This document shows, in pieces, positions 1 to 63,608 of a DNA stretch of 63,608 bases (the first letter of the stretch is position 1; every line of letters starts with the position of its first letter). The stretch covers positions 1 through 63,608 of IMG/VR virus record IMGVR_UViG_3300046499_000378; one strand, written 5' to 3'. The DNA comes from a virus. The notes under the pieces were generated by a model. That model had not been told where the DNA came from. It worked only from the letters and a program-made list of their open reading frames with translations, and ran no database searches. The position numbers and the translations under genes were made by a program.

Positions 1-413
1 TATTTGATTTTTGCATTGATACCACCCGGCACGCCGCCCATGGCGAACGTCGAGAACGGGTTGCGCTTGACTCCGAAGTCGTCCTCGAGCCGCATCGTCC
101 AGTACTGGAGCTCCTGGCGCAGCTGCTGGGCCTCGTTTTGGTTGAACTCGAGACCCTCGAGCTTGATCGCGCGCATCCTGGTGCGCGCATCGCTGATCTG
201 ACCCTCGATGCAGCGGAGCTCCGTCAGGTCGGAGCGGACTTGCGCGCGCGCGGACGGTGAGATCCGATTGAATGCATCAACGAGCAAGAACATGGGCTGT
301 GACGCGGCTGGATAGCCGAGTTGGATGCTCGACGATACCGAGATCCAGTCGGGATAGCCCAAGAAGCGGAGGATCTCCGTCTTCTCGTCGTCAGTGAATA
401 CCGCGTTGCTCAT
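1..413 (-). CDS. Hypothetical head-tail junction protein (runs off the window start)
   Basis: An ATG at 411-413 opens a frame that runs to the window edge and, across the circle junction, stops at 63470-63472, giving 137 residues. The protein is soluble and mixed-charge, with a helical centre (about residues 60-115) rich in Glu, Arg and Gln. No family is recognised. It lies between the capsid genes and the neck/tail genes, so a head-completion or connector role is inferred from position only. In the first 12 bases of the window the last codons differ from the copy at the other end (all C to T on the plus strand), yet a stop codon would be kept. Confidence 0.75.
   Translation of the reverse strand, partial: MSNAVFTDDEKTEILRFLGYPDWISVSSSIQLGYPAASQPMFLLVDAFNRISPSARAQVRSDLTELRCIEGQISDARTRMRAIKLEGLEFNQNEAQQLRQELQYWTMRLEDDFGVKRNPFSTFAMGGVPGGINAKIK
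13..138. repeat. Terminal direct repeat, left copy
   Basis: These 126 bases are identical to 63483-63608. The repeat lies inside one coding frame, so it marks the overlap of a circular assembly rather than a functional terminal repeat. The size is close to a common assembler k-mer. Redundant-end or circularly permuted packaging is compatible but not shown. Confidence 0.9.
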
Positions 414-417
414 GTGA

Positions 418-576
418 TCAGGTCATGCCCTTGAGCTGCTTGCTCGCTCCTGCCTTGAGCCCGGCTTGGGCCTCCGCGGGTGCGCCGGCCGGGCCTGCCG
501 GCTTGGGCGTCTTGCCTTTGATCTTGCCCTTGGGCTTGCCTGGGGCGATCGCGGTCGCAGCGGTCTTGGGTAGCAT
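418..576 (-). CDS. Small basic hypothetical protein
   Basis: A 52-residue protein made almost only of Lys, Pro, Ala and Gly, with a KGKIKGK stretch near residue 20. The start ATG (574-576) shares one base with the stop of the upstream gene (TGATG), so translation is probably coupled. The composition suggests a disordered basic peptide that could bind DNA or the capsid interior. That is inference; no family is recognised. Confidence 0.6.
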   Translation of the reverse strand: MLPKTAATAIAPGKPKGKIKGKTPKPAGPAGAPAEAQAGLKAGASKQLKGMT

Positions 577-1100
577 CACGTGCTCCAGTGCCCGATCGAG
601 GGCCTTAGGTTCTTGGCGTCGGGGCTGCACCGTTCGATCGGCAGGCCCTGTGCGCGCACATCGGCGATGTCGAAGTTGAGCGAGTCGATGACGTGGCCCT
701 CGGGCCACGTCGAAATCGTGCTGTCACGAAAGTAGCGACAAAACCGGGTGACCCGGTAGTGCTCGACGAGTGCCACGTCCGGCTTTGCCGCATACCCGCG
801 CGGGGGATATGCGTCCGGGTCATAGCCGGCCGCGATCCATTCGGATGGCGTGGGGCCGTCCGTGCGGAGCTCCGGCGCTACTTCGGGCGTCTCGGGCATG
901 GGCGGCTCAGCAGGCTCCGGTGGCATCGGCTCGGCATCGGAGCCTGGTGGCGTTGGAACGGGCGCTGGCTGCTCCGCTGGCTGCGTTTCGGCAGCCGCGG
1001 CGGTGTCGGACGCGGGCGCGACGTCGGAGGCCGTGGCTGGCGAGCTGGACGCCTCCACGGCCTTGCTCAGAACGGTCGGCAATGTGCGAGCTCGGCTCAT
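576..1100 (-). CDS. Hypothetical virion-region protein with Pro/Ala-rich N-terminal half
   Basis: 174 residues. The first ~80 are low-complexity Ala/Pro/Glu, probably disordered. The second half (about 85-174) is an ordinary folded sequence with aromatic and Cys residues. It follows the major capsid gene and is coupled to the small basic gene downstream by a TGATG overlap. Position suggests a head-decoration or head-completion protein, but nothing in the sequence proves it. Confidence 0.65.
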   Translation of the reverse strand: MSRARTLPTVLSKAVEASSSPATASDVAPASDTAAAAETQPAEQPAPVPTPPGSDAEPMPPEPAEPPMPETPEVAPELRTDGPTPSEWIAAGYDPDAYPPRGYAAKPDVALVEHYRVTRFCRYFRDSTISTWPEGHVIDSLNFDIADVRAQGLPIERCSPDAKNLRPSIGHWST

Positions 1101-1180
1101 CGTGGTCTCCCTTGTTGATGCGTCGGTGGACTTCCACCTCCACCGCCTTGACTCGGTGGAGCGGGAGGTCGCCGACGCGG

Positions 1181-2548
1181 TTACGCGTGCTCGATCACAA
1201 CCGCGCGCTTGAATCGCGCGGTGTCACCGGTGAGCGAGTCGCTCGGCACGGCGAAGTCGCCGGACCACGACCACGCCTGCCCCACGACCTGCTGGAGGCG
1301 ATCCAGCGGTGCGCGCATGATGTAGCGGATGCGCTGGGTCATGACCTGAACACCGTTGTTCACCACCGAGAACTGACCGATCTTGCCGGTCACGCCGGCC
1401 TCCGAGATGTACTTCGACTCGTCGAGGTACTTCTCGTAGATCGAGCCGCCGCCGACAACGAGAGCGCGGCGCACGGTCAAGCCCGCAGCGTTGAGGACGT
1501 CCGCACCGACCTCGCCGGACACGAACGCGCCCGAGCCCGAGCCGACGAGCACCCCCGAGTTCTCGGGGTTCGGGTTCTCCGTGTTGCGGTAGAAGCGGCA
1601 TCCGAGGAGCTGGCCGATCGCGAGGTCGCGATACGTCGCCGACTCCGGCAGCGATTGATAGAGCCGCTGGAACACCGGGTCCCCGAAGATCTCGGCTTCG
1701 CCTTCCGGCGTAAGGTGCACGTGGTAGTAGCCATCGGCACAGGCCGGGATCTTCGCGGTCCGCAGCCGGGTGACCGCGTTGATCACGTCCTGCATCGTGA
1801 TGATGTTGCCGGCACCGAGGGCATCCACCGTCGCGCCGCCGCCGACGCGCGTGATGCGCGATCGGTTGGTCGCGATCACCGCCGCGCGCAGGACGGCCGG
1901 CGCGACCAGCGCCGCGGCGAGGAACAAGGTTCCGCGCCCGAACGGATCGAGCGGATTCGCCGGAATCGCACCGATCACCGACACCGCCTCGGCGCCGATC
2001 GTCACGGGAAGCGGCGCGGCCGGACCGACCGGAACGGGGGCCGCGTTGAGCAAGGTCTCGGTGAACCCATTGATCGAGGCCACCTCGACCTGGGTCGCAC
2101 CCGCGAGCGCGGCGACTGCGATGTTGGTGGTTCCGCCGAGGTACGCGCGGAAGAGACGGTTGCGCGTGAGCCGGTTCAGCGTCTCGCCAGCATTGAGGCC
2201 GAGCTGGACGGTGTTCCGAAGGAATAGCGGCGCCAGCGTCACGTAGGACGTCGGCATATGCGTGTCGATCGCGTTGCCGAACTGCCGGGCCTCGGCCTGC
2301 CATTGCTCCATCGCGTAGGTCGAGACCTGCGGATCGACGCCCGGGGTGAGCGGGTTCGTCGACACCGGGATCAGACCGGTACGCGTGAAGACCATGCGCT
2401 CGCCGAGGTTGGCCTGCCACAGCTCGGGCATGGCCTCGCTACGGAACAGCAGCCGGGGGTAGAGGGCATCGTGGAAGATGCGCTCCAAGGTGCGATCCTG
2501 GATCAGGTTCGCAAGGGAGTCGGGAAGTCCGGGGAGAGATACGGTCAC
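1181..2548 (-). CDS. Major capsid protein
   Basis: 455 residues beginning with GTG (2546-2548) behind a GAGGTG ribosome site. The length, the position after scaffold-like and portal genes, and the style of the C-terminal half (a segment reading ATYRDLAIGQLLGCRFYRN followed by Gly-rich loops) resemble HK97-fold capsid proteins of the P22 / N4 gp56 type. It should form the icosahedral shell. No cleavage site is evident. The call rests on synteny and general resemblance, not on a signature motif. Confidence 0.8.
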   Translation of the reverse strand: MTVSLPGLPDSLANLIQDRTLERIFHDALYPRLLFRSEAMPELWQANLGERMVFTRTGLIPVSTNPLTPGVDPQVSTYAMEQWQAEARQFGNAIDTHMPTSYVTLAPLFLRNTVQLGLNAGETLNRLTRNRLFRAYLGGTTNIAVAALAGATQVEVASINGFTETLLNAAPVPVGPAAPLPVTIGAEAVSVIGAIPANPLDPFGRGTLFLAAALVAPAVLRAAVIATNRSRITRVGGGATVDALGAGNIITMQDVINAVTRLRTAKIPACADGYYHVHLTPEGEAEIFGDPVFQRLYQSLPESATYRDLAIGQLLGCRFYRNTENPNPENSGVLVGSGSGAFVSGEVGADVLNAAGLTVRRALVVGGGSIYEKYLDESKYISEAGVTGKIGQFSVVNNGVQVMTQRIRYIMRAPLDRLQQVVGQAWSWSGDFAVPSDSLTGDTARFKRAVVIEHA

Positions 2549-2701
2549 GGTTCACCTCTGGTGTGGTGTTGCCGTCTCCTCGTGCCTTCCGCCTATTGAC
2601 CGCTGGCGTGCGCGTGGTTGCCGAGAGGACTGGATATTTTCGGTCGAGTTCCAGACCGACCCTACTCGAGTTCGAGTGTGTGCGCAAGGGGTGAACAACT
2701 T
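2549..2701 (-). promoter_or_regulatory. Leader between the lipoprotein gene and the capsid gene
   Basis: 153 bases without a gene, one of the longer gaps in the head block. It is locally AT-richer (a TATTTTC stretch near 2633-2640) and ends in the capsid ribosome site. No convincing -35/-10 pair was found, so a long leader or an unusual late promoter is possible. Confidence 0.3.
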
Positions 2702-3040
2702 CTAGCGCGCGGTGTCGAGTAAGTAGTTCGTGTACACGCTATCGACCTCGAGACCGGCCGTCACACCGAGCCAGGCGGTCCGCCACGTCCCGGCGGGGAG
2801 CGCATGGGTAATCGCGAGGTGGGCGAGCATGGCGATCGGCATCCACACGGCAAGGGGCACGCGATCGCCGCATGCACCGATCACCGGGTTGGCCTCGCGG
2901 CATCCGGCGCTGTACTTCCCGGACTGCCCCCAGTCCACCGCCGTGGCAGCCATGAACGTGGCCTCAAGCGCCACGTCGGATGGTCGCCACGCGTGGCCAG
3001 CGCAACCCGTGATCACGAGAGCAACCACAAGCCTGAGCAT
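2702..3040 (-). CDS. Predicted lipoprotein / membrane protein
   Basis: 112 residues. The first 13 form a short hydrophobic signal ending in a lipobox-like ITGC, so Cys13 would be lipidated. Residues ~65-85 form a second hydrophobic segment, and two more Cys lie in between. It sits between scaffold and capsid genes, an odd place for a membrane protein, so it may be a moron gene acting on the host envelope (spanin or exclusion factor). The function is not recognised. Confidence 0.65.
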   Translation of the reverse strand: MLRLVVALVITGCAGHAWRPSDVALEATFMAATAVDWGQSGKYSAGCREANPVIGACGDRVPLAVWMPIAMLAHLAITHALPAGTWRTAWLGVTAGLEVDSVYTNYLLDTAR

Positions 3041-3044
3041 CGGC

Positions 3045-3734
3045 TCACATCGGGGTGAAGCCGTACTTGGCCGTCACGCCCGCCTTGAAGTCCGTCGCCG
3101 ACTGCTGGAACACGTCCACCGGTGCCTTGGGGTCGGCCGCCGGTGATCCGGGCTTGGCCTCGGGCTGTTTTCCGGCCTCGGTGGTGGTCGCGCCTTCGAC
3201 CTTCACGGACTCGATCAAGCCGAGCGCGGCGGCCTGGCTCTTGTCGGCCATGAGGCCCTTGACGAAGGCGACCTCATCGAGCTCCTCGCCGTCTTTGAGT
3301 CCGGCGAGCTTGGACTGCACGGCGAAGAACGCATAGTCGAAGTTCTTGACGCCTTCGCTCGCGAATACCTTGAAGAGGTGCGCGCGCATGTCCGCTTGCT
3401 CTTTGGCCGACATCGCAGCGGCCGTGGCCGCCTCGGCTTGAGCCTTGGCTTCCGCCGCGCGCTGGATCTCGGACTTCTTGGCTTCTTCGGCCGCGGCCTG
3501 GGACGCCAGAACCTTGGCATGCTCGTCGACGATCAGCTTGAGCTTCGCCGGATCGGTCTCGGCGAGCCCGGCTTCCTTGAGCATCGCGCGTGCCTCGCGC
3601 GCCACCCGCTTCTGGAACGACTCCGCATCGGGGAACGATGCGAACGGTGTTGCCTTGGCCGCGTCCTCGGCGGCCTTGCGTGCGGCGGCCTCAGCGGCCT
3701 CGCGTGCTTTCTTCTCTTCTTCGGTCTCGGCCAT
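3045..3734 (-). CDS. Capsid scaffolding-like protein
   Basis: 229 residues. Residues 1-35 and 75-125 are Ala/Glu/Lys-rich and predicted coiled coil, and the C-terminus (~180-229) is a linker plus a short folded tail. Scaffolding proteins of tailed phages have this composition and lie just before the major capsid gene, as here. A GAAAG ribosome site lies ~10 bases before the ATG. It would direct prohead assembly and then leave or be degraded. Confidence 0.7.
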   Translation of the reverse strand: MAETEEEKKAREAAEAAARKAAEDAAKATPFASFPDAESFQKRVAREARAMLKEAGLAETDPAKLKLIVDEHAKVLASQAAAEEAKKSEIQRAAEAKAQAEAATAAAMSAKEQADMRAHLFKVFASEGVKNFDYAFFAVQSKLAGLKDGEELDEVAFVKGLMADKSQAAALGLIESVKVEGATTTEAGKQPEAKPGSPAADPKAPVDVFQQSATDFKAGVTAKYGFTPM

Positions 3735-3807
3735 TGGATGGTCACTTTCCCGTCTGTTTACCGCCAGGCGTCAGCGTGGGTTGGTCGGTCGGTGGTGGGA
3801 TGGTCGG

Positions 3808-4434
3808 TTAGTAGTTGACGGAGGACTGGATCTTCTCGTTCAGGCTCGTGCCGGTGATCGGGAACGCGATGTAGCGCACGCGGATCGATGCGATCGCATC
3901 ACCGACGCGGATCGAATCTCCGTCGACGGAGATCGATACGTTGCCGGCCCCCGGGGCATTGCCGCGGGCCACCACGACCTTGGCCGCGCCGGTGGCACCG
4001 TCGAACGCCGTGATCAGCTGTCGCGCTTGGACGCCCGAGGGCAGCACGGCGATGTTGGCCGCGACAGCGAGGGTCTCATCGCGGATGACACCCTCGGCCA
4101 CGAAGTACACGACCTCGGCCTCGGTGACCGCGTCGGCGATCAAGAACTGGATGTTCCCGAGCGCGTTGACACCGGCCTGCGTCGTCGCGGGTGCGGCATC
4201 GGTCTCGAGACACGTGAACGCGCCGACCACGCCACCGGCCGACACGCGCGCGCGGATGACCGCGGCGGCCTTGGCGCCTTCGGGAAGGGCGCCGACTCCG
4301 GTTCCGGCGACCACGGTGATGCGAGCGCTTCGCGCGACGAGCCCGAGAGTCGAACCTGCCCCGACATCCTTGAGGGCATCGGGGATCTTGTTCGGGTTGG
4401 CTTCATTCAGAACAGCGGACAGTAGACGTGCCAT
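3808..4434 (-). CDS. Putative head decoration / structural protein
   Basis: 208 residues, Ala/Val/Gly-rich and beta-prone throughout, with no charged clusters or motifs. The start at 4434 follows an AAGGAGATCC ribosome site. It lies in the head block between small linker genes and the scaffold. The composition and place fit a capsid-surface or fiber protein. No family is recognised. Confidence 0.6.
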   Translation of the reverse strand: MARLLSAVLNEANPNKIPDALKDVGAGSTLGLVARSARITVVAGTGVGALPEGAKAAAVIRARVSAGGVVGAFTCLETDAAPATTQAGVNALGNIQFLIADAVTEAEVVYFVAEGVIRDETLAVAANIAVLPSGVQARQLITAFDGATGAAKVVVARGNAPGAGNVSISVDGDSIRVGDAIASIRVRYIAFPITGTSLNEKIQSSVNY

Positions 4435-4459
4435 GACGGATCTCCTTGTGGGCTTGGGA

Positions 4460-5218
4460 TCAAGTGACGCGGCCGGCCGCCACGATGTCAATCGTGGCTG
4501 TGCCGCTCACCTGCACCTTGGTGGGTGCATTGGGTGAACGTGGGAACTGGAGGATGACAAGGCCCTCGGTGTCGGCCATGTCAGACGATGTACCGGAGAC
4601 CCGTATCAGGATGATGCCGAGGCCGAGATCGACGGGGGCCCCGGCTGCGAGCTGGACGAACGCGGCCGGCCCGATCCCGGGGCTGACGATGACGAGCGTG
4701 CCACCGACTAGCCGCGCGATCTGGCCATCCGGCGGGAACGGCGCACCTGCACCAGCGAGCGCGGCGTTGATTGCGCCGACGACAAGCGCGGGCGTGTTGG
4801 TCGCCCCTGAGAACACCACGGTTGCCGCATACTGCACGCCGACCGAGTCGGTGACCGTGAACGTCGCTGCGCCAGCCACGACACCGCCGCCGGGGATCGG
4901 CGTGGTTCCGGTGAGCTGTGGCCGCGTCGGGTTGATGCGCAAGCGGATGCGGGCGGATGACACCAGGCGCAGGAATTCGATAGACGTGAACTGGTCGAGA
5001 GCCTTGATGTCGACCCATTGGGCCCCGGGAAGCCCGACTGTCGCGATCGTGACCGAGACCGCCGCTGCTTCGTCGTACACCAGACCACCGGTGCAACAGC
5101 CACCGGACATGCTGCCAGGCGGGCCGAGGCCCAACGGAGACGTGATCTGGCCTGACGAACACCCGCAGCCGGCACCGTCCACGACGGTGATATTTCCTTG
5201 CAGCGTGACGGTCTTCAT
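4460..5218 (-). CDS. Putative beta-rich structural protein
   Basis: 252 residues. The N-terminus has a CGC motif (residues 18-20) and a CC pair near residue 41. The rest is Val/Ala/Gly/Thr-rich, as in virion surface or fiber proteins. It starts ATG at 5216-5218 behind a GGAGATCC site and lies immediately upstream of the 208-residue gene of similar style, so both may be decoration proteins. The assignment is by composition and neighbourhood only. Confidence 0.6.
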   Translation of the reverse strand: MKTVTLQGNITVVDGAGCGCSSGQITSPLGLGPPGSMSGGCCTGGLVYDEAAAVSVTIATVGLPGAQWVDIKALDQFTSIEFLRLVSSARIRLRINPTRPQLTGTTPIPGGGVVAGAATFTVTDSVGVQYAATVVFSGATNTPALVVGAINAALAGAGAPFPPDGQIARLVGGTLVIVSPGIGPAAFVQLAAGAPVDLGLGIILIRVSGTSSDMADTEGLVILQFPRSPNAPTKVQVSGTATIDIVAAGRVT

Positions 5219-5230
5219 GTGGATCTCCGA

Positions 5231-5512
5231 TCAGCGGCGGTTGCCGGCCGGGGTCAGGCCGACACCTTCATCCGGCGAGCCCGGGAGCGCTGGGTTCTCG
5301 TTCGAGGGCGAGAATCCCTCGGTCCATCCCTGCGCGTTGCCGGGGGCCGCGGACATCGGAAGGTCATCCTGGGGCCATCGGCCACCGGGTGCGCCGCCCT
5401 GTGTGCCGTTGATGTCGGCGTCCTCGGCACCTCGGCCGATGAACGAGTTATCCCCGGACGACCCGGAGCTTGCGGTCTGGGACACCTGCGATCGAAAAGG
5501 TAGCTCGGCCAT
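5231..5512 (-). CDS. Small disordered virion-region protein
   Basis: 93 residues, Gly/Ser/Pro/Asn-rich, with the phrases EGFSP and LPGSPDEG. The start at 5512 has an AAGGAGATCC ribosome site. It shares style with the next gene upstream (EGFTSPLDEAD), which suggests a duplicated pair of flexible linker or minor head proteins. No family is recognised. Confidence 0.55.
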   Translation of the reverse strand: MAELPFRSQVSQTASSGSSGDNSFIGRGAEDADINGTQGGAPGGRWPQDDLPMSAAPGNAQGWTEGFSPSNENPALPGSPDEGVGLTPAGNRR

Positions 5513-5528
5513 GATGGATCTCCTTGGT

Positions 5529-5729
5529 TCAGAGGGGCTTCCACGGCCGCGCGTTGCCGGGGGCCGCGTCCGGGGTATCGGGCTGGCCGGGGAGGTTCCC
5601 CGACTGCTCACGCTCCGGGTTGAAGTGGAGCTCGCGGTTCTCCGCGAAACGATCCGCCTCGTCCAACGGAGACGTGAAGCCCTCGGTCTGGTTCGTGCGG
5701 TAGTCCGGTGTAACGGCAGTGGTCGCCAT
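5529..5729 (-). CDS. Small disordered virion-region protein
   Basis: 66 residues from ATG at 5727-5729. It has a short GFTSPLDEAD segment near the middle and a Pro-rich end. It resembles the 93-residue downstream neighbour in composition. It probably belongs to the head operon; the function is unknown. Confidence 0.55.
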   Translation of the reverse strand: MATTAVTPDYRTNQTEGFTSPLDEADRFAENRELHFNPEREQSGNLPGQPDTPDAAPGNARPWKPL

Positions 5730-5739
5730 GAGCCGGAGG

Positions 5740-6240
5740 CTACTCCGCCGCGGCGTCTGCGTCCAGTCCCATCGCCGCGAACACCGCGAGCCGTATATCG
5801 CGCGGGGTCGCGCCAAGTGGGATCGCGTCCTTCACGGCCTGCGTGATGGAGTTCAACGCCAGGCGTTTATCACTGGGCTTGGGCATCGGTCTGGACGTCG
5901 CCATCCGCGGCGCGAGCGACATAGCCTGTGAGGTGGCGAGCTCCTTGATCACGTTGCTGACCCCTCCACGGTCCACCACAACCATGGCGAGTCGCTCGAG
6001 GGCACCGCGCCAGGTCTCGACCACATCGCGAGTCGGCGCAAGGATGTAGAGGACGCCACCATTCGAGTCATGTGCAACCCGCCACTGGATCCCTTCCCAA
6101 CTGACATCGTGGGGGGCGACGATCGCACCGCGGTCGCTCTGCGCCAAGCCACCGTGATTGCTCGCTAGCGCGAGGCCATTCCGGTATTCGGATGACCCAC
6201 GATCGCACGGCCAGGCCCGGACTTCTGGAGCCCGTGCCAT
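5740..6240 (-). CDS. Hypothetical head-block protein
   Basis: 166 residues from the ATG that overlaps the upstream stop by one base (TGATG); a GTG sits just before it. The C-terminal ~50 residues (about 115-166) contain a predicted helical segment ending Asp/Ala/Glu. It lies between the MuF-protease gene and the decoration-like genes. No family is recognised. Confidence 0.6.
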   Translation of the reverse strand: MARAPEVRAWPCDRGSSEYRNGLALASNHGGLAQSDRGAIVAPHDVSWEGIQWRVAHDSNGGVLYILAPTRDVVETWRGALERLAMVVVDRGGVSNVIKELATSQAMSLAPRMATSRPMPKPSDKRLALNSITQAVKDAIPLGATPRDIRLAVFAAMGLDADAAAE

Positions 6241-6473
6241 CACCGCACCTCGGCGACACCAGGCAACGGGCGGATCGCGAGCCCGCGGAACCGAGCGCGG
6301 AGGCCGCGATCGTCGTCTTGCATCATGTAGAAGTGGTGAGCCGTCGAAGACGGGCAGAACCCGATCGCATATACGAGGGCACGCGCGATGTCCTCGGCTT
6401 CGTCGGGATCGTTGCGCTCGATGGCGTCGATACGCGCGTCGATATCGGGTGGGATCGTGACGGGATGTGACAT
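6240..6473 (-). CDS. Small hypothetical protein
   Basis: 77 residues starting MSHPVTI, acidic in the middle (NDPDEAEDIARALVYA). The start is preceded by the recurrent GGAGACCGACC leader. It is coupled to the next gene by a TGATG overlap. Position suggests a minor head or chaperone protein; otherwise unknown. Confidence 0.55.
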   Translation of the reverse strand: MSHPVTIPPDIDARIDAIERNDPDEAEDIARALVYAIGFCPSSTAHHFYMMQDDDRGLRARFRGLAIRPLPGVAEVR

Positions 6474-6495
6474 GGTCGGTCTCCTTGCTGGTCGG

Positions 6496-8550
6496 TCACC
6501 GCGGCGCACGAATGGAAGCATGGATGCGACCGCGGATGAAGCGCTTAGCCTTGGCTGGTACTTTCAGTTTGTCGACGAATTGATCGAGAAGCTCACCGGC
6601 GTTCTCAGCGCCGCGACTCCCTTGTTTACCACGCATCGCGATTCCCGCGTCGGCGACCGCATCACGGTCCTTGGTACCGCGATGATGACCGAGAACCCGT
6701 TCGACTTCTTCTTGTACGATGGTCACGACCTCCTCGATGTTGGTTTGGTACGCGCCCGAGTAGTACGGCATCTGGACCTTGAGCGCCTTCGAGGTGATCT
6801 TGCGGGCTGCCATCTCAACGGTCACCTCTTCGACCGCAGCCCCGTAGCCGGCGTAGAACGAGGCCACCTGGTAATGCGTCGAGCCATGAAGCTCCTCGTG
6901 GATCATGGTACTCAGATGGGACTCCATCCCAGGCCGCGATCCGTTGTGCAGCTTGGCCTTGTCGAAGGCGTCCTGTCGGATCGTGATTCGACCATCCCAG
7001 TGATGGAGCCCGATGGCATCAGGCATGGAGCTTACCGATGCCACATCGAGTACGTCGGCGACCTCTGATAGAAAGGCGTCACGTGGCAGCACCTTGTTCT
7101 CCCACAGGAGGCCGCGCACGAGACGCCGCATCTTCGTACGATCGCCAGCATCGACGGCTGCCGTGTAATCGGTGTACTTCCAGCGCTCGATCGACTGCGC
7201 CGCGCGAGACATCCGCGTGTTCCAATGGGCCATCAAGGCATCGCGTGCCTCGTCGTGCGTCGCGAACACGCCGAGCTCCATGGGGACGGCGCTACGTCGG
7301 ATGTACTTAGGGCGCCAGTCGTTGCCGTCGATCGTGGTCGGCCCCGCGACAAAACCGACCTTTGCACCGTCGAATGTTGCCCCCGTGTAGCGGTCGTAGG
7401 CGAGCCGTCCACGAAGGTTCTCTTCGGTGCGTTCGGCCCACGTCTTGACCTTGGGGCGTTCACTCGGCGGCTTCGGTGGCTTGGGCACCCTTGGGGCTTT
7501 GGTCGTCGGTGTTGGCTTGCCGGCCGCGATCGCGCGCATCGCCTTCTCGAGCTTGGCCTCGGTCTCGGCATCACCCTCGCCGATGCAAACCTTCTCCCAT
7601 TCCGACAGGTTCTCGGAGCTGTCCTCCCATTCGTCCTTCCACGGGATCACGGTCTCGCGATCGTTCGGGCGTGCCGGTGGGTACAGGTACGAGCGACCAG
7701 CGCCGTCGACGAACGGCTCCTTGATCCCGCGAATCTGCCCGTGCACCGCGAGCGAGTCGGGGGCCGTTCGCTTGTCGAGGATCGCGAGGATCTTGCGCTT
7801 GAGACCTGGATGGTCGGTTGCCGACGACTCGAGGCCCGCCTGGCGCGCGCCGTTGTACGCCTTGAGCAGTTCGGTCCGCACGAGGCGCTCGGCCCAGTAC
7901 TTGTTGCGGACGAACAGCCCCTCGGGGATGTCCGCCTCCCGGACACGCAGCACCCCGGCCGGCGTGACCTTGGCCGCCAGAGAGACCAAACCCTTGGGGC
8001 CACCGCGCCCCGTGAGCGCCCCGATGATGTCGTCCATCGACGAGCCCGCTATCAGGCCCCCACGAATCACCTCCTCGAACTCGGAGAGCATCTTCGCGCC
8101 ATACCGATCGACGCTCGTGGGGAAATCACGCGCCCACATGCCGCGAGCCTGGGCCTTCGAGCGCGAGAACTCGTGGGCCTCACGCAGTCGTAGCGGCGTG
8201 ACAACGCCCGTGAACCGACGCTCGAGGCCTTCCATGGTCGTGATGGTGCGCTGGAGGCCGCCTTGGATCGCCACCGCGGCCTGATCGGATGTTCGGCCGC
8301 GGATCCGGTCCTGGACGTAGTCGATCGCGTGCAGAACCTGCTGCTGCACCGCGACCGCCTGGGCGCCCGTGAAGCGTCCGTCCAAGCTACCGTGCTTCAC
8401 CACCTCGTAACGGAGCTTGTAGCCGAGTCGACGTTCGGCCTCGCGAAGGTCGCCGAGGAGCTCGCGCATCACGGCGGGCGACGTGGCGATCGCTTCGACG
8501 TCTCGGAGCACGCCGCCGAGGACGTCGCGGACATCCCCCAGAACGTGCAC
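6496..8550 (-). CDS. MuF-type head morphogenesis protein fused to a zincin metalloprotease
   Basis: 684 residues with a GTG start four bases after the portal stop. The N-terminal half matches MuF minor head proteins in style: a YWAERLVRTELLKAYNGARQ helix, an ILDKRTAPDS...HGQ segment and a YPPARPNDR turn. A Pro/Lys-rich linker (about residues 350-375) leads to a C-terminal domain with HEELH at 551-555 and a Glu cluster ~20 residues on (EEVTVE), the layout of gluzincins. It should sit inside the head near the portal. The protease could mature the capsid or be injected with DNA. MuF domains are known to carry enzyme or toxin C-termini. Confidence 0.85.
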   Translation of the reverse strand: MHVLGDVRDVLGGVLRDVEAIATSPAVMRELLGDLREAERRLGYKLRYEVVKHGSLDGRFTGAQAVAVQQQVLHAIDYVQDRIRGRTSDQAAVAIQGGLQRTITTMEGLERRFTGVVTPLRLREAHEFSRSKAQARGMWARDFPTSVDRYGAKMLSEFEEVIRGGLIAGSSMDDIIGALTGRGGPKGLVSLAAKVTPAGVLRVREADIPEGLFVRNKYWAERLVRTELLKAYNGARQAGLESSATDHPGLKRKILAILDKRTAPDSLAVHGQIRGIKEPFVDGAGRSYLYPPARPNDRETVIPWKDEWEDSSENLSEWEKVCIGEGDAETEAKLEKAMRAIAAGKPTPTTKAPRVPKPPKPPSERPKVKTWAERTEENLRGRLAYDRYTGATFDGAKVGFVAGPTTIDGNDWRPKYIRRSAVPMELGVFATHDEARDALMAHWNTRMSRAAQSIERWKYTDYTAAVDAGDRTKMRRLVRGLLWENKVLPRDAFLSEVADVLDVASVSSMPDAIGLHHWDGRITIRQDAFDKAKLHNGSRPGMESHLSTMIHEELHGSTHYQVASFYAGYGAAVEEVTVEMAARKITSKALKVQMPYYSGAYQTNIEEVVTIVQEEVERVLGHHRGTKDRDAVADAGIAMRGKQGSRGAENAGELLDQFVDKLKVPAKAKRFIRGRIHASIRAPR

Positions 8551-8553
8551 GGC

Positions 8554-10206
8554 CTACGCCTCATCATCCTTGGGGGGCGGCTTGTCACCGGACTTGTCAC
8601 CGGGCTTCTCGAAGAACGCCGCCGACTCCTGTTGCTGCGCGAATGCGTCCTGTGCTTTCTGCATCTCGGCGTCGGCCTCCTCTTCGATGCGTGCCATCTC
8701 AGCGTCGATGTTCTCGACGCCGACCAAGGGCGCGATCGCCTGCACCGAAGTACGTTGTGACACCGTGGGCTTGCCGCCGTTGGCGTTCTTCATGCCTGTA
8801 GTGGCGAGCACGATATCGTTCCACGTAGGGGCGAAGTACGGACGCCAGTTGAGCTTGATGTTCTCGGAGACCCCCGGCGTGCGCTCGGTGATCGTCACGG
8901 TCTCGGTACCGGCGTCATCGGTCGTGGTTTCGACGCGCGGCGGTAGGATGACCTGCGACTGGATCATGGTCCCATCGGGCAGGGTGACCGGTGGTGTAGC
9001 CGCGAGGAGGCGAGCGACTCGCAGCATGTCGCGGAGGATGACCTTGACGCCGTGCTCCCCATATTGCTCACGCAGGATGTCGCAGCTCGCGAGCATCGGC
9101 TGGTAGATGATCTCGAGGGCGCGCGCTGACTGAGCCGCACCGGCCAGCTTCTCGGGGTCGGCAAGGACCACACCGGCCACGTCGAGGATGTACGTCCGCA
9201 GTCGCTCGAGTTGCCGCTCTGCGGTCTGTACCGCGGTGCCCTTGAGCTCGAGGTACTCGGCGCCACCGGCCGAGAAGATCGCGTGCTCCGACCCTTTGAA
9301 CACCTGGCCGGAGTTCGCCGATGGGTCGGTGTGGATCACGAGCGTCGGATCCACGTTGGCGATGGTGCCTTTCGTGGTCGCCGACAGCAGCCGATTGACC
9401 TCGTCGAGCGTGTCCTCGAGTCCTTCGTAATCGCCCTCGCCGTCTTGTTCCTCGGAGCACGGCCGGTTCTGTACCAGGTAGAACGGACAGAACCCGTAGC
9501 CATGCATGGTCACCGAGCTCGGCCAGGCCGGCCAGGCCGGCGTGTTGGCGATCGCTTCGGGGATATCCCGCCAAACGACCTCGAGCATTTCCGACCAATG
9601 GTAGGCGGTCCAGAACGACTTCGTCTTGATCCGCTTCTCGGCGTCGTCCCACACCTGACGTGGCGACGAGTACGCCTTGAGGACCGTGGCCGGCCGGCGC
9701 TCATCGTAGTCGCTCCATTGCGTCACGAGAACGTGCTTGGCGTTGTGCACGTGAACGCGAGGCCGACCCTCACGGAACCCGAACGAGAGGCAGGCCGTGC
9801 CAGTCGCGCCGCCCATGTTGCGCGCCTCGGCCATACGGACCGGCAACCGGGACTCGATGGCGAGCGTGCGGATGTAGTCCTCGGCCTCGGAGTCGCCTTC
9901 AACGCGAAGCTCGGGGAATCGGTCTTGACCGAACACCATCGAGGTCAGCCGGAGCACGATGAGTCGCGCCATGTCGTAACGCGTCGACGGCCGACGCATC
10001 TTGTAGGGGACCACCCACCCGGCCTTGATGGGGAGCCCTGCCGCGCCCATGATGTTGCCGTCCCAGTCGTATGCCTTCGACGCGTCTTGCTTGGCGCGGA
10101 AGTAGGACTCCTGCCGATCGAGGAGTCGGAACCGGTCGTCCTCGCAGATGGCCCGAAGTGGCGCCAGTGGCACGGATGGGATGGGCTTCGGTGCGTCGTC
10201 GGCCAT
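8554..10206 (-). CDS. Portal protein
   Basis: 550 residues. Length, position (downstream of terminase, directly before MuF) and sequence fit the SPP1/HK97-like portal family. There is an N-terminal region ending RYDMARLIVLRLTSMVFGQ, a central ENIDA-type wing, a long helix around residues 300-340 (stem) and a C-terminal Glu/Ala/Gln-rich tail with DKSGDKPPPKDDE. Portals form the dodecameric DNA channel at one vertex and dock TerL. The ATG lies at 10204-10206. Confidence 0.88.
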   Translation of the reverse strand: MADDAPKPIPSVPLAPLRAICEDDRFRLLDRQESYFRAKQDASKAYDWDGNIMGAAGLPIKAGWVVPYKMRRPSTRYDMARLIVLRLTSMVFGQDRFPELRVEGDSEAEDYIRTLAIESRLPVRMAEARNMGGATGTACLSFGFREGRPRVHVHNAKHVLVTQWSDYDERRPATVLKAYSSPRQVWDDAEKRIKTKSFWTAYHWSEMLEVVWRDIPEAIANTPAWPAWPSSVTMHGYGFCPFYLVQNRPCSEEQDGEGDYEGLEDTLDEVNRLLSATTKGTIANVDPTLVIHTDPSANSGQVFKGSEHAIFSAGGAEYLELKGTAVQTAERQLERLRTYILDVAGVVLADPEKLAGAAQSARALEIIYQPMLASCDILREQYGEHGVKVILRDMLRVARLLAATPPVTLPDGTMIQSQVILPPRVETTTDDAGTETVTITERTPGVSENIKLNWRPYFAPTWNDIVLATTGMKNANGGKPTVSQRTSVQAIAPLVGVENIDAEMARIEEEADAEMQKAQDAFAQQQESAAFFEKPGDKSGDKPPPKDDEA

Positions 10207-10218
10207 ACCTCCCTTCTA

Positions 10219-10611
10219 TCACGCTTGGCTGATGGACTGGTAGAAGCCGATCAGCGACACGTCTACCTTGCCACCGTTGCCGGTCGTATGGTTCACCCGG
10301 GCTCGAACCTCAGAGCTTGGCGGGATCGCGGCGATGGTCCCTCCAGCTACGAGCAAGTTGACCTGGCGCGCGGTGTTCGCCTGGACTGATGCCAAGCTCA
10401 CCGCCGAGGCGATGTTGTCGTAGTTCGGTGCGTTGGTTCCCACGCTGACTGCCGTCAAAGGGATCCCGCTCATGACCTCGGTGAACCGCAGGACAAGTCG
10501 TTCTGGGTAGAGCCGGTACTCCGACTCAACCATCCCGAGGATCACCGTACCATCGGCATCCAAGGCAAGATTGTTAGCTTCAAATTCAACCCCAAATTCC
10601 GTGATGCTCAT
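10219..10611 (-). CDS. Hypothetical virion protein
   Basis: 130 residues. The start is taken at 10609-10611 because an AGGAGG lies exactly six bases upstream; the ATG two codons earlier touches that site. It also gives an ATGA overlap with the upstream gene. The sequence is beta-rich without charge clusters. It looks less GC-rich than its neighbours and forms a pair with the 230-residue upstream gene, possibly a recent acquisition between terminase and portal. Function unknown. Confidence 0.6.
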   Translation of the reverse strand: MSITEFGVEFEANNLALDADGTVILGMVESEYRLYPERLVLRFTEVMSGIPLTAVSVGTNAPNYDNIASAVSLASVQANTARQVNLLVAGGTIAAIPPSSEVRARVNHTTGNGGKVDVSLIGFYQSISQA

Positions 10612-11300
10612 TGCCATCCTCCTGGGTAAACAGCGAACTGAGGTGTCTCCTTCGACGTGGCCGCAACCGTGAACAAGGTTGGAGTACCGACGATCAGACT
10701 CGGTCTGACGTTGCCGGCGTTCACCACCAGTCCACGCTGTAGGTCATCACCGAATGCACCCGATCTGACATCGGGGGATCCCGATGACAACTTTGCAAAT
10801 CCAAGCCAGAGGTCATCGCCAGGACTAATCGACTGGCCGGCCGCTATGGGGATGTTCGTGTCGACGATTCCGACCACAGAGGCCGATGAAGACACCGTCC
10901 CAACAACGGTGAGGGTTTGATCGCCTCCACCGGTCAGGATTCCTTTGGCGATGAACATCTCAGACCATGTAATCCCGGTCTGGCCGTTGACTACACGCCA
11001 TCGGTGGCGTAGCTGATTTCCCGCGATGTAAGCCCGTGGAGCTCGACCGAAGTACCATGCGTAGCACTCGGCCGAATTGATGGTCAGCTTGTCGATGGCG
11101 TTCTTGATCATGCACCACGGCGGAAGCATCATGCCTTGCTGCCATTGATCGGGCCGACTGAGCAGGACCATCTTGAATCCGGCAGCGATCCACACCGGGA
11201 GGTTGCCGTCAGCGATTTCGACCAAGGACCCGGCAGCCAACGTGATGGTCTCACCAAGGACTACACCAGTGTGACCCTCGTACATCAAGCATTCAGCCAT
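10608..11300 (-). CDS. Hypothetical virion / receptor-interaction protein
   Basis: 230 residues, beta-rich with many Gly, Ser, Thr and Trp, as in carbohydrate-binding or fiber tips. The C-terminal half repeats Val/Gly/Ser stretches. It is the first minus-strand gene after the only plus-strand gene, and codon use appears less GC-biased than its neighbours. A structural role is inferred. It could also be an independent cargo module. Confidence 0.5.
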   Translation of the reverse strand: MAECLMYEGHTGVVLGETITLAAGSLVEIADGNLPVWIAAGFKMVLLSRPDQWQQGMMLPPWCMIKNAIDKLTINSAECYAWYFGRAPRAYIAGNQLRHRWRVVNGQTGITWSEMFIAKGILTGGGDQTLTVVGTVSSSASVVGIVDTNIPIAAGQSISPGDDLWLGFAKLSSGSPDVRSGAFGDDLQRGLVVNAGNVRPSLIVGTPTLFTVAATSKETPQFAVYPGGWQ

Positions 11301-11339
11301 GGCACCTGCCTACCATGACCGGCCTGACATCGCCAAGCC

Positions 11340-11368
11340 TTGACTTGGGCGTTCGTTGTGCGTACAAC
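11340..11368 (+). promoter_or_regulatory. Plus-strand promoter for the 72-residue gene
   Basis: TTGACT at 11340-11345, a 17-base spacer and TACAAC at 11363-11368. The hexamers match the phage's minus-strand promoters. The spacer and -10 carry GTTGTGCGTACAAC, an imperfect palindrome related to the ACACACAACG element. The start codon begins seven bases after the -10, predicting a leaderless transcript. A short inverted repeat, CCAAG/CTTGG, flanks the -35. Confidence 0.6.
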
Positions 11369-11374
11369 CGACGC

Positions 11375-11593
11375 ATGTTGATGCCGCTCCACCACGTGTC
11401 TTTCCGTGGCCGCGGTTCCCTGGTGGGGCCTCGGTCGGTTCGTTACTTCTCGGTCGCCGCGCCCACATCGGCGGATGCTTTGCGTGTAGTCGAGGCTCGT
11501 CTTGGCGCGGTTGCCGGCGAGTACACGATCGCGCGCACCGAGCTCGAGGCCGCAGGGCCGCGCATCGTCTCCGAGTCGCATCTCGCAGCCTGA
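11375..11593 (+). CDS. Small plus-strand protein of unknown function
   Basis: 72 residues from ATG 11375-11377 to TGA 11591-11593. It is the only gene I accept on the plus strand. Support: codons strongly G/C in third position, a matching promoter directly upstream with leaderless spacing, and a hairpin just after the stop. The C-terminal half (VRYFSVAAPTSADALRVVE and on) reads like an alpha/beta domain. No helix-turn-helix is obvious. It would oppose the head operon, so a regulator or an autonomous accessory gene is plausible. Confidence 0.55.
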   Translation: MLMPLHHVSFRGRGSLVGPRSVRYFSVAAPTSADALRVVEARLGAVAGEYTIARTELEAAGPRIVSESHLAA

Positions 11594-11601
11594 ACGACGA
11601 A

Positions 11602-11619
11602 ACGGCCCCGAAGGGCCGT
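11602..11619 (-). terminator. Hairpin terminator with UUCG loop
   Basis: On the minus strand ACGGCCC-TTCG-GGGCCGT is a perfect 7-bp stem with a stable UUCG tetraloop, followed by TTTCG. It lies 30 bases after the stop of the 86-residue gene and directly after the stop of the plus-strand gene, so it can separate convergent transcripts. The U tract is short and termination may be partial. Confidence 0.65.
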
Positions 11620-11648
11620 CTTGGTGGCTGGCTTGCCCGTGGCTGGGG

Positions 11649-11909
11649 TTATCCGCGCTCGGCTTTGTCCACGGCCGCCTTCACCTGGCCGTCCAGCTCC
11701 GCGGCGCTGATAGGCAGGGCACCATGGTCACGGATGTGCTCCAGGATGGCGATCGCTTCCTCGGTGGTGCGATCGGTCGCGATCGCCGCGGCGAGGCGGA
11801 CGACGATCGCCGCGCCCTTGATGACAGCGCTGGCCGTCGGATCGGCGATCGCCGCATCCGTGGCATCGAGTCCGACCGCTATCGAGCTGAGGACATCGGC
11901 GATTTTCAC
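11649..11909 (-). CDS. Small hypothetical protein
   Basis: 86 residues, Ala/Ile-rich and helical, beginning MKIADVLSS. Residues 30-45 are moderately hydrophobic (IVVRLAAAIA) but interrupted by Arg. It overlaps the lipoprotein gene by four bases and is followed by a UUCG-loop terminator, so these two genes end the packaging operon. It might be a holin-like or spanin partner; not recognised. Confidence 0.55.
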   Translation of the reverse strand: MKIADVLSSIAVGLDATDAAIADPTASAVIKGAAIVVRLAAAIATDRTTEEAIAILEHIRDHGALPISAAELDGQVKAAVDKAERG

Positions 11910-12421
11910 GACATCACCTCCGTGGTGCGGGCTACGTAGGCGAGGAGATCCGAGATCGCCGTCGGTATCGGGGGCATTTTGTCGGGCTTGCCGAGGGCGT
12001 CACGCATGGCGGTGTAGGCGGCTATCGCGCCGCGCAGCATCGGCTTGACGTCAGCCCACGTCGGCGTGTCCTTCGACGCAGCGACCAGCACGGCGCGCAC
12101 GTAGATGTCCTTGGTGGCGACGAAGGCGTTGACGGCGCCGATCACCGGACCAGCGTCGAACGTCACCGCTGCCTTCTGGACTTCGGCCGTGAGGGCATCT
12201 CCCATCAGCCCGGCCTTGTGGGCATCGACGGCGGCCTTGTCGAGAACGGCCTGGCGCATGTCCAGCGCCGTCGTCTTGGCGCCGGTGGCGAAGTCGTCGA
12301 GGGTCTGAGCTGCCAGGCTGTGACCTCGGAGGGTGGCGTTGCTGGTCGCGCATGCACCGCACCCGACGACAGCAAGCATGGCGAAGAGGGCAAGGGCTCG
12401 AACTGGTCTGAATATCTGCAT
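11906..12421 (-). CDS. Predicted lipoprotein
   Basis: 171 residues. The N-terminus MQIFRPVRALALFAMLAVVGCGAC is a signal peptide with a lipobox (VVGC, Cys21). The mature part is helical and Ala-rich with no membrane segment. It would be exported and lipid-anchored. Its position with a small helical partner just after terminase suggests a moron or lysis-related pair (outer spanin is one option). No family is recognised. Confidence 0.65.
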   Translation of the reverse strand: MQIFRPVRALALFAMLAVVGCGACATSNATLRGHSLAAQTLDDFATGAKTTALDMRQAVLDKAAVDAHKAGLMGDALTAEVQKAAVTFDAGPVIGAVNAFVATKDIYVRAVLVAASKDTPTWADVKPMLRGAIAAYTAMRDALGKPDKMPPIPTAISDLLAYVARTTEVMS

Positions 12422-12437
12422 GGGCCGGAGCCTACCT

Positions 12438-14126
12438 CTATCGGGACATCGAGTCCATCGTGCGGAACATCGGAGCGCCGGCCGCGCGCGCGCATTCGCG
12501 GGCGAACCATGACGCCATGAGCCGATCGCCCGTGTGGGAGTCCGGCGTGTAGAACAACATCTCGTGAATCCACGCCTCGATCTCGACACTCGGGGTTGCC
12601 GGGATGACCCAGCCACCATTACGCAGCTCGACCGCCACCGACTCGATGCCGAAGTGCTCATCGTACTTCTTGCCGGCCGTCGTGGTGAATCCGCGCACGG
12701 GCAACCCGTCGTTGCCTGCCCATTGTGCGATGAACGCCTGGGCCGCGTTGTCCTCCACGTACACCTGGCTGTTGAACCGAAACACCGCCGAGTGGATGCG
12801 CTGCACGATCTCAGGTGCCGGCCACCGCCCGGACTGGATCTCGCACACCACCCGGCGCTTGCGCTCGTCGAGGGCGATCGTGAAGATGACGGTCAAGTCA
12901 TGGCCTTCGCTCTGGCCGATCCCGAGGTCCACTCCGGTGAAGCACGGCCATGGATGGCCGTTCGAGCCGTGAGGCTGCCGGTCGTAGAGCCGGTGATTTC
13001 GCCCGAGGTCGCGCGCATGGTCGATCCACGCCTGCTGGAACCGGGACGCCGAATCCATGCGGACCTCGCACAGGTACTTCCTGGCGAAGTTGATCGGCGT
13101 CGTGCCGTCGTAGATGCGCTTGAGCCGCTCCAACGAGAACTGGCTCGGCCACAGCGGCACCCACTGATCCATGGGGGATTGCGGGTTGACTACACCGGAG
13201 TAGCGCTTTGAGACCCAAGCCGCACGCTTGGCGACTTCGTGCATCGGGTCGGCTGGATGCCACGGCGTGCCGATCCAGTTGATGAACCCGTGCTCGGTGA
13301 CACGGGTGAGAACCTCGGCATCGAGCCAGCCGATCACCTTCTGGATCTGCTCGGGTGTCCTCGTGTTCTCGTAGTTGAGGATGTCATCGAGGATGATCCC
13401 GTCGAGCCGCGAGCCGTTGATCGGGCCGAACGAGCCAAGAGCTTGGACTGATGGGTCCTTGGCGATGGTGGTGCGCTCGACGGTGATCGCCGACTGCCCC
13501 CAAGGGTCACCATCCAGCGTGCTCGGCTTGAGGTTTGGGAACACCCGCTGGACTCGCGGGTTGGTCTCGATGTGCGTGCGGATCGACCGCAGGATCTTGG
13601 TCGCGTGAGGGTCGAACGTGTTTGAGACGATGGCGAGGCGCTTGTTCGGATCCTTGCCCAGCGTGTACAAAGCCCGCCCCACCGCGATGTGCTGTGTCTT
13701 CGCGTGCTCGACCGGGGCGAACAAGATCGCGCGCGTGTTCGCATCGAAGAACTCGTGCCACTCCATGTGATGCGGCGCGTTCTCGATGACGGCGTTGGTC
13801 TCCTCGTGGCGAAAGCAGTACTGGACGAACGCTGCCGGCGACGTCCGGGCTTCGTGGATCTGGAGCTCTTCAAGCGTCCGTGAGATCGCGAGGAGCGCCT
13901 TGTCGGTGAGCTTCGAGAGGTCTTTGCCGCGCCCGATGAACGGCAGCGAGCCATAGACCTCGAGCATCGACGCTAGGGTCTCAAGGGACTTCGCCGACAG
14001 CCCCCCGATGTCGAGGCCATCGGGGATCTCGTACTGGTGATTGGCTCGCGGTTGTCCGACGAGTGCGCGTCCCAACGCCTCGGGTACGGCATCTGCCACC
14101 GCGGCGAGCTCGCGCGGACTCACCAC
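12438..14126 (-). CDS. terL: Terminase large subunit
   Basis: 562 residues starting GTG. It drives ATP-dependent DNA packaging and cuts the concatemer. An adenine-binding and Walker-A-like region lies at ~134-145 (FAPVEHAKTQ, a degenerate P-loop). Walker B is at 243-248 (GIILDD), and a coupling motif follows. The C-terminal half should be the RNase H-like nuclease (Asp in FTGVDLGIG around residue 395). It is directly downstream of TerS, with no spacer. The packaging type cannot be read from the sequence. Confidence 0.92.
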   Translation of the reverse strand: MVSPRELAAVADAVPEALGRALVGQPRANHQYEIPDGLDIGGLSAKSLETLASMLEVYGSLPFIGRGKDLSKLTDKALLAISRTLEELQIHEARTSPAAFVQYCFRHEETNAVIENAPHHMEWHEFFDANTRAILFAPVEHAKTQHIAVGRALYTLGKDPNKRLAIVSNTFDPHATKILRSIRTHIETNPRVQRVFPNLKPSTLDGDPWGQSAITVERTTIAKDPSVQALGSFGPINGSRLDGIILDDILNYENTRTPEQIQKVIGWLDAEVLTRVTEHGFINWIGTPWHPADPMHEVAKRAAWVSKRYSGVVNPQSPMDQWVPLWPSQFSLERLKRIYDGTTPINFARKYLCEVRMDSASRFQQAWIDHARDLGRNHRLYDRQPHGSNGHPWPCFTGVDLGIGQSEGHDLTVIFTIALDERKRRVVCEIQSGRWPAPEIVQRIHSAVFRFNSQVYVEDNAAQAFIAQWAGNDGLPVRGFTTTAGKKYDEHFGIESVAVELRNGGWVIPATPSVEIEAWIHEMLFYTPDSHTGDRLMASWFARECARAAGAPMFRTMDSMSR

Positions 14127-14129
14127 AGA

Positions 14130-14642
14130 TCAGGCCAGGCCCTTGAGGCCGTTCTCGAGGGCCTTGCGGTCTTCGTCGCCGAGAACGAAGGTCGTGGTGG
14201 TCTTGCCGTTCGTCGTGGTCTCGACCTTGATGGGGGCATCGAGGCCGTCAAGGTCGCGTAGCTGCTTACATGCGTCGAGGGCGTTCTTGAGATCGGGGGC
14301 CGCGATCCTCATGGGCTTGGAGGTGTCCTTGGGATCCATCACCGGCTTGCCGTCCGGGGTGCGCAGGACCACCGATTTGTTGACCGCCATCGACTGGATG
14401 GTCTCGAGCCGCAGTCGCATGAGGTTGCGCCGATCCTCACGGACCTCGTCGACGGCCGCGCTCGCCTTGAACCGAGCGTAGACCTCGCGGATCCACTTCC
14501 CGACTGTCGAACCGTGCACCCTGTACTTCCCGACGAGCAACCCCTTCACACGCCCTTCCGGCAGCCGGACAAGATGGTCCTCGACGTCGGCGTAGATCGC
14601 CTCCATCTCGAGCCGCGTACGCCTGCCAGAGCCGGTGCTCAC
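14130..14642 (-). CDS. terS: Terminase small subunit
   Basis: 170 residues. A helix-turn-helix-like stretch (KYRVHGSTVGKWIREVYARF, ~39-58) is followed by a long helical oligomerisation part and a short C-terminal tail, the usual TerS plan. It would recognise the packaging site and load TerL. Its ATG overlaps the folE stop by four bases (ATGA), tying packaging genes to the DNA-modification operon. Confidence 0.75.
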   Translation of the reverse strand: MSTGSGRRTRLEMEAIYADVEDHLVRLPEGRVKGLLVGKYRVHGSTVGKWIREVYARFKASAAVDEVREDRRNLMRLRLETIQSMAVNKSVVLRTPDGKPVMDPKDTSKPMRIAAPDLKNALDACKQLRDLDGLDAPIKVETTTNGKTTTTFVLGDEDRKALENGLKGLA

Positions 14643-15199
14643 GTGCGGATCCCCATCAGCGCCATGGCCTCCGCGCGCGCGGGTGCGTCATCGGCGAACA
14701 CGCCACGCACGCACGACGTGCGCATCTCGCCGGGGGACTCGATACCGCGCAGTCCCATGCACGTGTGCCGCGCCTTGACCACGACCATCACCCCCACCGG
14801 GGTGAGGCCAGTGACCAGGGCATCGGCGATCTGCTGGCCGATGCGCTCCTGGAGCTGGAGCCGCCGGGTGATCGCGCGGACCAAGCGCGGTATCTTCGAT
14901 AGCCCCACCACGCACTCGCCTGGGATGTATGCCACCGACACCGTGCCGGTAAACGGGAGCACGTGATGCTCGCACAACGATGCGAACGTGATATCGGCGA
15001 CCGACACGATCCCCGGGTCTTTGGGCGACGGGAACGTCTTGAGGAGCTTGGTGATGTCGGTGTTGTAGCCCTCGGTGAGCTCACGCAGCGCGCGGAGCAT
15101 CCGCCGCGGGGTCTCGCGATCGACCGTGGCGCCGAGGTCGGTCAGCAGATCGCGGATGGTTTCGATGGCCGATGTGGAGATCATCAGATTGTCGGTCAT
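14639..15199 (-). CDS. folE: GTP cyclohydrolase I (FolE)
   Basis: 186 residues. It converts GTP to 7,8-dihydroneopterin triphosphate, the first step of 7-deazaguanine synthesis. Zinc ligands are visible: Cys76 in LCEHHVLPF, with His78/His79, and Cys147 in ARHTCMGLRG. The family length is complete, without a large extension. It is the last gene of the que/dpdA operon and overlaps terS by four bases. Confidence 0.93.
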   Translation of the reverse strand: MTDNLMISTSAIETIRDLLTDLGATVDRETPRRMLRALRELTEGYNTDITKLLKTFPSPKDPGIVSVADITFASLCEHHVLPFTGTVSVAYIPGECVVGLSKIPRLVRAITRRLQLQERIGQQIADALVTGLTPVGVMVVVKARHTCMGLRGIESPGEMRTSCVRGVFADDAPARAEAMALMGIRT

Positions 15200-15202
15200 G
15201 GA

Positions 15203-15841
15203 CTACTCGATTCCGAGGAACTTGTGGGTCTGTAGGGACAGGCGCCACTCCGGGTGAGCTTGCACGTACTCGACGAGCTTGGCTTCAACATCCGGCGATC
15301 GGCCGTCCGGGTCGGCTTGGGGTTGTAGGAATCGGTGATGCGCGGTGAACGAGGACCACTCCTCGGGAGCATACGCCGGCCACACGAGCTTGAGCTCGTC
15401 GGCTTGTAGAAGTCGGATTCGCGACTTGGCTACCTTGGGCGACAGCGTCACGTAGACGAAGCCGCGATACTTGAACATGGGCTCGGTCGTGCCGTTGGTC
15501 TCGATCTGCACCCGTGCATTGAGGGGCGCCAGGAACTCAAGCATCTCGTCGTCCACCTGGAGCATCGGCTCACCGCCGGTGAGGACGATCAACCGCCGCG
15601 GACCAAGATCCCGGACGCGCGCGGCGATCTCGGCAGCCGTGACGCGCTCGCGCGACTGGAAGTCTGTATCGCACCATCTCGGACACTCGGCCTCGTTACG
15701 CTCGGCATCACGCTCGCGGTTGGCGTCAATGCCGCTCCACATGTTGCAGCCGCCGAACCTGACGAATGCGGCCGGAGTACCGGCGAGCGCGCCCTCACCT
15801 TGGATGGTCCCGAACACCTTGACGATGGAGTAGGTCTTCAT
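15203..15841 (-). CDS. queE: 7-carboxy-7-deazaguanine synthase (QueE, radical SAM)
   Basis: 212 residues from MKTYSIVKVFG. It makes 7-carboxy-7-deazaguanine from 6-carboxytetrahydropterin. Residues 10-18 (FGTIQGEGA) and the VLTGGEPML motif are typical. The iron-sulfur cysteines are Cys32, Cys53 and Cys57, a wide C-x20-C-x3-C spacing instead of the compact radical-SAM motif, as in other QueE-type enzymes with inserts. It lies between a small unknown gene and folE in the modification operon. Confidence 0.93.
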   Translation of the reverse strand: MKTYSIVKVFGTIQGEGALAGTPAAFVRFGGCNMWSGIDANRERDAERNEAECPRWCDTDFQSRERVTAAEIAARVRDLGPRRLIVLTGGEPMLQVDDEMLEFLAPLNARVQIETNGTTEPMFKYRGFVYVTLSPKVAKSRIRLLQADELKLVWPAYAPEEWSSFTAHHRFLQPQADPDGRSPDVEAKLVEYVQAHPEWRLSLQTHKFLGIE

Positions 15842-15842
15842 A

Positions 15843-16160
15843 TCACCCTTCGTTGGTATGCTTGAGTAGTCTGTAGTGGCAGTCATCGACCGCCGCGATC
15901 AACGAGCCGTAGTTGTCGGCGTCGGTCGGGATGTGGCTGGCGTACGCCCGATCCGAGAACGTGAACGCGATGGCCACGCCTGTCACGCGGCGATCATGCT
16001 GGCCGCGCACGAACTCGAGAGCATCCTCGAGCATCTTGATTGCCGTGGCGTGCGCGCGGTCCTCGTACTCGCGATCGGCTTCCGCGGCGATCTCGAGGCG
16101 GGTCTTAAGGCGGATGATCGAGCCATCGTTGCACGGGATGTCAACCTTGATGTCGCTCAT
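15843..16160 (-). CDS. Hypothetical protein in the deazaguanine operon
   Basis: 105 residues. The N-terminus is acidic/basic helical (KTRLEIAAEADREYEDRAH), and the C-terminal half reads FTFSDRAYASHIPTDADNYGSLIAAVDDCH. It is coupled by an ATGA overlap to the queF-like gene. The C-terminal pattern resembles small phage proteins of unknown role. Being embedded between queF and queE makes a link with the pathway possible but unproven. Confidence 0.7.
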   Translation of the reverse strand: MSDIKVDIPCNDGSIIRLKTRLEIAAEADREYEDRAHATAIKMLEDALEFVRGQHDRRVTGVAIAFTFSDRAYASHIPTDADNYGSLIAAVDDCHYRLLKHTNEG

Positions 16161-16540
16161 GGCTCACCCCGGGTCGCCACCGCCATCGGGCTGATCCCAC
16201 CGCGCACGTTGAAGCGTCCGGTGACCGTCACCCGACGCGGCCGGACCTGCTTGAAGAAGTCATCCGCGATGGTCGCGATGATGACCTCGTTGAACGCGGC
16301 CTTGTTGCGAAACCGCCGGAGATAGAGCTTGAGGCTCTTGGTCTCGACGATCACGCCGGCCGGCACATACTCGATCACCAGCTGACCGAAGTCTGGGTGC
16401 TTGGTCACCGGACACAGCGACGTGAACTCGAGGCAATCGAGGGTCACGACCACCGCGCCATGCGTCCAAGGGATTAAGTCGAGCTTGTTCACGGCCGACT
16501 CGGAGTTCTTTCCGAGGTGCCGCGTGTTGTACTTGATCAT
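16157..16540 (-). CDS. queF: QueF-like preQ0 reductase
   Basis: 127 residues. The family reduces preQ0 to preQ1 with NADPH. The catalytic Cys43 (SLCPVTKHPDF), Asp50 and the VETKSLKLYLRRFRN nucleotide motif (65-79) are present, as is the RGGIS end. The usual FHE substrate triad reads FNE (83-85), so the His is Asn. The length fits single-domain QueF. It overlaps dpdA by four bases. It points to 7-aminomethyl-7-deazaguanine as the final DNA base, if the His change is tolerated. Confidence 0.85.
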   Translation of the reverse strand: MIKYNTRHLGKNSESAVNKLDLIPWTHGAVVVTLDCLEFTSLCPVTKHPDFGQLVIEYVPAGVIVETKSLKLYLRRFRNKAAFNEVIIATIADDFFKQVRPRRVTVTGRFNVRGGISPMAVATRGEP

Positions 16541-17301
16541 GTGGTCTCCGTCGGTTTGAAGATGGCGAGGGTGGATGCCCACCGCCGTACAAGGGTTTGC
16601 TCCAGCGACCACATGGCCTCCATGCCATTCTGGACGCCCTGCGTGTTCGATTCGCGGCCCTCTACCGAGAGGTGGATCTGCACCCGCTTACCGCCGCGCT
16701 TGAACTTCCAGTTGCGGAAAGCGGGCCCGGCCACACCCCATGTCGCCGCATCGGCCGAATGAAACGGGAACCTCACTAGCGCGTCCTCGTCCACCCAGCC
16801 GAACGAGTGGTACTTGTGCGGCCACACCCGCGCGAAGCATTGCTCGTAGTACCGGAGCGACGTCGCCATGGGTTCGCCAAACCGGCACGACAGACCGACC
16901 TTCGGGAAGTTGGCGCAGTACCACTCGAGCAGGTCCCATGGATCGCCGATGTGGTGGACGGGCATCCCCTTGGTGATGCCACGGGCGAGAGCGTACTCGG
17001 CGTTTCGCTTCGAGCCCTGCCAATCGCCGATCACGTCGAGCCCGACCGCCTCGTCCCATTTCGACTTCGCGGTCTCAGCCAGCAACGCATCGTGGTCGAC
17101 TGCCTGACCAAGGGTGTACGCGGTGAATGCACCGGAATCGAGCATCATGGACTTCGGCCGCCGGAAGTATGGCTCCACCGTCTGCCATTGCTTGAGGTAC
17201 GCAAACGACACGAGGATCGAGAGCGGGCGTGCCTCCCAATTCCACCGCCGCGCGGCCTCGAGCTGGCTGGTTCCCGGCCCGGCGAAGTACACGGTGGTCA
17301 T
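16537..17301 (-). CDS. dpdA: DpdA-like DNA 7-deazaguanine transglycosylase
   Basis: 254 residues, a TGT-like TIM barrel of the small phage type. Motifs: MMLDSGAFTAY (Asp55) and AVGLDVIGDWQGSKRNAEY (Asp89), with VHHIGDPWDLLEWY after them. Asp55 and Asp89 are candidate catalytic residues. The family exchanges guanine for preQ0/preQ1 in DNA, unlike bacterial TGT which acts on tRNA. It lies in one operon with queC, queE, queF and folE, which strongly supports a DNA-modification role. Confidence 0.88.
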   Translation of the reverse strand: MTTVYFAGPGTSQLEAARRWNWEARPLSILVSFAYLKQWQTVEPYFRRPKSMMLDSGAFTAYTLGQAVDHDALLAETAKSKWDEAVGLDVIGDWQGSKRNAEYALARGITKGMPVHHIGDPWDLLEWYCANFPKVGLSCRFGEPMATSLRYYEQCFARVWPHKYHSFGWVDEDALVRFPFHSADAATWGVAGPAFRNWKFKRGGKRVQIHLSVEGRESNTQGVQNGMEAMWSLEQTLVRRWASTLAIFKPTETT

Positions 17302-17978
17302 GGATGGCCCTTGACCGGTCCGGTGAAGCGTTGCGCGGGATCGAACGGCTTGATCTGGCCGGCCTCGAACGCCGATTCGGGCCCTTGGGGAAGGACGTTG
17401 ACCACGCTCCCACCATCGGCGATCACCCGGTCGAGCTCCGCCATCGGGTCGGTCTCGGCAACCGGTGCCAGCCCATTACCGAAATCGTCGGCCACGTCGG
17501 CCTTGGGCCAGAACCCAGGTCGGATGAACACCGCCGGATCCTGCGTCAGCTTTTCGACGAACCGCGCCGATGAAGCGATCGCGTCGAGCTCGCCGGTCGA
17601 CATCGGCGCACCGGCCACGATGTGAGGCTCGGTATACTCATCGGCGTTAGCGATCCGCATCCCACCGCTATAGCCGAACTTGGCGTCTGGGGACGGTGTG
17701 CCTCGTCCCAGAGCATCTTCCCATTGCGACTCGGGGCCGCCCGGGACAACCACGGCCTCGGTTCGCAGCTCCACACCATGGAGGTCGACGAGGATCGCCG
17801 GCACCTCAACGGTGGCCACGACCTTCTCGTGGCGCGATCCGATGCGCAGGACGAGTGACAGGGCCGGGATGAACACCTCCTCACCATCGGGCAGCTCCAT
17901 CACCACGGCGACGTCTTGGCCAGTGAGCTGCGCCTGGTTCGTCCGACCGCCGACGATCTTGATCTTGCCGTGGCGCAT
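17298..17978 (-). CDS. Unknown protein in the deazaguanine operon
   Basis: 226 residues. The N-terminal ~90 are beta-rich (KIKIVGGRTNQAQLTGQDVAV, then VATVEVPAILVDLHGVELR), and the rest is acidic and Pro/Gly-rich, partly disordered. The start is preceded by AGGAG. It overlaps dpdA by four bases and the upstream gene by one (TAATG), so it is co-translated with the enzyme. No family is recognised. An accessory factor for DpdA or an unrelated phage gene are both possible. Confidence 0.7.
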   Translation of the reverse strand: MRHGKIKIVGGRTNQAQLTGQDVAVVMELPDGEEVFIPALSLVLRIGSRHEKVVATVEVPAILVDLHGVELRTEAVVVPGGPESQWEDALGRGTPSPDAKFGYSGGMRIANADEYTEPHIVAGAPMSTGELDAIASSARFVEKLTQDPAVFIRPGFWPKADVADDFGNGLAPVAETDPMAELDRVIADGGSVVNVLPQGPESAFEAGQIKPFDPAQRFTGPVKGHP

Positions 17979-18361
17979 TACGCGACTCCTCGGTTGCTAA
18001 CCATCTTCACGATGTGGCTGGGTGCACCAACGAGCCACGTATGAGCGTTCTGTGGCGTCCCGTTGACAGACAAGAACGCGTGATCGATCTCGGGGAGACC
18101 GGCCCGCCAATACAGCCGACCTATCTCATCATGCTTGAGTCCGACCACCAGCCATCCCAGAGGCGTGCGCACCTGGAACCAATGCCCGAAGAACGTGGCG
18201 CGATGGCCAAGGATGGAGAACGGGGTGAGCTCACCATCGGACGATAACCGCCCGTTCTTGAGCTCGCGAAGTCCGACGCACACGAGCCAGCGCCGGATGC
18301 GGCACCACATCGGACGATCATCGAGGTGCCACCGTTCGCCGTTCCACACGTAGGTCTTCAT
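17978..18361 (-). CDS. Unknown small protein after queC
   Basis: 127 residues, Trp-rich (nine or more Trp), with basic and hydrophobic patches (WCRIRRWLVCVGLRELKNGR). It overlaps queC by four bases (ATGA). It has no signal peptide and no recognised family. Tight coupling on both sides places it in the modification operon. Confidence 0.7.
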   Translation of the reverse strand: MKTYVWNGERWHLDDRPMWCRIRRWLVCVGLRELKNGRLSSDGELTPFSILGHRATFFGHWFQVRTPLGWLVVGLKHDEIGRLYWRAGLPEIDHAFLSVNGTPQNAHTWLVGAPSHIVKMVSNRGVA

Positions 18362-19302
18362 GGCCGATCCCGTCGGATCATCGGCACGGCGTCGTGCGCG
18401 ATGACGTCACGCTCCTCGAAGTCATGGAGACCATCCGGGACCAGTTGGACCACGGTGGGATCGAACTCCATCTCGGTGAGCTTGTCGGACACCGCCTGAT
18501 CCAAGGCGGGATCGAATGCAGCCGACCTAGCTGGATCCGGCACGCCGGCTTCATCGAAGCCTTTCGCCCGGAGGAGGCATGCCGGACACGTGGCGCAGCC
18601 CGGCCGGCACCCGCGGTAGCACGTGACCGACGTTCCCAACGCGCGCCAGACGTCAGTCTGCTGCCATTCCTGGCTGGGTTGGGGAACGCCGAAGGTCGCC
18701 GAGACCATCCGGCCGGCAACGGTCTCGTCTTTGGCCAGGCCGATCATCATGGCGACCGTCTCGGCCTTCGTCCGGCGCATGAGCGGGGCCTCGATGAGAA
18801 TCGGCCTGATCGCCGTGGGCATCGCCTCGTTGACCGCCCCCGACATCGCATCCACGAACTCAGCCCGGCAATCCGGGTAGCCCGAGTAGTCGGTCTGACA
18901 GACCCCCGTGACGATCGTTCCAGCGCCAAGGGCCGCCGCATGCGCTCCGGCGATCGCCATGAACACCAGGTTGCGGCCGGGAACGAAGGACGTGGGCAGC
19001 CCGTTGGGCGCAGCGACGTCGGCAAGTCCGCCATCTGGCTTGATGGTCTCCTGACTCTTGCTGAGCAAGGCCGACCCCGATGCGGCGAAAACCCCCGACA
19101 GGTCGAGCACGGTGTGCGTCGCACAACCCAGGAGCTTGGCGATCGATTTGGCCGACGTGACCTCGGTGGCGTGCCGTTGGCCATACAGCATGGTGAGCGC
19201 ATGTAGTCGCGCCCCGGTGTATTTCTTACGCGCCCATGCCAGGCACGTTGTGCTGTCCTGTCCACCGGACAGGAGTACGAGGACATCGGTAATTGGCTTC
19301 AT
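18358..19302 (-). CDS. queC: 7-cyano-7-deazaguanine synthase (QueC)
   Basis: 314 residues. It converts 7-carboxy-7-deazaguanine to preQ0 with ATP and ammonia. The PP-loop SGGQDST is at 12-18. A Cys cluster for zinc lies at 228-242 (CYRG...CATCPACLLR). Usual QueC ends shortly after this cluster; here ~70 more residues follow, an atypical C-terminal extension. The start carries the GACCGACC leader. There is no fused amidotransferase domain, so an archaeosine-type product is less likely than preQ0/preQ1. Confidence 0.93.
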   Translation of the reverse strand: MKPITDVLVLLSGGQDSTTCLAWARKKYTGARLHALTMLYGQRHATEVTSAKSIAKLLGCATHTVLDLSGVFAASGSALLSKSQETIKPDGGLADVAAPNGLPTSFVPGRNLVFMAIAGAHAAALGAGTIVTGVCQTDYSGYPDCRAEFVDAMSGAVNEAMPTAIRPILIEAPLMRRTKAETVAMMIGLAKDETVAGRMVSATFGVPQPSQEWQQTDVWRALGTSVTCYRGCRPGCATCPACLLRAKGFDEAGVPDPARSAAFDPALDQAVSDKLTEMEFDPTVVQLVPDGLHDFEERDVIAHDAVPMIRRDRP

Positions 19303-19323
19303 CGGTCGGTCTCCATTTCTGAG

Positions 19324-19383
19324 GGTAACCAGGCCCGGGGTCACACATGGAACCTTGCCCCGGGCCTGGCCGCCGCGGTTACC
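19324..19383 (-). terminator. Nested inverted repeat between parB-like and queC
   Basis: CCAGGCCCGGGG (19329-19340) and CCCCGGGCCTGG (19358-19369) form a perfect 12-bp stem with a 17-base loop. GGTAACC (19324-19330) and GGTTACC (19377-19383) add an outer palindromic pair. It fills the gap between the stop of the ParB-like gene and the start of queC. It could end the upstream transcript (no U run) or bind a regulator controlling the que operon. Confidence 0.55.
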
Positions 19384-19396
19384 GGCTCCGCGGAAG

Positions 19397-20005
19397 CTAG
19401 TTTGCGTCTGATAGCTGGGCTGTCAGTCGCGCCACGATGCCATCGGCGGTGACTTTCCGGCCACCCATGGCGGTCTTGAGGGCCTCGATCTGGTCCTCGG
19501 AGAACTTGATCGAGGTTCCCTTGCCGGGCGTATCGAATTCCTCGCCGGTGTTGGCCGGTGGCTTCCACTCGGCCTCCATGAGCGGCTCGTACTCGAACGG
19601 TTCCCACCCGAGGGCTGACACATCGACGCCGAGGTCTTTGAGTTCCCGGAGCTCCGAACCCAGGTTCGGAAGGTCCCATTCGGCGAGGTCCGCCGTTCGG
19701 TTGTCCCGGAGCGCGTACGCCTTGGCCTCCTTGTCGGGAACATCAAGGACCACGGCCGCGATATGGGTCCACCCCATCCGGGACGCGGCCTCGGTCGAAG
19801 CGTTGCCAGCTCGGATGACCATCGTCTTGCCGGCGTCGGTCTTGGCCTGGACCACGATGGGCTTGAGCTGGCCATGGGCGGTGAACGACTCGATCACCGC
19901 GGCGAGGTTGCGCTCGTCGTGGGCCCGAGCGTTTCGAGGGTCCGGGGTCAATGACGAGATTTCGACCGCCAAGTGAGCCAGGCTATTGTGGATTTTGTGG
20001 TTCAT
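19397..20005 (-). CDS. ParB-like domain protein
   Basis: 202 residues from MNHKIHNS. The ParB/sulfiredoxin-type N-terminal fold is visible: SLTPDPRNARAHDERNLAAVIESFTAHGQLKPIVV (read in pieces), then an IRAGNASTEAASRMGW box and an ALRDNRTADLAEWD segment. The usual GxRR box is altered to GNAST. The C-terminal part has a linker and a short helical tail. There is no ParA partner, so it probably acts as a phage DNA-binding or nuclease-like regulator, not in partition. A sigma70-like promoter lies just upstream. Confidence 0.75.
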   Translation of the reverse strand: MNHKIHNSLAHLAVEISSLTPDPRNARAHDERNLAAVIESFTAHGQLKPIVVQAKTDAGKTMVIRAGNASTEAASRMGWTHIAAVVLDVPDKEAKAYALRDNRTADLAEWDLPNLGSELRELKDLGVDVSALGWEPFEYEPLMEAEWKPPANTGEEFDTPGKGTSIKFSEDQIEALKTAMGGRKVTADGIVARLTAQLSDAN

Positions 20006-20047
20006 GGGGTCTCGAGTCCAAGGCGTATGTGCGCCCGTTGTGTGTCT

Positions 20048-20077
20048 GTTGTACTGGCAACCGGAGGGGTGTGTCAA
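20048..20077 (-). promoter_or_regulatory. Promoter of the ParB-like gene with ACACACAACG element
   Basis: TTGACA (plus-strand tgtcaa at 20072-20077), an 18-base spacer and TACAAC (20048-20053). Directly downstream, near +1, is ACACACAACGGG (the ACACACAACG element at 20036-20045), the same word found at other promoters in this genome. The leader to ATG is about 36 bases. Confidence 0.65.
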
Positions 20078-20079
20078 GG

Positions 20080-20595
20080 CTAGTACCAAGCCCGGTCGGA
20101 GTCCGCCACCACACCATCGTCGAGCTCGAGACCACCCTGACGAGTCGCCCGCTGGGTAGCGCGGTCCAGCCGCCCCATGGTGCTTGGGAATCGCACCACC
20201 GAGGTCCCGTCGAACGATGATGCACCGGCCGCGCCACACAGCGCAATGCGACGCTTCGTGTTGACCCTGCCGACATGACACCAAGCACCCTTCTTTCGCG
20301 CCACGGCAGCCCAGCGCGGCGTTGTCGCGAGCTTCCAAGCGGTAGAGCCACCCGGCTTGGTCCACGACCACTTCCGCGGATGGCCCGGCGACAGCTCGAA
20401 CCGTACACCCTCCTGCGGTGTGGTCAGCTGAATCCCATCCCCACCGAGGTCGAAGATCACCGGGCTTCCAATGCATTCGCATTGACCGGTCTCGGGGTTG
20501 AACCCGCAGTTCCCATTGGCCAGCCCGTTTGTCGAGGGCTGTGTGCACGACGCAAGCAACGTCAAGATCATCAGAAATTTCATCATTGGTGCCAT
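20080..20595 (-). CDS. Predicted lipoprotein with a DLGGDG motif
   Basis: About 171 residues. The N-terminus (MMKFLMILTLLASC) is a signal peptide with lipobox. The mature start has two close Cys (CECIG). The stretch SPVIFDLGGDGIQLTT...GVRFEL resembles Asp/Gly calcium-binding segments of secreted proteins. The second half is basic and Trp/Arg-rich and does not continue that family. The exact ATG is uncertain (20583-20598). It would be an envelope-acting accessory lipoprotein. Confidence 0.55.
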   Translation of the reverse strand: MAPMMKFLMILTLLASCTQPSTNGLANGNCGFNPETGQCECIGSPVIFDLGGDGIQLTTPQEGVRFELSPGHPRKWSWTKPGGSTAWKLATTPRWAAVARKKGAWCHVGRVNTKRRIALCGAAGASSFDGTSVVRFPSTMGRLDRATQRATRQGGLELDDGVVADSDRAWY

Positions 20596-20626
20596 CATTC
20601 CTTGTTGGCGAACATCGCCAGTTGCG

Positions 20627-20655
20627 TTGGTATCAACACGGCAGTCGTGTGTCAA
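20627..20655 (-). promoter_or_regulatory. Promoter of the DLGGDG lipoprotein gene
   Basis: TTGACA (tgtcaa at 20650-20655), a 17-base spacer and TACCAA (20627-20632). The spacer contains an imperfect palindrome, CACGACTGCCGTGTTG. The sequence CACACGAC after the -35 is a weaker form of the ACACACAACG element. Confidence 0.5.
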
Positions 20656-20675
20656 GCCCGCGAAACGCCTGTTAA

Positions 20676-21030
20676 TTACCGCTCACCATGACCCGCGGCG
20701 CCACACGCCACCAGCAATTTGGCGAGTACGGTTCGGTGGCAGTGTGTCGGATCCGTGCAGTAGCAAACGAGGGTGACCTCGGACCGCGCAAGGACCGCAT
20801 CCCAAGCCCGCCGATGGTCGCGGAAGCTCACCCGCATCTCGTCGGTGTAGTCGTCCACGTACCTCGATCCATGCCGGCCACGCCATACAGCCGCCTCATG
20901 GTGAGTACTGGCCCCAGGATCGTCCACGACGGCGCGAATGGTAGACCATCGACATCGGTGGTCTTGCGCGTGATGTCGAGCCGGTCGAGGCCGCGTAGCT
21001 GATGCGAGCCGTGTACACGCTGACCGTCAC
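20676..21030 (-). pseudogene. DUF488-like protein broken by two frameshifts
   Basis: Three frames carry successive parts of one protein: VYTARISY (near 21025), then RGLDRLDITRK...FAPSWTILGPVLTMRR, then YVDDYTDEMR...LVCYCTDPTHCHRTVLAKLL. Together they match the plan of small DUF488-type phage proteins. The first break looks like one lost C (TAC-CGC reads TACGC, near 20998); the second is near 20880-20900. Either the gene is decayed or the assembly has two indels. A GTGA overlap with the upstream stop marks the original start. Confidence 0.6.
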
Positions 21031-21248
21031 GGAGGGATGGTGTCCGAGGCACCCCAGCATGCCAGGTGGCGTTGGATGAACGTCACGAGGCACACGCGAA
21101 CGAGAACATCATCACCGCGCACAGCCCCGGAAGACCCACAGCACGGACACTTCCACTTCACGGTGTCACCATGGACTACCCGCACGCCGCGAATGGTGGC
21201 GCGTTGGACGTTGCCGGCGAGGATGCTCTCGAGCGCGCGGTCGAACAT
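21027..21248 (-). CDS. Small Cys-containing hypothetical protein
   Basis: 73 residues. A CPCC pair near residue 34 and two further Cys suggest a small zinc-binding knuckle. The start overlaps the upstream stop by one base (TGATG). It is part of a run of tiny genes in the accessory region. No family is recognised. Confidence 0.6.
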   Translation of the reverse strand: MFDRALESILAGNVQRATIRGVRVVHGDTVKWKCPCCGSSGAVRGDDVLVRVCLVTFIQRHLACWGASDTIPP

Positions 21249-21451
21249 CACCTGGCCCTCGGCGAGCTGGCGAGCGCGCGGCGGATGTCGCCCTTGACCC
21301 GATCGGGCGCTGGATGCGATGGCGTCTTCGCACACCACACCGATGCACCGTTCGGCAACTTGAACTGGTAGCGCCGGCCGTTGTCGACGAGCTCGGCCTT
21401 GAACTCCTCGGCCAACCCGCGGAGCAACCTCCCCCATTCCTTGTGCTGCAT
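21248..21451 (-). CDS. Small protein with weak HicA-like pattern
   Basis: 67 residues. The pattern GRRYQFKLPNGASVWCAKTPS...DRVKGDIRRAL resembles the dsRBD-like fold of HicA-type proteins, but the expected catalytic His (usually in GSHxK) is not seen, and no HicB neighbour is present. It is coupled at both ends by overlaps. I treat the toxin reading as weak. Confidence 0.5.
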   Translation of the reverse strand: MQHKEWGRLLRGLAEEFKAELVDNGRRYQFKLPNGASVWCAKTPSHPAPDRVKGDIRRALASSPRAR

Positions 21452-21675
21452 CAGCCTTCCCCGTGTGGCCGGCCGAGCCGACGGTTGGCGTTGCCAAGGT
21501 TGGTGATGAGCCCGGTGGCCGGCCGGGCTGTCTCATGCACCCGTCGCGGCTTCCTGGTGAGATGTTCTCTGATCATCCCGGACCGGTGCCGATATCCGGT
21601 CGCCTCGCACTCACACGCGTACTGACCGCACTCGCCATCAACGGGCTTCCAGGTATGGACGTGTGCTTCTCTCAT
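21451..21675 (-). CDS. Small basic hypothetical protein
   Basis: 74 residues with a CGQYACECEATGYRHR segment (three Cys, His) near the N-terminus and a basic Arg-rich second half. A zinc-binding or nucleic-acid-binding mini-protein is possible. It overlaps both neighbours by a few bases. Confidence 0.5.
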   Translation of the reverse strand: MREAHVHTWKPVDGECGQYACECEATGYRHRSGMIREHLTRKPRRVHETARPATGLITNLGNANRRLGRPHGEG

Positions 21676-21872
21676 GGTTCATCCCGTTCTGCGATGGCGG
21701 CTGGGCTCGCGTGAACACATTCACGGCACATGTAGTGCCCGTCGGTCTCGCAGTGCCCGTCTGGTGTTCCTGGTGAGAAGTCATCGGATGGACATGGATG
21801 ATCGACGTCGCGGCCGATCTTGTCGATGCCGATCCATGAGCGCACCAACTCCTTGACGTTTGGATTTTTCAT
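21672..21872 (-). CDS. Small Cys/His-rich hypothetical protein
   Basis: 66 residues from MKNPNVKELV. The C-terminal half has Cys and His spaced like a zinc site (HPCPSDDF, GHCETDGHYMCRECVH). The start ATGA overlaps the upstream stop. Function unknown; it belongs to the accessory gene cluster. Confidence 0.5.
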   Translation of the reverse strand: MKNPNVKELVRSWIGIDKIGRDVDHPCPSDDFSPGTPDGHCETDGHYMCRECVHASPAAIAERDEP

Positions 21873-22879
21873 GTCCAATCCCGCCAGTTGGAGTTCGCTT
21901 CGTCAACCTCATCGGTTGCCGTCAGGTCGGCATGGCCGACGGTCTCGACGCCACCGGGCTGACCGAATCGACCGGTCTGGATCCGCTTCCAGCCATCGGC
22001 ATCGGGTGTGATCTTGGCGAGCCACCGCCGCGCCCGTCGGACGTGCGGGTTTTTGTCTGACACCTCGATGATGACGAACTCGAGGGCGTACCACTTCGCC
22101 ATGTACCAGCGCTCCGTTGCGCAGTACGCGAGCTTGACCAAGCCCTCGCGCGGACCAGCCACCACAACGTGCGCCCGATCCTCTCCTTTGGCGAAACCAC
22201 GCACGTAGACAACCGCACCGAGCTTGAGCTTGGCGATCTTCTCGGTGCGCGCACGCTCCTTGCCGCGAGCGTTGGTGCATTCGAGGCAAGGACCGGAGTA
22301 CATGCAGACCCCGGCCGCGTTCGTGTTGGTGCAGCGCGGGATCGAGTCATCGTTCCCACGACGGTTTCCGCCTGCCACCGTGATGATCGCTTGTGCCAGG
22401 CGCTTGCCATCGAAGGTCGCTTGCTTGGCACCCTCACGATCGATCCCGGTGGTCGCCATCACCTTCGCGATCATGTCTTCATCTGGCGGCTCCCATCCTA
22501 CGAGCGCCCGCATGACATCGGCGATGGATGCCAACACCTCGACCTCGCCGGCCTCATAGACCACGGAGTCGGCCGGATCGACTCCGACGAGCAGCACGCG
22601 CTTGTTGCGCTTTGCGAGGGCCGCGCCGAGCTCGACGTGCGAACCCCTGCCGAGCCGCGACACACCGACGAACAGGTCACACGAGCTGGCCGCCTCTATC
22701 TCACGCCGCGCCAAGTCCTTACGGTCGGCCACGTCGCACACACCAGGTGAGCACACGTGGTTGAAATGCATGTGCCACGGGAAGGCATTGCGCATCCCCT
22801 GGTTCTCCAGGTGCATCGCAAGCGTCGCGACATCGGCAAGCCCATCACGGCTCGAAGCGATGTAGAAGCTTCCTCTCAT
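21869..22879 (-). CDS. Nucleoside 2-deoxyribosyltransferase-like protein with C-terminal extension
   Basis: 336 residues. Residues 1-110 have the NDT/TIR-like fold pattern: FYIASSRD at the start, SCDLFVGVSRLG (Asp68) and SHVELGAALAKRNKRVLLVG with a candidate nucleophile Glu83. A Cys-rich linker (CMYSGPCLECT, ~200) leads to a ~120-residue unrecognised domain with aromatic residues. NDT enzymes move deoxyribose between bases. In a phage with modified DNA it could edit the nucleotide pool. It could also be a base-excising effector. Confidence 0.65.
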   Translation of the reverse strand: MRGSFYIASSRDGLADVATLAMHLENQGMRNAFPWHMHFNHVCSPGVCDVADRKDLARREIEAASSCDLFVGVSRLGRGSHVELGAALAKRNKRVLLVGVDPADSVVYEAGEVEVLASIADVMRALVGWEPPDEDMIAKVMATTGIDREGAKQATFDGKRLAQAIITVAGGNRRGNDDSIPRCTNTNAAGVCMYSGPCLECTNARGKERARTEKIAKLKLGAVVYVRGFAKGEDRAHVVVAGPREGLVKLAYCATERWYMAKWYALEFVIIEVSDKNPHVRRARRWLAKITPDADGWKRIQTGRFGQPGGVETVGHADLTATDEVDEANSNWRDWT

Positions 22880-23259
22880 TTCCGGCTCCCCATCACCGCA
22901 TCGCACAGCGCAGCGAGGTCACGCCGCGTGATGACGGCCTGGCTATGATCCTTGTCGTCTGTGGGACGTCCGACGAGCTTGATGGTGATCTCGGCGAGCT
23001 GCCGAGCCACCGCGTGCTCGTAGGTCTCGCTCTGCTCGAGGAACTCGACGATCTCCACCTCCATTCCGGGGTGTCGTGCCTCGGCCGCGGCGAGCGACGT
23101 AGCCGCGGCGAGCGCAAGGGTATAGAAGGCAGCTTCGCCGAGCCCGCCCCCGAGAAATGCGTCGAGGATGCCCTTGCAGTACAGCCCAGCACGGAACCGG
23201 CTGGGGGCTTCGCATATGTCCGGTGGTCGTACGATGCGGAGAGCAAAGAGCGAGTTCAC
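22876..23259 (-). CDS. Hypothetical protein
   Basis: 127 residues, helical and Ala/Glu-rich in the second half (VEFLEQSETYEHAVARQLAEI). It is coupled by four-base overlaps to the NDT-like gene and the ASCH-like gene. No family is recognised. Confidence 0.6.
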   Translation of the reverse strand: MNSLFALRIVRPPDICEAPSRFRAGLYCKGILDAFLGGGLGEAAFYTLALAAATSLAAAEARHPGMEVEIVEFLEQSETYEHAVARQLAEITIKLVGRPTDDKDHSQAVITRRDLAALCDAVMGSRK

Positions 23260-23915
23260 GACGCGACCTCCGCGAAGAACTTTTCTGGTGGCACGCCATG
23301 ATCACTGGCCGCGGACCAGGCCGCATCATCGAGTTCGCGGCCATGACGCCCCGTGCGCCTCACGGCCTTGAGGATGGCTTCCGTGCGGCCTGCCGTGTAC
23401 TGGCAATGGCTCGTGCACCACTCGCGAGCATGGGTCAAGAGCTGGTCGATGACCTCGCGCTCGGTGTTGATGGGGACGGTCCAGAACCCCTGCATCCCCC
23501 GAACGATGATCGGCTTCGGGAGCACCGAGAGACGGACGAACACGAACCCATAAGGACCGAAGAACCAACGCTTCTGGCTGTCAGGAAGGGTTCCGGCGGT
23601 CTGATATGGGGGCCGGGTCGGCATGACGCCATCGGCGATGACTTGGTGGTCGATCGTGGCGAGCGCGACGATTGCACCGCGCGTTATCGAAGCCATCGGC
23701 GGGAACCGAAGTCCGGCCTCGTGGATGTGTCGTGCGCCATTCTCATCCCACGATTTCGCGGCGTGAATCGCAAACCGCTTGCCGATCATCGTCGGCGGAA
23801 ACGGCCAGGTCCGGTTCTCCACCTCCTTGCGATCGGGCGGCTGTGGAATGGTCATACACCACGCCCACGGCTGGGATAGCGAGAGCGCGCGGAGTGGGTT
23901 GTCGATGAGGCTCAT
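23256..23915 (-). CDS. ASCH/PUA-like domain protein
   Basis: 219 residues. It starts with ALSLSQPWAWCM, a KEVENRTWPFPP loop and RFAIHAAKSWDENG, the common start of phage ASCH-type proteins, which bind RNA or modified nucleosides. The C-terminal ~50 residues are a basic helical tail. A GACCGACC-type leader precedes ATG. A role in sensing nucleic acid or modified bases is plausible but not shown. Confidence 0.7.
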   Translation of the reverse strand: MSLIDNPLRALSLSQPWAWCMTIPQPPDRKEVENRTWPFPPTMIGKRFAIHAAKSWDENGARHIHEAGLRFPPMASITRGAIVALATIDHQVIADGVMPTRPPYQTAGTLPDSQKRWFFGPYGFVFVRLSVLPKPIIVRGMQGFWTVPINTEREVIDQLLTHAREWCTSHCQYTAGRTEAILKAVRRTGRHGRELDDAAWSAASDHGVPPEKFFAEVAS

Positions 23916-23944
23916 GGGTCGGTCGGTGCTTTCTGCCGTCGAGG

Positions 23945-24715
23945 TTAGAACAGGGCGAGCTGCGCCGTCGACGGTTGCGGCTGCTCGGGTTGAGGTTGCT
24001 GTGCTCGTTGATGTTCGGTTGGTTGCCCACCGCGGTCACGCGAATCGTGCGCAAGGCGCATGGTCCATCCGCCGAACACGTGAGCTGGAGTATACCACCT
24101 GGCACGCTCCTCCATGCGGAGCGTGTCGCCGACGATGACGATCCCAGGCACGCCGACCAGCGACAGCTGGACGTATGCCATGTGAGCCGCGCGCTCGTCG
24201 ATGTCTTGAACGGTGACATGGAGGCGGTCCTGGTACGCGATGCCAGCGTCCTTCATCGCCGCGCACAGCGCGAGCGGCATAGCGCCGCCACCGACGGCCG
24301 GATCGCTAGCTGTGATGAATGGGCGCTCGTTGAGCATCGGTTTAATGTCGACGAGGGTCATCTCGGCCATCATGCGACACACCGGGAACGGGGTGAAGAA
24401 CTGGCCGGCCCACTTCGAGCCGAGTTCGAGCTCCATGAAGGTCCGGCCAAGGATGTCGTCGATGCCCTCCTCGAGCTCGAGGGTCAACGCGCCGAATGCC
24501 TCCGCGATCCGCTGTAGGGTCGGCGAGTCGTACCGCCGCGCGATCGCCATGTATCGCTCCTCGCGGCTCACGCGCTGCCACACGTCAACACCGTTGGAGA
24601 TCGCGATCGCTGCCATCTCGACGAAGTCCGACCACACCGACCACAGATCGCTCTTGTCGGTTACCCTACGGATGTGCTGCGCGATCGTGCGCCGCACCGT
24701 CTCGCGCTTCACCAC
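23945..24715 (-). CDS. N6 DNA methylase-like protein lacking the catalytic NPPY
   Basis: 256 residues. The N-terminus (~20-115) is helical, as in type I methylase M subunits. Then come FFTPFPVCRMMAEM and the SAM-binding DPAVGGGAMPLAL motif. After VTVQDIDERAAHMAYVQLSLVG and VGDTL, the expected NPPY/F is absent and the text reads ERARWYTPAH. The end is a Gln/Pro-rich tail. It probably binds SAM but may not methylate DNA. Such proteins are common in phages. Confidence 0.72.
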   Translation of the reverse strand: MVKRETVRRTIAQHIRRVTDKSDLWSVWSDFVEMAAIAISNGVDVWQRVSREERYMAIARRYDSPTLQRIAEAFGALTLELEEGIDDILGRTFMELELGSKWAGQFFTPFPVCRMMAEMTLVDIKPMLNERPFITASDPAVGGGAMPLALCAAMKDAGIAYQDRLHVTVQDIDERAAHMAYVQLSLVGVPGIVIVGDTLRMEERARWYTPAHVFGGWTMRLAHDSRDRGGQPTEHQRAQQPQPEQPQPSTAQLALF

Positions 24716-25251
24716 GAGTGCACCTCGAGCTCGGTGGCGTCGCGGAGGTAGAGCGGATGCTTGGGGCTGCCATCTTTCGATGCGCAGCCGAGTCGATGCA
24801 GCACGACATGGTCACGCAAGAGCCGGTACACCTCGCGCGCACGCTTCGAGCTGCGCTTGTCAGCACCCCATGCAGCGATCGCGAGCGACGAGATGCGCGC
24901 CAGCCCCAGGATGACGTCATCGTTCTTGGTACCGCCGACCGGCCGCGGGTGCCTGAACGCGAAGTCGGGATCCGTCGACCTCACCGCGAACAAGTTGGCG
25001 ATGGCCACGCGCGGCGTTTCCCACCGACGCTTCGCCGCGAACTTCGCCGCAAACTTGAGGCACTTCGCGATCGTGGGATCGTTCTGATCCGCGTCGGCCG
25101 TCGATGGGTTGAGCATGAAGAATGCGATGAGCGGCGTGTCCGCATAGATCTCGCCACCGCGGAGTAGGAGGTATCGATGCTCGCGGTCTACCGAGAACCA
25201 CGCCTGACCGAGTTCGCCGCGGTCATGAACTAGATCTTGGAGAGGATCCAT
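24709..25251 (-). CDS. DUF1643-like protein
   Basis: 180 residues from MDPLQDLV. The family pattern is clear: IAFFMLNPSTADADQNDPTIAKC, ANLFAVRSTDP and IAAWGADK. DUF1643 members occur in phages and in modification or defence neighbourhoods, with unknown biochemistry. The start overlaps the upstream stop by one base, and the stop overlaps the methylase-like gene. Confidence 0.85.
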   Translation of the reverse strand: MDPLQDLVHDRGELGQAWFSVDREHRYLLLRGGEIYADTPLIAFFMLNPSTADADQNDPTIAKCLKFAAKFAAKRRWETPRVAIANLFAVRSTDPDFAFRHPRPVGGTKNDDVILGLARISSLAIAAWGADKRSSKRAREVYRLLRDHVVLHRLGCASKDGSPKHPLYLRDATELEVHSW

Positions 25252-25760
25252 CACTTCACCTCGAGGTTGCCGGTGCTCACGGTCGCATCGATCGTGAAGT
25301 TGCATGGTGTCGCCTCGAGTTGGACCGCTACGCGGATAGTCCCCCGGCAACCTGGCGCATGGCCACCATCGGCCATGATCGACTCGACGAACGGCCGGCT
25401 CCGTTCGAGAGCAGAGCTACAACACGGTCCGATGTACACCAGGCGCCGGCAACACGTGTGCTTGCGGGCGACCAGCCACTCGAGATCCGTCTTCGTCGAG
25501 CACACGACGCACGAGTACCACTCGCCGGTGTGCTTGGCCTCCTCGGGCGGCTTGATGCCATGCGATGCGAGCAACGCGATCGACCGCGCGAGTTGCCGGT
25601 GGGTGGAGCCGAGCTCAAGCTCGAGGTCCGTCACCCGCGCCGATAACGAGGCGGCTTGTCGACGGCAGCCATCGAGGATGTTCTTGGTCTCGGCGTGCGC
25701 TTCGACCTCGGCCGCATACGCCGCGCGCCAGCGCGTGAACTCGTCGGAATCGGTGCTCAT
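25251..25760 (-). CDS. Coiled-coil and Cys-rich hypothetical protein
   Basis: 169 residues. The N-terminal ~60 form a predicted coiled coil (AEVEAHAETKNILDGCRRQA). The middle has CVVCSTKTD, CCRR and PCCSS, a likely zinc-binding module. The end is a beta-rich tail. It precedes the DUF1643-like gene with a TGATG overlap. Function unknown. Confidence 0.6.
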   Translation of the reverse strand: MSTDSDEFTRWRAAYAAEVEAHAETKNILDGCRRQAASLSARVTDLELELGSTHRQLARSIALLASHGIKPPEEAKHTGEWYSCVVCSTKTDLEWLVARKHTCCRRLVYIGPCCSSALERSRPFVESIMADGGHAPGCRGTIRVAVQLEATPCNFTIDATVSTGNLEVK

Positions 25761-26314
25761 AAGTTGGTGACCTCCGCCGTCTTTTGGACCACCTCGTCAT
25801 CGACGCGGAAGATCCGCGCGATCGTGACCTCGAACGGACGCGGCACCTTGTCGGCGAGTGCAGCATCCCGGACTGCTACCATCGCTTTGTCGTCCGACAC
25901 CGCGAACACCCTGCCTGATATGACCTGTGCGCTCTCACCGCGACATCCGAGGACCCACCGGAACCAGTGCCCTCCTGATGGCGTCTTCTCCATTGGCGAT
26001 GGTTTGGTCACGTTCACGAGGTTCGCCAGGTTGCGAGGTAAGGCCGACAGCTTGCCACCAGTGAGCTTGTCGACAAGCATCATGGCGCAGTTGCCGACCT
26101 CAACGGCTTCGAGTGCCGAGACGGCCGCGTTGTCGGGGGCGCTGCCGTGGAAGGTCGCACCAAGTTCTTTGACCTTCTGATTGAGCTTGTCCATCAAGAA
26201 TCCGTAGGACTCTTTATTCCAGTCCGATGGCACAGGAAAACCAGGCTTGGTATCGCGCTCGTCCAGCTTGCGCTCCATGAGCCCGGCGAACGCGGCTACT
26301 TGTTGGCGCATCAT
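25757..26314 (-). CDS. Hypothetical protein
   Basis: 185 residues starting MMRQQVAAFAG. The first half is helical (NKESYGFLMDKLNQKVKEL), and the second half is beta-rich with a basic/acidic mix. It overlaps both neighbours by four bases. No motif is recognised. Confidence 0.6.
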   Translation of the reverse strand: MMRQQVAAFAGLMERKLDERDTKPGFPVPSDWNKESYGFLMDKLNQKVKELGATFHGSAPDNAAVSALEAVEVGNCAMMLVDKLTGGKLSALPRNLANLVNVTKPSPMEKTPSGGHWFRWVLGCRGESAQVISGRVFAVSDDKAMVAVRDAALADKVPRPFEVTIARIFRVDDEVVQKTAEVTNL

Positions 26315-26499
26315 CGCGACACCCCCAGCATGTCTTCCAGCATCGCCTTGGCGTCATCCGTGACGGTCACCGCCAAACGGCAGTTCCTCAGCTCGACGAC
26401 GGCATGGTACGCGGCAGCTACGCATTCTGTCAGGCTGTAGCCCAGGTCCAACGCGCGCTCGAACGCGACTGCCCAGACCATCCGCTCGCCGCTCGTCAC
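26311..26499 (-). CDS. Small hypothetical protein
   Basis: 62 residues, mostly helical, with AFERALDLGYSLTECVAAAYHAV in the middle. It overlaps neighbours by four bases on each side. It resembles many tiny phage proteins that start with a single helix bundle; the role is unknown. Confidence 0.5.
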   Translation of the reverse strand: MTSGERMVWAVAFERALDLGYSLTECVAAAYHAVVELRNCRLAVTVTDDAKAMLEDMLGVSR

Positions 26500-27290
26500 G
26501 ACGCTACACCGACATCGCGGACCTGGACGAAGTCCGGGCCTCGGCTGAGCTCGAGTTGGGAGGAACGCAGGAGCTGTGCGCGGGCGCTGTCGGTCACAGC
26601 CACCGGCAATACCAGCGACCTCGAGAGCTTCATGGCTTCACCGTGGAGGCGCGCAAACACGCGCGCCGCGTGCCATGCCCAGAGCGCCGTGCTCGTCCAG
26701 CTCTCGCATTCCGGCGGGTCACCATCACCGGTGGCATCGACCCACGCCAAGTACCAGCACATGCGCTCCTCGTTCACTTGCTCCAACAGGAGCTCTTTGA
26801 ACCGGTCGCGCACGGCCTCGAATGGCTTCCGATCACGGGTCGCCACGTCGGCGGCCTTGGCGCGGCCGGCTTCGTCATCGTCATCGAGACCCGCAACCTC
26901 GGCCGCATGCGCAGCGTCGACATCGGCGATCCGTTCTTCGAGGCATGCGTGGGCATCACCGATGTAGAACTCCTTCGCTGGAGCCCCGGAAACCGCGCGC
27001 AACTTGGAGAGGAAGTAGTCGGGGTACTGCTCGTCTTGGGTTCCTTGGGAGAGGAACCAGCGCAACGAGTCCTGGTCGCCATGGACGAACGTGTACTCCC
27101 CGAGGTCGCCCCACATCACGACGAGCCCGGGATACAGGTACACGCGGAACGCGTGGTTTCCGTGATTTGGATGGCGACACCGCCATGACCTGGTCTTGAC
27201 GTCGTACGACAACTCGAACCCGGCGAACGATGTGCTCGCCAAATGGCTAATAGTCGCCTCGACGTCTCGCGCACGCTCCTCGCGACTCAC
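26496..27290 (-). CDS. Hypothetical protein
   Basis: 264 residues from a GTG that forms a GTGA overlap with the upstream stop. Aromatic residues are frequent, and residues ~125-165 are acidic (VDAAHAAEVAGLDDDDEAG). The C-terminal ~60 residues resemble the 62-residue neighbour (RVFARLHGEAMKLSRSLVLPV), which hints at an ancient duplication. Function unknown. Confidence 0.6.
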   Translation of the reverse strand: MSREERARDVEATISHLASTSFAGFELSYDVKTRSWRCRHPNHGNHAFRVYLYPGLVVMWGDLGEYTFVHGDQDSLRWFLSQGTQDEQYPDYFLSKLRAVSGAPAKEFYIGDAHACLEERIADVDAAHAAEVAGLDDDDEAGRAKAADVATRDRKPFEAVRDRFKELLLEQVNEERMCWYLAWVDATGDGDPPECESWTSTALWAWHAARVFARLHGEAMKLSRSLVLPVAVTDSARAQLLRSSQLELSRGPDFVQVRDVGVAS

Positions 27291-27751
27291 AGCGAAGCCT
27301 CCATGATGGCTTCGATTACCCAGGCATGTGGCTCCCAGGCTTCCATGTGGGAGTCGCGCAAGTAGCTGGGGGCGTTGCCGTTGGCCGCCATCCGTTGAGC
27401 CGATGCTTTGGCCAGTTGGCGAGCCTCCGACCAAGTGAGCGGCTTGCGTTCACGAGCCGTGTCACGCTCGAGGATGTTGATCTTGAGCTGTAGGTCTTCG
27501 GCGCGCTCGGTAGGCGACATCCCATCCGGGCGGATGAGGTGGATCTCGGCCCGATCGAATGGGAACACGCAGCCCGTGAACTGCATGGCCACGTAGTTCT
27601 TGGCTCGGGTCTGGTCAGCCCGAGCGGAGAGGGCGCTCAGCATCGCACCGACCGCCTCGTAGGCGGCAACGGCGATCTGCTCCTTCGTGGCGTCCTTGGG
27701 CGCGAGTGGTGGCATGGTGTCGAGCGGGTCGGTTGACGGCGTATCGGTCAT
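27287..27751 (-). CDS. Hypothetical protein
   Basis: 154 residues. The N-terminus is Pro/Asp/Thr-rich, and the rest is helical (EDLQLKINILERDTARERKPLTW). A GCTTTC-type leader before ATG resembles other leaders. No family is recognised. Confidence 0.55.
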   Translation of the reverse strand: MTDTPSTDPLDTMPPLAPKDATKEQIAVAAYEAVGAMLSALSARADQTRAKNYVAMQFTGCVFPFDRAEIHLIRPDGMSPTERAEDLQLKINILERDTARERKPLTWSEARQLAKASAQRMAANGNAPSYLRDSHMEAWEPHAWVIEAIMEASL

Positions 27752-27785
27752 CTGAGGTCGCTTTCTGCCCCGGTCTGGGGCGGTT

Positions 27786-28112
27786 TCATCGTTGAAGGGT
27801 CGACACGGGCTTGAGGAGCTGCTTGATGCGGAACACCTGTTGTTCTTCCCATGCCTCGCGTTCGGCGCGGATCATGATCTTGAACGGCTGGCTCGCGGCA
27901 TGCCAGCTGTTGTGGTGGACGGCGCACAGCGGGATCGTGTCGTGGTCGTGCGACCGTCGATCGCCGCCCTTCATGGGGGCCCTGGCCACGCGTCCCGTGC
28001 TCCTGTGGTGCGCCACGATGATGCCCCCGCATGGATGCGCGGCGGACATGAAGCGTGCCGCACACGGCAGCTGGACGACGCGCACGAGGTAGTCTTTATC
28101 CTCACCGGCCAC
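27786..28112 (-). CDS. HNH-type nuclease-like protein
   Basis: 108 residues. Zinc and catalytic residues are visible as CAARFMSAAHPCGGIIVAHH, DTIPLCAVHHNSWH and a basic tail. The two Cys/His pairs and the HH pair fit an HNH/DUF968-like nuclease. It could nick DNA during recombination or packaging. Its start lies within the last ten bases of queD. Confidence 0.7.
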   Translation of the reverse strand: MAGEDKDYLVRVVQLPCAARFMSAAHPCGGIIVAHHRSTGRVARAPMKGGDRRSHDHDTIPLCAVHHNSWHAASQPFKIMIRAEREAWEEQQVFRIKQLLKPVSTLQR

Positions 28113-28560
28113 CGCGGAACCCCCGTCCTGACATCGTGGCCGAGGAGTTCGGGGTCTCGAATAGCTGGACGCTCGCGATCACGACACCGGTGGGAGCCAG
28201 CAGCTCGTGGGCTTTGTCGAACAGGAACGCGGCGAGGGTTTCGGCGGTTGGCTCCGCGGTGAACGCGAACGGCTTGCGATGCCCATGGCGCAGCGCCTGC
28301 GACGAGGCGAACTCCAGGAGCTCATGGTCGTCCTGGTTGACCAGCGTGGCGTGGTCCCACGTCGCATCGATCCAGCCGCCGACGCGCTCCTTGATGACGC
28401 CGAAGTCGATGACGCGATCACAGCTGTCGAGCACCGACGCCGTGCAGCTCAAGAGCGCGGCGTACCGGTGGCCGTGCAAGGTCGCGCACTTCGACTCGTG
28501 ACGGAGCACGCGATGAGCACTGTCCCACTCGAGCCTCCGGGTGATGACCATATGCTTCAT
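28102..28560 (-). CDS. queD: 6-carboxytetrahydropterin synthase (QueD)
   Basis: 152 residues. It converts dihydroneopterin triphosphate to 6-carboxytetrahydropterin. Zinc His are at 16 (WDSAHR) and in the CATLHGHRY motif (Cys25, His29, His31), with the DFGVIKERV and DHATLVN segments typical of the family. It is separated from the other que genes by ~9 kb. The start could also be MVIT at 28551. Confidence 0.92.
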   Translation of the reverse strand: MKHMVITRRLEWDSAHRVLRHESKCATLHGHRYAALLSCTASVLDSCDRVIDFGVIKERVGGWIDATWDHATLVNQDDHELLEFASSQALRHGHRKPFAFTAEPTAETLAAFLFDKAHELLAPTGVVIASVQLFETPNSSATMSGRGFRGGR

Positions 28561-28565
28561 GAGGT

Positions 28566-28721
28566 TCACCGGGCCACGCATCCGACTAGCACGATGGACA
28601 GCCACACGATTGGGACGACTGCCCACCAGAACACACGTTCCTTGGTGGCGACGGCAATCGCGGCCCTGGTTCCACAGAGCACACAGAGCATGATGGTGAT
28701 CATGAACAACGAGTTGGACAT
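28566..28721 (-). CDS. Small two-helix membrane protein
   Basis: 51 residues, too short for routine gene finding. ATG at 28719-28721 follows a perfect GGAGGT five bases upstream, and the stop lies just before queD. Two hydrophobic segments are visible: residues ~5-25 (LFMITIMLCVLCG) and ~31-49 (FWWAVVPIVWLSIVLVG), linked by a TKER turn. A holin- or antiholin-like role is possible. Its position beside queD gives no functional hint. Confidence 0.6.
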   Translation of the reverse strand: MSNSLFMITIMLCVLCGTRAAIAVATKERVFWWAVVPIVWLSIVLVGCVAR

Positions 28722-28723
28722 GG

Positions 28724-28894
28724 TTACCTCCGGGTGGCTCTCGCCGATTCCCGCGTGATGGCGTCATCGTCCATGGACGTGACGCCGTCAATTCGTTTGA
28801 ACGAGAACAGCGCACGCTTGCGCTTGCTCGTCGGTGGCGGCGCTGGCCGTTCGCTGTCATCGGCCGGCCGCCGGACATGATGCGTCCGGCTCAT
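28724..28894 (-). CDS. Small basic hypothetical protein
   Basis: 56 residues from MSRTHHVRR. Arg/Lys-rich throughout with a short Pro-rich stretch, so probably disordered and nucleic-acid binding. The start overlaps the upstream stop by four bases (ATGA). Confidence 0.5.
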   Translation of the reverse strand: MSRTHHVRRPADDSERPAPPPTSKRKRALFSFKRIDGVTSMDDDAITRESARATRR

Positions 28895-29064
28895 GGCGTG
28901 GTCAGCTCCTCGATCGCGCGCCACAGCCGCTTGAGCGTTGCCTTGGCGGTGTCCGACGACATCGCGCCACGTCGAGTCATCTCAGTCTTGCGTGCGTGGA
29001 TGTACTTGCGCATCGCCCGCTTGAGCCTGGCGCGGAACGGCCGCGGGATCCGCTTGGTGTTCAT
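28891..29064 (-). CDS. Small basic helical protein
   Basis: 57 residues, with a strongly basic N-terminus (MNTKRIPRPFRARLKRAMRKY) and a helical C-terminus (AKATLKRLWRAIEEL). It could bind nucleic acid. It is coupled by overlaps to both neighbours. Confidence 0.55.
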   Translation of the reverse strand: MNTKRIPRPFRARLKRAMRKYIHARKTEMTRRGAMSSDTAKATLKRLWRAIEELTTP

Positions 29065-29303
29065 GACGCCTCGATAACCGCGAACCACCCCGGCGACTTC
29101 CGGTTGATGATCCCGCGCGACAAGTCGACATCGAGAGCGTCTTGGGTCTCGTACACGAACCAGATTCCTTGTTCTCCGACGGGCTGCACCGTGACCACGA
29201 GATCCTCTTCGTGGCTCGCCAGGAACGCCAGGTCACGGGCGACCGAATAGAGATCGTCTCCCGCAGCCCTCCTCCCACGCTGGGTGATCCCGGCGAACTT
29301 CAC
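29061..29303 (-). CDS. Small hypothetical protein
   Basis: 80 residues from GTG (29301-29303) that overlaps the ParB-like stop (GTGA). Mixed alpha/beta, with YSVARDLAFLASHEEDLVVTV in the middle. No family is recognised. Confidence 0.55.
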   Translation of the reverse strand: MKFAGITQRGRRAAGDDLYSVARDLAFLASHEEDLVVTVQPVGEQGIWFVYETQDALDVDLSRGIINRKSPGWFAVIEAS

Positions 29304-30331
29304 TTGGCCAGTTCCTTGCGGGCCTTGGACAGCATGCCGAGGAGGGTGGCGTCGTCGCACTTGCCGAAGAACAGCTTGAACGCCGCCTCAACGCCGACGT
29401 AGAACGCATCCACCGTGTGGCGCTGCTCAACGGTGATACCGGACTTCCCGTCCTCATCGTCGATCAGAACGCGGGCCTCGTCGGCGATCTCGCCGGTGTG
29501 CTTGGCGATCGTCTTGAGGACGTGACCGAGCTCGCGGCGCGACGGGATGAGTCCCGTGCCGTCCTCGGCGATCTTGCCGGTCGCACGCTTGGCCGCTTCG
29601 GTGGCATCACGCACCGTTGTCGGCTTGCCGCTCTTGGCCTTCTCGCGAACGTTGGCCAACGCCTTGTTCTGGGCCTCACCGGACTTCGCCGTCTGGACGA
29701 GCGCAACCCCCGCCGTGGCCGACATCTCGCCGGCCGACACCGCCGCCTTGACTTCGTCGGTGGCCGTATCGTCGTACGCCAGGAGCAAGCGGAAGTACTC
29801 GAGGTCGAGTCCGAACGTCATCGCGGCGTTCTTCTCGGAGACCCCGGACGCCAAGAGTCGCTTCGCCTTGTCGAGCTTCACGAGCGGTCCATCATCGTCG
29901 CGGACCGCGTTCTCGGCGATCATCACGCCGATCAGCCGCGTCGGGTCGTCCTTCGACGGACGCTCGATCGAGCACGTGATTTCGATCAGCGGCACACCAC
30001 GGGCCGCGCGCAGCAAGTTGGCCCTACGAGCGCGGCGGATGCGACCACGACCAGCCACCACCATCGGGATACCGGTCTCCGGGTCCTTACGGATGATCGG
30101 ATTCTGCAGCACCCCGTAGTGGTCAACGTTAGCCACCTGGTCATCCGTTACCACCACAGTCTCCAGGCGCTTATCCCACAGGTCGTGCTCGCCCTGCTTA
30201 TGGGCGGTGTCGAGCGGCCCTTGCTCATTCTTCGGGAGGCACTTGCCGCCGATGATGCAGAGTTCTTCCGGGAAGAAGACGGGGTTGGACGTGTAGTTGG
30301 TGTCGAATGCTTTCTTGCTGGACATGGTCAT
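29300..30331 (-). CDS. ParB-like DNA-binding protein
   Basis: 343 residues. The ParB N-terminal domain is seen as VLQNPIIRKD...VVAGRGRIRRARRANLLRA (the GRxR box). It is followed by ENAVRDDDGPLVKLDKAKRLL and a helix-turn-helix-like stretch (VSEKNAAMTFGLDLEYFRLLLAYDD). The C-terminal third is Lys/Ala-rich. It is probably a regulator or DNA-condensing protein, as no ParA is nearby. The start is M1 or M3 (30325). Confidence 0.8.
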   Translation of the reverse strand: MTMSSKKAFDTNYTSNPVFFPEELCIIGGKCLPKNEQGPLDTAHKQGEHDLWDKRLETVVVTDDQVANVDHYGVLQNPIIRKDPETGIPMVVAGRGRIRRARRANLLRAARGVPLIEITCSIERPSKDDPTRLIGVMIAENAVRDDDGPLVKLDKAKRLLASGVSEKNAAMTFGLDLEYFRLLLAYDDTATDEVKAAVSAGEMSATAGVALVQTAKSGEAQNKALANVREKAKSGKPTTVRDATEAAKRATGKIAEDGTGLIPSRRELGHVLKTIAKHTGEIADEARVLIDDEDGKSGITVEQRHTVDAFYVGVEAAFKLFFGKCDDATLLGMLSKARKELAK

Positions 30332-30357
30332 GAGCTTTCTGCCGGTGGCACCGGCCG

Positions 30358-30543
30358 TTACGTGAGCTTGTCGGGGATGGGGGCGTCGGGGGTGATGGCC
30401 TGGCGAGCGAAGTACTCGTTGAGGGCGATGGTGACGATGGCGGTCTCGTCGAGGTGTCGGCGTTCGGCTTCGTCTGCGATTTTACGCTTGAGTCCTGGGT
30501 CGATACGCTGGCTAAGTCTGGCGGTTTTCGCCGGTCGGGTCAC
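30358..30543 (-). CDS. Ribbon-helix-helix (Arc/CopG-like) regulator
   Basis: 61 residues. RLSQRIDPGLKRKIADEAERRHLDETAIVTIALNEYFAR, read in pieces, gives a beta strand (SQRID) followed by two helices, the RHH plan. These repressors bind as dimers to short repeated sites. Its promoter has two ACACACAACG-type elements, so autoregulation through that word is the natural inference. Confidence 0.8.
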   Translation of the reverse strand: MTRPAKTARLSQRIDPGLKRKIADEAERRHLDETAIVTIALNEYFARQAITPDAPIPDKLT

Positions 30544-30591
30544 GGGGTCGGTCCTTACGGTCGGTCGGTTCGATTTCCCGTTTGTGTGTTC

Positions 30592-30620
30592 GTTGTACGC
30601 CCGACCACCTCGAATGTCAA
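30592..30620 (-). promoter_or_regulatory. Promoter of the RHH regulator with two operator-like copies
   Basis: TTGACA (30615-30620), a 17-base spacer and TACAAC (30592-30597). One ACACACAACG lies just upstream of the -35 (30623-30632) and another, with one extra A (ACACACAAACG), lies near +1 (30579-30589). Two sites flanking a core promoter are typical for a small dimeric repressor. Confidence 0.7.
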
Positions 30621-30657
30621 CCCGTTGTGTGTACGTTCTCGTAACTCCTTGTGCTCG

Positions 30658-31242
30658 TTATCGTCTTTGGTCCGGTGGGACGAATTGCATCCCACATGCT
30701 AGGATGAAATCTCGCTCGTCTGGCGTGGAGATCTCCTGTCCGTTGGTGGCGACCGCGAGGGATACGAGGCGCCCGCCTTCGCACTTGAGCATCTTCGAGT
30801 GCGCGGCCGTGACGAGCTTCTGTGCGTATTCGGCTGGCCCCGTTCGGATGGCGAAGATCGCGCCCCATTGCGCCGGTGGACGCACGCAGAACAGATCGAT
30901 CGCCCACGGCTCGGCCTCGACGGTTCCGAGGGCGTAGTACCGGCGATCGTCGAGATCGTTGGGCTCGGGTGCGCCGAACCCGCCCTTGGGCTTGCGCCAT
31001 TGGAGTCTCCGCTCGCGTGCTCGAAGTCGGATGGTCTCGTTGAGGAGATCGAAGCCATGTCCACCGAACAAGTCGGGCTGGTGCTTGGCGACGCAGACGA
31101 TTTCGATGTCCTTTGCATCCGGCGCACCACGACGGATCGAGCCGGCGATCTCGATACGCGTGCAGCCGTCGCGCAGCATCCCGGCAACGGCCTCGGCCGC
31201 GCGCATCGCAAGAGCAAATGGTCGGCGAAGCACGAAGCTCAC
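30658..31242 (-). CDS. DNA polymerase beta-fold nucleotidyltransferase-like protein
   Basis: 194 residues from a GTG that forms GTGA with the upstream stop. GSIRRGAPDAKDIEIVCV at 34-51 contains the nucleotidyltransferase GSxRR and D-x-E (Asp45, Glu47) motifs. The rest has a beta-rich core and a helical end with HSKMLKCEGGRLV. It is shorter than full PolX and has no obvious thumb domain. It could be a repair polymerase, a terminal transferase or an accessory nucleotidyltransferase. Confidence 0.7.
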   Translation of the reverse strand: MSFVLRRPFALAMRAAEAVAGMLRDGCTRIEIAGSIRRGAPDAKDIEIVCVAKHQPDLFGGHGFDLLNETIRLRARERRLQWRKPKGGFGAPEPNDLDDRRYYALGTVEAEPWAIDLFCVRPPAQWGAIFAIRTGPAEYAQKLVTAAHSKMLKCEGGRLVSLAVATNGQEISTPDERDFILACGMQFVPPDQRR

Positions 31243-31448
31243 GAAGCACCGCCGCGGAGCTCGCCGACGTACTCCATACACTGGATCCCGGCCCGCACGG
31301 CCGATGCCTCGGCGCGGTCGAAATCTCGCGTTGGTCCGGTCCGCCCGGACTCGTTGATCCGTTTTTCGAGATGCCCAAGGCGTCGCTTTAGCGTCGCGAT
31401 CTTGTCTTTCAAACCTGGAACATGTGGCATCGAGCTTGAGGTGTCCAT
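31239..31448 (-). CDS. Small coiled-coil protein
   Basis: 69 residues. VPGLKDKIATLKRRLGHLEKRINE gives a heptad-like coiled coil (~10-35). The end is short and Gly-rich. It overlaps the nucleotidyltransferase gene by four bases, so it may be its partner. Otherwise unknown. Confidence 0.55.
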   Translation of the reverse strand: MDTSSSMPHVPGLKDKIATLKRRLGHLEKRINESGRTGPTRDFDRAEASAVRAGIQCMEYVGELRGGAS

Positions 31449-31458
31449 GGATGGCCTT

Positions 31459-31767
31459 TCAATCCGACTCGGTGTCGGCGTTCATCGCGAAATCCAGAGC
31501 CTGGTCGAGCATCTCATGGTCGGTGCCTTCGGTGCGATGGATCCGTTCTCGCCATGCACCGATGGCCTCGAACCGGCCGCGCTCGATCATCGTCATCACC
31601 ACGCGGAGGTCGGACTCCATGTCACGGTGATGGGGCTCGAGGAGCAAGCTGCGCTCGGGCTCGGTCATGGCATCGAGTGATACCATCGACTGACACAACA
31701 ACCGCAGATACACGCCGCGAAGCCACCGCCATGCAGTGGCGTCAAGTCCCTCAGGATCGTCGGCCAT
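31459..31767 (-). CDS. Hypothetical acidic protein
   Basis: 102 residues, acidic and helical (MTEPERSLLLEPHHRDMESD). It starts shortly after the RuvC-like stop. No motif is recognised. Confidence 0.55.
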   Translation of the reverse strand: MADDPEGLDATAWRWLRGVYLRLLCQSMVSLDAMTEPERSLLLEPHHRDMESDLRVVMTMIERGRFEAIGAWRERIHRTEGTDHEMLDQALDFAMNADTESD

Positions 31768-31769
31768 GA

Positions 31770-32414
31770 CTACCTTGTACCATATAGGTCCGGTCGGGCG
31801 GTCCTCGCGAACTTGCCCCACCACGTCGCGATTCCGTACACGTCGCAGAACGCCTCGCGATGCGGCGAGAGACCGGCCGAGGCCGCCACGGCCGCCACGC
31901 CGAGGTTCTTCTCGGCGTGAGCTTTGGCGATCGCCTTGCGCTCGTCCCGCTTGGTGCCACGGCCGGTCTTTCCGGTGATCGCCGATAGCCACGCCCCCGG
32001 CAGGACGAAGACCACATCGAACCCGCGCGCCATTGTGATCGCCGACAGCGCGCCGATCACGCCGCCGGCATACCGCGCCAGGGCGATGTCGGTTCGCGCG
32101 TTGCCCCGGCCGCCCGCGAACGACTCCTCGATCACGACCAGGAGCCGGCCACCGGCGGCGGCGGTGATCGCCTTGCGGAGCTCGGCGAACCCGCCGAACG
32201 CGCGGAACGGGAACACCGCGATCGGCGCTGGCGGCGTGACGTCCCAGCCGCCGGCTGGGATGGCCCAGGCATGGACCGCAGGGAACAAGCACGCGAGTCC
32301 GCATGCCCCTGGATCAACAACAAGCACCATGTCATCGCGCGCCACGAGCTGCGCCACATCATCGCGATCGTCTTTGCGGAAGGCACGGATAATCGGTGCG
32401 CGTGATTCCTTCAT
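31770..32414 (-). CDS. RuvC-like RNase H-fold nuclease
   Basis: 214 residues. LVVDPGACGLA (Asp34) is the first RNase H-fold strand with a catalytic Asp. GGRLLVVIEESF gives a second acidic strand, and Asp/Ala-rich helices follow (TDIALARYAGGVIG). The pattern resembles phage RuvC-like Holliday-junction resolvases, which can trim branched DNA before packaging. Basic residues near the C-terminus fit DNA binding. Confidence 0.68.
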   Translation of the reverse strand: MKESRAPIIRAFRKDDRDDVAQLVARDDMVLVVDPGACGLACLFPAVHAWAIPAGGWDVTPPAPIAVFPFRAFGGFAELRKAITAAAGGRLLVVIEESFAGGRGNARTDIALARYAGGVIGALSAITMARGFDVVFVLPGAWLSAITGKTGRGTKRDERKAIAKAHAEKNLGVAAVAASAGLSPHREAFCDVYGIATWWGKFARTARPDLYGTR

Positions 32415-32680
32415 GGTGCCCTCGCGACTCGCGACACGCCGCGCGACGGTGATTTTACGACGTGACCGATCCAGTCGTACGCCAGGCTCTCGAGGGAGCG
32501 CGAGGCGATCGCTTGAGCATCGCGGTACGTGGCGGCTTTGACCTTGAACAACACCGCCATCCGAACCGGACGATCGATCGTCGGTGATGGCTCGCTGAAA
32601 ATAGCTGCTCCGGCGACCACGGCCGGCGTGTGGGTGATGTCGAGTATCAAGACTGCATACGCGGTGTGCTTCATGCCCAT
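32411..32680 (-). CDS. Small hypothetical protein
   Basis: 89 residues. The start at 32680 is preceded by AAGAAG; an in-frame MKH lies two codons later. Mostly beta-rich, then a basic helical end. It overlaps the RuvC-like gene by four bases and the methyltransferase by ten. Unknown function. Confidence 0.55.
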   Translation of the reverse strand: MGMKHTAYAVLILDITHTPAVVAGAAIFSEPSPTIDRPVRMAVLFKVKAATYRDAQAIASRSLESLAYDWIGHVVKSPSRGVSRVARAP

Positions 32681-33261
32681 GGGAGCTTCTTTTGTTCGCG
32701 GGTTCCGACGTGGCGCTCGAGTGGACTGGCGACCTCAATCCCTGGTTCGACCAGTTTACTCCACACCAGCCATGCACAAGTCACCGAGTCGGTCTTGCCG
32801 TCGCCGGTGAACGAGATCCGTGGCAACACGAGCTGCCTTGTCGGTGGACGGCGCGATAGGAGGTGCGCGCGTTGCTCGGTCGGCTCTAAGAACGAAAGCC
32901 GGAGCAAGAACGCCACGCCCTCGGTGGCGAAGTCGAGCGCGCAGGTCAGGATCTGGTGTGCGAGGTTGAACGGTGGATTTGTGATCACCCATGGGACGCG
33001 CGGGAACATGCCCCACGCGGCCGGCGTCGCTGCGTTGAGGTGGTAGGTGGCGGCGCGCTTCTCGTCGACGTCGTTGGTCCATGCGACGTCTTCGCGGCCG
33101 GCAATCAGGTCGCCAGTCCCTACGCACGGCTCGGCCACGTCGTGGATGATCGGGATGCGCCGGTAGAGCGCGCGAGCTGCCCACACCGGCGTTGGCTTGC
33201 CGGCGATGATCGGCTCGGCGCCGCCGCCGGTTGGATAAAAGTCATGCTCTCGTCTACTCAT
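32671..33261 (-). CDS. DNA adenine methyltransferase-like protein
   Basis: 196 residues. The SAM site EPCVGTGD is at 44-51 and the catalytic NPPF at 95-98. Both motifs are complete, unlike the other methylase-like gene in this genome. It should methylate adenine N6 in DNA and add a second layer of restriction protection. The short length and lack of a target-recognition domain suggest a simple or relaxed specificity. Confidence 0.85.
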   Translation of the reverse strand: MSRREHDFYPTGGGAEPIIAGKPTPVWAARALYRRIPIIHDVAEPCVGTGDLIAGREDVAWTNDVDEKRAATYHLNAATPAAWGMFPRVPWVITNPPFNLAHQILTCALDFATEGVAFLLRLSFLEPTEQRAHLLSRRPPTRQLVLPRISFTGDGKTDSVTCAWLVWSKLVEPGIEVASPLERHVGTREQKKLPWA

Positions 33262-33937
33262 CGGGGATGTTCGCCTTGAAGGGCCGCATAGGATTGGTGG
33301 CCTTAACTCGGTGCGCCGTGGGCTCGAACATCGTGTTCTTCTCTTCGCCCGTGAGCCAACGCGGAGTGACGTCGAACCGGCCGGCGGCCTCGGCGCACCA
33401 TGCCAACAAGGCCTCGTTGTCCTCGGGAGCTACCCGGATATTGATCTTCCATTCCTGCATGATGTGGTTGACGATCGCGGTGCACCAGTCGCTGAGCTGC
33501 TCGTCGGTGCAGTTCTCATCAGCCAGGACGACATCGGCTCGGCGCCAGGAGCCGACCGCGACCTCGATCGCCTTGGCCGCGCGATCACGATGTTCGCGAT
33601 TCGCATGCGCCCATGCGTAGAGGTCGGCCTTCATGTCCGCGTCGGCCGACACCTTCGAGACCGACAAGCGCCGCATACCGGCCTCGTCATCTGGGACGTG
33701 AGCAGGCAACCGCTGGTAGCCACCACGGCCTGGCCATTCGCCATCTCGGATCGTGACGACCTGCATCTCGATGAGCCCGCGGGCCTCCTGAGTCGGGTCG
33801 CCGCTGTTGGCGTTCTTGAACGCCCGGTAGAACTCCGCGCCAACCAGCCGCGCGGCGGCGGCGGCGTGATCCATCGGGTGCGCCGCGTTGTCGTCGCGGA
33901 TGTCTGGCGTGTCATCGTCGGGATCGCGGTCGATCAT
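33254..33937 (-). CDS. Hypothetical protein
   Basis: 227 residues. The N-terminus is acidic (RDPDDDTPDIRDDNAAH). The middle is helical, and Trp is frequent in the second half (WKINIRVAPEDNEALLAW). It is coupled by four bases to the upstream 199-residue gene. No family is recognised. Confidence 0.55.
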   Translation of the reverse strand: MIDRDPDDDTPDIRDDNAAHPMDHAAAAARLVGAEFYRAFKNANSGDPTQEARGLIEMQVVTIRDGEWPGRGGYQRLPAHVPDDEAGMRRLSVSKVSADADMKADLYAWAHANREHRDRAAKAIEVAVGSWRRADVVLADENCTDEQLSDWCTAIVNHIMQEWKINIRVAPEDNEALLAWCAEAAGRFDVTPRWLTGEEKNTMFEPTAHRVKATNPMRPFKANIPDE

Positions 33938-34533
33938 TGGTCACCTCGTTTGGCCATGAGCGCTTGGAGGTCGCGGGCGTGTGCATCGTACTCGGTGGTT
34001 CGTCCGTCACGCTTGAGCTGTGCCATCGTGCGCCGGAGCGCGGCGATCTGCTCCTCAATTCCACCGGTGGACACCTCCTCCACGACGATCGCACCGGTTG
34101 ACTTCTCGCCGCGCTGGATGAAGTCCTCGAGCTTGGTCCCGTTGCGGCACACGAGCTCAATGTCGTCGTATCGCTTGCCGTCGGTCTCGTACGCGCCGTG
34201 CTTCGCCCCGTCGATCGCCTTCCTGATCTCGGCGGCGCTGTAGCCTTCGCGCAGTCGGGCCATGAGCTTGGTGAGTCGCTCGGAGGTCGGCTTGGCCGTC
34301 TGGTGTCCGCATTCGCGTTGCCAGTACCGAAACAGCTCCATCGCCGTCACTTTCCTGGACTGGTCCACGTCGACCTTGATGGCAGCCGGAGCGATCCCTG
34401 GGAGCGATCCCTGGGTGTCGAGCCCGCGCGCCAAGGACCGGATGATGTCGTGGGCCTCGGCCGCATTGCCGGATGCCACGCAGCCGATCGCGCGCGCGAG
34501 TTCGCCGATGATCTGTTGATGGTCGGTCGACAT
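33934..34533 (-). CDS. Replication-related hypothetical protein
   Basis: 199 residues. The middle RLTKLMARLREGYSAAEIRKAIDGAKHGAYETDG followed by ELVCRNGTKLEDFIQRGE resembles the C-terminal module of phage replication proteins (DnaT/Phg_2220-like helical domains). It could help load host helicase. It stands right beside SSB and recombination genes. The similarity is at pattern level only. Confidence 0.5.
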   Translation of the reverse strand: MSTDHQQIIGELARAIGCVASGNAAEAHDIIRSLARGLDTQGSLPGIAPAAIKVDVDQSRKVTAMELFRYWQRECGHQTAKPTSERLTKLMARLREGYSAAEIRKAIDGAKHGAYETDGKRYDDIELVCRNGTKLEDFIQRGEKSTGAIVVEEVSTGGIEEQIAALRRTMAQLKRDGRTTEYDAHARDLQALMAKRGDQ

Positions 34534-34655
34534 GTCCCTCCGTGAAACGATGCCCGTCTCTCCGGGCCGTCACGCCTTGTGCGTCGGCGTTCGCGTCCAC
34601 CCACTACTGCGTGGCCGCTGGTCTATGACCTTGGCCCGGTTCGAGGCCGGCGCTG

Positions 34656-34676
34656 ATGTCGGGAATCGAACCCGAC
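34656..34676 (-). other. tRNA T-arm-like hairpin after ssb
   Basis: On the minus strand TGTCGGG-TTCGATT-CCCGACA is a perfect 7-bp stem with the T-loop consensus TTCGATT. No matching acceptor or anticodon arm exists upstream, where ssb coding sequence lies. It may be a tRNA relic, a former attachment core or a transcript-end hairpin. Confidence 0.5.
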
Positions 34677-34684
34677 ACCAGCTG

Positions 34685-35242
34685 TCAGAACGGGATGTCG
34701 TCGTCGCTCGGTGGCGGAACATTGCCATCGGGCAACCCATCACCGTCGACACCATCACCGCTTCTACCGCCACCGCCACCACCACCGAACTGCTGGTTCT
34801 CGGCGTAGTCCACTAGCCACGTGTCCATCACGCGGCGCTCGAAGTCGGTGATCTCCTTCCCAAGGTATCGAGCGATCCCGTTGTTGATGTACTGGCCGCT
34901 GACTTCGCGCGACACCCGGGCCTTGAATGGCTTGTTGGCGAGAGCGTCGCGGATCTCGCTATCGCGGTCGAGGTCGAATGCCCCCGATCCGCACTGCTCA
35001 GCCAGCATCGACAACCGAAACATCGCCCCGGAGTTATTCATGTCGAGGGAGAGCGAGTCGAAGAACGTGCGGTCCTTGGCCGGCCCGTGGATGACCTTGA
35101 ACAAGGTCCGCAGGTACGGCTTGCCGGAATCTTTACCGGCCTTGCGCGAGAACGACTTGATGATGAGCAGGTAGTCACCGGCCGGGACTCCTGAGTCGGA
35201 ATCCGGTACTTTCTGGTGCTTAGATGGATCGAAGGTAGCCAT
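34685..35242 (-). CDS. ssb: Single-stranded DNA-binding protein (DUF669-like)
   Basis: 185 residues. The N-terminal ~110 show the phage SSB/DUF669 pattern (VPAGDYLLIIKSFSRKAGKDSG). Then come a Gly-rich linker and an acidic tip ending DDDIPF, the classic SSB interaction tail. It protects ssDNA and recruits recombination partners. It lies next to the Sak4-like ATPase gene, a known functional pairing. Confidence 0.83.
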   Translation of the reverse strand: MATFDPSKHQKVPDSDSGVPAGDYLLIIKSFSRKAGKDSGKPYLRTLFKVIHGPAKDRTFFDSLSLDMNNSGAMFRLSMLAEQCGSGAFDLDRDSEIRDALANKPFKARVSREVSGQYINNGIARYLGKEITDFERRVMDTWLVDYAENQQFGGGGGGGRSGDGVDGDGLPDGNVPPPSDDDIPF

Positions 35243-35268
35243 GATCGCTGATCTCCGTGCGGTTGACG

Positions 35269-36315
35269 TTACGCGGCTTCGGGCTTGGACTTGGCTTTGG
35301 ACTTGGCCGGCGACTCGGTGGTCACCGCGGCGACCACACCACCGCTGTTGAGCTGCGCGGTGTTCGCGGCCTTCTCGGCCTCCGTGGCCTCTGACTTGGC
35401 CGCGTCGGGCTTGCCGTCCTCGGTGGTCGTGTTAGTTGTCGTCTCTGGCTTGGTGTCGGGCTTGGCGTCGTCGGTGGACTGCCCGGACAGGTCCATCGGG
35501 ATCGGTGCCACCGAACCATCGTCGATCCCGTTGATCCGTTTGACCCACGAGGCGAAATCCGTGACCTCCGAGTCACGGAGCGGGGGATATGGCTTGACCT
35601 TCATGTGGTCGGGGCCCGTGGTGGCGATCCCGTACACCATCGGCCGCTGCTTGGTCTTCGGGTCGGCAGTCACCGAGCGACGGCGGTAGGTGATACCGAC
35701 GACGTTCACGGCCGCCATGAGGACATTTGGGAGCGCTTTCATCGGCATCTGCGGTCCCACCCACCGCGACTTCTCGTCGCCCTCGCCGATCTCTTTGTCG
35801 GCTAGGAGGGCCAAGAACAGCACGTGGCGCGGCACGTCGCGGAACGCGCGCACGAGCTTCGCCGTGCGATCGGAGAGCACGTTCCAGTAGCGTTCGCTAT
35901 CGACGGGCAGCCCATCTTTGCCGGTCTTCTGGGGCGATTGCTCTCGGATCTCCTTGGAGACCATGTCGGCGATGTCGGTGATGGAGTCGAGGACGATGGT
36001 GTCCGGCCAGACCTCGAGCTCGAGGATCTTGGCGCCTTCGTTGTCCAGCACAACGAACGGCTTCGCCTGGTCTCCGTGCAGGGCCTTGAGCACGTGACGG
36101 TAGTCATCGAGGGATTCCATCACGAGGGTGTGGGGCCGTGGCCGTCCCATCCGCTTCGCCGCGTCGCGCACGTTGGCGACGGCCTGGCGCTCGGAGAGCA
36201 AGATGAGCGGGTTGGGAGCCGAGACCCCGAAGTTGGTCTTGCCCGATCCGGACTCGCCGTAGATCAGGGCCTTGAGCCACACGGCGGTGTTGTCATCGAA
36301 ATTCACAGTCTTCAT
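35269..36315 (-). CDS. Sak4-like RecA-type ATPase
   Basis: 348 residues. The P-loop GESGSGKT is at 20-27, and IVLDSITDIADMV gives a Walker-B-like strand. The RecA-like core is followed by a long Lys/Thr/Ala-rich C-terminal tail. The start MKTVNF is chosen for its GGAATG upstream; two earlier in-frame ATGs exist. Sak4 proteins act as single-strand annealing recombinases with SSB, as this neighbourhood suggests. Confidence 0.8.
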   Translation of the reverse strand: MKTVNFDDNTAVWLKALIYGESGSGKTNFGVSAPNPLILLSERQAVANVRDAAKRMGRPRPHTLVMESLDDYRHVLKALHGDQAKPFVVLDNEGAKILELEVWPDTIVLDSITDIADMVSKEIREQSPQKTGKDGLPVDSERYWNVLSDRTAKLVRAFRDVPRHVLFLALLADKEIGEGDEKSRWVGPQMPMKALPNVLMAAVNVVGITYRRRSVTADPKTKQRPMVYGIATTGPDHMKVKPYPPLRDSEVTDFASWVKRINGIDDGSVAPIPMDLSGQSTDDAKPDTKPETTTNTTTEDGKPDAAKSEATEAEKAANTAQLNSGGVVAAVTTESPAKSKAKSKPEAA

Positions 36316-36392
36316 AAGCATTCCGATCATTCGCCGGACACAGCCGGCTGGTGCTTTGTGGTGTTGCGCCCGACAAGGCGGGCTGTACGTGG
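36316..36392 (-). promoter_or_regulatory. Two short hairpins before the Sak4-like gene
   Basis: GCCGG/CCGGC (in plus-strand gccggacacagccggc) and GCCCG/CGGGC (gcccgacaaggcgggc) lie in tandem between the coiled-coil gene and the ATPase gene. They lack a U tract. They may be weak terminators or translation controls; no promoter was recognised. Confidence 0.35.
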
Positions 36393-36908
36393 TCAGTCCG
36401 GTAGGTCGTTTGGATCGTTGTTGTGATCGGTAGTCTCCTTGGATGTGGTGCCGTCTTCGGCATCTTCGGGATCGTCGTCTTCGGTAGTCGGCGGATTGTC
36501 GATCGTGGATGTCGACGTGGTGAACAGCCCGAGCTGGGGTGACTTGAGGGCCTCGATGCGTTCGCGGATCCGGGTCTCGCACAGCTTGACCTGGTCACGG
36601 CACGACGCCATCAACTCTTTGCGCTCGACCCGAGCCTCTTCGAGATCCTGCCAGCGCTCCTCCACAACCGTCAGCTTGAGGAGCTGCTGAGACTCGTTGT
36701 TGTGGCCGGTCTCCATCGCCTCTTTGAGGGCTGCGAGCTTGGCCTGCACGTTCTCGTTGCAGCGCTTGCGCTCCTTGAGCGCGTACTCTCGCGTGGTCGA
36801 CCACTTCGTGAAGTCATCCATGAGGGCGCGCGCGCTCTCCTTCGCATCTTCGTCGCCGGTTGCCACCGCCTCCGCGGCGGCCTCGAGCGCTCGTGCCTTG
36901 ATTCCCAT
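36393..36908 (-). CDS. Coiled-coil hypothetical protein
   Basis: 171 residues. Residues ~1-125 are helical, with heptads and many charges (KERKRCNENVQAKLAALKEAM). The C-terminal ~40 are Asp/Asn/Thr-rich and disordered. The GACCGACC leader precedes ATG. It lies between the PD-(D/E)XK nuclease and the ATPase, so it may join the recombination set; not proven. Confidence 0.6.
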   Translation of the reverse strand: MGIKARALEAAAEAVATGDEDAKESARALMDDFTKWSTTREYALKERKRCNENVQAKLAALKEAMETGHNNESQQLLKLTVVEERWQDLEEARVERKELMASCRDQVKLCETRIRERIEALKSPQLGLFTTSTSTIDNPPTTEDDDPEDAEDGTTSKETTDHNNDPNDLPD

Positions 36909-36941
36909 GATGGTCGGTCCTTTCGTGGTGTCGGGGTTGTA

Positions 36942-38204
36942 TCAGGTGGTCGTGACAGTCGCGACTGCGTCCTCGGCTTCGCGGACTTCTGGATGCGCAT
37001 CTTCGAGGACACGGAATGATGCCCGGGTTTCTGGGGTGTCGTCCAGGCACACCGTGCGATACGAGCACGCCATGGACCAGGCCATGTTGCAGTTGCCCGG
37101 GTTGCGGGTGCGGGTCTCCGGGTTCGTATCCGCCCGTCGGATCCGGGCTGCATCCACCATCGTGTCGCTGCGCCACCGGTCGATCTCGGCACGCGTCTTC
37201 TGGTACTCGTGTCGAGCGAAGTACGGATGGATGCGCGCGGCGAGCGCCCGCATCAGCTCGAGCTGTTTCTCGGTTACAGGGATGCTGCGAACGCGCTGCT
37301 GCTCGTCGAGTGCCGCCATGTAGAGCTCGGCCGTCGTGTCGATCGCCGCCACCGACACCGAACCGTCCTTGTTAACCTTGGGCGTCGACGGCTTCTTTTT
37401 GCGGACTGCGTTGTATGCCACCCGACCGAGGATCGCGTTCGACGGAACCGGCGTGCCGTCTAAGAACTTGAGCTTGCCGGCCGCCCGCTCCTCGAGTAGT
37501 GAGTACACGTACCCCGAGGTCTGGGGATCCATCTCGGCGCGCTTGCCGATGTCGTCCGGCACGTTGCTCACGGTCTTGTGCTCGTGGAGCTCAAGGGCGT
37601 TGTACGTAGGATCGTAGAACACAGCGTCGCGTACCCCACTGAACTCCACCCGCGTCTTGCGGCCGATGGCATCACGCACACGGACCGCGAACGGGCGCTC
37701 GGTCTCCACCAAGATCAGCGACACCAGATCGCGCTTCGAGAGCTCAAAGTAGTGGGTGAGCATGAACTTGATCATTGCCCCGGCGTCGTCAGCGAACACC
37801 TGGAGTCCGGCGTAATCCGCGTTTGGGTCGTGCTCGACGACCTCCTGGACCCACGCGAACACCCTCGCATCCACATCGGCCGTCGCAGCTACGAACTGCC
37901 GGCTGAGTCGCTGGTCAGCCGTTAGCCCGTCGATCCCCGACCACCCGGCCATGAGGCCGGCGCTCATGCCGCGGTGGAAGATGTCGCCGATAGCCAGGGC
38001 TTTGCCGGTTACCTTCGGGCGCAAACGTTGCCGGTACGCGAAATCATGCTTCTGGGGGCAATCGCGAAACGTCTGGATCTCGGACGTCGTGACCACGGTC
38101 AGCGCAGACGAGCGCCTTGATTTGCGGCTTGGCTGGGCCATGGCCTCCGCGGTGTCAGCGCCGGCCGAACCGGGGGGGATGGAATCTGATTGCTGCTCGG
38201 TCAC
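36942..38204 (-). CDS. PD-(D/E)XK nuclease, Cas4-like
   Basis: 420 residues from GTG (38202-38204), which forms GTGA with the upstream stop and has GGAG seven bases before it. The first Cys lies in FRDCPQKHDFAYRQRLRP, the GDIFHRGM His follows, and the catalytic FSGVRDAVF plus ELHEHKT (Asp, Glu-x-Lys) come in the middle. The final Cys triad (CNMAWSMACSYRTVC) completes an iron-sulfur cluster, as in Cas4/AddB. It probably processes DNA ends for recombination. Confidence 0.82.
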   Translation of the reverse strand: MTEQQSDSIPPGSAGADTAEAMAQPSRKSRRSSALTVVTTSEIQTFRDCPQKHDFAYRQRLRPKVTGKALAIGDIFHRGMSAGLMAGWSGIDGLTADQRLSRQFVAATADVDARVFAWVQEVVEHDPNADYAGLQVFADDAGAMIKFMLTHYFELSKRDLVSLILVETERPFAVRVRDAIGRKTRVEFSGVRDAVFYDPTYNALELHEHKTVSNVPDDIGKRAEMDPQTSGYVYSLLEERAAGKLKFLDGTPVPSNAILGRVAYNAVRKKKPSTPKVNKDGSVSVAAIDTTAELYMAALDEQQRVRSIPVTEKQLELMRALAARIHPYFARHEYQKTRAEIDRWRSDTMVDAARIRRADTNPETRTRNPGNCNMAWSMACSYRTVCLDDTPETRASFRVLEDAHPEVREAEDAVATVTTT

Positions 38205-38659
38205 GACGTGCTCCAAAGGATGTAGACGCTGAACGGTGGCAAGATGGCGCGAACCGCCATGGGCAGCTTATCGTACTTTGCACACGCCTCCGAGAGCTGC
38301 TCGGGTGTGAACGTGATCTCCGTGAGACGCGAGAACTCGAAGTGGTCGCTCTCGTCGAATTCGTGGAGCTCCACACCGACAAACGCCGACGGAACAACCG
38401 AGGCGCCATGGTAGTTCTTCTCCCACCCATGCTTCTCGGGCTCCTCGAGAATCACATCCTGGAAGTACCTATCCCATCTTGGCTGGCACGTCGCCGGATC
38501 GATCTCGTATGCAGTCACATCGATGTCCGTCCAATCGGGATCGATTGCCCTCCCATATTCGACGTTCAGTCTCTGCTCGGTCACGGTACCATCCGGGTCA
38601 CCATCATCGTTCCCCCACGGGAGGATGGTTCCGAGGATGACTTGCGCAATTGCGTACAT
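38201..38659 (-). CDS. Hypothetical protein
   Basis: 152 residues, acidic, with aromatic residues. The N-terminus MYAIAQVILGTILPWG is hydrophobic but followed by a run of Asp, so a membrane role is unlikely. It is the last gene before the tRNA and overlaps the nuclease by four bases. No family is recognised. Confidence 0.55.
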   Translation of the reverse strand: MYAIAQVILGTILPWGNDDGDPDGTVTEQRLNVEYGRAIDPDWTDIDVTAYEIDPATCQPRWDRYFQDVILEEPEKHGWEKNYHGASVVPSAFVGVELHEFDESDHFEFSRLTEITFTPEQLSEACAKYDKLPMAVRAILPPFSVYILWSTS

Positions 38660-38701
38660 GAATCAGTTCTTTCTGACGGGGTCATCCCGTCGGTATATCG
38701 A

Positions 38702-38779
38702 TGGAGCCGGTGGCGGGTCTCGAATCCGCAGTTGCACGGGGTGCTAACCCGCCGTGTTTACCAATTTCACCACACCGGC
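38702..38779 (-). tRNA. tRNA with AGC anticodon (isotype uncertain)
   Basis: The cloverleaf folds well on the minus strand: acceptor GCCGGTG/CACCGGC, D-arm GTG/CAC with GG in the loop, anticodon stem GCGGG/CCCGT with loop TTAGCAC, short variable loop, T-loop TTCGAGA, then T and an encoded CCA. The anticodon AGC would read alanine GCU. But the alanine G3-U70 pair is absent (C-G), the discriminator is U, and the last T-stem pair is A-C instead of G-C. The charge is therefore uncertain. Confidence 0.8.
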
Positions 38780-38951
38780 TGTCGTCGGCGGAATCACCGT
38801 CTAGCATTTCGCAGCTGTCGTACTCCTTCACATGAGATTGGTTGGCGTTCCACCAACCCGCCGGGTTTGCCCGCTGTGCTCCGCGGTCGAGTGACCCACC
38901 GGACCATCGTGGTCTTGGGCGAGCCCCATTGCTGGTAAGGTTGCCACCGGA
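38780..38951. other. Gap between tRNA and lipoprotein gene
   Basis: 172 bases with no convincing gene. A 33-codon minus-strand frame without ribosome site was seen and not accepted. No promoter pair was recognised. Confidence 0.3.
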
Positions 38952-39539
38952 CTATCGGACTGGCGTCTTGACCAGGACGGGATTCGGGCGCCAGCCCTCA
39001 CGACGTCGTTCGGTGAACCGCGTCGGGTTGGGCAAGACGAAGATCGTGCGATGCCACGTCAACGTCGGCTCGTTGTCCCGTACGTACAAGCCATCGAAGC
39101 TTGCGACACCGATCAGTCCAGTCGCCGGATCGAACGTCGTGGCTGTACCGACACCATCGACGATGCTGGCACCATCGCCGAACAACATCCCGAGATCGGC
39201 CGGTACCTTTCCGCTCTTGTCCGGCTCGGTGCCATCGAACGCCCACTTGTCGAGGAACGTGCGCAATGGCGAGCCATCCGATGTGAAGGACTCGGAGAAC
39301 TTGCCACGAAGGACACCGAACGAGCCGACATCCGGCGCGATTGTGTATGTCGCCAATCCAGTGTGCACCGTGGTACCGGCGGCCTTGACGTTGAAGTATC
39401 CGGTCTTGCACTGGTACTCACCGGCGATCCACGTCGGGATCGGCGATGCGATGACATCCTTGGTATCCTGTGCGTAATCTGGCGTGAGTCCACAAGCGGC
39501 GATGAACGAGAGAACGAGTGCGAGTGCGAACGTCTTCAT
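38952..39539 (-). CDS. Predicted lipoprotein
   Basis: 195 residues from MKTFALALVLSFIAAC, a signal peptide with lipobox (IAAC, Cys16). AAGGAG lies upstream. The mature part is beta-rich with Gly and Thr, resembling envelope or surface proteins. It follows the VWA gene after an inverted repeat. It could alter the host surface (superinfection exclusion) or serve lysis. No family is recognised. Confidence 0.65.
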   Translation of the reverse strand: MKTFALALVLSFIAACGLTPDYAQDTKDVIASPIPTWIAGEYQCKTGYFNVKAAGTTVHTGLATYTIAPDVGSFGVLRGKFSESFTSDGSPLRTFLDKWAFDGTEPDKSGKVPADLGMLFGDGASIVDGVGTATTFDPATGLIGVASFDGLYVRDNEPTLTWHRTIFVLPNPTRFTERRREGWRPNPVLVKTPVR

Positions 39540-39570
39540 CAGTAGCTCCTTGTCGAGGTGTCTTCGAGAC

Positions 39571-39595
39571 CCTCGGTGAATGCATTCCACCGAGG
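39571..39595 (-). promoter_or_regulatory. Perfect inverted repeat between VWA and lipoprotein genes
   Basis: CCTCGGTG (39571-39578) and CACCGAGG (39588-39595) form an 8-bp stem around AATGCATTC. No U run follows, so a protein-binding operator or a weak terminator are both possible. Confidence 0.5.
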
Positions 39596-39620
39596 AGCCC
39601 GATGGGCACCGCGCCCGTTT

Positions 39621-41126
39621 TCAGATCGCGAACACCGCCGATACCTTCGACGTGTCGCCGGACTCTACATCTTCGGAGTGCAAGAACACAACGTCGTCCG
39701 ACTCCTGCTTGAGGATGGCATCGGGTTCACACCCAATCGCAACCGTGTAGAGGTGGCCGCCGCGCCCCTTGATGCGCTTGATCTGCGCCGCCTGAGCTTC
39801 GTAGTCGCCAGACTGGCCATCGGTCACGAGGATCACATCGGCGCGCTTCCACGGACCTTCGTTGCGCTCCATGACGTTGGCGCACTCGGTGAGGGCAGCA
39901 CCGATGGACGTACCGCCACCGGTGAAGTACGTCACCGCGTCGGCGATGGCCTTGAGGTCGATCTTGCGCGCATCGGGGAACGCGTCGACGCGCGTAACGC
40001 GGCCGTCGAAGTGCACCAGGTACACGGCTCGGTTCTGACGTGCGGCGATCTCGAGGAGGCCGAACATCACCGCCTTGGACCATTCATCGGGTGCACCCGA
40101 CATCGAGCCAGACTCGTCGACGGCGAGGATGATGGGGCCCTCGGCCTTTTTCTCCTTGCCGCGCATGTCGTACTGCAAGGCCGCCCGCTCGCCGAGTTTG
40201 CGGAACAACAGCGCCTCGGTGGTGTCGTCGGACAGCATGCCGATCTCGACGGGCAGGAGCCGGGTGATGTTGTCGCCCTGCGTGACGTCGCAGATCTCCT
40301 CGTGGCCGATCTTGGCCTTGGTCCGCTGCTTGTACACCGCGGCGGCCTTCATCCGGCCGGCCAGCGCGGCAACCCGGCGCAGCTTGGCGTTCTTGAGGAG
40401 CTCGTTACGAAGCTGCGCCGGTGGAACCGATGTACGGGAAGCGAGGCCGGTGCCATCGCCGCCGCACATACCGGCCATCGCGGAATCCATCTCGTCGATG
40501 GCCTTCTGGGCCGCGATCGCTCCACCGCGCATGGCGGACCGAATCGATGCCTGCTTGATGGCGAGGTGCTTGGTGGCAGCACCAACCGCCTGCATCGCCG
40601 ACTGGTGGGCCTTCTGGAGCGACGCCATCCGGCGCAAATGCTGTGGCGTGGTCTTGCCGGCGTCCATGAGCGACTTCACGAGCTCGAGCTCGTCGGCGAT
40701 CTTCTGGGGGTCCTCCGCGGGTGGCGTGACCTGTTCGGCGAGAACCTTGAGTGCTTCGCCGGCCGCGATCCCGCATGCCCATGCGTCGCGTTGCGCGCGT
40801 TGCTGGAGTGCGCGCCATTCGGGCAGCGCCTCGGCGGTCTCATGTAGCTTCTCGACCCATTCCGAACCGTCGGGACGGTTCTCCGGTTTCAGCTCCTTGT
40901 GGGTCACGGAGCCGTACAGCTTGGAGAACACTTCGCGGGCGAAACCGGCCCATGCGGATCCGGGATGACGTTCGAGGGCATCTCCGAACGAGCCGCCCGC
41001 GGCGGCTTCGCCAGCGGCCACGTACCGATCCCACTTCGGTACCGGGATGGTCGCATCGGCGCCGTTCTTGAGTTCGGCGACCACATCGGTTTTTTTTAAC
41101 GGGGTCTTGGGTTGCGCGTTGGTCAT
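39621..41126 (-). CDS. VWA-domain protein (ViaA/CoxE-like)
   Basis: 501 residues. The C-terminal ~165 form a von Willebrand A domain with a MIDAS: Asp337, Ser339 and Ser341 in VDESGSMSG, a Thr in GGGTS and Asp436 in VTDGQSG. The N-terminal ~330 are helical and poorly conserved. Such proteins are activated by MoxR ATPases, and one lies just upstream. The pair probably remodels a target complex; the target is unknown. Confidence 0.82.
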   Translation of the reverse strand: MTNAQPKTPLKKTDVVAELKNGADATIPVPKWDRYVAAGEAAAGGSFGDALERHPGSAWAGFAREVFSKLYGSVTHKELKPENRPDGSEWVEKLHETAEALPEWRALQQRAQRDAWACGIAAGEALKVLAEQVTPPAEDPQKIADELELVKSLMDAGKTTPQHLRRMASLQKAHQSAMQAVGAATKHLAIKQASIRSAMRGGAIAAQKAIDEMDSAMAGMCGGDGTGLASRTSVPPAQLRNELLKNAKLRRVAALAGRMKAAAVYKQRTKAKIGHEEICDVTQGDNITRLLPVEIGMLSDDTTEALLFRKLGERAALQYDMRGKEKKAEGPIILAVDESGSMSGAPDEWSKAVMFGLLEIAARQNRAVYLVHFDGRVTRVDAFPDARKIDLKAIADAVTYFTGGGTSIGAALTECANVMERNEGPWKRADVILVTDGQSGDYEAQAAQIKRIKGRGGHLYTVAIGCEPDAILKQESDDVVFLHSEDVESGDTSKVSAVFAI

Positions 41127-41162
41127 GTGGGCCTTTCGTGCCGGTAGAAACCCGGCCGGATG

Positions 41163-41192
41163 GTAATATCATCTACGGACGTACGACGTCAA
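41163..41192 (-). promoter_or_regulatory. Promoter of the VWA gene with ACACACAACG element
   Basis: TTGACG (41187-41192), an 18-base spacer and TATTAC (41163-41168). ACACACAACG (41195-41204) abuts the -35. The position is the same as in the RHH promoter. Confidence 0.65.
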
Positions 41193-41211
41193 CACGTTGT
41201 GTGTACAGATT

Positions 41212-41239
41212 CGTGGAGCTGACGGGGATCGAACCCGCC
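41212..41239 (-). other. tRNA/tmRNA 3'-end-like fragment
   Basis: The minus strand reads a T-arm (CGGG-TTCGATC-CCCG) followed by CAGCTCCACGA. This is the 3' half-arm of a tRNA or tmRNA with CCA changed to CGA. No complementary 5' acceptor strand lies nearby, and a 10-bp palindrome (GAACCGGTTC, 41240-41249) adjoins it. Possible attachment-site relic. Confidence 0.5.
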
Positions 41240-41372
41240 GAACCGGTTCTCACGCTGCGCTTGAGGGGGAGCGTAGGGGTCACCGGCGAGGCCCTCGTTT
41301 GCCTCACGCCCCAGGGGCCACGGCTTGCCCGTGGTGCGATGCCTTGGATGTCTCCGAGCATCGGTCCGGGAT
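41240..41372. other. Gap between tRNA-like fragment and MoxR gene
   Basis: 133 bases. It contains a short hairpin (CCACGG/CCGTGG near 41319-41335) and a Pro/Gly-rich-looking stretch but no gene. It may end the MoxR transcript. Confidence 0.35.
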
Positions 41373-42590
41373 TCAGAGACCGAGGGCCTTGGCGGCCTGC
41401 TCGCGCAGGGTTTTGTACTTGCGGTCGAGCTCCGCACCGATGGCGTCGATCTTCGTCTTGATGGCGGGCTTCGCGGCCTTCCCCAGCTGAGCGATCTTCT
41501 CCTGGGCCTTCTTCATCTCGCGAGTCACGCCCGTCACGCGCTGCGCGAACTCGGGGGTGTCGGTTGCCGGCAGCTCCTGCATCAACCCGGCGATCGCATC
41601 AAACGCTTCCTGGGCCTCGGCAAGCTCGGCCGACGCATACCGCGCGACCTTTTGGGAGATCACCGACTGCTGGTCGGGGAGGTCCCACAGCACATGAGCC
41701 AGGATCGGGAACACGTCGGGGGTGACCTCGGCCGCGCCCTCGAGCCATGCGGTCGCCCGGAGGATCTTGGCGGCCTTGCGCCACCGACGATCCGACACGG
41801 CGCAACCGGCACCATTCAGCTCCGCGCGGAGCTTGAACAACTCCTCGACGGTGGCAGTCGGGATCACGACCTGGGCGGCCTCGACCTGTGCCGCTGCAAG
41901 CTCGGTCAGATCGAGCGTCGTCGTGATGGTCGGCTCATCGCCGATGAGGAGCCGCTCGAACGAGTCCTGAGTCCGGGTGTACCCCGTCCAGAAGCGGAGC
42001 AAGAACCGGTCAAACAACGCGGCAAGCTCCGGGCCTTCCGGGAGCTCATTGGATGCCCCAACAAGGGTCTCGAGGGGGGTCGGCGTGCGCGCGCCGTCGT
42101 TGTCGAACGCGCGCTCGTTGAGGATAGTGAGCAGCGAGTTGAGGATGGCAGAGTTCGCCTTGAAGATCTCATCCAAGAACCCGACGTGGGCCTCTGGCAG
42201 CTTGGCCGTGGTGACGCGTCGGAACTTGTCCTCCTTCATGCCGGACAGCGACACGGCGCCGAACACCTCCTCGGGAACGGAGAACCGGGTGAGCAGCCGC
42301 TCGAAGTACTCCCCGCCTTGGATGGCCTTGCACACGGTCTGCGCCAGCGCGGATTTCCCGGTTCCGGCCGGGCCAAGGAGCAACACGTGCTCCCGGGCGA
42401 CCAGCGCGATCATCAACCCGCGGATCTCGCGCTCGCGCTCGGCGAACGTGGCGTTGAGCTCGGTCTCGATGTCGTGCAGCTTCTGGCGCGCGGTCGCGGC
42501 GATGGGATCCATCAACCTGACGGTGGCCGGAGCGGTATCGGTGGCGCGGGTCTTGGGGGCGGTGGTCTTGTTCGGCGTCATGGTCGGCAT
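41373..42590 (-). CDS. MoxR-family AAA+ ATPase
   Basis: 405 residues. Walker A GPAGTGKS is at 73-80 and Walker B FLDE at 138-141. Sensor-type helices and RFLLRFWTGY follow. The C-terminal half is helical. MoxR proteins work with VWA proteins to activate or assemble complexes, as in bacterial RavA/ViaA. The start has the GACCGACC leader and a promoter of its own. Confidence 0.88.
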   Translation of the reverse strand: MPTMTPNKTTAPKTRATDTAPATVRLMDPIAATARQKLHDIETELNATFAEREREIRGLMIALVAREHVLLLGPAGTGKSALAQTVCKAIQGGEYFERLLTRFSVPEEVFGAVSLSGMKEDKFRRVTTAKLPEAHVGFLDEIFKANSAILNSLLTILNERAFDNDGARTPTPLETLVGASNELPEGPELAALFDRFLLRFWTGYTRTQDSFERLLIGDEPTITTTLDLTELAAAQVEAAQVVIPTATVEELFKLRAELNGAGCAVSDRRWRKAAKILRATAWLEGAAEVTPDVFPILAHVLWDLPDQQSVISQKVARYASAELAEAQEAFDAIAGLMQELPATDTPEFAQRVTGVTREMKKAQEKIAQLGKAAKPAIKTKIDAIGAELDRKYKTLREQAAKALGL

Positions 42591-42631
42591 GGTCGGTCGT
42601 CTTTCCGTTGATGTACGTGCGTTGGATGTAC

Positions 42632-42661
42632 GTTGTAGACCGGGCGATCGCGATCGGTCAA
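42632..42661 (-). promoter_or_regulatory. Promoter of the MoxR gene
   Basis: TTGACC (42656-42661), an 18-base spacer containing GATCGCGATC, and TACAAC (42632-42637). Downstream are related words (ACAACGTACATCCAACG) near +1. On the plus strand a CCCGGGTTCGGG stem with seven T lies immediately next to it. Confidence 0.6.
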
Positions 42662-42679
42662 GCCCGGGTTCGGGTTTTT

Positions 42680-43636
42680 TTACGCAGCCGCCGCGGCATC
42701 CTCGGAGCCAAGCACCGAATCCCGGAACGAATTCCGAGCCTCGGTGATGACCTGGCGCAGCCCCGCGACTTGGTCACCGAGGATGTCGGCATACAGTCCG
42801 GCCTGGCCGTCGAGATCGTGGAACCGCTTGATACGGGCGTTGATGGATCGCGCCGTGAGTTCGTCGCCCTTGGACGACGCGAATGCCTTGCACTCTTCGA
42901 CGAGCACACAGACCTTGTCAAGAAACGCAGCGCGAGCATCGCGCCGTGACTGCACGAGGTTCGCGTCGTTGGTCGCGATGGACCATGCCGCGATCTCGAC
43001 CTTCGCGTGGTCAGCCATGAACTGCTTGAGATCGCCGAGGCGTGCGAGGTTCGCGGCCGGCACGAAGTACACCCCGGGACGGAGCGACAACCCACCGAGG
43101 AGCTGGATGGCCTTCATTAGGGCCTCGGAGCATTCCTGCGTGCGGATGTTACCAAGGATGTCGTGGTACTCGGCCACCATGTCGGCGATCACCGCATCGC
43201 GGGCGTCGTCTTGATCCACGTCCGAGGCCGTGACAGTCTGTGGAATCGGGGCGTGCTGGTTGCGATCGACCATGACGCGGGCCTCTTCCAGGTACCGAAC
43301 CCGGCCGTCTTCGCCGAACCCCGATGCGACGTCGCGGCGCATCAGCACAGCGTAGACCGCATGGGTGTTCTTCTCCTTGAGCTGGATCTTGGCAGGCTGC
43401 ACGTCCTTGCCTTGCCGACGCGACGCCACCCCGGCCGCCATGTTGAGGCACGCCTCGGCCTTGGGGTCGCGCCCGACCGCCTCGCCGAGCCCCATGCGCT
43501 CGAACTCCGAGCGAAACGTGGACCGCGGGATCCGCACGTCGCTGATGCCGCTCCAGTACACGAGCGCCCCGAGGGGCTTGGTGCCGGTGGCGAGATGGGA
43601 CTTGAGGTCAGAGAGATTGTTGATGCTGGGGGTCAT
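42680..43636 (-). CDS. Hypothetical protein upstream of MoxR-VWA
   Basis: 318 residues, mixed alpha/beta, with a helical second half (VEIAAWSIATNDANLVQSRRDARAAF). The start carries the GACCGACC leader. It is the gene directly before the MoxR promoter. It may be a partner or substrate of the MoxR-VWA pair. No family is recognised with confidence. Confidence 0.6.
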   Translation of the reverse strand: MTPSINNLSDLKSHLATGTKPLGALVYWSGISDVRIPRSTFRSEFERMGLGEAVGRDPKAEACLNMAAGVASRRQGKDVQPAKIQLKEKNTHAVYAVLMRRDVASGFGEDGRVRYLEEARVMVDRNQHAPIPQTVTASDVDQDDARDAVIADMVAEYHDILGNIRTQECSEALMKAIQLLGGLSLRPGVYFVPAANLARLGDLKQFMADHAKVEIAAWSIATNDANLVQSRRDARAAFLDKVCVLVEECKAFASSKGDELTARSINARIKRFHDLDGQAGLYADILGDQVAGLRQVITEARNSFRDSVLGSEDAAAAA

Positions 43637-43650
43637 GGTCGGTCGTCCTT

Positions 43651-43845
43651 TCAGTACGTGATGTCGGGATTGATGTTCATCGCGCGATCCCACGCCGCCT
43701 CGTCGATCCCGTCCTCGTTGTCATCGAGCCGGAAGCGCGGCTTGCGGGTTCCGCGGGCCGTCAGTGCGAGGCTCGGGCCGGTACGCTTCGCGCCGCATTT
43801 CATACACGTGCCGTCGGTGATGTTGTGTTGGCCGGGTTTACACAT
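43651..43845 (-). CDS. Small zinc-knuckle-like protein
   Basis: 64 residues. Cys2, a TCMKCG pair and a basic middle suggest a tiny zinc-binding protein. The acidic C-terminus reads DDNEDGIDEAAWDRA. No family is recognised. Confidence 0.5.
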   Translation of the reverse strand: MCKPGQHNITDGTCMKCGAKRTGPSLALTARGTRKPRFRLDDNEDGIDEAAWDRAMNINPDITY

Positions 43846-43851
43846 GGGCGA

Positions 43852-44214
43852 TTATCCGTTCTCGATGCAGGTTGCGACGTCGGCGAGCGCGGCTACGAGC
43901 TCGACCATCCGCCGCGCTGACCACGTGTTCATGGGCTCGGTCTTGTGCACCGTGACGGTCGCGACGAACCCGGCCACCGTGACGCCCTTGGTCGACATGT
44001 AGACGGTCAGCGATGCGACCGCGCGGGCCGTGTCGCCGCGGCTCGCGCACGTGAGCGCGAAGTCCACGCGGGCGTTTCCCATGTTGCCCAGCGTCGTGGC
44101 GAACTGGTCGGGGATGGTGATCATCACCGCTCCGGTGGGCAGGAGCATGGTGGCCAGCATGGCGGTGATCGCGGTGATGGCTTCGATGGTGCGTTCGGGG
44201 GTCATGGGGGTCAT
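43852..44214 (-). CDS. Hypothetical protein
   Basis: 120 residues from MTPMTPERT, mostly Ala/Thr/Val, with moderate hydrophobic stretches (AITAMLATMLLPTGAVMITIP). There is a GACC-type leader. It could be peripheral-membrane or part of a small complex. Not recognised. Confidence 0.5.
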   Translation of the reverse strand: MTPMTPERTIEAITAITAMLATMLLPTGAVMITIPDQFATTLGNMGNARVDFALTCASRGDTARAVASLTVYMSTKGVTVAGFVATVTVHKTEPMNTWSARRMVELVAALADVATCIENG

Positions 44215-44260
44215 GGTCGGTCCTCGGTGGTTGGCGGTGGTGGTTGGCGGTGGTGTGGGG

Positions 44261-44593
44261 TTAGTCGCGGGCCCACTCGTCGGGATCGAGTTCGGCGACC
44301 CACGGCGTCGTGGTGTCCAGCTTCGGCTTCCCGTAGACCTCGTCCGCAGCGCAGCGCTCGCAGCACGAGGCGATGTGACGTCCCAAGCCACACCGTTCGT
44401 CGCCGTTGCATTCCTGCGCGAATTCCTTGAGCTCCGCGGCGGTGTACACACGCTTGCACACCGAGCACGCCGGCCTGGCGCCGGCCGCCGCGTGGACGAA
44501 GGGGCAGGCTACCGGGGCCAGCACCGGGGCGATGGTGCGGGGAGCGGCAACGATGATCCGGCGTCGGGGCCGGCCGTTTGCGTTCGTGTCCAT
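44261..44593 (-). CDS. Small Cys-rich protein, first gene of the early block
   Basis: 110 residues from MDTNANGRP. Two Cys pairs (CSVCKR near residue 44, CERCAADE near residue 80) and other Cys suggest a zinc-ribbon or knuckle protein. The ATG lies seven bases after a TACACA -10, so the message is predicted to be leaderless. It may be an early regulator or a transcription-modifying protein; not known. Confidence 0.6.
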   Translation of the reverse strand: MDTNANGRPRRRIIVAAPRTIAPVLAPVACPFVHAAAGARPACSVCKRVYTAAELKEFAQECNGDERCGLGRHIASCCERCAADEVYGKPKLDTTTPWVAELDPDEWARD

Positions 44594-44599
44594 GCATCG

Positions 44600-44628
44600 T
44601 GTGTACAACGTACATCCGTCCTCAACAA
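44600..44628 (-). promoter_or_regulatory. Early promoter with leaderless spacing
   Basis: TTGTTG (44623-44628), a 17-base spacer and TACACA (44600-44605), then CGATGC and ATG. The same arrangement (TACAAC, CGACGC, ATG) is found at the plus-strand gene. The spacer contains GTACGTTGTACAC, a near-palindrome. Confidence 0.6.
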
Positions 44629-45178
44629 GCCGTTCTTGAAACTATTCCACAACCACCCTTGCCGCCAGCAATTCCCCGATCCGCCCGATCCAGGACATGG
44701 CATGCCCCTTTGTCACCGCCCATGGGGTTGGGACGTTGACCCGGATGGCTTATCCATCACCCGGTTATGGATCCCCATGTACCGATGGGGAACGGCCGAC
44801 GGGAGGCCCCGTCGGACTGCACCGCGATTCAGCCCGCCGTAGGGGTTGGACGGTCCGCGATGGACTGCCCCGAGGTCGGCGTACGACAAGCCGACGAGCT
44901 GTAGCGCGTATGTCGCCCCGATGCACGAGTCCAGGGGCGTGCCAGCCCCCCTCGCCAAGAAATGACCACGTGGAGGCGCCGGTCAACCAGACCGGAACGG
45001 GTGACGCTGGGGACGTCGACTGATGCCTCGGCTCGATGCACGTCGCCGCCGGATGGTTCCGGTTGCAGACGGGTCGCTATGAACAGGCATGCGCTCATTG
45101 GCGGGAGCATCGGCGAGCGTAAGTGCCTGTTTACCCTCGTGTCAATGGTACATTCGCAACTTCATTGCCCGATAAGCA

Positions 45179-45208
45179 GAACGCCACATCGGGACTGATG
45201 TGGCGTTC
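45179..45208. promoter_or_regulatory. Perfect 12-bp inverted repeat
   Basis: GAACGCCACATC (45179-45190) and GATGTGGCGTTC (45197-45208) form a perfect 12-bp stem with a six-base loop, the strongest hairpin in this gap. No U tract is present on either strand. Candidate operator or structured RNA element. Confidence 0.6.
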
Positions 45209-45285
45209 GGTGGTCGACTCCCGCCAAGAAGCGACCTGACTACTCGACTGTGCGCACGATGGCCGGACAAGTCAATCCGTCTCGG

Positions 45286-45325
45286 CCGAAAACCATCAAG
45301 CCCCGCCAGAGAATCCGCCGGGGCT
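45286..45325 (-). terminator. Hairpin after the endolysin gene
   Basis: On the minus strand AGCCCCG and CGGGGCT (45299-45325) form a 7-bp stem, followed by TGATGGTTTT. It lies about 80 bases after the amidase stop. It is a plausible, somewhat weak, end for the late transcript. Confidence 0.45.
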
Positions 45326-45407
45326 CGAGGGCCGTGGCTGCCGACCGACCAGGGTTTACAGCCGCGACATCGCAACCATGCCTGCCTCACCTGCCAACGT
45401 CAAGCGG

Positions 45408-46304
45408 TCAGTATCGAATCCCGATGCGCGACGCGTCCCACGACTCGGGAATCGGTGAGCCATCGTCGAGCCGGAACCCGGGGCCGCCGTCGGTGAGCGC
45501 GAGCTCGGCCATCATCGGGATGGCAACGCCCTTCCAGATCGCCGAGCCCGGGTCGTTCTTGCGATCGGCGCTCGACTGACGATGCGCAACCAGCGCGTGG
45601 AGCCGGCCGCCGTGATGCGCGATCTCGGAGTTGATCCACCGGATGGCGTCGGTGAGCGCGGCGAGCTGGTCGGCGGTGGGCAGCATCTCGACCTCGCGGA
45701 TCGGCGTCGTCGGGTCGTCCCACACGGTCTTCGGATCACCCTCGATACCGGCGAACAGCCCATCGACTTCGATCGAGATGGTCTGCGCGTTCCATCCGTT
45801 GGCCGCCGCTACCACGGTATCGAGCGAGTGCAGCCACACGATCTTGCCGGATCGCGTGATGCCGAGGTGCGCTCCCACGGTGTCCCATCGCTCCACACGT
45901 TCGCCGAGCACGCAGGCGGTCTGGTGCAGACAGATCCCCGTGGTCTTCTCCCATGGCCGCGTGTAGACCTTCCATTCGCGCTTGGGGCCGTGAGCTTGCG
46001 CGGCGAAAGCCCGGCGATCGATCAGGCCGGCCGGCAGCTCGAGGATCGCCGCGATCGGTCGCGTGTTCCGCGTCGACAGCAACGGCTTGATCTCTTCGTG
46101 CTCGACGGCCGCGGCCGGCTTTCCAGGGATCGACAACACGCCCGGCGACGTCTTCGGCTGGAAAAACGAGAGCAGCTCGAGGATCCATCGCAGCTTCGAG
46201 ATGACCTCGTCATCACGTGTCGAGGGGGTCAAAGCTACGAAGGTCGACACGAGACCCCAAAGCGCGATCAGCACGGCGGTAATGTTCGGCAGGGTGATTG
46301 ACAT
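45408..46304 (-). CDS. Endolysin: N-acetylmuramoyl-L-alanine amidase with N-terminal anchor
   Basis: 298 residues. A hydrophobic stretch at ~8-26 looks like a signal-anchor. An Amidase_2 domain starts near residue 110 with zinc His127 (LHQTA), the catalytic-like Glu179 (IEVDG) and His241 with DPG (252 region). It cuts peptidoglycan at the stem peptide. Signal-arrest release is a plausible lysis mode. It is the last gene of the late operon. Confidence 0.88.
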   Translation of the reverse strand: MSITLPNITAVLIALWGLVSTFVALTPSTRDDEVISKLRWILELLSFFQPKTSPGVLSIPGKPAAAVEHEEIKPLLSTRNTRPIAAILELPAGLIDRRAFAAQAHGPKREWKVYTRPWEKTTGICLHQTACVLGERVERWDTVGAHLGITRSGKIVWLHSLDTVVAAANGWNAQTISIEVDGLFAGIEGDPKTVWDDPTTPIREVEMLPTADQLAALTDAIRWINSEIAHHGGRLHALVAHRQSSADRKNDPGSAIWKGVAIPMMAELALTDGGPGFRLDDGSPIPESWDASRIGIRY

Positions 46305-46317
46305 ATCGCGGAGACTA

Positions 46318-47928
46318 CTACAGCAACCGGAATCCCACTACTCGACATTTCAGTTGTGCGCCAGCATTCGTGACTTGCGTCAACAAACCATTGGGCAGGA
46401 CGATGATTATCCCGGTGGCGTCCCGAGTCTCGATTTTGAAACTAAGTGTTCCTGCACTCGACACCAGGAATCCCGACGACAGGAATGCACGTAGGCTTTG
46501 GTAAGCCTCCTGGATAAGGGGGTTGAGTAGGATGTTGCCATACGTTCGCGCATCCGCGGCGATCGCCGCGCCCTCCGGTGTCGGCGTAACGAGGAGGAGG
46601 CCGTTCACGCCGCCCGCGGTCTGGGATGGCGTCTTGGTCTTCATGCCGAACTGGAGGTCGACTTGGTTGACCAAGTTGATCGGCAGCAATTGGGCCGTGG
46701 TCACAGTCGCGACCTGTACGGCCCCCAGCGTAGATGGATCGACAACGTGCGTAGTCTGGGGGCTTTCGATTGAAGCCTGGCCATCGGCTGAGATCGTGAT
46801 CGGCTCCCAGCTGGTACCGCTGGTAGACCGCAAGAGGACGGCAACGCACACCGCCGTGCCGATCGCGATGTTGGTTCCACCGAACGGCGCGACGCAGCCG
46901 AGCGCGATGCTGTTACGGCCGTCGAGCCTTGGCGCAGTAGCCGAGATCAAGACCACGCAGTTGGACACGATCGGCTCGTCGGGGTCGTTGCGCGCGGCCT
47001 GGAGTGCATTGCCGCATTGACCACCGATCGGCGACGGCGCCAGGTATACGTAGTGCCAGACCCCCAAGGTCGGCGAGGCGCCGCCGGCCACCAGCGCATT
47101 GAGGCTTGTCTCCGCATCGACGGTGTGGGCATGGAGCATCACGCCATCGACGATCGCGGTGAGATCAAAGGTCCCGAAGTTGTTGGTAGGCGACGTGATC
47201 GAGCTCCTGGCCGCGAAGCGCCGTGAAAGCACACGCGTGACACCATGGCTGCTGCCATCCTCTTCGTTCTCGGTGCGGTCGAACGCGACCTGACTCGAGG
47301 CGCGGAGGTCGACAACCAATCCAGTAACCGGAAGCGTCGTGCCAGTCGTCGGGATCACGAATCCGTAGAGCGGAACCCATCCGGCAGTCGGCGCAGGGAT
47401 TGCCGAGCCGGTTCCGGTGATCACCTGAAACACCAGGCGCTTGAGCTTGCGCTTGAGAACGCTCTGCGGTGCATAGGTCCGAGTCACCGGCACGGTGAGG
47501 ATGTCTCGGACCTCGTTGACGTCGGTGTTCTCGATCCGGCACTGCAATAGGTGCCAGAGGTTATCCGCCGCCGGCAGCGCGACTGCCGTGGTGACAAGGT
47601 TGAGGCCAACGCGATAGGTCGAGTCGTCCACCCCCGGAGCTTCCAGCCCAAAATTGGCCGCCACGACTCCGACATTGATCGTGAGCTGGCGAGGCCCTGC
47701 GGTGATTGACCCGATGTCCAATCCCCACACGCGAGTCCGTGAGGTCATCTTGAACAAGTCGAAGTCGTTCGCGCCGATCCCTTGGCTCCCCAAGAACGTC
47801 GGCGACCCGAACAGCGCGCGCATGGCCTCGGCAACCGAGCGACCGAACAAGGTATCCCGGAGCTGCTCATCGGCCGCAAGCGCGCGCTCAAGGGCGTTGG
47901 TGAACGTCGTGTCGAATGATGTGCTCAT
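46318..47928 (-). CDS. Putative baseplate or tail fiber protein
   Basis: 536 residues, beta-rich with repeated Val/Ala/Thr/Gly. The N-terminus is helical (LERALAADEQLRDTLFG). It follows the wedge genes and precedes the endolysin, the usual place for fiber proteins. Host recognition is inferred from position and composition. Confidence 0.65.
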   Translation of the reverse strand: MSTSFDTTFTNALERALAADEQLRDTLFGRSVAEAMRALFGSPTFLGSQGIGANDFDLFKMTSRTRVWGLDIGSITAGPRQLTINVGVVAANFGLEAPGVDDSTYRVGLNLVTTAVALPAADNLWHLLQCRIENTDVNEVRDILTVPVTRTYAPQSVLKRKLKRLVFQVITGTGSAIPAPTAGWVPLYGFVIPTTGTTLPVTGLVVDLRASSQVAFDRTENEEDGSSHGVTRVLSRRFAARSSITSPTNNFGTFDLTAIVDGVMLHAHTVDAETSLNALVAGGASPTLGVWHYVYLAPSPIGGQCGNALQAARNDPDEPIVSNCVVLISATAPRLDGRNSIALGCVAPFGGTNIAIGTAVCVAVLLRSTSGTSWEPITISADGQASIESPQTTHVVDPSTLGAVQVATVTTAQLLPINLVNQVDLQFGMKTKTPSQTAGGVNGLLLVTPTPEGAAIAADARTYGNILLNPLIQEAYQSLRAFLSSGFLVSSAGTLSFKIETRDATGIIIVLPNGLLTQVTNAGAQLKCRVVGFRLL

Positions 47929-47941
47929 GGACGGGGGTCTT

Positions 47942-49177
47942 TCATGGGACTGGCGGCTCGATCGCAACGGCCCACGGAACACCCGCGCCCTTGGAGCCGA
48001 TGATCGTGGTGGTCAGCGCGGAGAGGACGGCCGTGAGACCAGGTTCCGGTGGCAAGAGGAGACCATTGATCACGACGATGAACCCGATCGAGCCGGGGCC
48101 CGCACCGAGCCCGCCCACGTAGAAGGTGCGCTCACGGTATGCGAACGGGTCGGAGAACGCGGAGTCCACGACGTGGCTCCCATCATCGAAAAAGAAGCCG
48201 ACGTCTTGCTCGAAGACCTCGATGAACTGGAATGGGATCCCGAGAGGCTCAAGGACGACCTGGATTGCCCGGATCAACGCGTTCGGCGTGACGGATTCCG
48301 GTAGGACCGCGACCCGGCCGCGGAAGTCTTCATCGCTCTCACCGACGGCCCGACCGATTTCCGTACGCTCGCGCGCAAGCATATCGAGCTCGGCGCTGCG
48401 TCCGTTGATGGTGCCGTCGCGGAACACGATCCGTGCATCAAGGACGGTCTGGAAGTCGACCACCTCACCAGTCCCGGCCCCTTGCGTGACGAGGGAGCTA
48501 TCGGCGTGGTCGATCTGCGCCGTGGTCGGCGAGCTCACGAACAACCGCCGCGCGAATGCCCCCCGGTTCGGCCCACTGGTGAATCGCCACAGCATCCCGT
48601 TCATCGTCGGGAGCAACCGATCACCGTTGGCGATATCCACGGTGAGCAGGTCGGTGCCGCTGTTGAAGCTCGTCACGGCGAACGTCCCACCACGCTTGTC
48701 CGGGAACTTGCCCTCGGTCCCGGGCGGAACGTTGCCTTGAAACCCGGGGCGTGAACATCGGACATCAACCAGCGTGGGGCCTTCGCTCCCCGAAGGGATA
48801 GTCACATCGCCGACAACCTCGAACACCGGAGCATCTTCGTCCTCACCGTTGACGCCGAAGAACTGCGCGATGATCTGATCGCCGTCGTCCAATGGCAGAG
48901 GTCCGCCGACCACGATCCCGCGGAAAATCTCGACCTGGCCAGTCGCCACCACCGCACCAGAAGCCGGGGGTGCGAGCTGCGAGCTGTGAGGCTTCAAGAA
49001 GAGGGCTTGGGTGCTGGTCAGCACCGCCGTGGATGCGCGCGCAAGGACCGCGGCGAGCCCGGAGATTGGATCGAGCCCACGGCCGGAGTTCTCGACCTCG
49101 AGCGGCTCGGTGTAACCAGGATCCATGTCGCGACGCCACACCGCAAGCAAATCGTCCTTGGTGAGCCCGGCGCTCAT
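47942..49177 (-). CDS. gpJ-related baseplate wedge protein
   Basis: 411 residues. The middle has the gpJ-type phrase RPGFQGNVPPGTEGKF and a segment RVAVLPESVTPNALIRAIQVVLEPLG typical of wedge proteins. It overlaps the next gene by four bases. It probably forms a second wedge subunit with the clear gpJ-like protein. Confidence 0.65.
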   Translation of the reverse strand: MSAGLTKDDLLAVWRRDMDPGYTEPLEVENSGRGLDPISGLAAVLARASTAVLTSTQALFLKPHSSQLAPPASGAVVATGQVEIFRGIVVGGPLPLDDGDQIIAQFFGVNGEDEDAPVFEVVGDVTIPSGSEGPTLVDVRCSRPGFQGNVPPGTEGKFPDKRGGTFAVTSFNSGTDLLTVDIANGDRLLPTMNGMLWRFTSGPNRGAFARRLFVSSPTTAQIDHADSSLVTQGAGTGEVVDFQTVLDARIVFRDGTINGRSAELDMLARERTEIGRAVGESDEDFRGRVAVLPESVTPNALIRAIQVVLEPLGIPFQFIEVFEQDVGFFFDDGSHVVDSAFSDPFAYRERTFYVGGLGAGPGSIGFIVVINGLLLPPEPGLTAVLSALTTTIIGSKGAGVPWAVAIEPPVP

Positions 49178-50304
49178 GTGTTGGTCACCAGATCGGAGGA
49201 GGTTCGCAGAACTTGGCCGGTACCTGGCAACGGGATGATGTCTCCGGCCGGTACCGTTACCCCGTTGTCAGGCACCACGACACCATCCACCGAGCGTGCA
49301 ATCTCGAACAACATCGACCGTCGTAGAGGCTCTTGCGGTGCGAGCTGATTCACGCGCGCCACCGTGGTTTGACGGACCTGGTCGAACGCGATGATCGTGT
49401 CGATCCCCGTCTCGAATCCGAGGTGATACACGATGGTCTGAAACACCGGGGTACCACCGACAACAATCACCGGGATCCCACCCGCGCGGAATTCTCGGAG
49501 TGCCGTGGTGACCTCGGCGATGAGCGCGTTGTTGGCTTGCCCGTTCGCGTCGGCGATGAACAAGAAGACCCGGCCGGTGAGCACGCCCAGACTATCGAGG
49601 TCTTCGATCGCCGATGCCTGGCGGATGCCAGGAACGGTCTTGGCGCCGAATTCGATCGCCGGAAGCGTCCCCTTAGCGAGCGAAAGCAAGTACGCGCGCG
49701 CGCGCGCGCGATACGCGGTATCGGTCTCCGTGGTGTCACCACCAGCCGCTGTCTCGACGTTGGTGATCGTCAAGGTGTTGTCGGGGGGCGTCGTGACGAA
49801 CTGTGTGATGGTGTTGGGTCCGACGTTGCCGGCCGTGCCGGCGTTCGCGGCCTTGGCGAGCACCGTCACGGGCCCGACCGAAGTCCCCGAGAATACCGCA
49901 TCAGCTTGTGTATCGAACTGGATACCCCCTGGCGTCGTGATCCTAGATCCCGAGGCGTATGTGAACCCACCAAACACGCCCGAGGGTCGGGCGAGGGTCA
50001 TGGTCACGCGCGACGCGGCGGCTTTCTTGCGCGGCACCTTCTCGCCATAGCGATCGGAGACCCAGCGATCAAGTGCGTCTCCTTGCGAACCATCGAGCGT
50101 CAGGTCTTTGGTGGAGCGTCCGAGCTGGCGCATGACCTCCTCTGCCATCGCCGAACCACCCGCTCCGATCAGGTTGACATCGGAACCGGGCGTGAAGATT
50201 TCGCTGGCGGTGATCTGTTGCCCCGTGGACCGCGCGCGTGCACGCGTCAAGATCTCGTCGGCGTAGACGTTGAAGAGGTCGGTGCGCGACGGAAGATCAG
50301 GCAT
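49174..50304 (-). CDS. Baseplate J-like wedge protein
   Basis: 376 residues. The N-terminus, the TPGGIQFDTQADAVF strand and GTAGNVGPNTITQFVT match gpJ, as do the VETAAGGDTTETDTAYRARARAYL and GTLPAIEFGAKTVPGI segments. It joins tail tube and fibers in the baseplate. A short alternating CG run (around 49693-49710) encodes the RARARA part. Confidence 0.85.
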   Translation of the reverse strand: MPDLPSRTDLFNVYADEILTRARARSTGQQITASEIFTPGSDVNLIGAGGSAMAEEVMRQLGRSTKDLTLDGSQGDALDRWVSDRYGEKVPRKKAAASRVTMTLARPSGVFGGFTYASGSRITTPGGIQFDTQADAVFSGTSVGPVTVLAKAANAGTAGNVGPNTITQFVTTPPDNTLTITNVETAAGGDTTETDTAYRARARAYLLSLAKGTLPAIEFGAKTVPGIRQASAIEDLDSLGVLTGRVFLFIADANGQANNALIAEVTTALREFRAGGIPVIVVGGTPVFQTIVYHLGFETGIDTIIAFDQVRQTTVARVNQLAPQEPLRRSMLFEIARSVDGVVVPDNGVTVPAGDIIPLPGTGQVLRTSSDLVTNT

Positions 50305-50307
50305 GGG

Positions 50308-52497
50308 TCACTCCGCGGTGAAGTCTAGCGCTCCTTCGAGCTCAAAGGAACCGTTGTCGTCTTGGACACGGAGCTTGAGGGCCACGATCCCCGGTCGGAG
50401 TTCATCCACCGTGGCGCGGGCTGCGACAACCCCGGGCTCCTGCTTGACCTGGAGCTCGACGTCGAGCTTGAGCCGGCGCAGCGTCGTCGGCGTGAATAGC
50501 TTCTTGGCCGGGGGCTGTAGGCCATAGCCAGGAAGATGAAAGAACGCGGACTTCATCGTCGCCAGCCGCCGGAAGATCCGCTTGCGGAGGTATGCGCGGC
50601 CGTGATCGTTGGCGAGGTCGCCAGCATCGGTCACCGAGAACGTGCCCAGCGCCTCCCCGGCCGAGTCCCGTTCGGTCTGTGGGTTCGCCAGGTCAACGCG
50701 CGGGAATGTCGGCCGGGCCTGCGTGACTGCGTTGACTTCGGCGCCGAATGCGATCAGCGAGAGTGTGATGCCCTCTTCTCCGAGGCTTGCGTCGAACTGA
50801 AACACGTTCTCATCAACCACCCCCAGGATCTTGAGTGTGCTAGGCAGCACGAACCGGATCAGGTGACCGGCCACAGCTGTGATCGTGGACTCCATCTCCA
50901 AGGTGGTCTCACCGTCAATGAACGAATATTTGATCACCGGGGTAGCCGGATTCGAGCTGAGGATCTCGACGCCATTGATCCCGGGTTTCGTAGGTCCATC
51001 CGTCCTGACAAGCTCCAAGGTTGCGGCTTCACCAGCCGATCCAGGAACCAGGACTTCGGCTACGAAGTTGAGCCCGCCTGGTCCCGGCCCTGTCACGGCA
51101 AAGGCATCGGCCCCCGCGCGCGCGCCGTTGTAGATCGGCGTCGGGACCACGCCACTCAGCACGATGTTGTCGGCGCTGATTGTCACCTTGCTTCCCGGTG
51201 GGAGGGTGCCATCGAAGAAGATCACGACCTCGGAGGCGACGTCTCCTGGTTGGATGTACTGGATGGCCGGCAGACCAGGCGAGCCGCCGATCGTGTAGTT
51301 GGCAGGATTGAGCGCGTCCTTCAAACCCTTGGGATTGAATTGCAGGACATCGGCCGGCGTGATCACGCCGAACACGTTGAACGCGAACTTGACCTTCACC
51401 GAGTTCAAGGTCAGCTGGTCGATGCTGGTGAGCGTGAAGTCGAGGAAGTCGAATCCGAGAGGACCGATGAGCCCGAATGCCACCGACCCAACACCAAGGC
51501 ACCCAACCGATACGGCACACGGCAACAGCGTTGTGGGAGCTCCAGCAGCAGCGATTGCCCCAACCGTGAGACTTCCAGCTTGAAGGAACCATGAGACGTC
51601 GAGGCGCTGTCCAGCAATGAATGTGATGTTGCCAGTGGCGATGAATGGCCCCGCTGGCTTTCCGGCTAGGAGCCGGATGGTCCCTGGGCCAGTAGCCTGG
51701 AGCTTGATCACGAGTAGCTGAGCTGGGGTACCGGTATCGAACGACGCCAACACGAACTCATTGGGGACTACGACATCGGTTGATGCGAAATCTGGTGTGA
51801 ATGAGAACCGGATGGCCCGCGGGCCACCGGTAGCGGCAAGGAATGCCGTTGTCAGCTGGCCGGCAATGAACGACTCGGCTGCACGGATCCCGGTCACGAG
51901 GATTGGCTGCGATGGGAACCTGGCATCAGACGCCATCCCGATTCCTGCCTCGACACATGCCCCCCATACCAGCATCGGTGGATCGTCGCTTTGGAAGAAC
52001 AAGGTCTTGTTCGCGGCGATGCTGAGCGAGACGCCTTTGCAACGCGCACGCGTCCAGAGGACCGTATCGATGATGAAGTCATCGGCACCGTCAGGATTGC
52101 CGTTCACGATCAGGATCGTGCCAATCGCTGTGGTCAAGCCAACGGTGTTGTAGATCTTGGCGTAGATGGAGCCCGACACCACGACAGCAATCGACCCCGT
52201 CGAGAACAACTCGCTGACTGAGTCACCACCAGAATCCATGCCACCGATGGTGTCCGTCTCGCCGGTCGGCACCTCTGCTACCACCTCTTGGTTAGCCGGG
52301 ACGTGTAGAGGCTCGGGGGCAAAATTCTCTCTCGCCCCTTCCATCCACATCCAGTTCTGGGCGAGTGCACCACGCTGGATCACACGTCGGATGTTGGGGC
52401 CGACCTCGACCACCAGGCCATCATCACGGGTGTACCAAGCGCTAGTCGACCTCGCGAACACGCCGTCGCTCCGATAGTCGAATGGGTAAACGTTCAT
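50308..52497 (-). CDS. Large baseplate/tail structural protein
   Basis: 729 residues from MNVYPFDYRSDG. The N-terminal part may bind the baseplate (DYRSDGVFARSTSAW). The long beta-rich body, with Gly/Thr/Val, looks like Ig-like or fiber domains, and the end is a linker and helix. It could bind receptors or shape the baseplate. No specific family is recognised. Confidence 0.6.
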   Translation of the reverse strand: MNVYPFDYRSDGVFARSTSAWYTRDDGLVVEVGPNIRRVIQRGALAQNWMWMEGARENFAPEPLHVPANQEVVAEVPTGETDTIGGMDSGGDSVSELFSTGSIAVVVSGSIYAKIYNTVGLTTAIGTILIVNGNPDGADDFIIDTVLWTRARCKGVSLSIAANKTLFFQSDDPPMLVWGACVEAGIGMASDARFPSQPILVTGIRAAESFIAGQLTTAFLAATGGPRAIRFSFTPDFASTDVVVPNEFVLASFDTGTPAQLLVIKLQATGPGTIRLLAGKPAGPFIATGNITFIAGQRLDVSWFLQAGSLTVGAIAAAGAPTTLLPCAVSVGCLGVGSVAFGLIGPLGFDFLDFTLTSIDQLTLNSVKVKFAFNVFGVITPADVLQFNPKGLKDALNPANYTIGGSPGLPAIQYIQPGDVASEVVIFFDGTLPPGSKVTISADNIVLSGVVPTPIYNGARAGADAFAVTGPGPGGLNFVAEVLVPGSAGEAATLELVRTDGPTKPGINGVEILSSNPATPVIKYSFIDGETTLEMESTITAVAGHLIRFVLPSTLKILGVVDENVFQFDASLGEEGITLSLIAFGAEVNAVTQARPTFPRVDLANPQTERDSAGEALGTFSVTDAGDLANDHGRAYLRKRIFRRLATMKSAFFHLPGYGLQPPAKKLFTPTTLRRLKLDVELQVKQEPGVVAARATVDELRPGIVALKLRVQDDNGSFELEGALDFTAE

Positions 52498-52498
52498 C

Positions 52499-53233
52499 TC
52501 ACACTCCCATGATGGTCGCCGACAGGTACTGCTGACGAGCCAGCTTGAGCTTGTCCAGCGCAGTTTGCAACGCGGTGGCTGCCAGGCCGAACGTCGCAAC
52601 CGCCACGCACCCGAATGGTCCCGGTGGCGCGACGGTGTTCACTAGGAAGATCCCAAAGGCATCGGCGAAGTCGTTGATGGCATCAGCCAGATCGGTACCA
52701 CGCGGGAATGGCTGGTCGGCGTCCTTCGCGCCCAAGACCATCTGTCCGGTCAGCCGGACATTCGCATACTCCGCATCGAAATCGTCATCGGGGAACGCGA
52801 AGACATGCGTGTGTGACGCGAACTCCTCATCGATCGTCGTCCCGTTGACCGTGGTGGGTGCCTTGCATTCGGTGTCGTTGAGTTGCCCGAGGATTACGCA
52901 GTCATCGTTGGTGTCGCCGCCGGGAATGGCCACGAACACGAGGCAACCTTGGTTCGGCGGGTTGTACTGGCCCTTGCCATGTGCCGCACCATGGCTGGCG
53001 ACTCGGCACAGGACCGGCCCGTCACCATCCAGCGGTCCGCCAACGATGGTCACATCAACGAGCCATCCGAGCTCGGTGTCCCATACGGTGGCATCCGGGT
53101 CTTCATCAACGCGCGCGAGCGCGACCCATGTCCTGGTATCGATACCAGGCATCTTGAGGCCGGCCGCGACACGCGACATGTCGACGCGTGAACGTGTCCG
53201 GTACCGTGTCCGAGGCTTGCCGTCGCGCTTCAT
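52499..53233 (-). CDS. gpV-like baseplate spike protein
   Basis: 244 residues. The OB-fold-like part contains GPLDGDGPVLCRVASHGAAHGKGQYNPPNQGCLVFVAIPGGDTNDDCVILG (in pieces), the common gpV plan. The end is a helical region and beta-helix-like tail. The start overlaps the hub gene by four bases (ATGA). It would form the membrane-piercing tip. Confidence 0.75.
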   Translation of the reverse strand: MKRDGKPRTRYRTRSRVDMSRVAAGLKMPGIDTRTWVALARVDEDPDATVWDTELGWLVDVTIVGGPLDGDGPVLCRVASHGAAHGKGQYNPPNQGCLVFVAIPGGDTNDDCVILGQLNDTECKAPTTVNGTTIDEEFASHTHVFAFPDDDFDAEYANVRLTGQMVLGAKDADQPFPRGTDLADAINDFADAFGIFLVNTVAPPGPFGCVAVATFGLAATALQTALDKLKLARQQYLSATIMGV

Positions 53234-54996
53234 GCCGGGCCATCCTCTCGCACCGTGATGTAGTTGATGAACCCGCATCCGATCTTGATTCCTTCGGAGC
53301 TATCAAAGTCGATGCGGAGGTCTTGGATCCGAAACACGGACTGGAACCCATTGGCATCCTGGAGCGCCGCGAATCGAGCGGCGACCGAGTCATCCCATCC
53401 GAGTGAGGCCAGGTACTGCTTGCGTCGTGCGCGTGTGAATGCTTGGAGGTCGGCGAGAGTAGAGATGGGGCCGTCTTCGCTGGTCGCGGCGACGATCAAA
53501 ACCTCCACCGGATCGGCCGGCCGTGCATCAAGCAAGTCGACCTCAAACGGATCATGGCCGAACGTACTCACCTCATACGTCGAAAACTGGCCCTCGATCT
53601 CCTGGCGCCCGATCTGCTCGAACGCGTTGCGCGCGATGCGTTCGAGCACCTTGGTGTCCGTGACTCCAGACACCGTCTTGGTACGGATCGACTCGGTGGG
53701 GTTGGCTCCCGATGGTGTGATTTCATTGGCGCGTAGCGGTGAAGGTGGATTGGTGACGCCGAGAATTCCAGAGGCGCGCTCACCGCGTCGTACGGGGTAG
53801 CGCGCCCACCGGGTGCGGCCGATGGACTGGTCATAACATCGCACCTCGATCGTGGGCACCTTGATCCCGGCGAGTCGGCGAGTGAACTCGAGGGAATCAA
53901 GATTTTTCCCGTACACCATGCGGAGGGCATCGCTCGTCGAGTACAGTGTCCGGGCTTCGGACACCACGACCTCGAAGTCTTTGACCAGCGGAATCATCCC
54001 GACAGCGGCGCAGACATCGGTGATGTGATCCCACAACGTCATCTCTTCATCGCCACGGCGGCTTCGCCGAGCGACCTTGCCGCGGCGAGGCCGCCGACGA
54101 TGCGGGGCTGCGCCAGAAGGAACCGGTGGCTGGCCGTCACCTGCGTATCGGACCACGACACCCGACGTCGTAGGGCTCACGGTATCGAGCAGCTCCTGGA
54201 TCCCTTCATCCAGCGGTAGGGACAGGTCGATGCTGTCACCCGGGTTGAGCTTGAGATCGCGGAGTGGAGCTGACATGTCACGCCCTTCAAGCGTGATCAC
54301 GTCTCCGTCTCCGCTATACTTCACGGTCCATTCGTCGACGAAGCCAACGATGCGCGTGGCACCGTAGATCGAGCCATCTGCTTGATCACCGATCGTCGAG
54401 ACCAAGGAGCCATCGCCGCGTGTTTGGCCGAGCTCGAGGCCCTGGTATGCTTGCTCCGGCGGGATCACGCCGATCATCAGCTCCACACCACACGATCGGA
54501 TCGAACGTGGATCGAACGGCGCATCGGTGTAGTTCATGGTGATCGAAAACGTGTTCGGGGCGTTGAGGCCGGCACGCTCGATCGACGCGTTTACCGGGAT
54601 GATCGAGCCGATCACCGTGAGGTCATCCGCTGCACCCGCTACCGCGTCCGGCCGTATCCCTCCGGTCTTGAGCTTGACCCGGATGAGAGCCCCGGAGCGG
54701 ATCCGCTCGCGCTCACGGAGCAACGCCTGGCGCTTGGTGGCGTAGTCCTCGGCTGCAAGATGCGGTCGCTGATGCGCGAGGGCGCGGAGCTGCTGCTCGT
54801 TGCGTGTGAGGAGCGTGGCGACCTCCTGGCTTGAAGCTGGCCGCGGAGGCAGAGGTGGCGGTTTCGAGGCAGCTGGCGCATCACGCGCACCACTGGTGCC
54901 TTGTGGTGGAAGACGTTGCTGGAGGGCCGCGGTGTTCGCGTACTCCTCGGTTCGGAGCACAAGTCGGACGCGGGCGCTTGGATGGAAGACGCTCAC
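53230..54996 (-). CDS. gpD-like baseplate hub protein (late control D)
   Basis: 588 residues, GTG start with GTGA overlap. The N-terminus is Pro-rich linker; then come beta-rich domains with IGSIIPVNASIERAGLNAPNTF and GATRIVGFVDEWTVKYSGDGDVI. The typical gpD phrase VTLEGRDMSAPLRDLKL is present in altered form. It forms the trimeric hub between tube and spike. Confidence 0.8.
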   Translation of the reverse strand: MSVFHPSARVRLVLRTEEYANTAALQQRLPPQGTSGARDAPAASKPPPLPPRPASSQEVATLLTRNEQQLRALAHQRPHLAAEDYATKRQALLRERERIRSGALIRVKLKTGGIRPDAVAGAADDLTVIGSIIPVNASIERAGLNAPNTFSITMNYTDAPFDPRSIRSCGVELMIGVIPPEQAYQGLELGQTRGDGSLVSTIGDQADGSIYGATRIVGFVDEWTVKYSGDGDVITLEGRDMSAPLRDLKLNPGDSIDLSLPLDEGIQELLDTVSPTTSGVVVRYAGDGQPPVPSGAAPHRRRPRRGKVARRSRRGDEEMTLWDHITDVCAAVGMIPLVKDFEVVVSEARTLYSTSDALRMVYGKNLDSLEFTRRLAGIKVPTIEVRCYDQSIGRTRWARYPVRRGERASGILGVTNPPSPLRANEITPSGANPTESIRTKTVSGVTDTKVLERIARNAFEQIGRQEIEGQFSTYEVSTFGHDPFEVDLLDARPADPVEVLIVAATSEDGPISTLADLQAFTRARRKQYLASLGWDDSVAARFAALQDANGFQSVFRIQDLRIDFDSSEGIKIGCGFINYITVREDGPA

Positions 54997-56072
54997 CGCG
55001 CCACCACGCCCTGACCGGACTGGCGCGGGATCACGATGCGGCTACCGGTCGGCGCCGTCGAACCCACCAAGCCGTTGGCGTCGGCGATCACCGGCCAGGA
55101 GTCCGCATCGCCGTAGTACCGCAAGGCCAGCGCGCGCAGCGACGTGTTCTCCACGAGGGTGATCACAGCGATCGCCCCCGGGACCACACGCTCGGCAACG
55201 GCGCTCGATGATCGCCGCGATTCCGCCTGGACCTTGCGTGCCTGCGAGCTGGCATCACGACGCCAGACCTCGGCCTCGAGCGCCTGCGAGACGTTGTCGA
55301 CGGGCAAAAGGTTGTAGTACGGCAAGTCGCTGATCTCGCCGGTTCGGAACACCTCGGCGGCTTGAACCACACGCTCGGCCAAGGTCTGCACGTTCTGGAT
55401 ATCGGAGATCGTCGCGATCGCTTTGGTCTGTAGATCGGCAAGCGCCTCCGTGAACGCCGCGCCAGCCGCCCGGACATCGGCGATCTTGGCGAGGAGTCCC
55501 GTCGCCTGATCGGGTAGGATCGTCGTCGGCATCTCGGAGGAGATGATGTCGAGATCGTCAAGCACTCGACGCATCGCCGAGGTCGTGTCGAGTGCCACCG
55601 CCGCGCGACGCGCCGGCTCCTCGCCATCCTGCGACCACACGAAGGTGAGCTTCCATTCGATGTCTTCGACCCGATCGTAGGTCGGCGTGAATCCACCAAT
55701 GATCCCGCGCCGAACTTCGGGCCCCCAGCGAACCTCGACAGTTTGCCCAGCATCGTGGAGGCGCTTGAACACCTCGCTCAGATCCTCAGCCGTGATCCGG
55801 CCGCCGTCGTTTGCGATGTCGCCGAACCCGACGAGCTCGACGCTGTGCTCGGCAGCGAGATACCTGGTCTTCCAGATTCCGGTGGGCTCCCAATCGCCGA
55901 TCGACGGCCCGAGGACTTGGATGGTGGCAACACGCGAACCGGCGTACTCGCGCTTCACATGGCGCTGCATGCGAGGCGCGGCGAGCTTCTGATATGGGAG
56001 CGCGCGATTGAACAGCCGGACCTCGCGTTGTGGTCCGGTGAGCTCGGTGATGATGAATGCCTCGGCAGCCAT
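54993..56072 (-). CDS. LysM-like baseplate/tail protein
   Basis: 359 residues. The N-terminal ~170 are beta-rich. The middle is helical. The C-terminal ~60 (TLVENTSLRALALRYYGDADSWPVIADANGLVG, in pieces) is a LysM-like fold, as in gp53-type or DNA-circularisation/baseplate proteins. It can touch peptidoglycan during injection. Confidence 0.75.
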   Translation of the reverse strand: MAAEAFIITELTGPQREVRLFNRALPYQKLAAPRMQRHVKREYAGSRVATIQVLGPSIGDWEPTGIWKTRYLAAEHSVELVGFGDIANDGGRITAEDLSEVFKRLHDAGQTVEVRWGPEVRRGIIGGFTPTYDRVEDIEWKLTFVWSQDGEEPARRAAVALDTTSAMRRVLDDLDIISSEMPTTILPDQATGLLAKIADVRAAGAAFTEALADLQTKAIATISDIQNVQTLAERVVQAAEVFRTGEISDLPYYNLLPVDNVSQALEAEVWRRDASSQARKVQAESRRSSSAVAERVVPGAIAVITLVENTSLRALALRYYGDADSWPVIADANGLVGSTAPTGSRIVIPRQSGQGVVAR

Positions 56073-56078
56073 GTGACC

Positions 56079-58205
56079 TCACCGCGCGAGCGGATCCGCG
56101 AACCCCGAACGAGTCCGCGAGACCGCTTCGCGTTCGAGACCTTCGCGGAACTGGACCCAGACATTATCAGGATCGGCCTCGCGGAACTCCTGTTTGACTT
56201 CGATCTTCGAGCCACGGAAGTCATTGACCGTGGACGGGCGCTCGGTCTGCAGGATCGATTTCTCGAGGGTCTGCTGCTTGGCCGCCGCGGCTGCATCGGC
56301 CGCTTTCTTGGCCGCCGCCGCATCACGGGCCTTGATGGCCGCTTCCGCGGCAGCGCGTTGCTTCGCCATCATCTCGGTGAACCATGGAGGCGGTCCGCTG
56401 CCTTGTCCGGTGGCTTTGGGGGTGCCGAGCGAGATGGGGCTGGTGAGGAAGTCCCATGCATCACCAAGAGCATCCCCCACAGCATCGAGCTTGTCGCTGA
56501 TCCAGCCGATGGCACGTCGGATGATACCGACAAGCGACTCCACTTGTTCACCCAGCCACTCGAACCCGGACACCACAGCTTTCATCACCGGAATGAGCGC
56601 CTCGAAGATCGGTTGTAGAATCGCCTCGAACACCCATCGGATGATCTTTGCAGCGAGACGCAGTGGCGGCAATAGAAGGTTGTCGACCACCCACGCCATG
56701 ATCCGAAATCCCATGATGAGCTGCATGAGCAGCACGCCGCCGATGACTTCCAGGATCGGCTTCACGGCCACCCATAGGTCTTTGAAGATGCTGTAGAGCT
56801 GCCCTCCGATGGACTTGAAGGTCTCGAGGAGCGGCTGGAGCATCGACATGATGGTGTCCTTGAACCGCAAGAATCCGAGGACGAGCGCCGCGATCACCGC
56901 AGCGATCGCCGCGAATGGCGCGAGCGCAGCCAGCACCGATCCGGCCAAGGCCGAGAGGCTACCGCCCAGCGCGGACATCACACCGCCCGCGCCGAGTCCC
57001 TCGAAGATCACACCGAGCATCGAGATCTTGGTGACGATCCAGGTGAATGCGCCGGCCAGCGAACCCGCCATCGACATCATCCCGCTAACCACCAATGGGG
57101 CGGCCTTGAACACGCCGAACATGAGATTGAGGATTGGGCTCACGGTGCTGAGTGCAAATGACGCGACCGAGAGCGCCATTGCGATTTTGGCACCCTCCGC
57201 GATGATGGGCTTGAGGTGCTCGAACCTCGCATAGAGCTCGGCGATCTTCGCTCGAATCGAGTCCACATGGGCCGTCACATACGAGAATGCCCGCGAAGCG
57301 TTGTTGATGACCCGATCGAACACCGCGCCTACCCGTTCGCCCAGCGTCCGCAGGTACCCCTCGATGCGGGTTCGATTGGTGAGCAAGTACGCGTTGACTT
57401 GCTCGAGGGTCTTCTTCAAGCGCTCGAACACGGCGGTTCCGAAGGCGCGCTTGAATGCGCCCATGATGTCGACGAACGTTGACGAGAGCCCTTTCCACGT
57501 TCGGCCGTACGCCTCGGCAGCTTGACCACCGATTTTGCCCATGACGTCCATGAGCTTCTTGGCGCGCTTGTCGGGCGCGAGCGCGTTCCATTGCTCGGTG
57601 GTCTCTTTGATGAGCCCCATCGATTGGAGCAATGAGAACGTCTTGACGTCGAGACCAGCTGTCCCACGAGCCATCGCGCTGATGTCACGTGATGCCTGCG
57701 CGAAATCCACGCCGAGGGCCGCCGCCGCCACCGCCGCGTTGTTGGTGGTATCGACGATCTGCTGGATCGTCAGACCCGCGTTCCTCAGAGGGCCATAGAT
57801 CCCTTGGAAGACCTGCATCAGCTCAGTCGTTGTCGCGGTCGACTGAATGGCAACCCGCTCGAACACCTTGAACAGGACCTGTGCGTCCTCGGTGGCCTTC
57901 GCAAACGAGACCTTCTCGACAGCCGAGTACACCGTCGCAAGCGACGCGGTGAGCCCCTCGGTCTCGGCGCTCGCAGCAAGCACCCCGGATGCGAATGACT
58001 TGACGCCACGGACGATCGCCGAGATCCCGAAGTACGCCGCGCCGAAAGCCAGGGCCTTGGTGACGAGACCGCCGAACCCGAAGTTGATCTTCTGGACGGC
58101 GCCCTTCAACCCGTCCAGCTTCTTGATGATCCCATCCAGGCCCTTGACGGCTTGTTGAGCTCCAAGTTCTAGCTTGGCGAGTACGTTGTAGCTTTCGGTC
58201 GCCAT
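56079..58205 (-). CDS. Tape measure protein
   Basis: 708 residues. Long helical segments with hydrophobic stretches (ALAFGAAYFGISAIV, VLAALAPFAAIAAVIAAL) and a Lys/Ala/Gln-rich end are typical. It directly follows the chaperone frameshift genes. It sets tail length and leaves with DNA. At about 0.15 nm per residue, the tail would be roughly 100 nm. Confidence 0.85.
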   Translation of the reverse strand: MATESYNVLAKLELGAQQAVKGLDGIIKKLDGLKGAVQKINFGFGGLVTKALAFGAAYFGISAIVRGVKSFASGVLAASAETEGLTASLATVYSAVEKVSFAKATEDAQVLFKVFERVAIQSTATTTELMQVFQGIYGPLRNAGLTIQQIVDTTNNAAVAAAALGVDFAQASRDISAMARGTAGLDVKTFSLLQSMGLIKETTEQWNALAPDKRAKKLMDVMGKIGGQAAEAYGRTWKGLSSTFVDIMGAFKRAFGTAVFERLKKTLEQVNAYLLTNRTRIEGYLRTLGERVGAVFDRVINNASRAFSYVTAHVDSIRAKIAELYARFEHLKPIIAEGAKIAMALSVASFALSTVSPILNLMFGVFKAAPLVVSGMMSMAGSLAGAFTWIVTKISMLGVIFEGLGAGGVMSALGGSLSALAGSVLAALAPFAAIAAVIAALVLGFLRFKDTIMSMLQPLLETFKSIGGQLYSIFKDLWVAVKPILEVIGGVLLMQLIMGFRIMAWVVDNLLLPPLRLAAKIIRWVFEAILQPIFEALIPVMKAVVSGFEWLGEQVESLVGIIRRAIGWISDKLDAVGDALGDAWDFLTSPISLGTPKATGQGSGPPPWFTEMMAKQRAAAEAAIKARDAAAAKKAADAAAAAKQQTLEKSILQTERPSTVNDFRGSKIEVKQEFREADPDNVWVQFREGLEREAVSRTRSGFADPLAR

Positions 58206-58208
58206 GTC

Positions 58209-58873
58209 CTAGTCTCGTTTCGAGTTCTCTTGTTGGATGAGTCGTCCGATTGCTGCGCAGTAATCTAGTGCGTCGGCAGAGTCGAGTTCACACAAGGCTT
58301 CGGTCAGGGTTGCCCCCCCGTATCGGGTCATGAACGCCACGCGGGCCCATACATCATCACGAGCTCGTTCCAGGTCTCCGAGGTCGAGAAGCTCGATGAC
58401 AGCGATGCACCAGCATAGCAAGAGGAGCGGGGTTACTCCTCCGTCGTGATCCCGAGCGATTTTCCCAGGTCGGCAGCTCCAGCGCCGGTGCACTGCGTCA
58501 GGTAGCCATTGACCACGATGGCACGCCCACCGAACCCGAGGCACTCCCACACGAGATCGCGCTGGCGCGACTTCATGATCGTGCCGTTGAGCTCCTTCAT
58601 CGACAGCTTGGCCATCGCGAATCCGGCGCTTGCTCCATCCGATGCCACCTTCATCGCCTCGAACTCCGCTTGCGCGCTGAGCCCCTCCAGGGTGATCACC
58701 GGATCTTCATCGAAGGTATCGGGCTCGCAGACCGTCAGCGGCACGGTCACGGTTCCCGCACGGCGGGTGATCTTCTTGGGTGCGCCGCCATCGCTCATCT
58801 TGGTGGCGAATTTGGCATCGAGTGCGGCAAGTGCGCCGGTGGATGGAGCTGCCTTCGTGGCTGGGTCGGACAT
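58209..58873 (-). CDS. Frameshifted tail assembly chaperone (G-T type fusion)
   Basis: The short chaperone frame (58433-58873) has a GGGAAAA heptamer at 58460-58466. A -1 slip there reads on through IARDHDGGV to 58209, making a fusion of about 221 residues. The same logic as lambda G/GT: a small amount of fusion binds the tape measure and the short form binds tail tube. The downstream frame alone (58209-58550) has no clear own start. Confidence 0.75.
58433..58873 (-). CDS. Tail assembly chaperone (short form)
   Basis: 146 residues from MSDPATKA; an upstream in-frame ATG (58879) touches the ribosome site GAAAGG and is less likely. Mixed alpha/beta and no enzyme motif. It lies between tube and tape measure, as chaperones of this type do, and is the zero-frame product of the slippery site. 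Confidence 0.82.
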   Translation of the reverse strand: MSDPATKAAPSTGALAALDAKFATKMSDGGAPKKITRRAGTVTVPLTVCEPDTFDEDPVITLEGLSAQAEFEAMKVASDGASAGFAMAKLSMKELNGTIMKSRQRDLVWECLGFGGRAIVVNGYLTQCTGAGAADLGKSLGITTEE

Positions 58874-58931
58874 GTGCATAGCCTTTCGTTGGTGACACGT
58901 TCTTCGCCGGGAGGCCCCGACATGGCCGGCG

Positions 58932-59366
58932 TTATGCCGCGAGGATGGCGCCGTCGTCTGCGGCGTAATCGAACGTCACCGAGACGTAGTCATCGCGGCT
59001 GGGGATCGAGATCGGGATCCCACCGAACTTCGCATCGGCGACCAGGATGCGGCGACGTTTGCCGTCGGGGAACGTCAAGGTCGACACGATCTCGAACTGC
59101 TCACCGGGAAGCCGGCGCTTCGTCGCATTATTCATGCGCTGGACGAGGTCGAGGAACTCGGCTTCGCGCACGTGGAACTCGAGCTTGCCGGACACGCCCT
59201 TGAAGATGTCGTCCTTTTGCTCGGTAGTTTGACCGAGGTATCCCTCGGAGAGTATGTCGCGGTCGAACTGGATGTCGAACGACTTGACGTCGGCCACGGA
59301 CTCCTCGGTACCGTTCGCGGACACGAACGAGACGGCGGTTTCCTGGCCCTTGAGTCTGGTTCCCAT
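58932..59366 (-). CDS. Tail tube protein
   Basis: 144 residues. The pattern DIQFDRDILSEGYLGQTTEQKDDIFKGVSGKLEFHV is typical of contractile-tail tube proteins. It polymerises inside the sheath. An AGGAG site precedes the ATG. Confidence 0.85.
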   Translation of the reverse strand: MGTRLKGQETAVSFVSANGTEESVADVKSFDIQFDRDILSEGYLGQTTEQKDDIFKGVSGKLEFHVREAEFLDLVQRMNNATKRRLPGEQFEIVSTLTFPDGKRRRILVADAKFGGIPISIPSRDDYVSVTFDYAADDGAILAA

Positions 59367-59399
59367 GGTGTTCTCCTAGCTTGTGGTCAAGGGTGTGGA

Positions 59400-61589
59400 T
59401 CAGGCGACCGCCACCGTGATTTGACCCTCGCCGATCTGCGTATCGACGAGGAACGAATCGAGGGACGGGAGGAGCTGGACTTGGATCTTGCGCGACGAGA
59501 TGCCGCGCGCGGCGAGGTCCGGGTTGTTGTTGGTCGTGTTGGTGATGAGGAATGCCTTGATGCGCTGGCTGTCCGGCGCATCCTCGGACCGATATCCGCG
59601 CAGGAACGAGTTGAGTCGAGCATCGATCGATGCCTCGCGGGCCTCGGTCGCCAGCTTCTTCGAGAAGGGCAGGAGGATGATCGCGAAGGTGTCCTGGAGG
59701 TGGTCGGCCATCTTCCGGCGCTTCTGGGTCTTGCGGCCGTCCTCGAGCGAGGTCGTCGCCTCCGACTGGTAGCACCGCACGCCGCGCTGATCGATGCGCG
59801 GCGCACAGATCCCGGCGGCCTTGAGCGCGGTGTAGAGGGCCATGTTGAAGAACGTCCCCACGGGCTTCTCGATCCCCGTGATGAACCCCAGGAGTCCGGT
59901 GTCCTGGCCAGGATTCTCCTCGGGGTTAAGGGTCGTGTTGATGTAGGCGAGCGGTCCATCGCCGCCGACAAGAATCACGCCATCGGCGGTGAACCCGAAC
60001 CCGCCGGCCGCGCCGAGCTCGGCGATCTCGGGGATGCGGACCTTCCACGCAGGCCACGTGTGGAAGTTGCGATCGCCTCGGTTGAGCGCGACGTTTGCGA
60101 TCGCCGCTGCCGAGCTCGTGCCGAACGCCTCGCGCGAGTGGAACTGCCGGCCAAAGCATCCCTCGTCCGAGGCGAGGATCGCGTTCGCCAGGCCGAGCGC
60201 CGTGACTGCATCGGAGCGCCGCGCGGAGAGCGAGACGTTGGCTTGCGCCGAGACCTCGGCGGGATCTGTGGTCGCACCGAATGCGGTGAGGTACCGGGCG
60301 TCGATGGTGTTCTCGTCGAGCGCCGCCGACAGGTTGGCGATGTTGGTGACCGAGAACATGCGATTCGCCGGAACGTCGACGAGCACGACCACCGTACCGG
60401 CCACCGCCCCCGCGACGGTTCCGTTATCGTTCCCGGGCCGCACGGGGGTCTCGTAGAACGCCAGGTTGGGGGTTGTCGTCGTGCCCTCGGGGATCACGAT
60501 CGACTGCATCGCCACCCATTCGAGGCCCCCAACGGTCCGCACGCGCGATCCGGCCGCGACGGTCACCGCGGGCCCGATCAAGGCGGTAATCGTGACACCG
60601 GTGGTCAACCCAAGGGCAGTTGCCATCGCGCTCGCCGTGACATTCACCGACCCCGTGCCGACGGTCGGCGAGAACACGATCACCGAGCCGTTCGATGCGA
60701 CCACCGCATCGATTCCGGCGAGGGCGTTGATGAGTGCAGCGACCTCGGTGGCCGTCACCGCGCTCACGTTGGCGACGTTTCCGGTTCCGTTCGTGGTGCC
60801 TGCCGTGTGGCCGATGTTCGTGAGGGGCGTACCGCTCACGTTGCGGAGGGTAACCTTGCTCGACGTGCCGAGGATGATCCCGACGATCTGAGTTCCGGTG
60901 CCAGCCAGGATCGTGGTCGCCGCGGTGTAGCCGAGGAACCCGTTGATCCGGGCGGCAACCTGCGCCGCGGTCTGATCGGCCGCCTGGAAGGTCACGATGA
61001 CCTCGGGGTTGTTATCGATGATGATACCGATCTGCTCGCCACCGACGAAGAGGGAGTTGTTGCCGGCCCCCGGCTGCGCGATCCCGACTCGCGTGGCCGC
61101 CGTCGCGTTGATGGCCACCGTGGTCACACCTGCGCCGCCATCGGGCGCCACCGTGAGCTGTTGACCAGCCACGAGGACGAATGGTCCGATGGACGTCCGC
61201 ACCGATGCTAGGGGCTGGAACCGGACGGCCCCGACCGAGGTGTCCACGCGCGTGATGATCTTGCGCGGCGGCTTGAGGAACTTCCCTTTGAGGAATCCGT
61301 TACCGTTCCAGGGCTCGCCGATGTGAACCCGCGCGCTCGGGTTCTGATAGCGCAACGTGCCGTACTGGTAACCGAAGCCCCCGAACTTGAAGGCTTCATC
61401 GTCCTCGCCGAAGACTTCGGTGGGCGTGTTGAACGGCCCATCCTCGAATTCGCCGACGAGAAGCATCGTGCCGGCACCCGCGCCGGTCACCGGTGTGGTT
61501 GGCACCCCATCGACGAGGGCGATCTGCTCGATCGCGGTGAGCTGGTCGGGCGTCGGGGCGGTTCGGTAACGGCGGATGAAAGCGGTCAT
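59400..61589 (-). CDS. Contractile tail sheath protein
   Basis: 729 residues. LLVGEFEDGPFNTPTEVFG near the start is a classic sheath motif, and the C-terminal part (~500-729) contains PAWKVRIPEIAELG, VILVGGDGPLAYINTTL and a typical tube-binding end. The middle ~200-420 is an inserted Ala/Thr/Val-rich domain that may decorate the sheath. It makes the phage a myovirus. Confidence 0.93.
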   Translation of the reverse strand: MTAFIRRYRTAPTPDQLTAIEQIALVDGVPTTPVTGAGAGTMLLVGEFEDGPFNTPTEVFGEDDEAFKFGGFGYQYGTLRYQNPSARVHIGEPWNGNGFLKGKFLKPPRKIITRVDTSVGAVRFQPLASVRTSIGPFVLVAGQQLTVAPDGGAGVTTVAINATAATRVGIAQPGAGNNSLFVGGEQIGIIIDNNPEVIVTFQAADQTAAQVAARINGFLGYTAATTILAGTGTQIVGIILGTSSKVTLRNVSGTPLTNIGHTAGTTNGTGNVANVSAVTATEVAALINALAGIDAVVASNGSVIVFSPTVGTGSVNVTASAMATALGLTTGVTITALIGPAVTVAAGSRVRTVGGLEWVAMQSIVIPEGTTTTPNLAFYETPVRPGNDNGTVAGAVAGTVVVLVDVPANRMFSVTNIANLSAALDENTIDARYLTAFGATTDPAEVSAQANVSLSARRSDAVTALGLANAILASDEGCFGRQFHSREAFGTSSAAAIANVALNRGDRNFHTWPAWKVRIPEIAELGAAGGFGFTADGVILVGGDGPLAYINTTLNPEENPGQDTGLLGFITGIEKPVGTFFNMALYTALKAAGICAPRIDQRGVRCYQSEATTSLEDGRKTQKRRKMADHLQDTFAIILLPFSKKLATEAREASIDARLNSFLRGYRSEDAPDSQRIKAFLITNTTNNNPDLAARGISSRKIQVQLLPSLDSFLVDTQIGEGQITVAVA

Positions 61590-61599
61590 GATCGGGCTC

Positions 61600-62301
61600 C
61601 TACTCGTTCGGGTCGGTTGCCTCTACCGTCGTGCGCGGTGTGAGGAGGGTGGCGATTCGCAGGTCGACGACTGCGACGTTGCAGCGGATGATGGTCTGGA
61701 GGCGGCGCTCGTTCGGGTAGACTTGTTCTTCTTCGTCGATCTGCCGGTGATGCATCAAGGTTGCCCGAACCGGCTGCGCATAGTACCTCGGATGTCCACC
61801 GAGGAGAACCCCCGTGCGCTCCTGGCCGGGGTTGAACAGGTACGAGAGCTGTGCCTCCATCGCCTGACGATCGGCGATCGACGAGGCCCAGAAGTCGACC
61901 TGAAAATCGCATGTGGCCTCGGCCGTGCGCCACAGAACCGTCTTTGGAAAGACCGGGTCTTGTGCGTAGCCGACGAGGCAGTCAAACACGCCCAGCGATG
62001 ACTCCACGGGCTGCGGATTGAACTGCTGCTCGTGAAAGGTGTCGGTGGACTCGATGATCGAGGCGCACGGGTATGGCAGCGGCGTGCTGGAGTCCGGCCA
62101 TGACGGGAACACGCGCTCGAGGACGAAATCCCGATCGGTTCCACCGTTGCCGGCGACCCGGAACACCGCGCACTTGAGGTACTCGGCCACGGTTTCGGCC
62201 ATGGCCACACGCGGACCGAGCACGGCCACCGTGGCCGGCATGGTGCGCCTCACCTCGTCGATATACAGCGGCTGACCGAACACACGATTGGTGATGGTCA
62301 T
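61600..62301 (-). CDS. Putative tail terminator/neck protein
   Basis: 233 residues, beta-rich. It lies directly before the sheath gene and overlaps the next gene by four bases (ATGA), where tail terminator genes sit. No signature was seen, so the role is positional. Confidence 0.6.
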   Translation of the reverse strand: MTITNRVFGQPLYIDEVRRTMPATVAVLGPRVAMAETVAEYLKCAVFRVAGNGGTDRDFVLERVFPSWPDSSTPLPYPCASIIESTDTFHEQQFNPQPVESSLGVFDCLVGYAQDPVFPKTVLWRTAEATCDFQVDFWASSIADRQAMEAQLSYLFNPGQERTGVLLGGHPRYYAQPVRATLMHHRQIDEEEQVYPNERRLQTIIRCNVAVVDLRIATLLTPRTTVEATDPNE

Positions 62302-62846
62302 GACCCGTCACCTAGCCGCGAACCACGGCGCTGGGGACCTACACGGCCCTTTTGCCGGGCTTGAGCCAGCGCTTCGAGCTCGCGCCCGACCTCGCGCCCT
62401 ACGTACTTGCCTTGGATGAAGCGAGCCCATGCCTTCTTGAGGTAGTGGCGCGGAGCGATCCCACGCTTGGCGATCGCGTTTACGATGGCCCAGGCCCGAG
62501 ATGCAGCCTCGCTCTCGTCGACAAGCTTCTTGCGCACGAGCCACTCGTAGATCTGCTGATATGGTGGTCGAAACGGCCGCGTGCCGTTCTCGATGGCCGC
62601 TGCATGGGGCGCGGTGATCGCATACCGAGCCCCCATCGCGGTCATGGTCAGGTCACGGCTATTGCGCAGCTCGCCGCGATCGACGGCCGGGTGCGGCGAG
62701 GCGTTGTCGATCTCATGGACCACGAAGCCGTCGAGTCGATGCGCGGCGGACTGGAGACCGCGCACCACCGCTGCCTGTACATCACCGCCGAGGGACGCCA
62801 TACGCTTGATGAAGTCCGAGAGCGGGATATCGTAGGCTGCGCTCAT
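62298..62846 (-). CDS. Putative tail completion protein (HK97 gp10-like)
   Basis: 182 residues from MSAAYDIPL. The pattern VVHEIDNASPHPAVDRGELRNSRDLTMTAMGARYAITAPHAAAIENGTRPF (in pieces) is that of HK97-gp10-like tail-completion proteins: Arg/Glu loop, then AxYAxxxExGT. The start overlaps the upstream stop by four bases. Confidence 0.78.
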   Translation of the reverse strand: MSAAYDIPLSDFIKRMASLGGDVQAAVVRGLQSAAHRLDGFVVHEIDNASPHPAVDRGELRNSRDLTMTAMGARYAITAPHAAAIENGTRPFRPPYQQIYEWLVRKKLVDESEAASRAWAIVNAIAKRGIAPRHYLKKAWARFIQGKYVGREVGRELEALAQARQKGRVGPQRRGSRLGDGS

Positions 62847-63466
62847 CGGACACCACCGTGACGAGTGCGATCCTCGTCGGCCTTGGTGATGCGGACCTCC
62901 CAGCCCCATGCCTTGCGCTCGGGGCGGCCGACGATGACGTAGCGATCGTGTGGCGTCTTGGTTCCATCGCGCGAGTCTCCGCGGATCTCGATGAACGCCT
63001 CCTCGTCGGGGCGCAGTTCGCGCGGGAACAAGAGCAGGATGTCGTCGATCGTGTACCGCGGCGATAGCTTGCGAAGCCAGATCCCACCACGACGAACAGC
63101 GCCACCGGCGCGAAGCTCCTTATCGACGTTTCCCACCCCGACAACCTCGGGGATTGGCAAGAACGGCTGCTCGCCGATCACCACCGGATCGCCGCGATGA
63201 CGCTCCCCACCGGACCACCGCACCACGACGGAGAATACCTCGTAGTAACGAAGGCCGGCATCGACCACCATCTGGCGCATCTCATCGACGAGCGGCGCCA
63301 TGGACTCAACGAGCGAGCATTCGGGGCGCAGATTGCGATGGAGCGTGCTGTCGACGTTCGGTGTGACGGCGCGCGGGTTCGGATACTTCGTGGCGACGAT
63401 CGGCCGCTTCAATGGATGCGGGATCGCGACTTCGATCGGCAACGGTGGCAGTTCGTCATCCGCCAC
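62843..63466 (-). CDS. Hypothetical neck protein
   Basis: 207 residues, beta-rich with Pro and Arg. It starts four bases after the 137-residue gene ends (63470). It lies in the neck block and overlaps the gp10-like gene by four bases. No family is recognised. Confidence 0.6.
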   Translation of the reverse strand: MADDELPPLPIEVAIPHPLKRPIVATKYPNPRAVTPNVDSTLHRNLRPECSLVESMAPLVDEMRQMVVDAGLRYYEVFSVVVRWSGGERHRGDPVVIGEQPFLPIPEVVGVGNVDKELRAGGAVRRGGIWLRKLSPRYTIDDILLLFPRELRPDEEAFIEIRGDSRDGTKTPHDRYVIVGRPERKAWGWEVRITKADEDRTRHGGVR

Positions 63467-63469
63467 GGC

Positions 63470-63608
63470 TCATCCGACCTTCGCATTGATACCACCCGGC
63501 ACGCCGCCCATGGCGAACGTCGAGAACGGGTTGCGCTTGACTCCGAAGTCGTCCTCGAGCCGCATCGTCCAGTACTGGAGCTCCTGGCGCAGCTGCTGGG
63601 CCTCGTTT
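63470..63608 (-). CDS. 3' part of the junction-spanning hypothetical gene
   Basis: The last 45 codons of the gene that starts at 413 across the circle; the stop TGA is at 63470-63472. This copy has normal C residues where the left end has T. Confidence 0.75.
   Translation of the reverse strand, partial: NEAQQLRQELQYWTMRLEDDFGVKRNPFSTFAMGGVPGGINAKVG
63483..63608. repeat. Terminal direct repeat, right copy
   Basis: Identical to 13-138 (126 bases), showing that the ends overlap and the genome closes as a circle or is circularly permuted. Confidence 0.9.

What the first reader, a model, noticed from the sequence alone, without database searches (positions are those of the whole stretch)
14639..19302. 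Complete 7-deazaguanine DNA-modification pathway coupled to the terminase genes
folE, queE, queF-like, dpdA-like and queC form one overlapping operon, with queD at 28102-28560. The DpdA-like enzyme implies insertion into DNA, and QueF points to preQ1 as final base. The folE stop overlaps the terS start, so modification and packaging genes are translated from one message. Deazaguanine modification of phage DNA is established for other phages; the exact base and coupling here are inference.
Basis: partly seen in the sequence, partly recalled or inferred. Interest (0 to 1): 0.7.

Follow-up and report, generated by a model that had tools for sequence, protein, structure and literature searches.

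The report
Phage deazaguanine DNA-modification operon beside terminase
This uncultivated tailed phage carries all the genes to make a modified guanine and swap it into its own DNA, most likely as armour against host restriction enzymes; the pathway is a known one, but one of its enzymes lacks an active-site residue that ordinary versions keep, so the exact base it makes is open.

Summary
On the minus strand, ParB–QueC–(g28)–(g27)–DpdA–QueF–(g24)–QueE–FolE–TerS–TerL run as one tight block, with QueD about 9 kb upstream. FolE's stop overlaps the terS start (GTGA). A relative (DpdA 92% identical) keeps every gene, all under purifying selection. DpdA keeps every residue shared with DpdAs of phages whose DNA is known to be modified.

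The system is a known kind: the ParB–DpdA–Que–FolE–terminase cassette of Rosebush-type mycobacteriophages (Rosebush DNA: about 28% of G is preQ0), plus queF. ParB-linked DpdAs cluster on the tree, and a terminase follows FolE in up to 15 of 24 ParB-type loci against 2 of 23 others. Terminase adjacency is therefore recurrent, not peculiar to this phage.

'QueF therefore preQ1' is weaker than stated. This QueF keeps the catalytic Cys, Asp, Glu and NADPH motif, but active-site His96 is Asn. All 16 ParB-linked phage QueFs examined lack it; 8 of 9 without ParB and all 24 high-scoring cellular QueFs keep it. preQ1 remains the likeliest base, not a secure one. Verdict: new member of a known kind, with one testable enzymatic oddity.

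The parts
19397..20005 (-). ParB-domain protein, first gene of the block; probable partner of DpdA
   Evidence: PF02195 E 4.5e-08, PHROG 620 E 4.9e-31; 92% identical in the relative; ParB next to DpdA in most related loci
18358..19302 (-). QueC, 7-cyano-7-deazaguanine (preQ0) synthase
   Evidence: PF06508 E 4.3e-57, TIGR00364 E 4.5e-54; SGGQDS and four-Cys Zn site; no glutamine amidotransferase domain fused
17978..18361 (-). g28, unknown; found only in this phage and its closest relative
   Evidence: no family hit; 77% identical in L002, dN/dS 0.19; no other locus in viral contigs
17298..17978 (-). g27, unknown; fastest-changing small gene of the block, with indels
   Evidence: no family hit; 68% over aligned residues in L002, dN/dS 0.29; structure model not usable
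16537..17301 (-). DpdA, DNA guanine transglycosylase (TGT-like TIM barrel)
   Evidence: PHROG 887 E 1.1e-30; D55, D89, N100, H117, H165, D184 shared with CAjan, Rosebush-species and Dp-1 DpdA; AF2 pLDDT 86.5 and best structure matches to phage DpdAs
16157..16540 (-). QueF (preQ1 synthase family, unimodular) with Asn in place of the active-site His96
   Evidence: TIGR03139 E 2.6e-34; Cys, Asp, Glu and ETKSLKLYL kept, His96 is N
15843..16160 (-). g24, unknown; between queF and queE
   Evidence: no family hit; present in L002 (87%) and L010 (32%), absent in L110
15203..15841 (-). QueE, 7-carboxy-7-deazaguanine synthase, with cluster motif CX20CX3C
   Evidence: TIGR04508 E 1.6e-47, PHROG 2076 E 3.4e-27; Cys spacing conserved in L002, L010, L110
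14639..15199 (-). FolE, GTP cyclohydrolase I
   Evidence: PF01227 E 4.5e-54; CEHH and RHTC motifs
14639..14642 (-). GTGA overlap: folE stop and terS start
   Evidence: GTGA here, ATGA in L002, TGATG in L110
14130..14642 (-). small terminase subunit, assigned by position
   Evidence: no family hit; conserved between FolE and TerL in L002 and L110
12438..14126 (-). large terminase subunit
   Evidence: PHROG 38 E 2e-62; 94% in L002, 84% in L110
28102..28560 (-). QueD, 6-carboxytetrahydropterin synthase, outside the block
   Evidence: PF01242 E 1.6e-25, PHROG 2389 E 1.4e-33; 92% in the relative's contig

Best explanation
The genes make a 7-deazaguanine base and put it into the phage's own DNA, most likely to block host restriction enzymes. 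FolE, QueD, QueE and QueC turn GTP into preQ0. The QueF-family enzyme most likely reduces preQ0 to preQ1. DpdA then exchanges guanines in finished DNA for the base; the ParB-domain protein at the head of the block probably helps DpdA act on DNA. Expression together with terS/terL would place modification late, just before packaging. Shown here: the gene set, motifs, conservation, recurrent ParB and terminase linkage. Inferred: activity, final base (my estimate: preQ1 about 55%, preQ0 about 20%, another derivative about 20%, archaeosine about 5%), the role of ParB, timing, and protection.
For: Families and motifs. DpdA residues shared with three experimentally modified lineages and fold matches to phage DpdAs. 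Purifying selection on every gene of the block. The order ParB-DpdA-QueC-QueD-QueE-FolE-terminase in Lephleur, NCBI species Rosebushvirus rosebush; Rosebush virion DNA carries dPreQ0 at about 28% of G (PMC6884629). Streptococcus phage Dp-1 with QueF and DpdA carries dPreQ1 (genes). Deletion of dpdA in phage CAjan removes the modification and the resistance to restriction (PMC6884629). ParB carriage is clustered on the DpdA tree (7 changes against 32 in shuffles); bacterial Dpd systems also pair DpdA with a ParB-like DpdB (PMC12839542). The NADPH motif speaks for a reductase.
Against: No virion DNA measured. His96 of QueF is lost, which could change rate or product. Linkage does not prove that ParB works with DpdA; a DpdB-specific match was not obtained. 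QueD lies 9 kb away, so control is not wholly shared.
Confidence: 0.72

Rival explanations
1. The QueF-family enzyme of ParB-linked phages is no longer a plain preQ0-to-preQ1 reductase: without His96 it stops at an intermediate, or makes another 7-substituted deazaguanine, or acts on preQ0 already in DNA, so the final base is neither preQ0 nor preQ1.
For: All 16 ParB-linked phage QueFs examined lack His96 (C, N, T, Q), in two or three separate groups of the QueF tree, while 8 of 9 without ParB keep it and all 24 high-scoring cellular QueFs from one bacterial class and one further genome keep it. The gene is under purifying selection, so it is not decaying.
Against: Cys55, Asp62, Glu97 and the NADPH motif are kept. 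The published family definition does not include His96 (PMC5372742). Some divergent cellular QueFs carry Gln there. The phages are related, so the events are few.
Confidence: 0.18
2. QueF is an archaeosine-type amidinotransferase (QueF-like) and the base is archaeosine.
For: Phage QueFs have been called QueF-like by HHpred (PMC6884629); the Asn for His change shows that the enzyme is not standard.
Against: The solved QueF-like (5jyx) lacks the NADPH motif (AIEEFKKMV) yet keeps His-Glu; the window protein is the reverse: motif kept, His lost. Dp-1, with a QueF-family protein, makes dPreQ1 and no dG+.
Confidence: 0.05
3. The genes raise queuosine in host tRNA rather than modify phage DNA.
For: FolE, QueC, QueD, QueE and QueF are also queuosine genes; some phages carry them without DpdA (PMC6884629).
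Against: A DpdA of the DNA-acting phage family is embedded and overlaps queF; the MAG holding the closest genome-derived relative has its own QueF; the same kind of cassette modifies Rosebush DNA.
Confidence: 0.05
4. Functional coupling of modification to packaging: terminase, ParB and DpdA act together so that modified DNA is what gets packaged (an addition to the best explanation rather than a replacement).
For: Terminase downstream of FolE in up to 15 of 24 ParB-type loci against 2 of 23 others; FolE/terminase overlap in L002, L110 and Nicole72; ParB with other DNA-modification enzymes also lies upstream of terminase.
Against: Adjacency may only mean a shared late transcript; many phage genes overlap this way; in Cellulophaga phi38:2 and Arthrobacter Mufasa8 the ParB-DpdA cassette is not next to terminase.
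Confidence: 0.12

Closest known systems
Mycobacterium phage Rosebush / Lephleur (Rosebushvirus rosebush) preQ0 cassette
   Same: ParB, DpdA, QueC, QueE, FolE then terminase, with FolE overlapping the terminase gene; dPreQ0 measured in Rosebush (PMC6884629)
   Different: no queF; queD inside the block; order of DpdA and QueC reversed; host Mycobacterium
Mycobacterium phages Funsized and Rinkes
   Same: ParB-QueF-DpdA-QueC-QueD-QueE-FolE and, one gene further, terminase; QueF also lacks His96 (Cys)
   Different: queF before dpdA; adenylate kinase between FolE and terminase; no measured base found here
Streptococcus phage Dp-1
   Same: FolE, QueC, QueD, QueE, QueF and DpdA; dPreQ1 measured (PMC6884629)
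   Different: no ParB and no terminase nearby (DnaN and RecB instead); QueF keeps His96
Cellulophaga phage phi38:2
   Same: QueF, DpdA, ParB, QueC, QueD, QueE clustered; QueF lacks His96 (Gln)
   Different: next to DNA polymerase III beta and primase, not terminase
Bacterial Dpd system (DpdA plus ParB-like DpdB, preQ0/ADG)
   Same: TGT-like DpdA with a ParB-superfamily partner (PMC12839542, PMC6392294)
   Different: defence system with restriction genes; DpdC makes ADG; homology of this ParB to DpdB not shown

Membership tests
Phage 7-deazaguanine DNA modification (DpdA pathway) | FolE, QueD, QueE and QueC encoded | tested here: met
Phage 7-deazaguanine DNA modification (DpdA pathway) | DpdA with the residues shared by DpdAs of modified phages | tested here: met
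   D55, D89, N100, H117, H165, D184
Phage 7-deazaguanine DNA modification (DpdA pathway) | 7-deazaguanine nucleoside in virion DNA | not testable with these tools
   no virion; metagenomic contig
DpdA1 rather than DpdA2 | conserved histidine (196 in phage 9g) present | tested here: met
   H165 aligns with CAjan H187; that this is 9g His196 is inferred, as 9g DpdA itself was not aligned
TGT superfamily fold | TIM barrel most like TGT/DpdA | tested here: inconclusive
   model pLDDT 86.5; best named BFVD hits are phage queuine TGTs, but PDB hits are only generic TIM barrels
QueF (preQ1 synthase, unimodular) | Cys55, Asp62, Glu97 | tested here: met
   criteria from PMC5372742
QueF (preQ1 synthase, unimodular) | QueF motif E(S/L)K(S/A)hK(L/Y)(Y/F/W) | tested here: inconclusive
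   ETKSLKLYL: one position (T for S/L) departs, the rest fits
QueF (preQ1 synthase, unimodular) | active-site His96 (kept in canonical cellular QueFs; not part of the published definition) | tested here: not met
   Asn; His in all 24 high-scoring cellular QueFs sampled
QueF-like archaeosine synthase | NADPH-binding QueF motif absent | tested here: not met
   motif present here, absent in 5jyx
DpdB (ParB-like partner of bacterial DpdA) | ParB-superfamily domain in the dpdA cluster | tested here: met
   PF02195 E 4.5e-08; here QueC and two small genes lie between ParB and DpdA, in most relatives they are adjacent
DpdB (ParB-like partner of bacterial DpdA) | specific homology to DpdB, ATPase needed for insertion | tested here: inconclusive
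   PADLOC gave only a ParB-methyltransferase model; no DpdB sequence compared
QueE subfamily TIGR04508 | cluster motif Cx14CxxC | tested here: not met
   CX20CX3C, conserved in relatives; score 162 below the cut-off 240

The most novel reading that the evidence does not exclude
ParB-linked phages carry a distinct QueF branch in which loss of the active-site histidine has changed the chemistry, so these phages make a 7-deazaguanine base in DNA other than preQ0 or preQ1, from a cassette expressed with the packaging genes.
Probability: 0.18. Interest if true: 0.62.

Novelty: new member of a known kind. Interest (0 to 1): 0.36.

Why it matters
It extends the ParB-DpdA-Que-terminase cassette, known from actinobacterial siphoviruses, to a phage with a contractile-tail gene set, possibly infecting a delta-proteobacterium. 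It gives two testable points: whether ParB is the phage counterpart of DpdB, and whether QueFs without His96 still make preQ1. If they do not, phage genomes annotated 'QueF, hence preQ1' would need revision.

Tried and rejected
Near DNA matches in the phage collection: none. g27 and g28 were sought in viral contigs: only the one close relative; the AF2 model of g27 is useless (pLDDT 30); g24, g27 and g28 do not resemble the two unknown genes beside Cellulophaga queF, so I do not propose them as extra modifying enzymes. A ParB-DpdA fusion was sought in the fetched loci: none, though one BFVD hit named 'ParB/Sulfiredoxin' matches the DpdA fold weakly. Foldseek against PDB gave only generic TIM barrels. 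The paper on further phage deazaguanines (NAR 2023, gkad657) could not be read, so whether 'QueF' without His corresponds to an enzyme named there is untested. Rosebush's own record is not held; a member of the same NCBI species was used. Promoter and terminator scans were at chance. The idea that the operon is a recent import finds no support: third-position GC of its genes is within 1.6 sd of the window's genes.

Full report
What was checked. The window is an IMG/VR virus record of 63,608 bases. A gene call puts nearly all genes on the minus strand. Structural genes include a large terminase, an SPP1-like portal and a weak tail-sheath match, so it is probably a myovirus. The named genes were all confirmed by Pfam, PHROGs and NCBIfam, with their catalytic motifs. 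Read in the direction of transcription the block is ParB, QueC, g28, g27, DpdA, QueF, g24, QueE, FolE, TerS, TerL; QueD lies apart at 28102-28560. A longer queF start (16612) is possible in the open frame but not needed: the ATG at 16540 overlaps the dpdA stop.

Real and conserved. The closest relative, IMGVR_UViG_3300011438_000011 (L002/L090), has the same block gene for gene and QueD at 92%. dN/dS runs from 0.07 (TerL) to 0.31 (QueC). A 4.7-kb contig binned in a delta-proteobacterial MAG (L110) has DpdA-QueF-QueE-FolE-TerS-TerL in the same order, with TerL 84% identical and no g24. That hints at the host group, but phage contigs can be misbinned. L010 has DpdA-QueF-g24-QueE-TerS-TerL without FolE.

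DpdA. The protein is short (254 aa), but its clade is of about that length. Residues D55, D89, N100, H117, H165 and D184 are kept in DpdAs of CAjan, the Rosebush species and Dp-1, all lineages with measured 7-deazaguanines (PMC6884629). AlphaFold2 gives a confident barrel whose best named viral structure matches are phage queuine transglycosylases. Against PDB only generic TIM barrels rank, so the fold test is supportive, not diagnostic.

ParB and terminase. Eighty IMG/VR loci with DpdA relatives were scanned with profiles of each pathway gene. Two layouts dominate: ParB-DpdA-(QueF)-QueC-QueD-QueE-FolE, and QueE-QueC-QueD-FolE-DpdA without ParB. ParB carriage clusters on the DpdA tree (7 changes against a shuffled mean of 32; quick tree). 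The chosen large ORF within 3.5 kb after FolE is a terminase in up to 15 of 24 ParB-type loci (summing three terminase types, assumed disjoint; two of the 24 were already annotated as terminase) against 2 of 23 others, where DNA polymerases and helicases appear (Fisher p 2e-4, or 4e-4 with 13 of 22; relatedness of the phages ignored). Mycobacteriophage CRB2 was published with a ParB-superfamily gene, DpdA and QueC-E as ORFs 1-5 and the terminase genes as ORFs 7 and 8 (PMC6392294). Lephleur, of the Rosebush species, has the FolE gene overlapping the terminase gene. Three ParB relatives inspected also sit just before terminase beside other DNA-modification enzymes: Kovu (PAPS-reductase-like), Javan486 and T280 (methylases). 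Whether it means more than shared late expression is unknown.

QueF and the base. The family criteria Cys55, Asp62, Glu97 and the NADPH motif (PMC5372742) are kept apart from one motif position (T for S/L). The solved archaeosine-type QueF-like lacks the NADPH motif and keeps His-Glu, so the window protein is not of that type. But the residue at His96 of B. subtilis QueF is Asn here and in L002, L011, L016 and L110; Cys in Funsized, Rinkes, Mufasa8 and seven metagenomic loci; Thr in L017; Gln in phi38:2; Gly in L010. It is His in Dp-1, HVTV-1, R26L, R5C, Pan1, L129 and L149; the one non-ParB exception is L147 (Met). All 24 high-scoring cellular QueFs taken from the class of the L110 MAG and one further genome have His; four divergent, lower-scoring ones have Gln and one Arg. 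Crystallographers replaced this His by Ala in V. cholerae QueF (4ghm), which suggests catalytic interest; its exact role is from general knowledge. The pattern rests on two or three groups in the QueF tree, so the number of independent events is small. It lowers, but does not overturn, the inference to preQ1.

Novelty. The pathway, DpdA chemistry, preQ1 in phage DNA and the ParB-DpdA-FolE-terminase layout are all on record. What I did not find described is the systematic loss of His96 in ParB-linked QueFs, with the caveat that the 2023 paper most likely to touch on it was not readable here.

Noticed in passing
window 15203-15841 (-), residues around the first cysteines: QueE has cluster-binding cysteines spaced CX20CX3C instead of CX14CX2C; the same in L002, L010 and L110, and CX18CX3C in L137, so it is not a sequencing error.
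   Followed up: partly
L007 670-2751; L015; L017; L022; L028; L037; L049; L083: Several related phages carry two or three dpdA paralogues in one cassette; why is unknown.
   Followed up: no
L110 1-4656: The closest genome-derived relative lies in a delta-proteobacterial MAG of about 8 Mb that also has its own His-bearing QueF; possible host group.
   Followed up: partly
window 21869-22879 (-): By eye the N-terminal part looks like a nucleoside 2-deoxyribosyltransferase, but Pfam, PHROGs and PADLOC gave no hit. Aminobacter phage Erebus has a gene annotated as nucleoside deoxyribosyltransferase amid its que genes.
   Followed up: no
window 23945-24715 and 32671-33261 (-): Two probable DNA methyltransferase-like genes (PF02384 E 4.4e-05; PHROG 799 E 1.5e-27): the phage may use more than one DNA modification.
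   Followed up: no
window 29300-30331 (-): A second ParB-like protein (PHROG 1033 E 2e-12), upstream of QueD.
   Followed up: no
window 38702-38779 (-): A single tRNA gene, tRNA-Ala with anticodon AGC, an unusual anticodon for a bacterial alanine tRNA.
   Followed up: no
window 39621-41126 (-): A von Willebrand factor A domain protein (CoxE-like, PF05762 E 3.6e-13) a few kb from an AAA protein at 35269-36330 (PF13479).
   Followed up: no
L179-L182 (cellular genomes): Divergent cellular QueF paralogues with Gln at the His96 position and ELRSFK(Y/F)YL as motif, like the Gln of Cellulophaga phage phi38:2.
   Followed up: no
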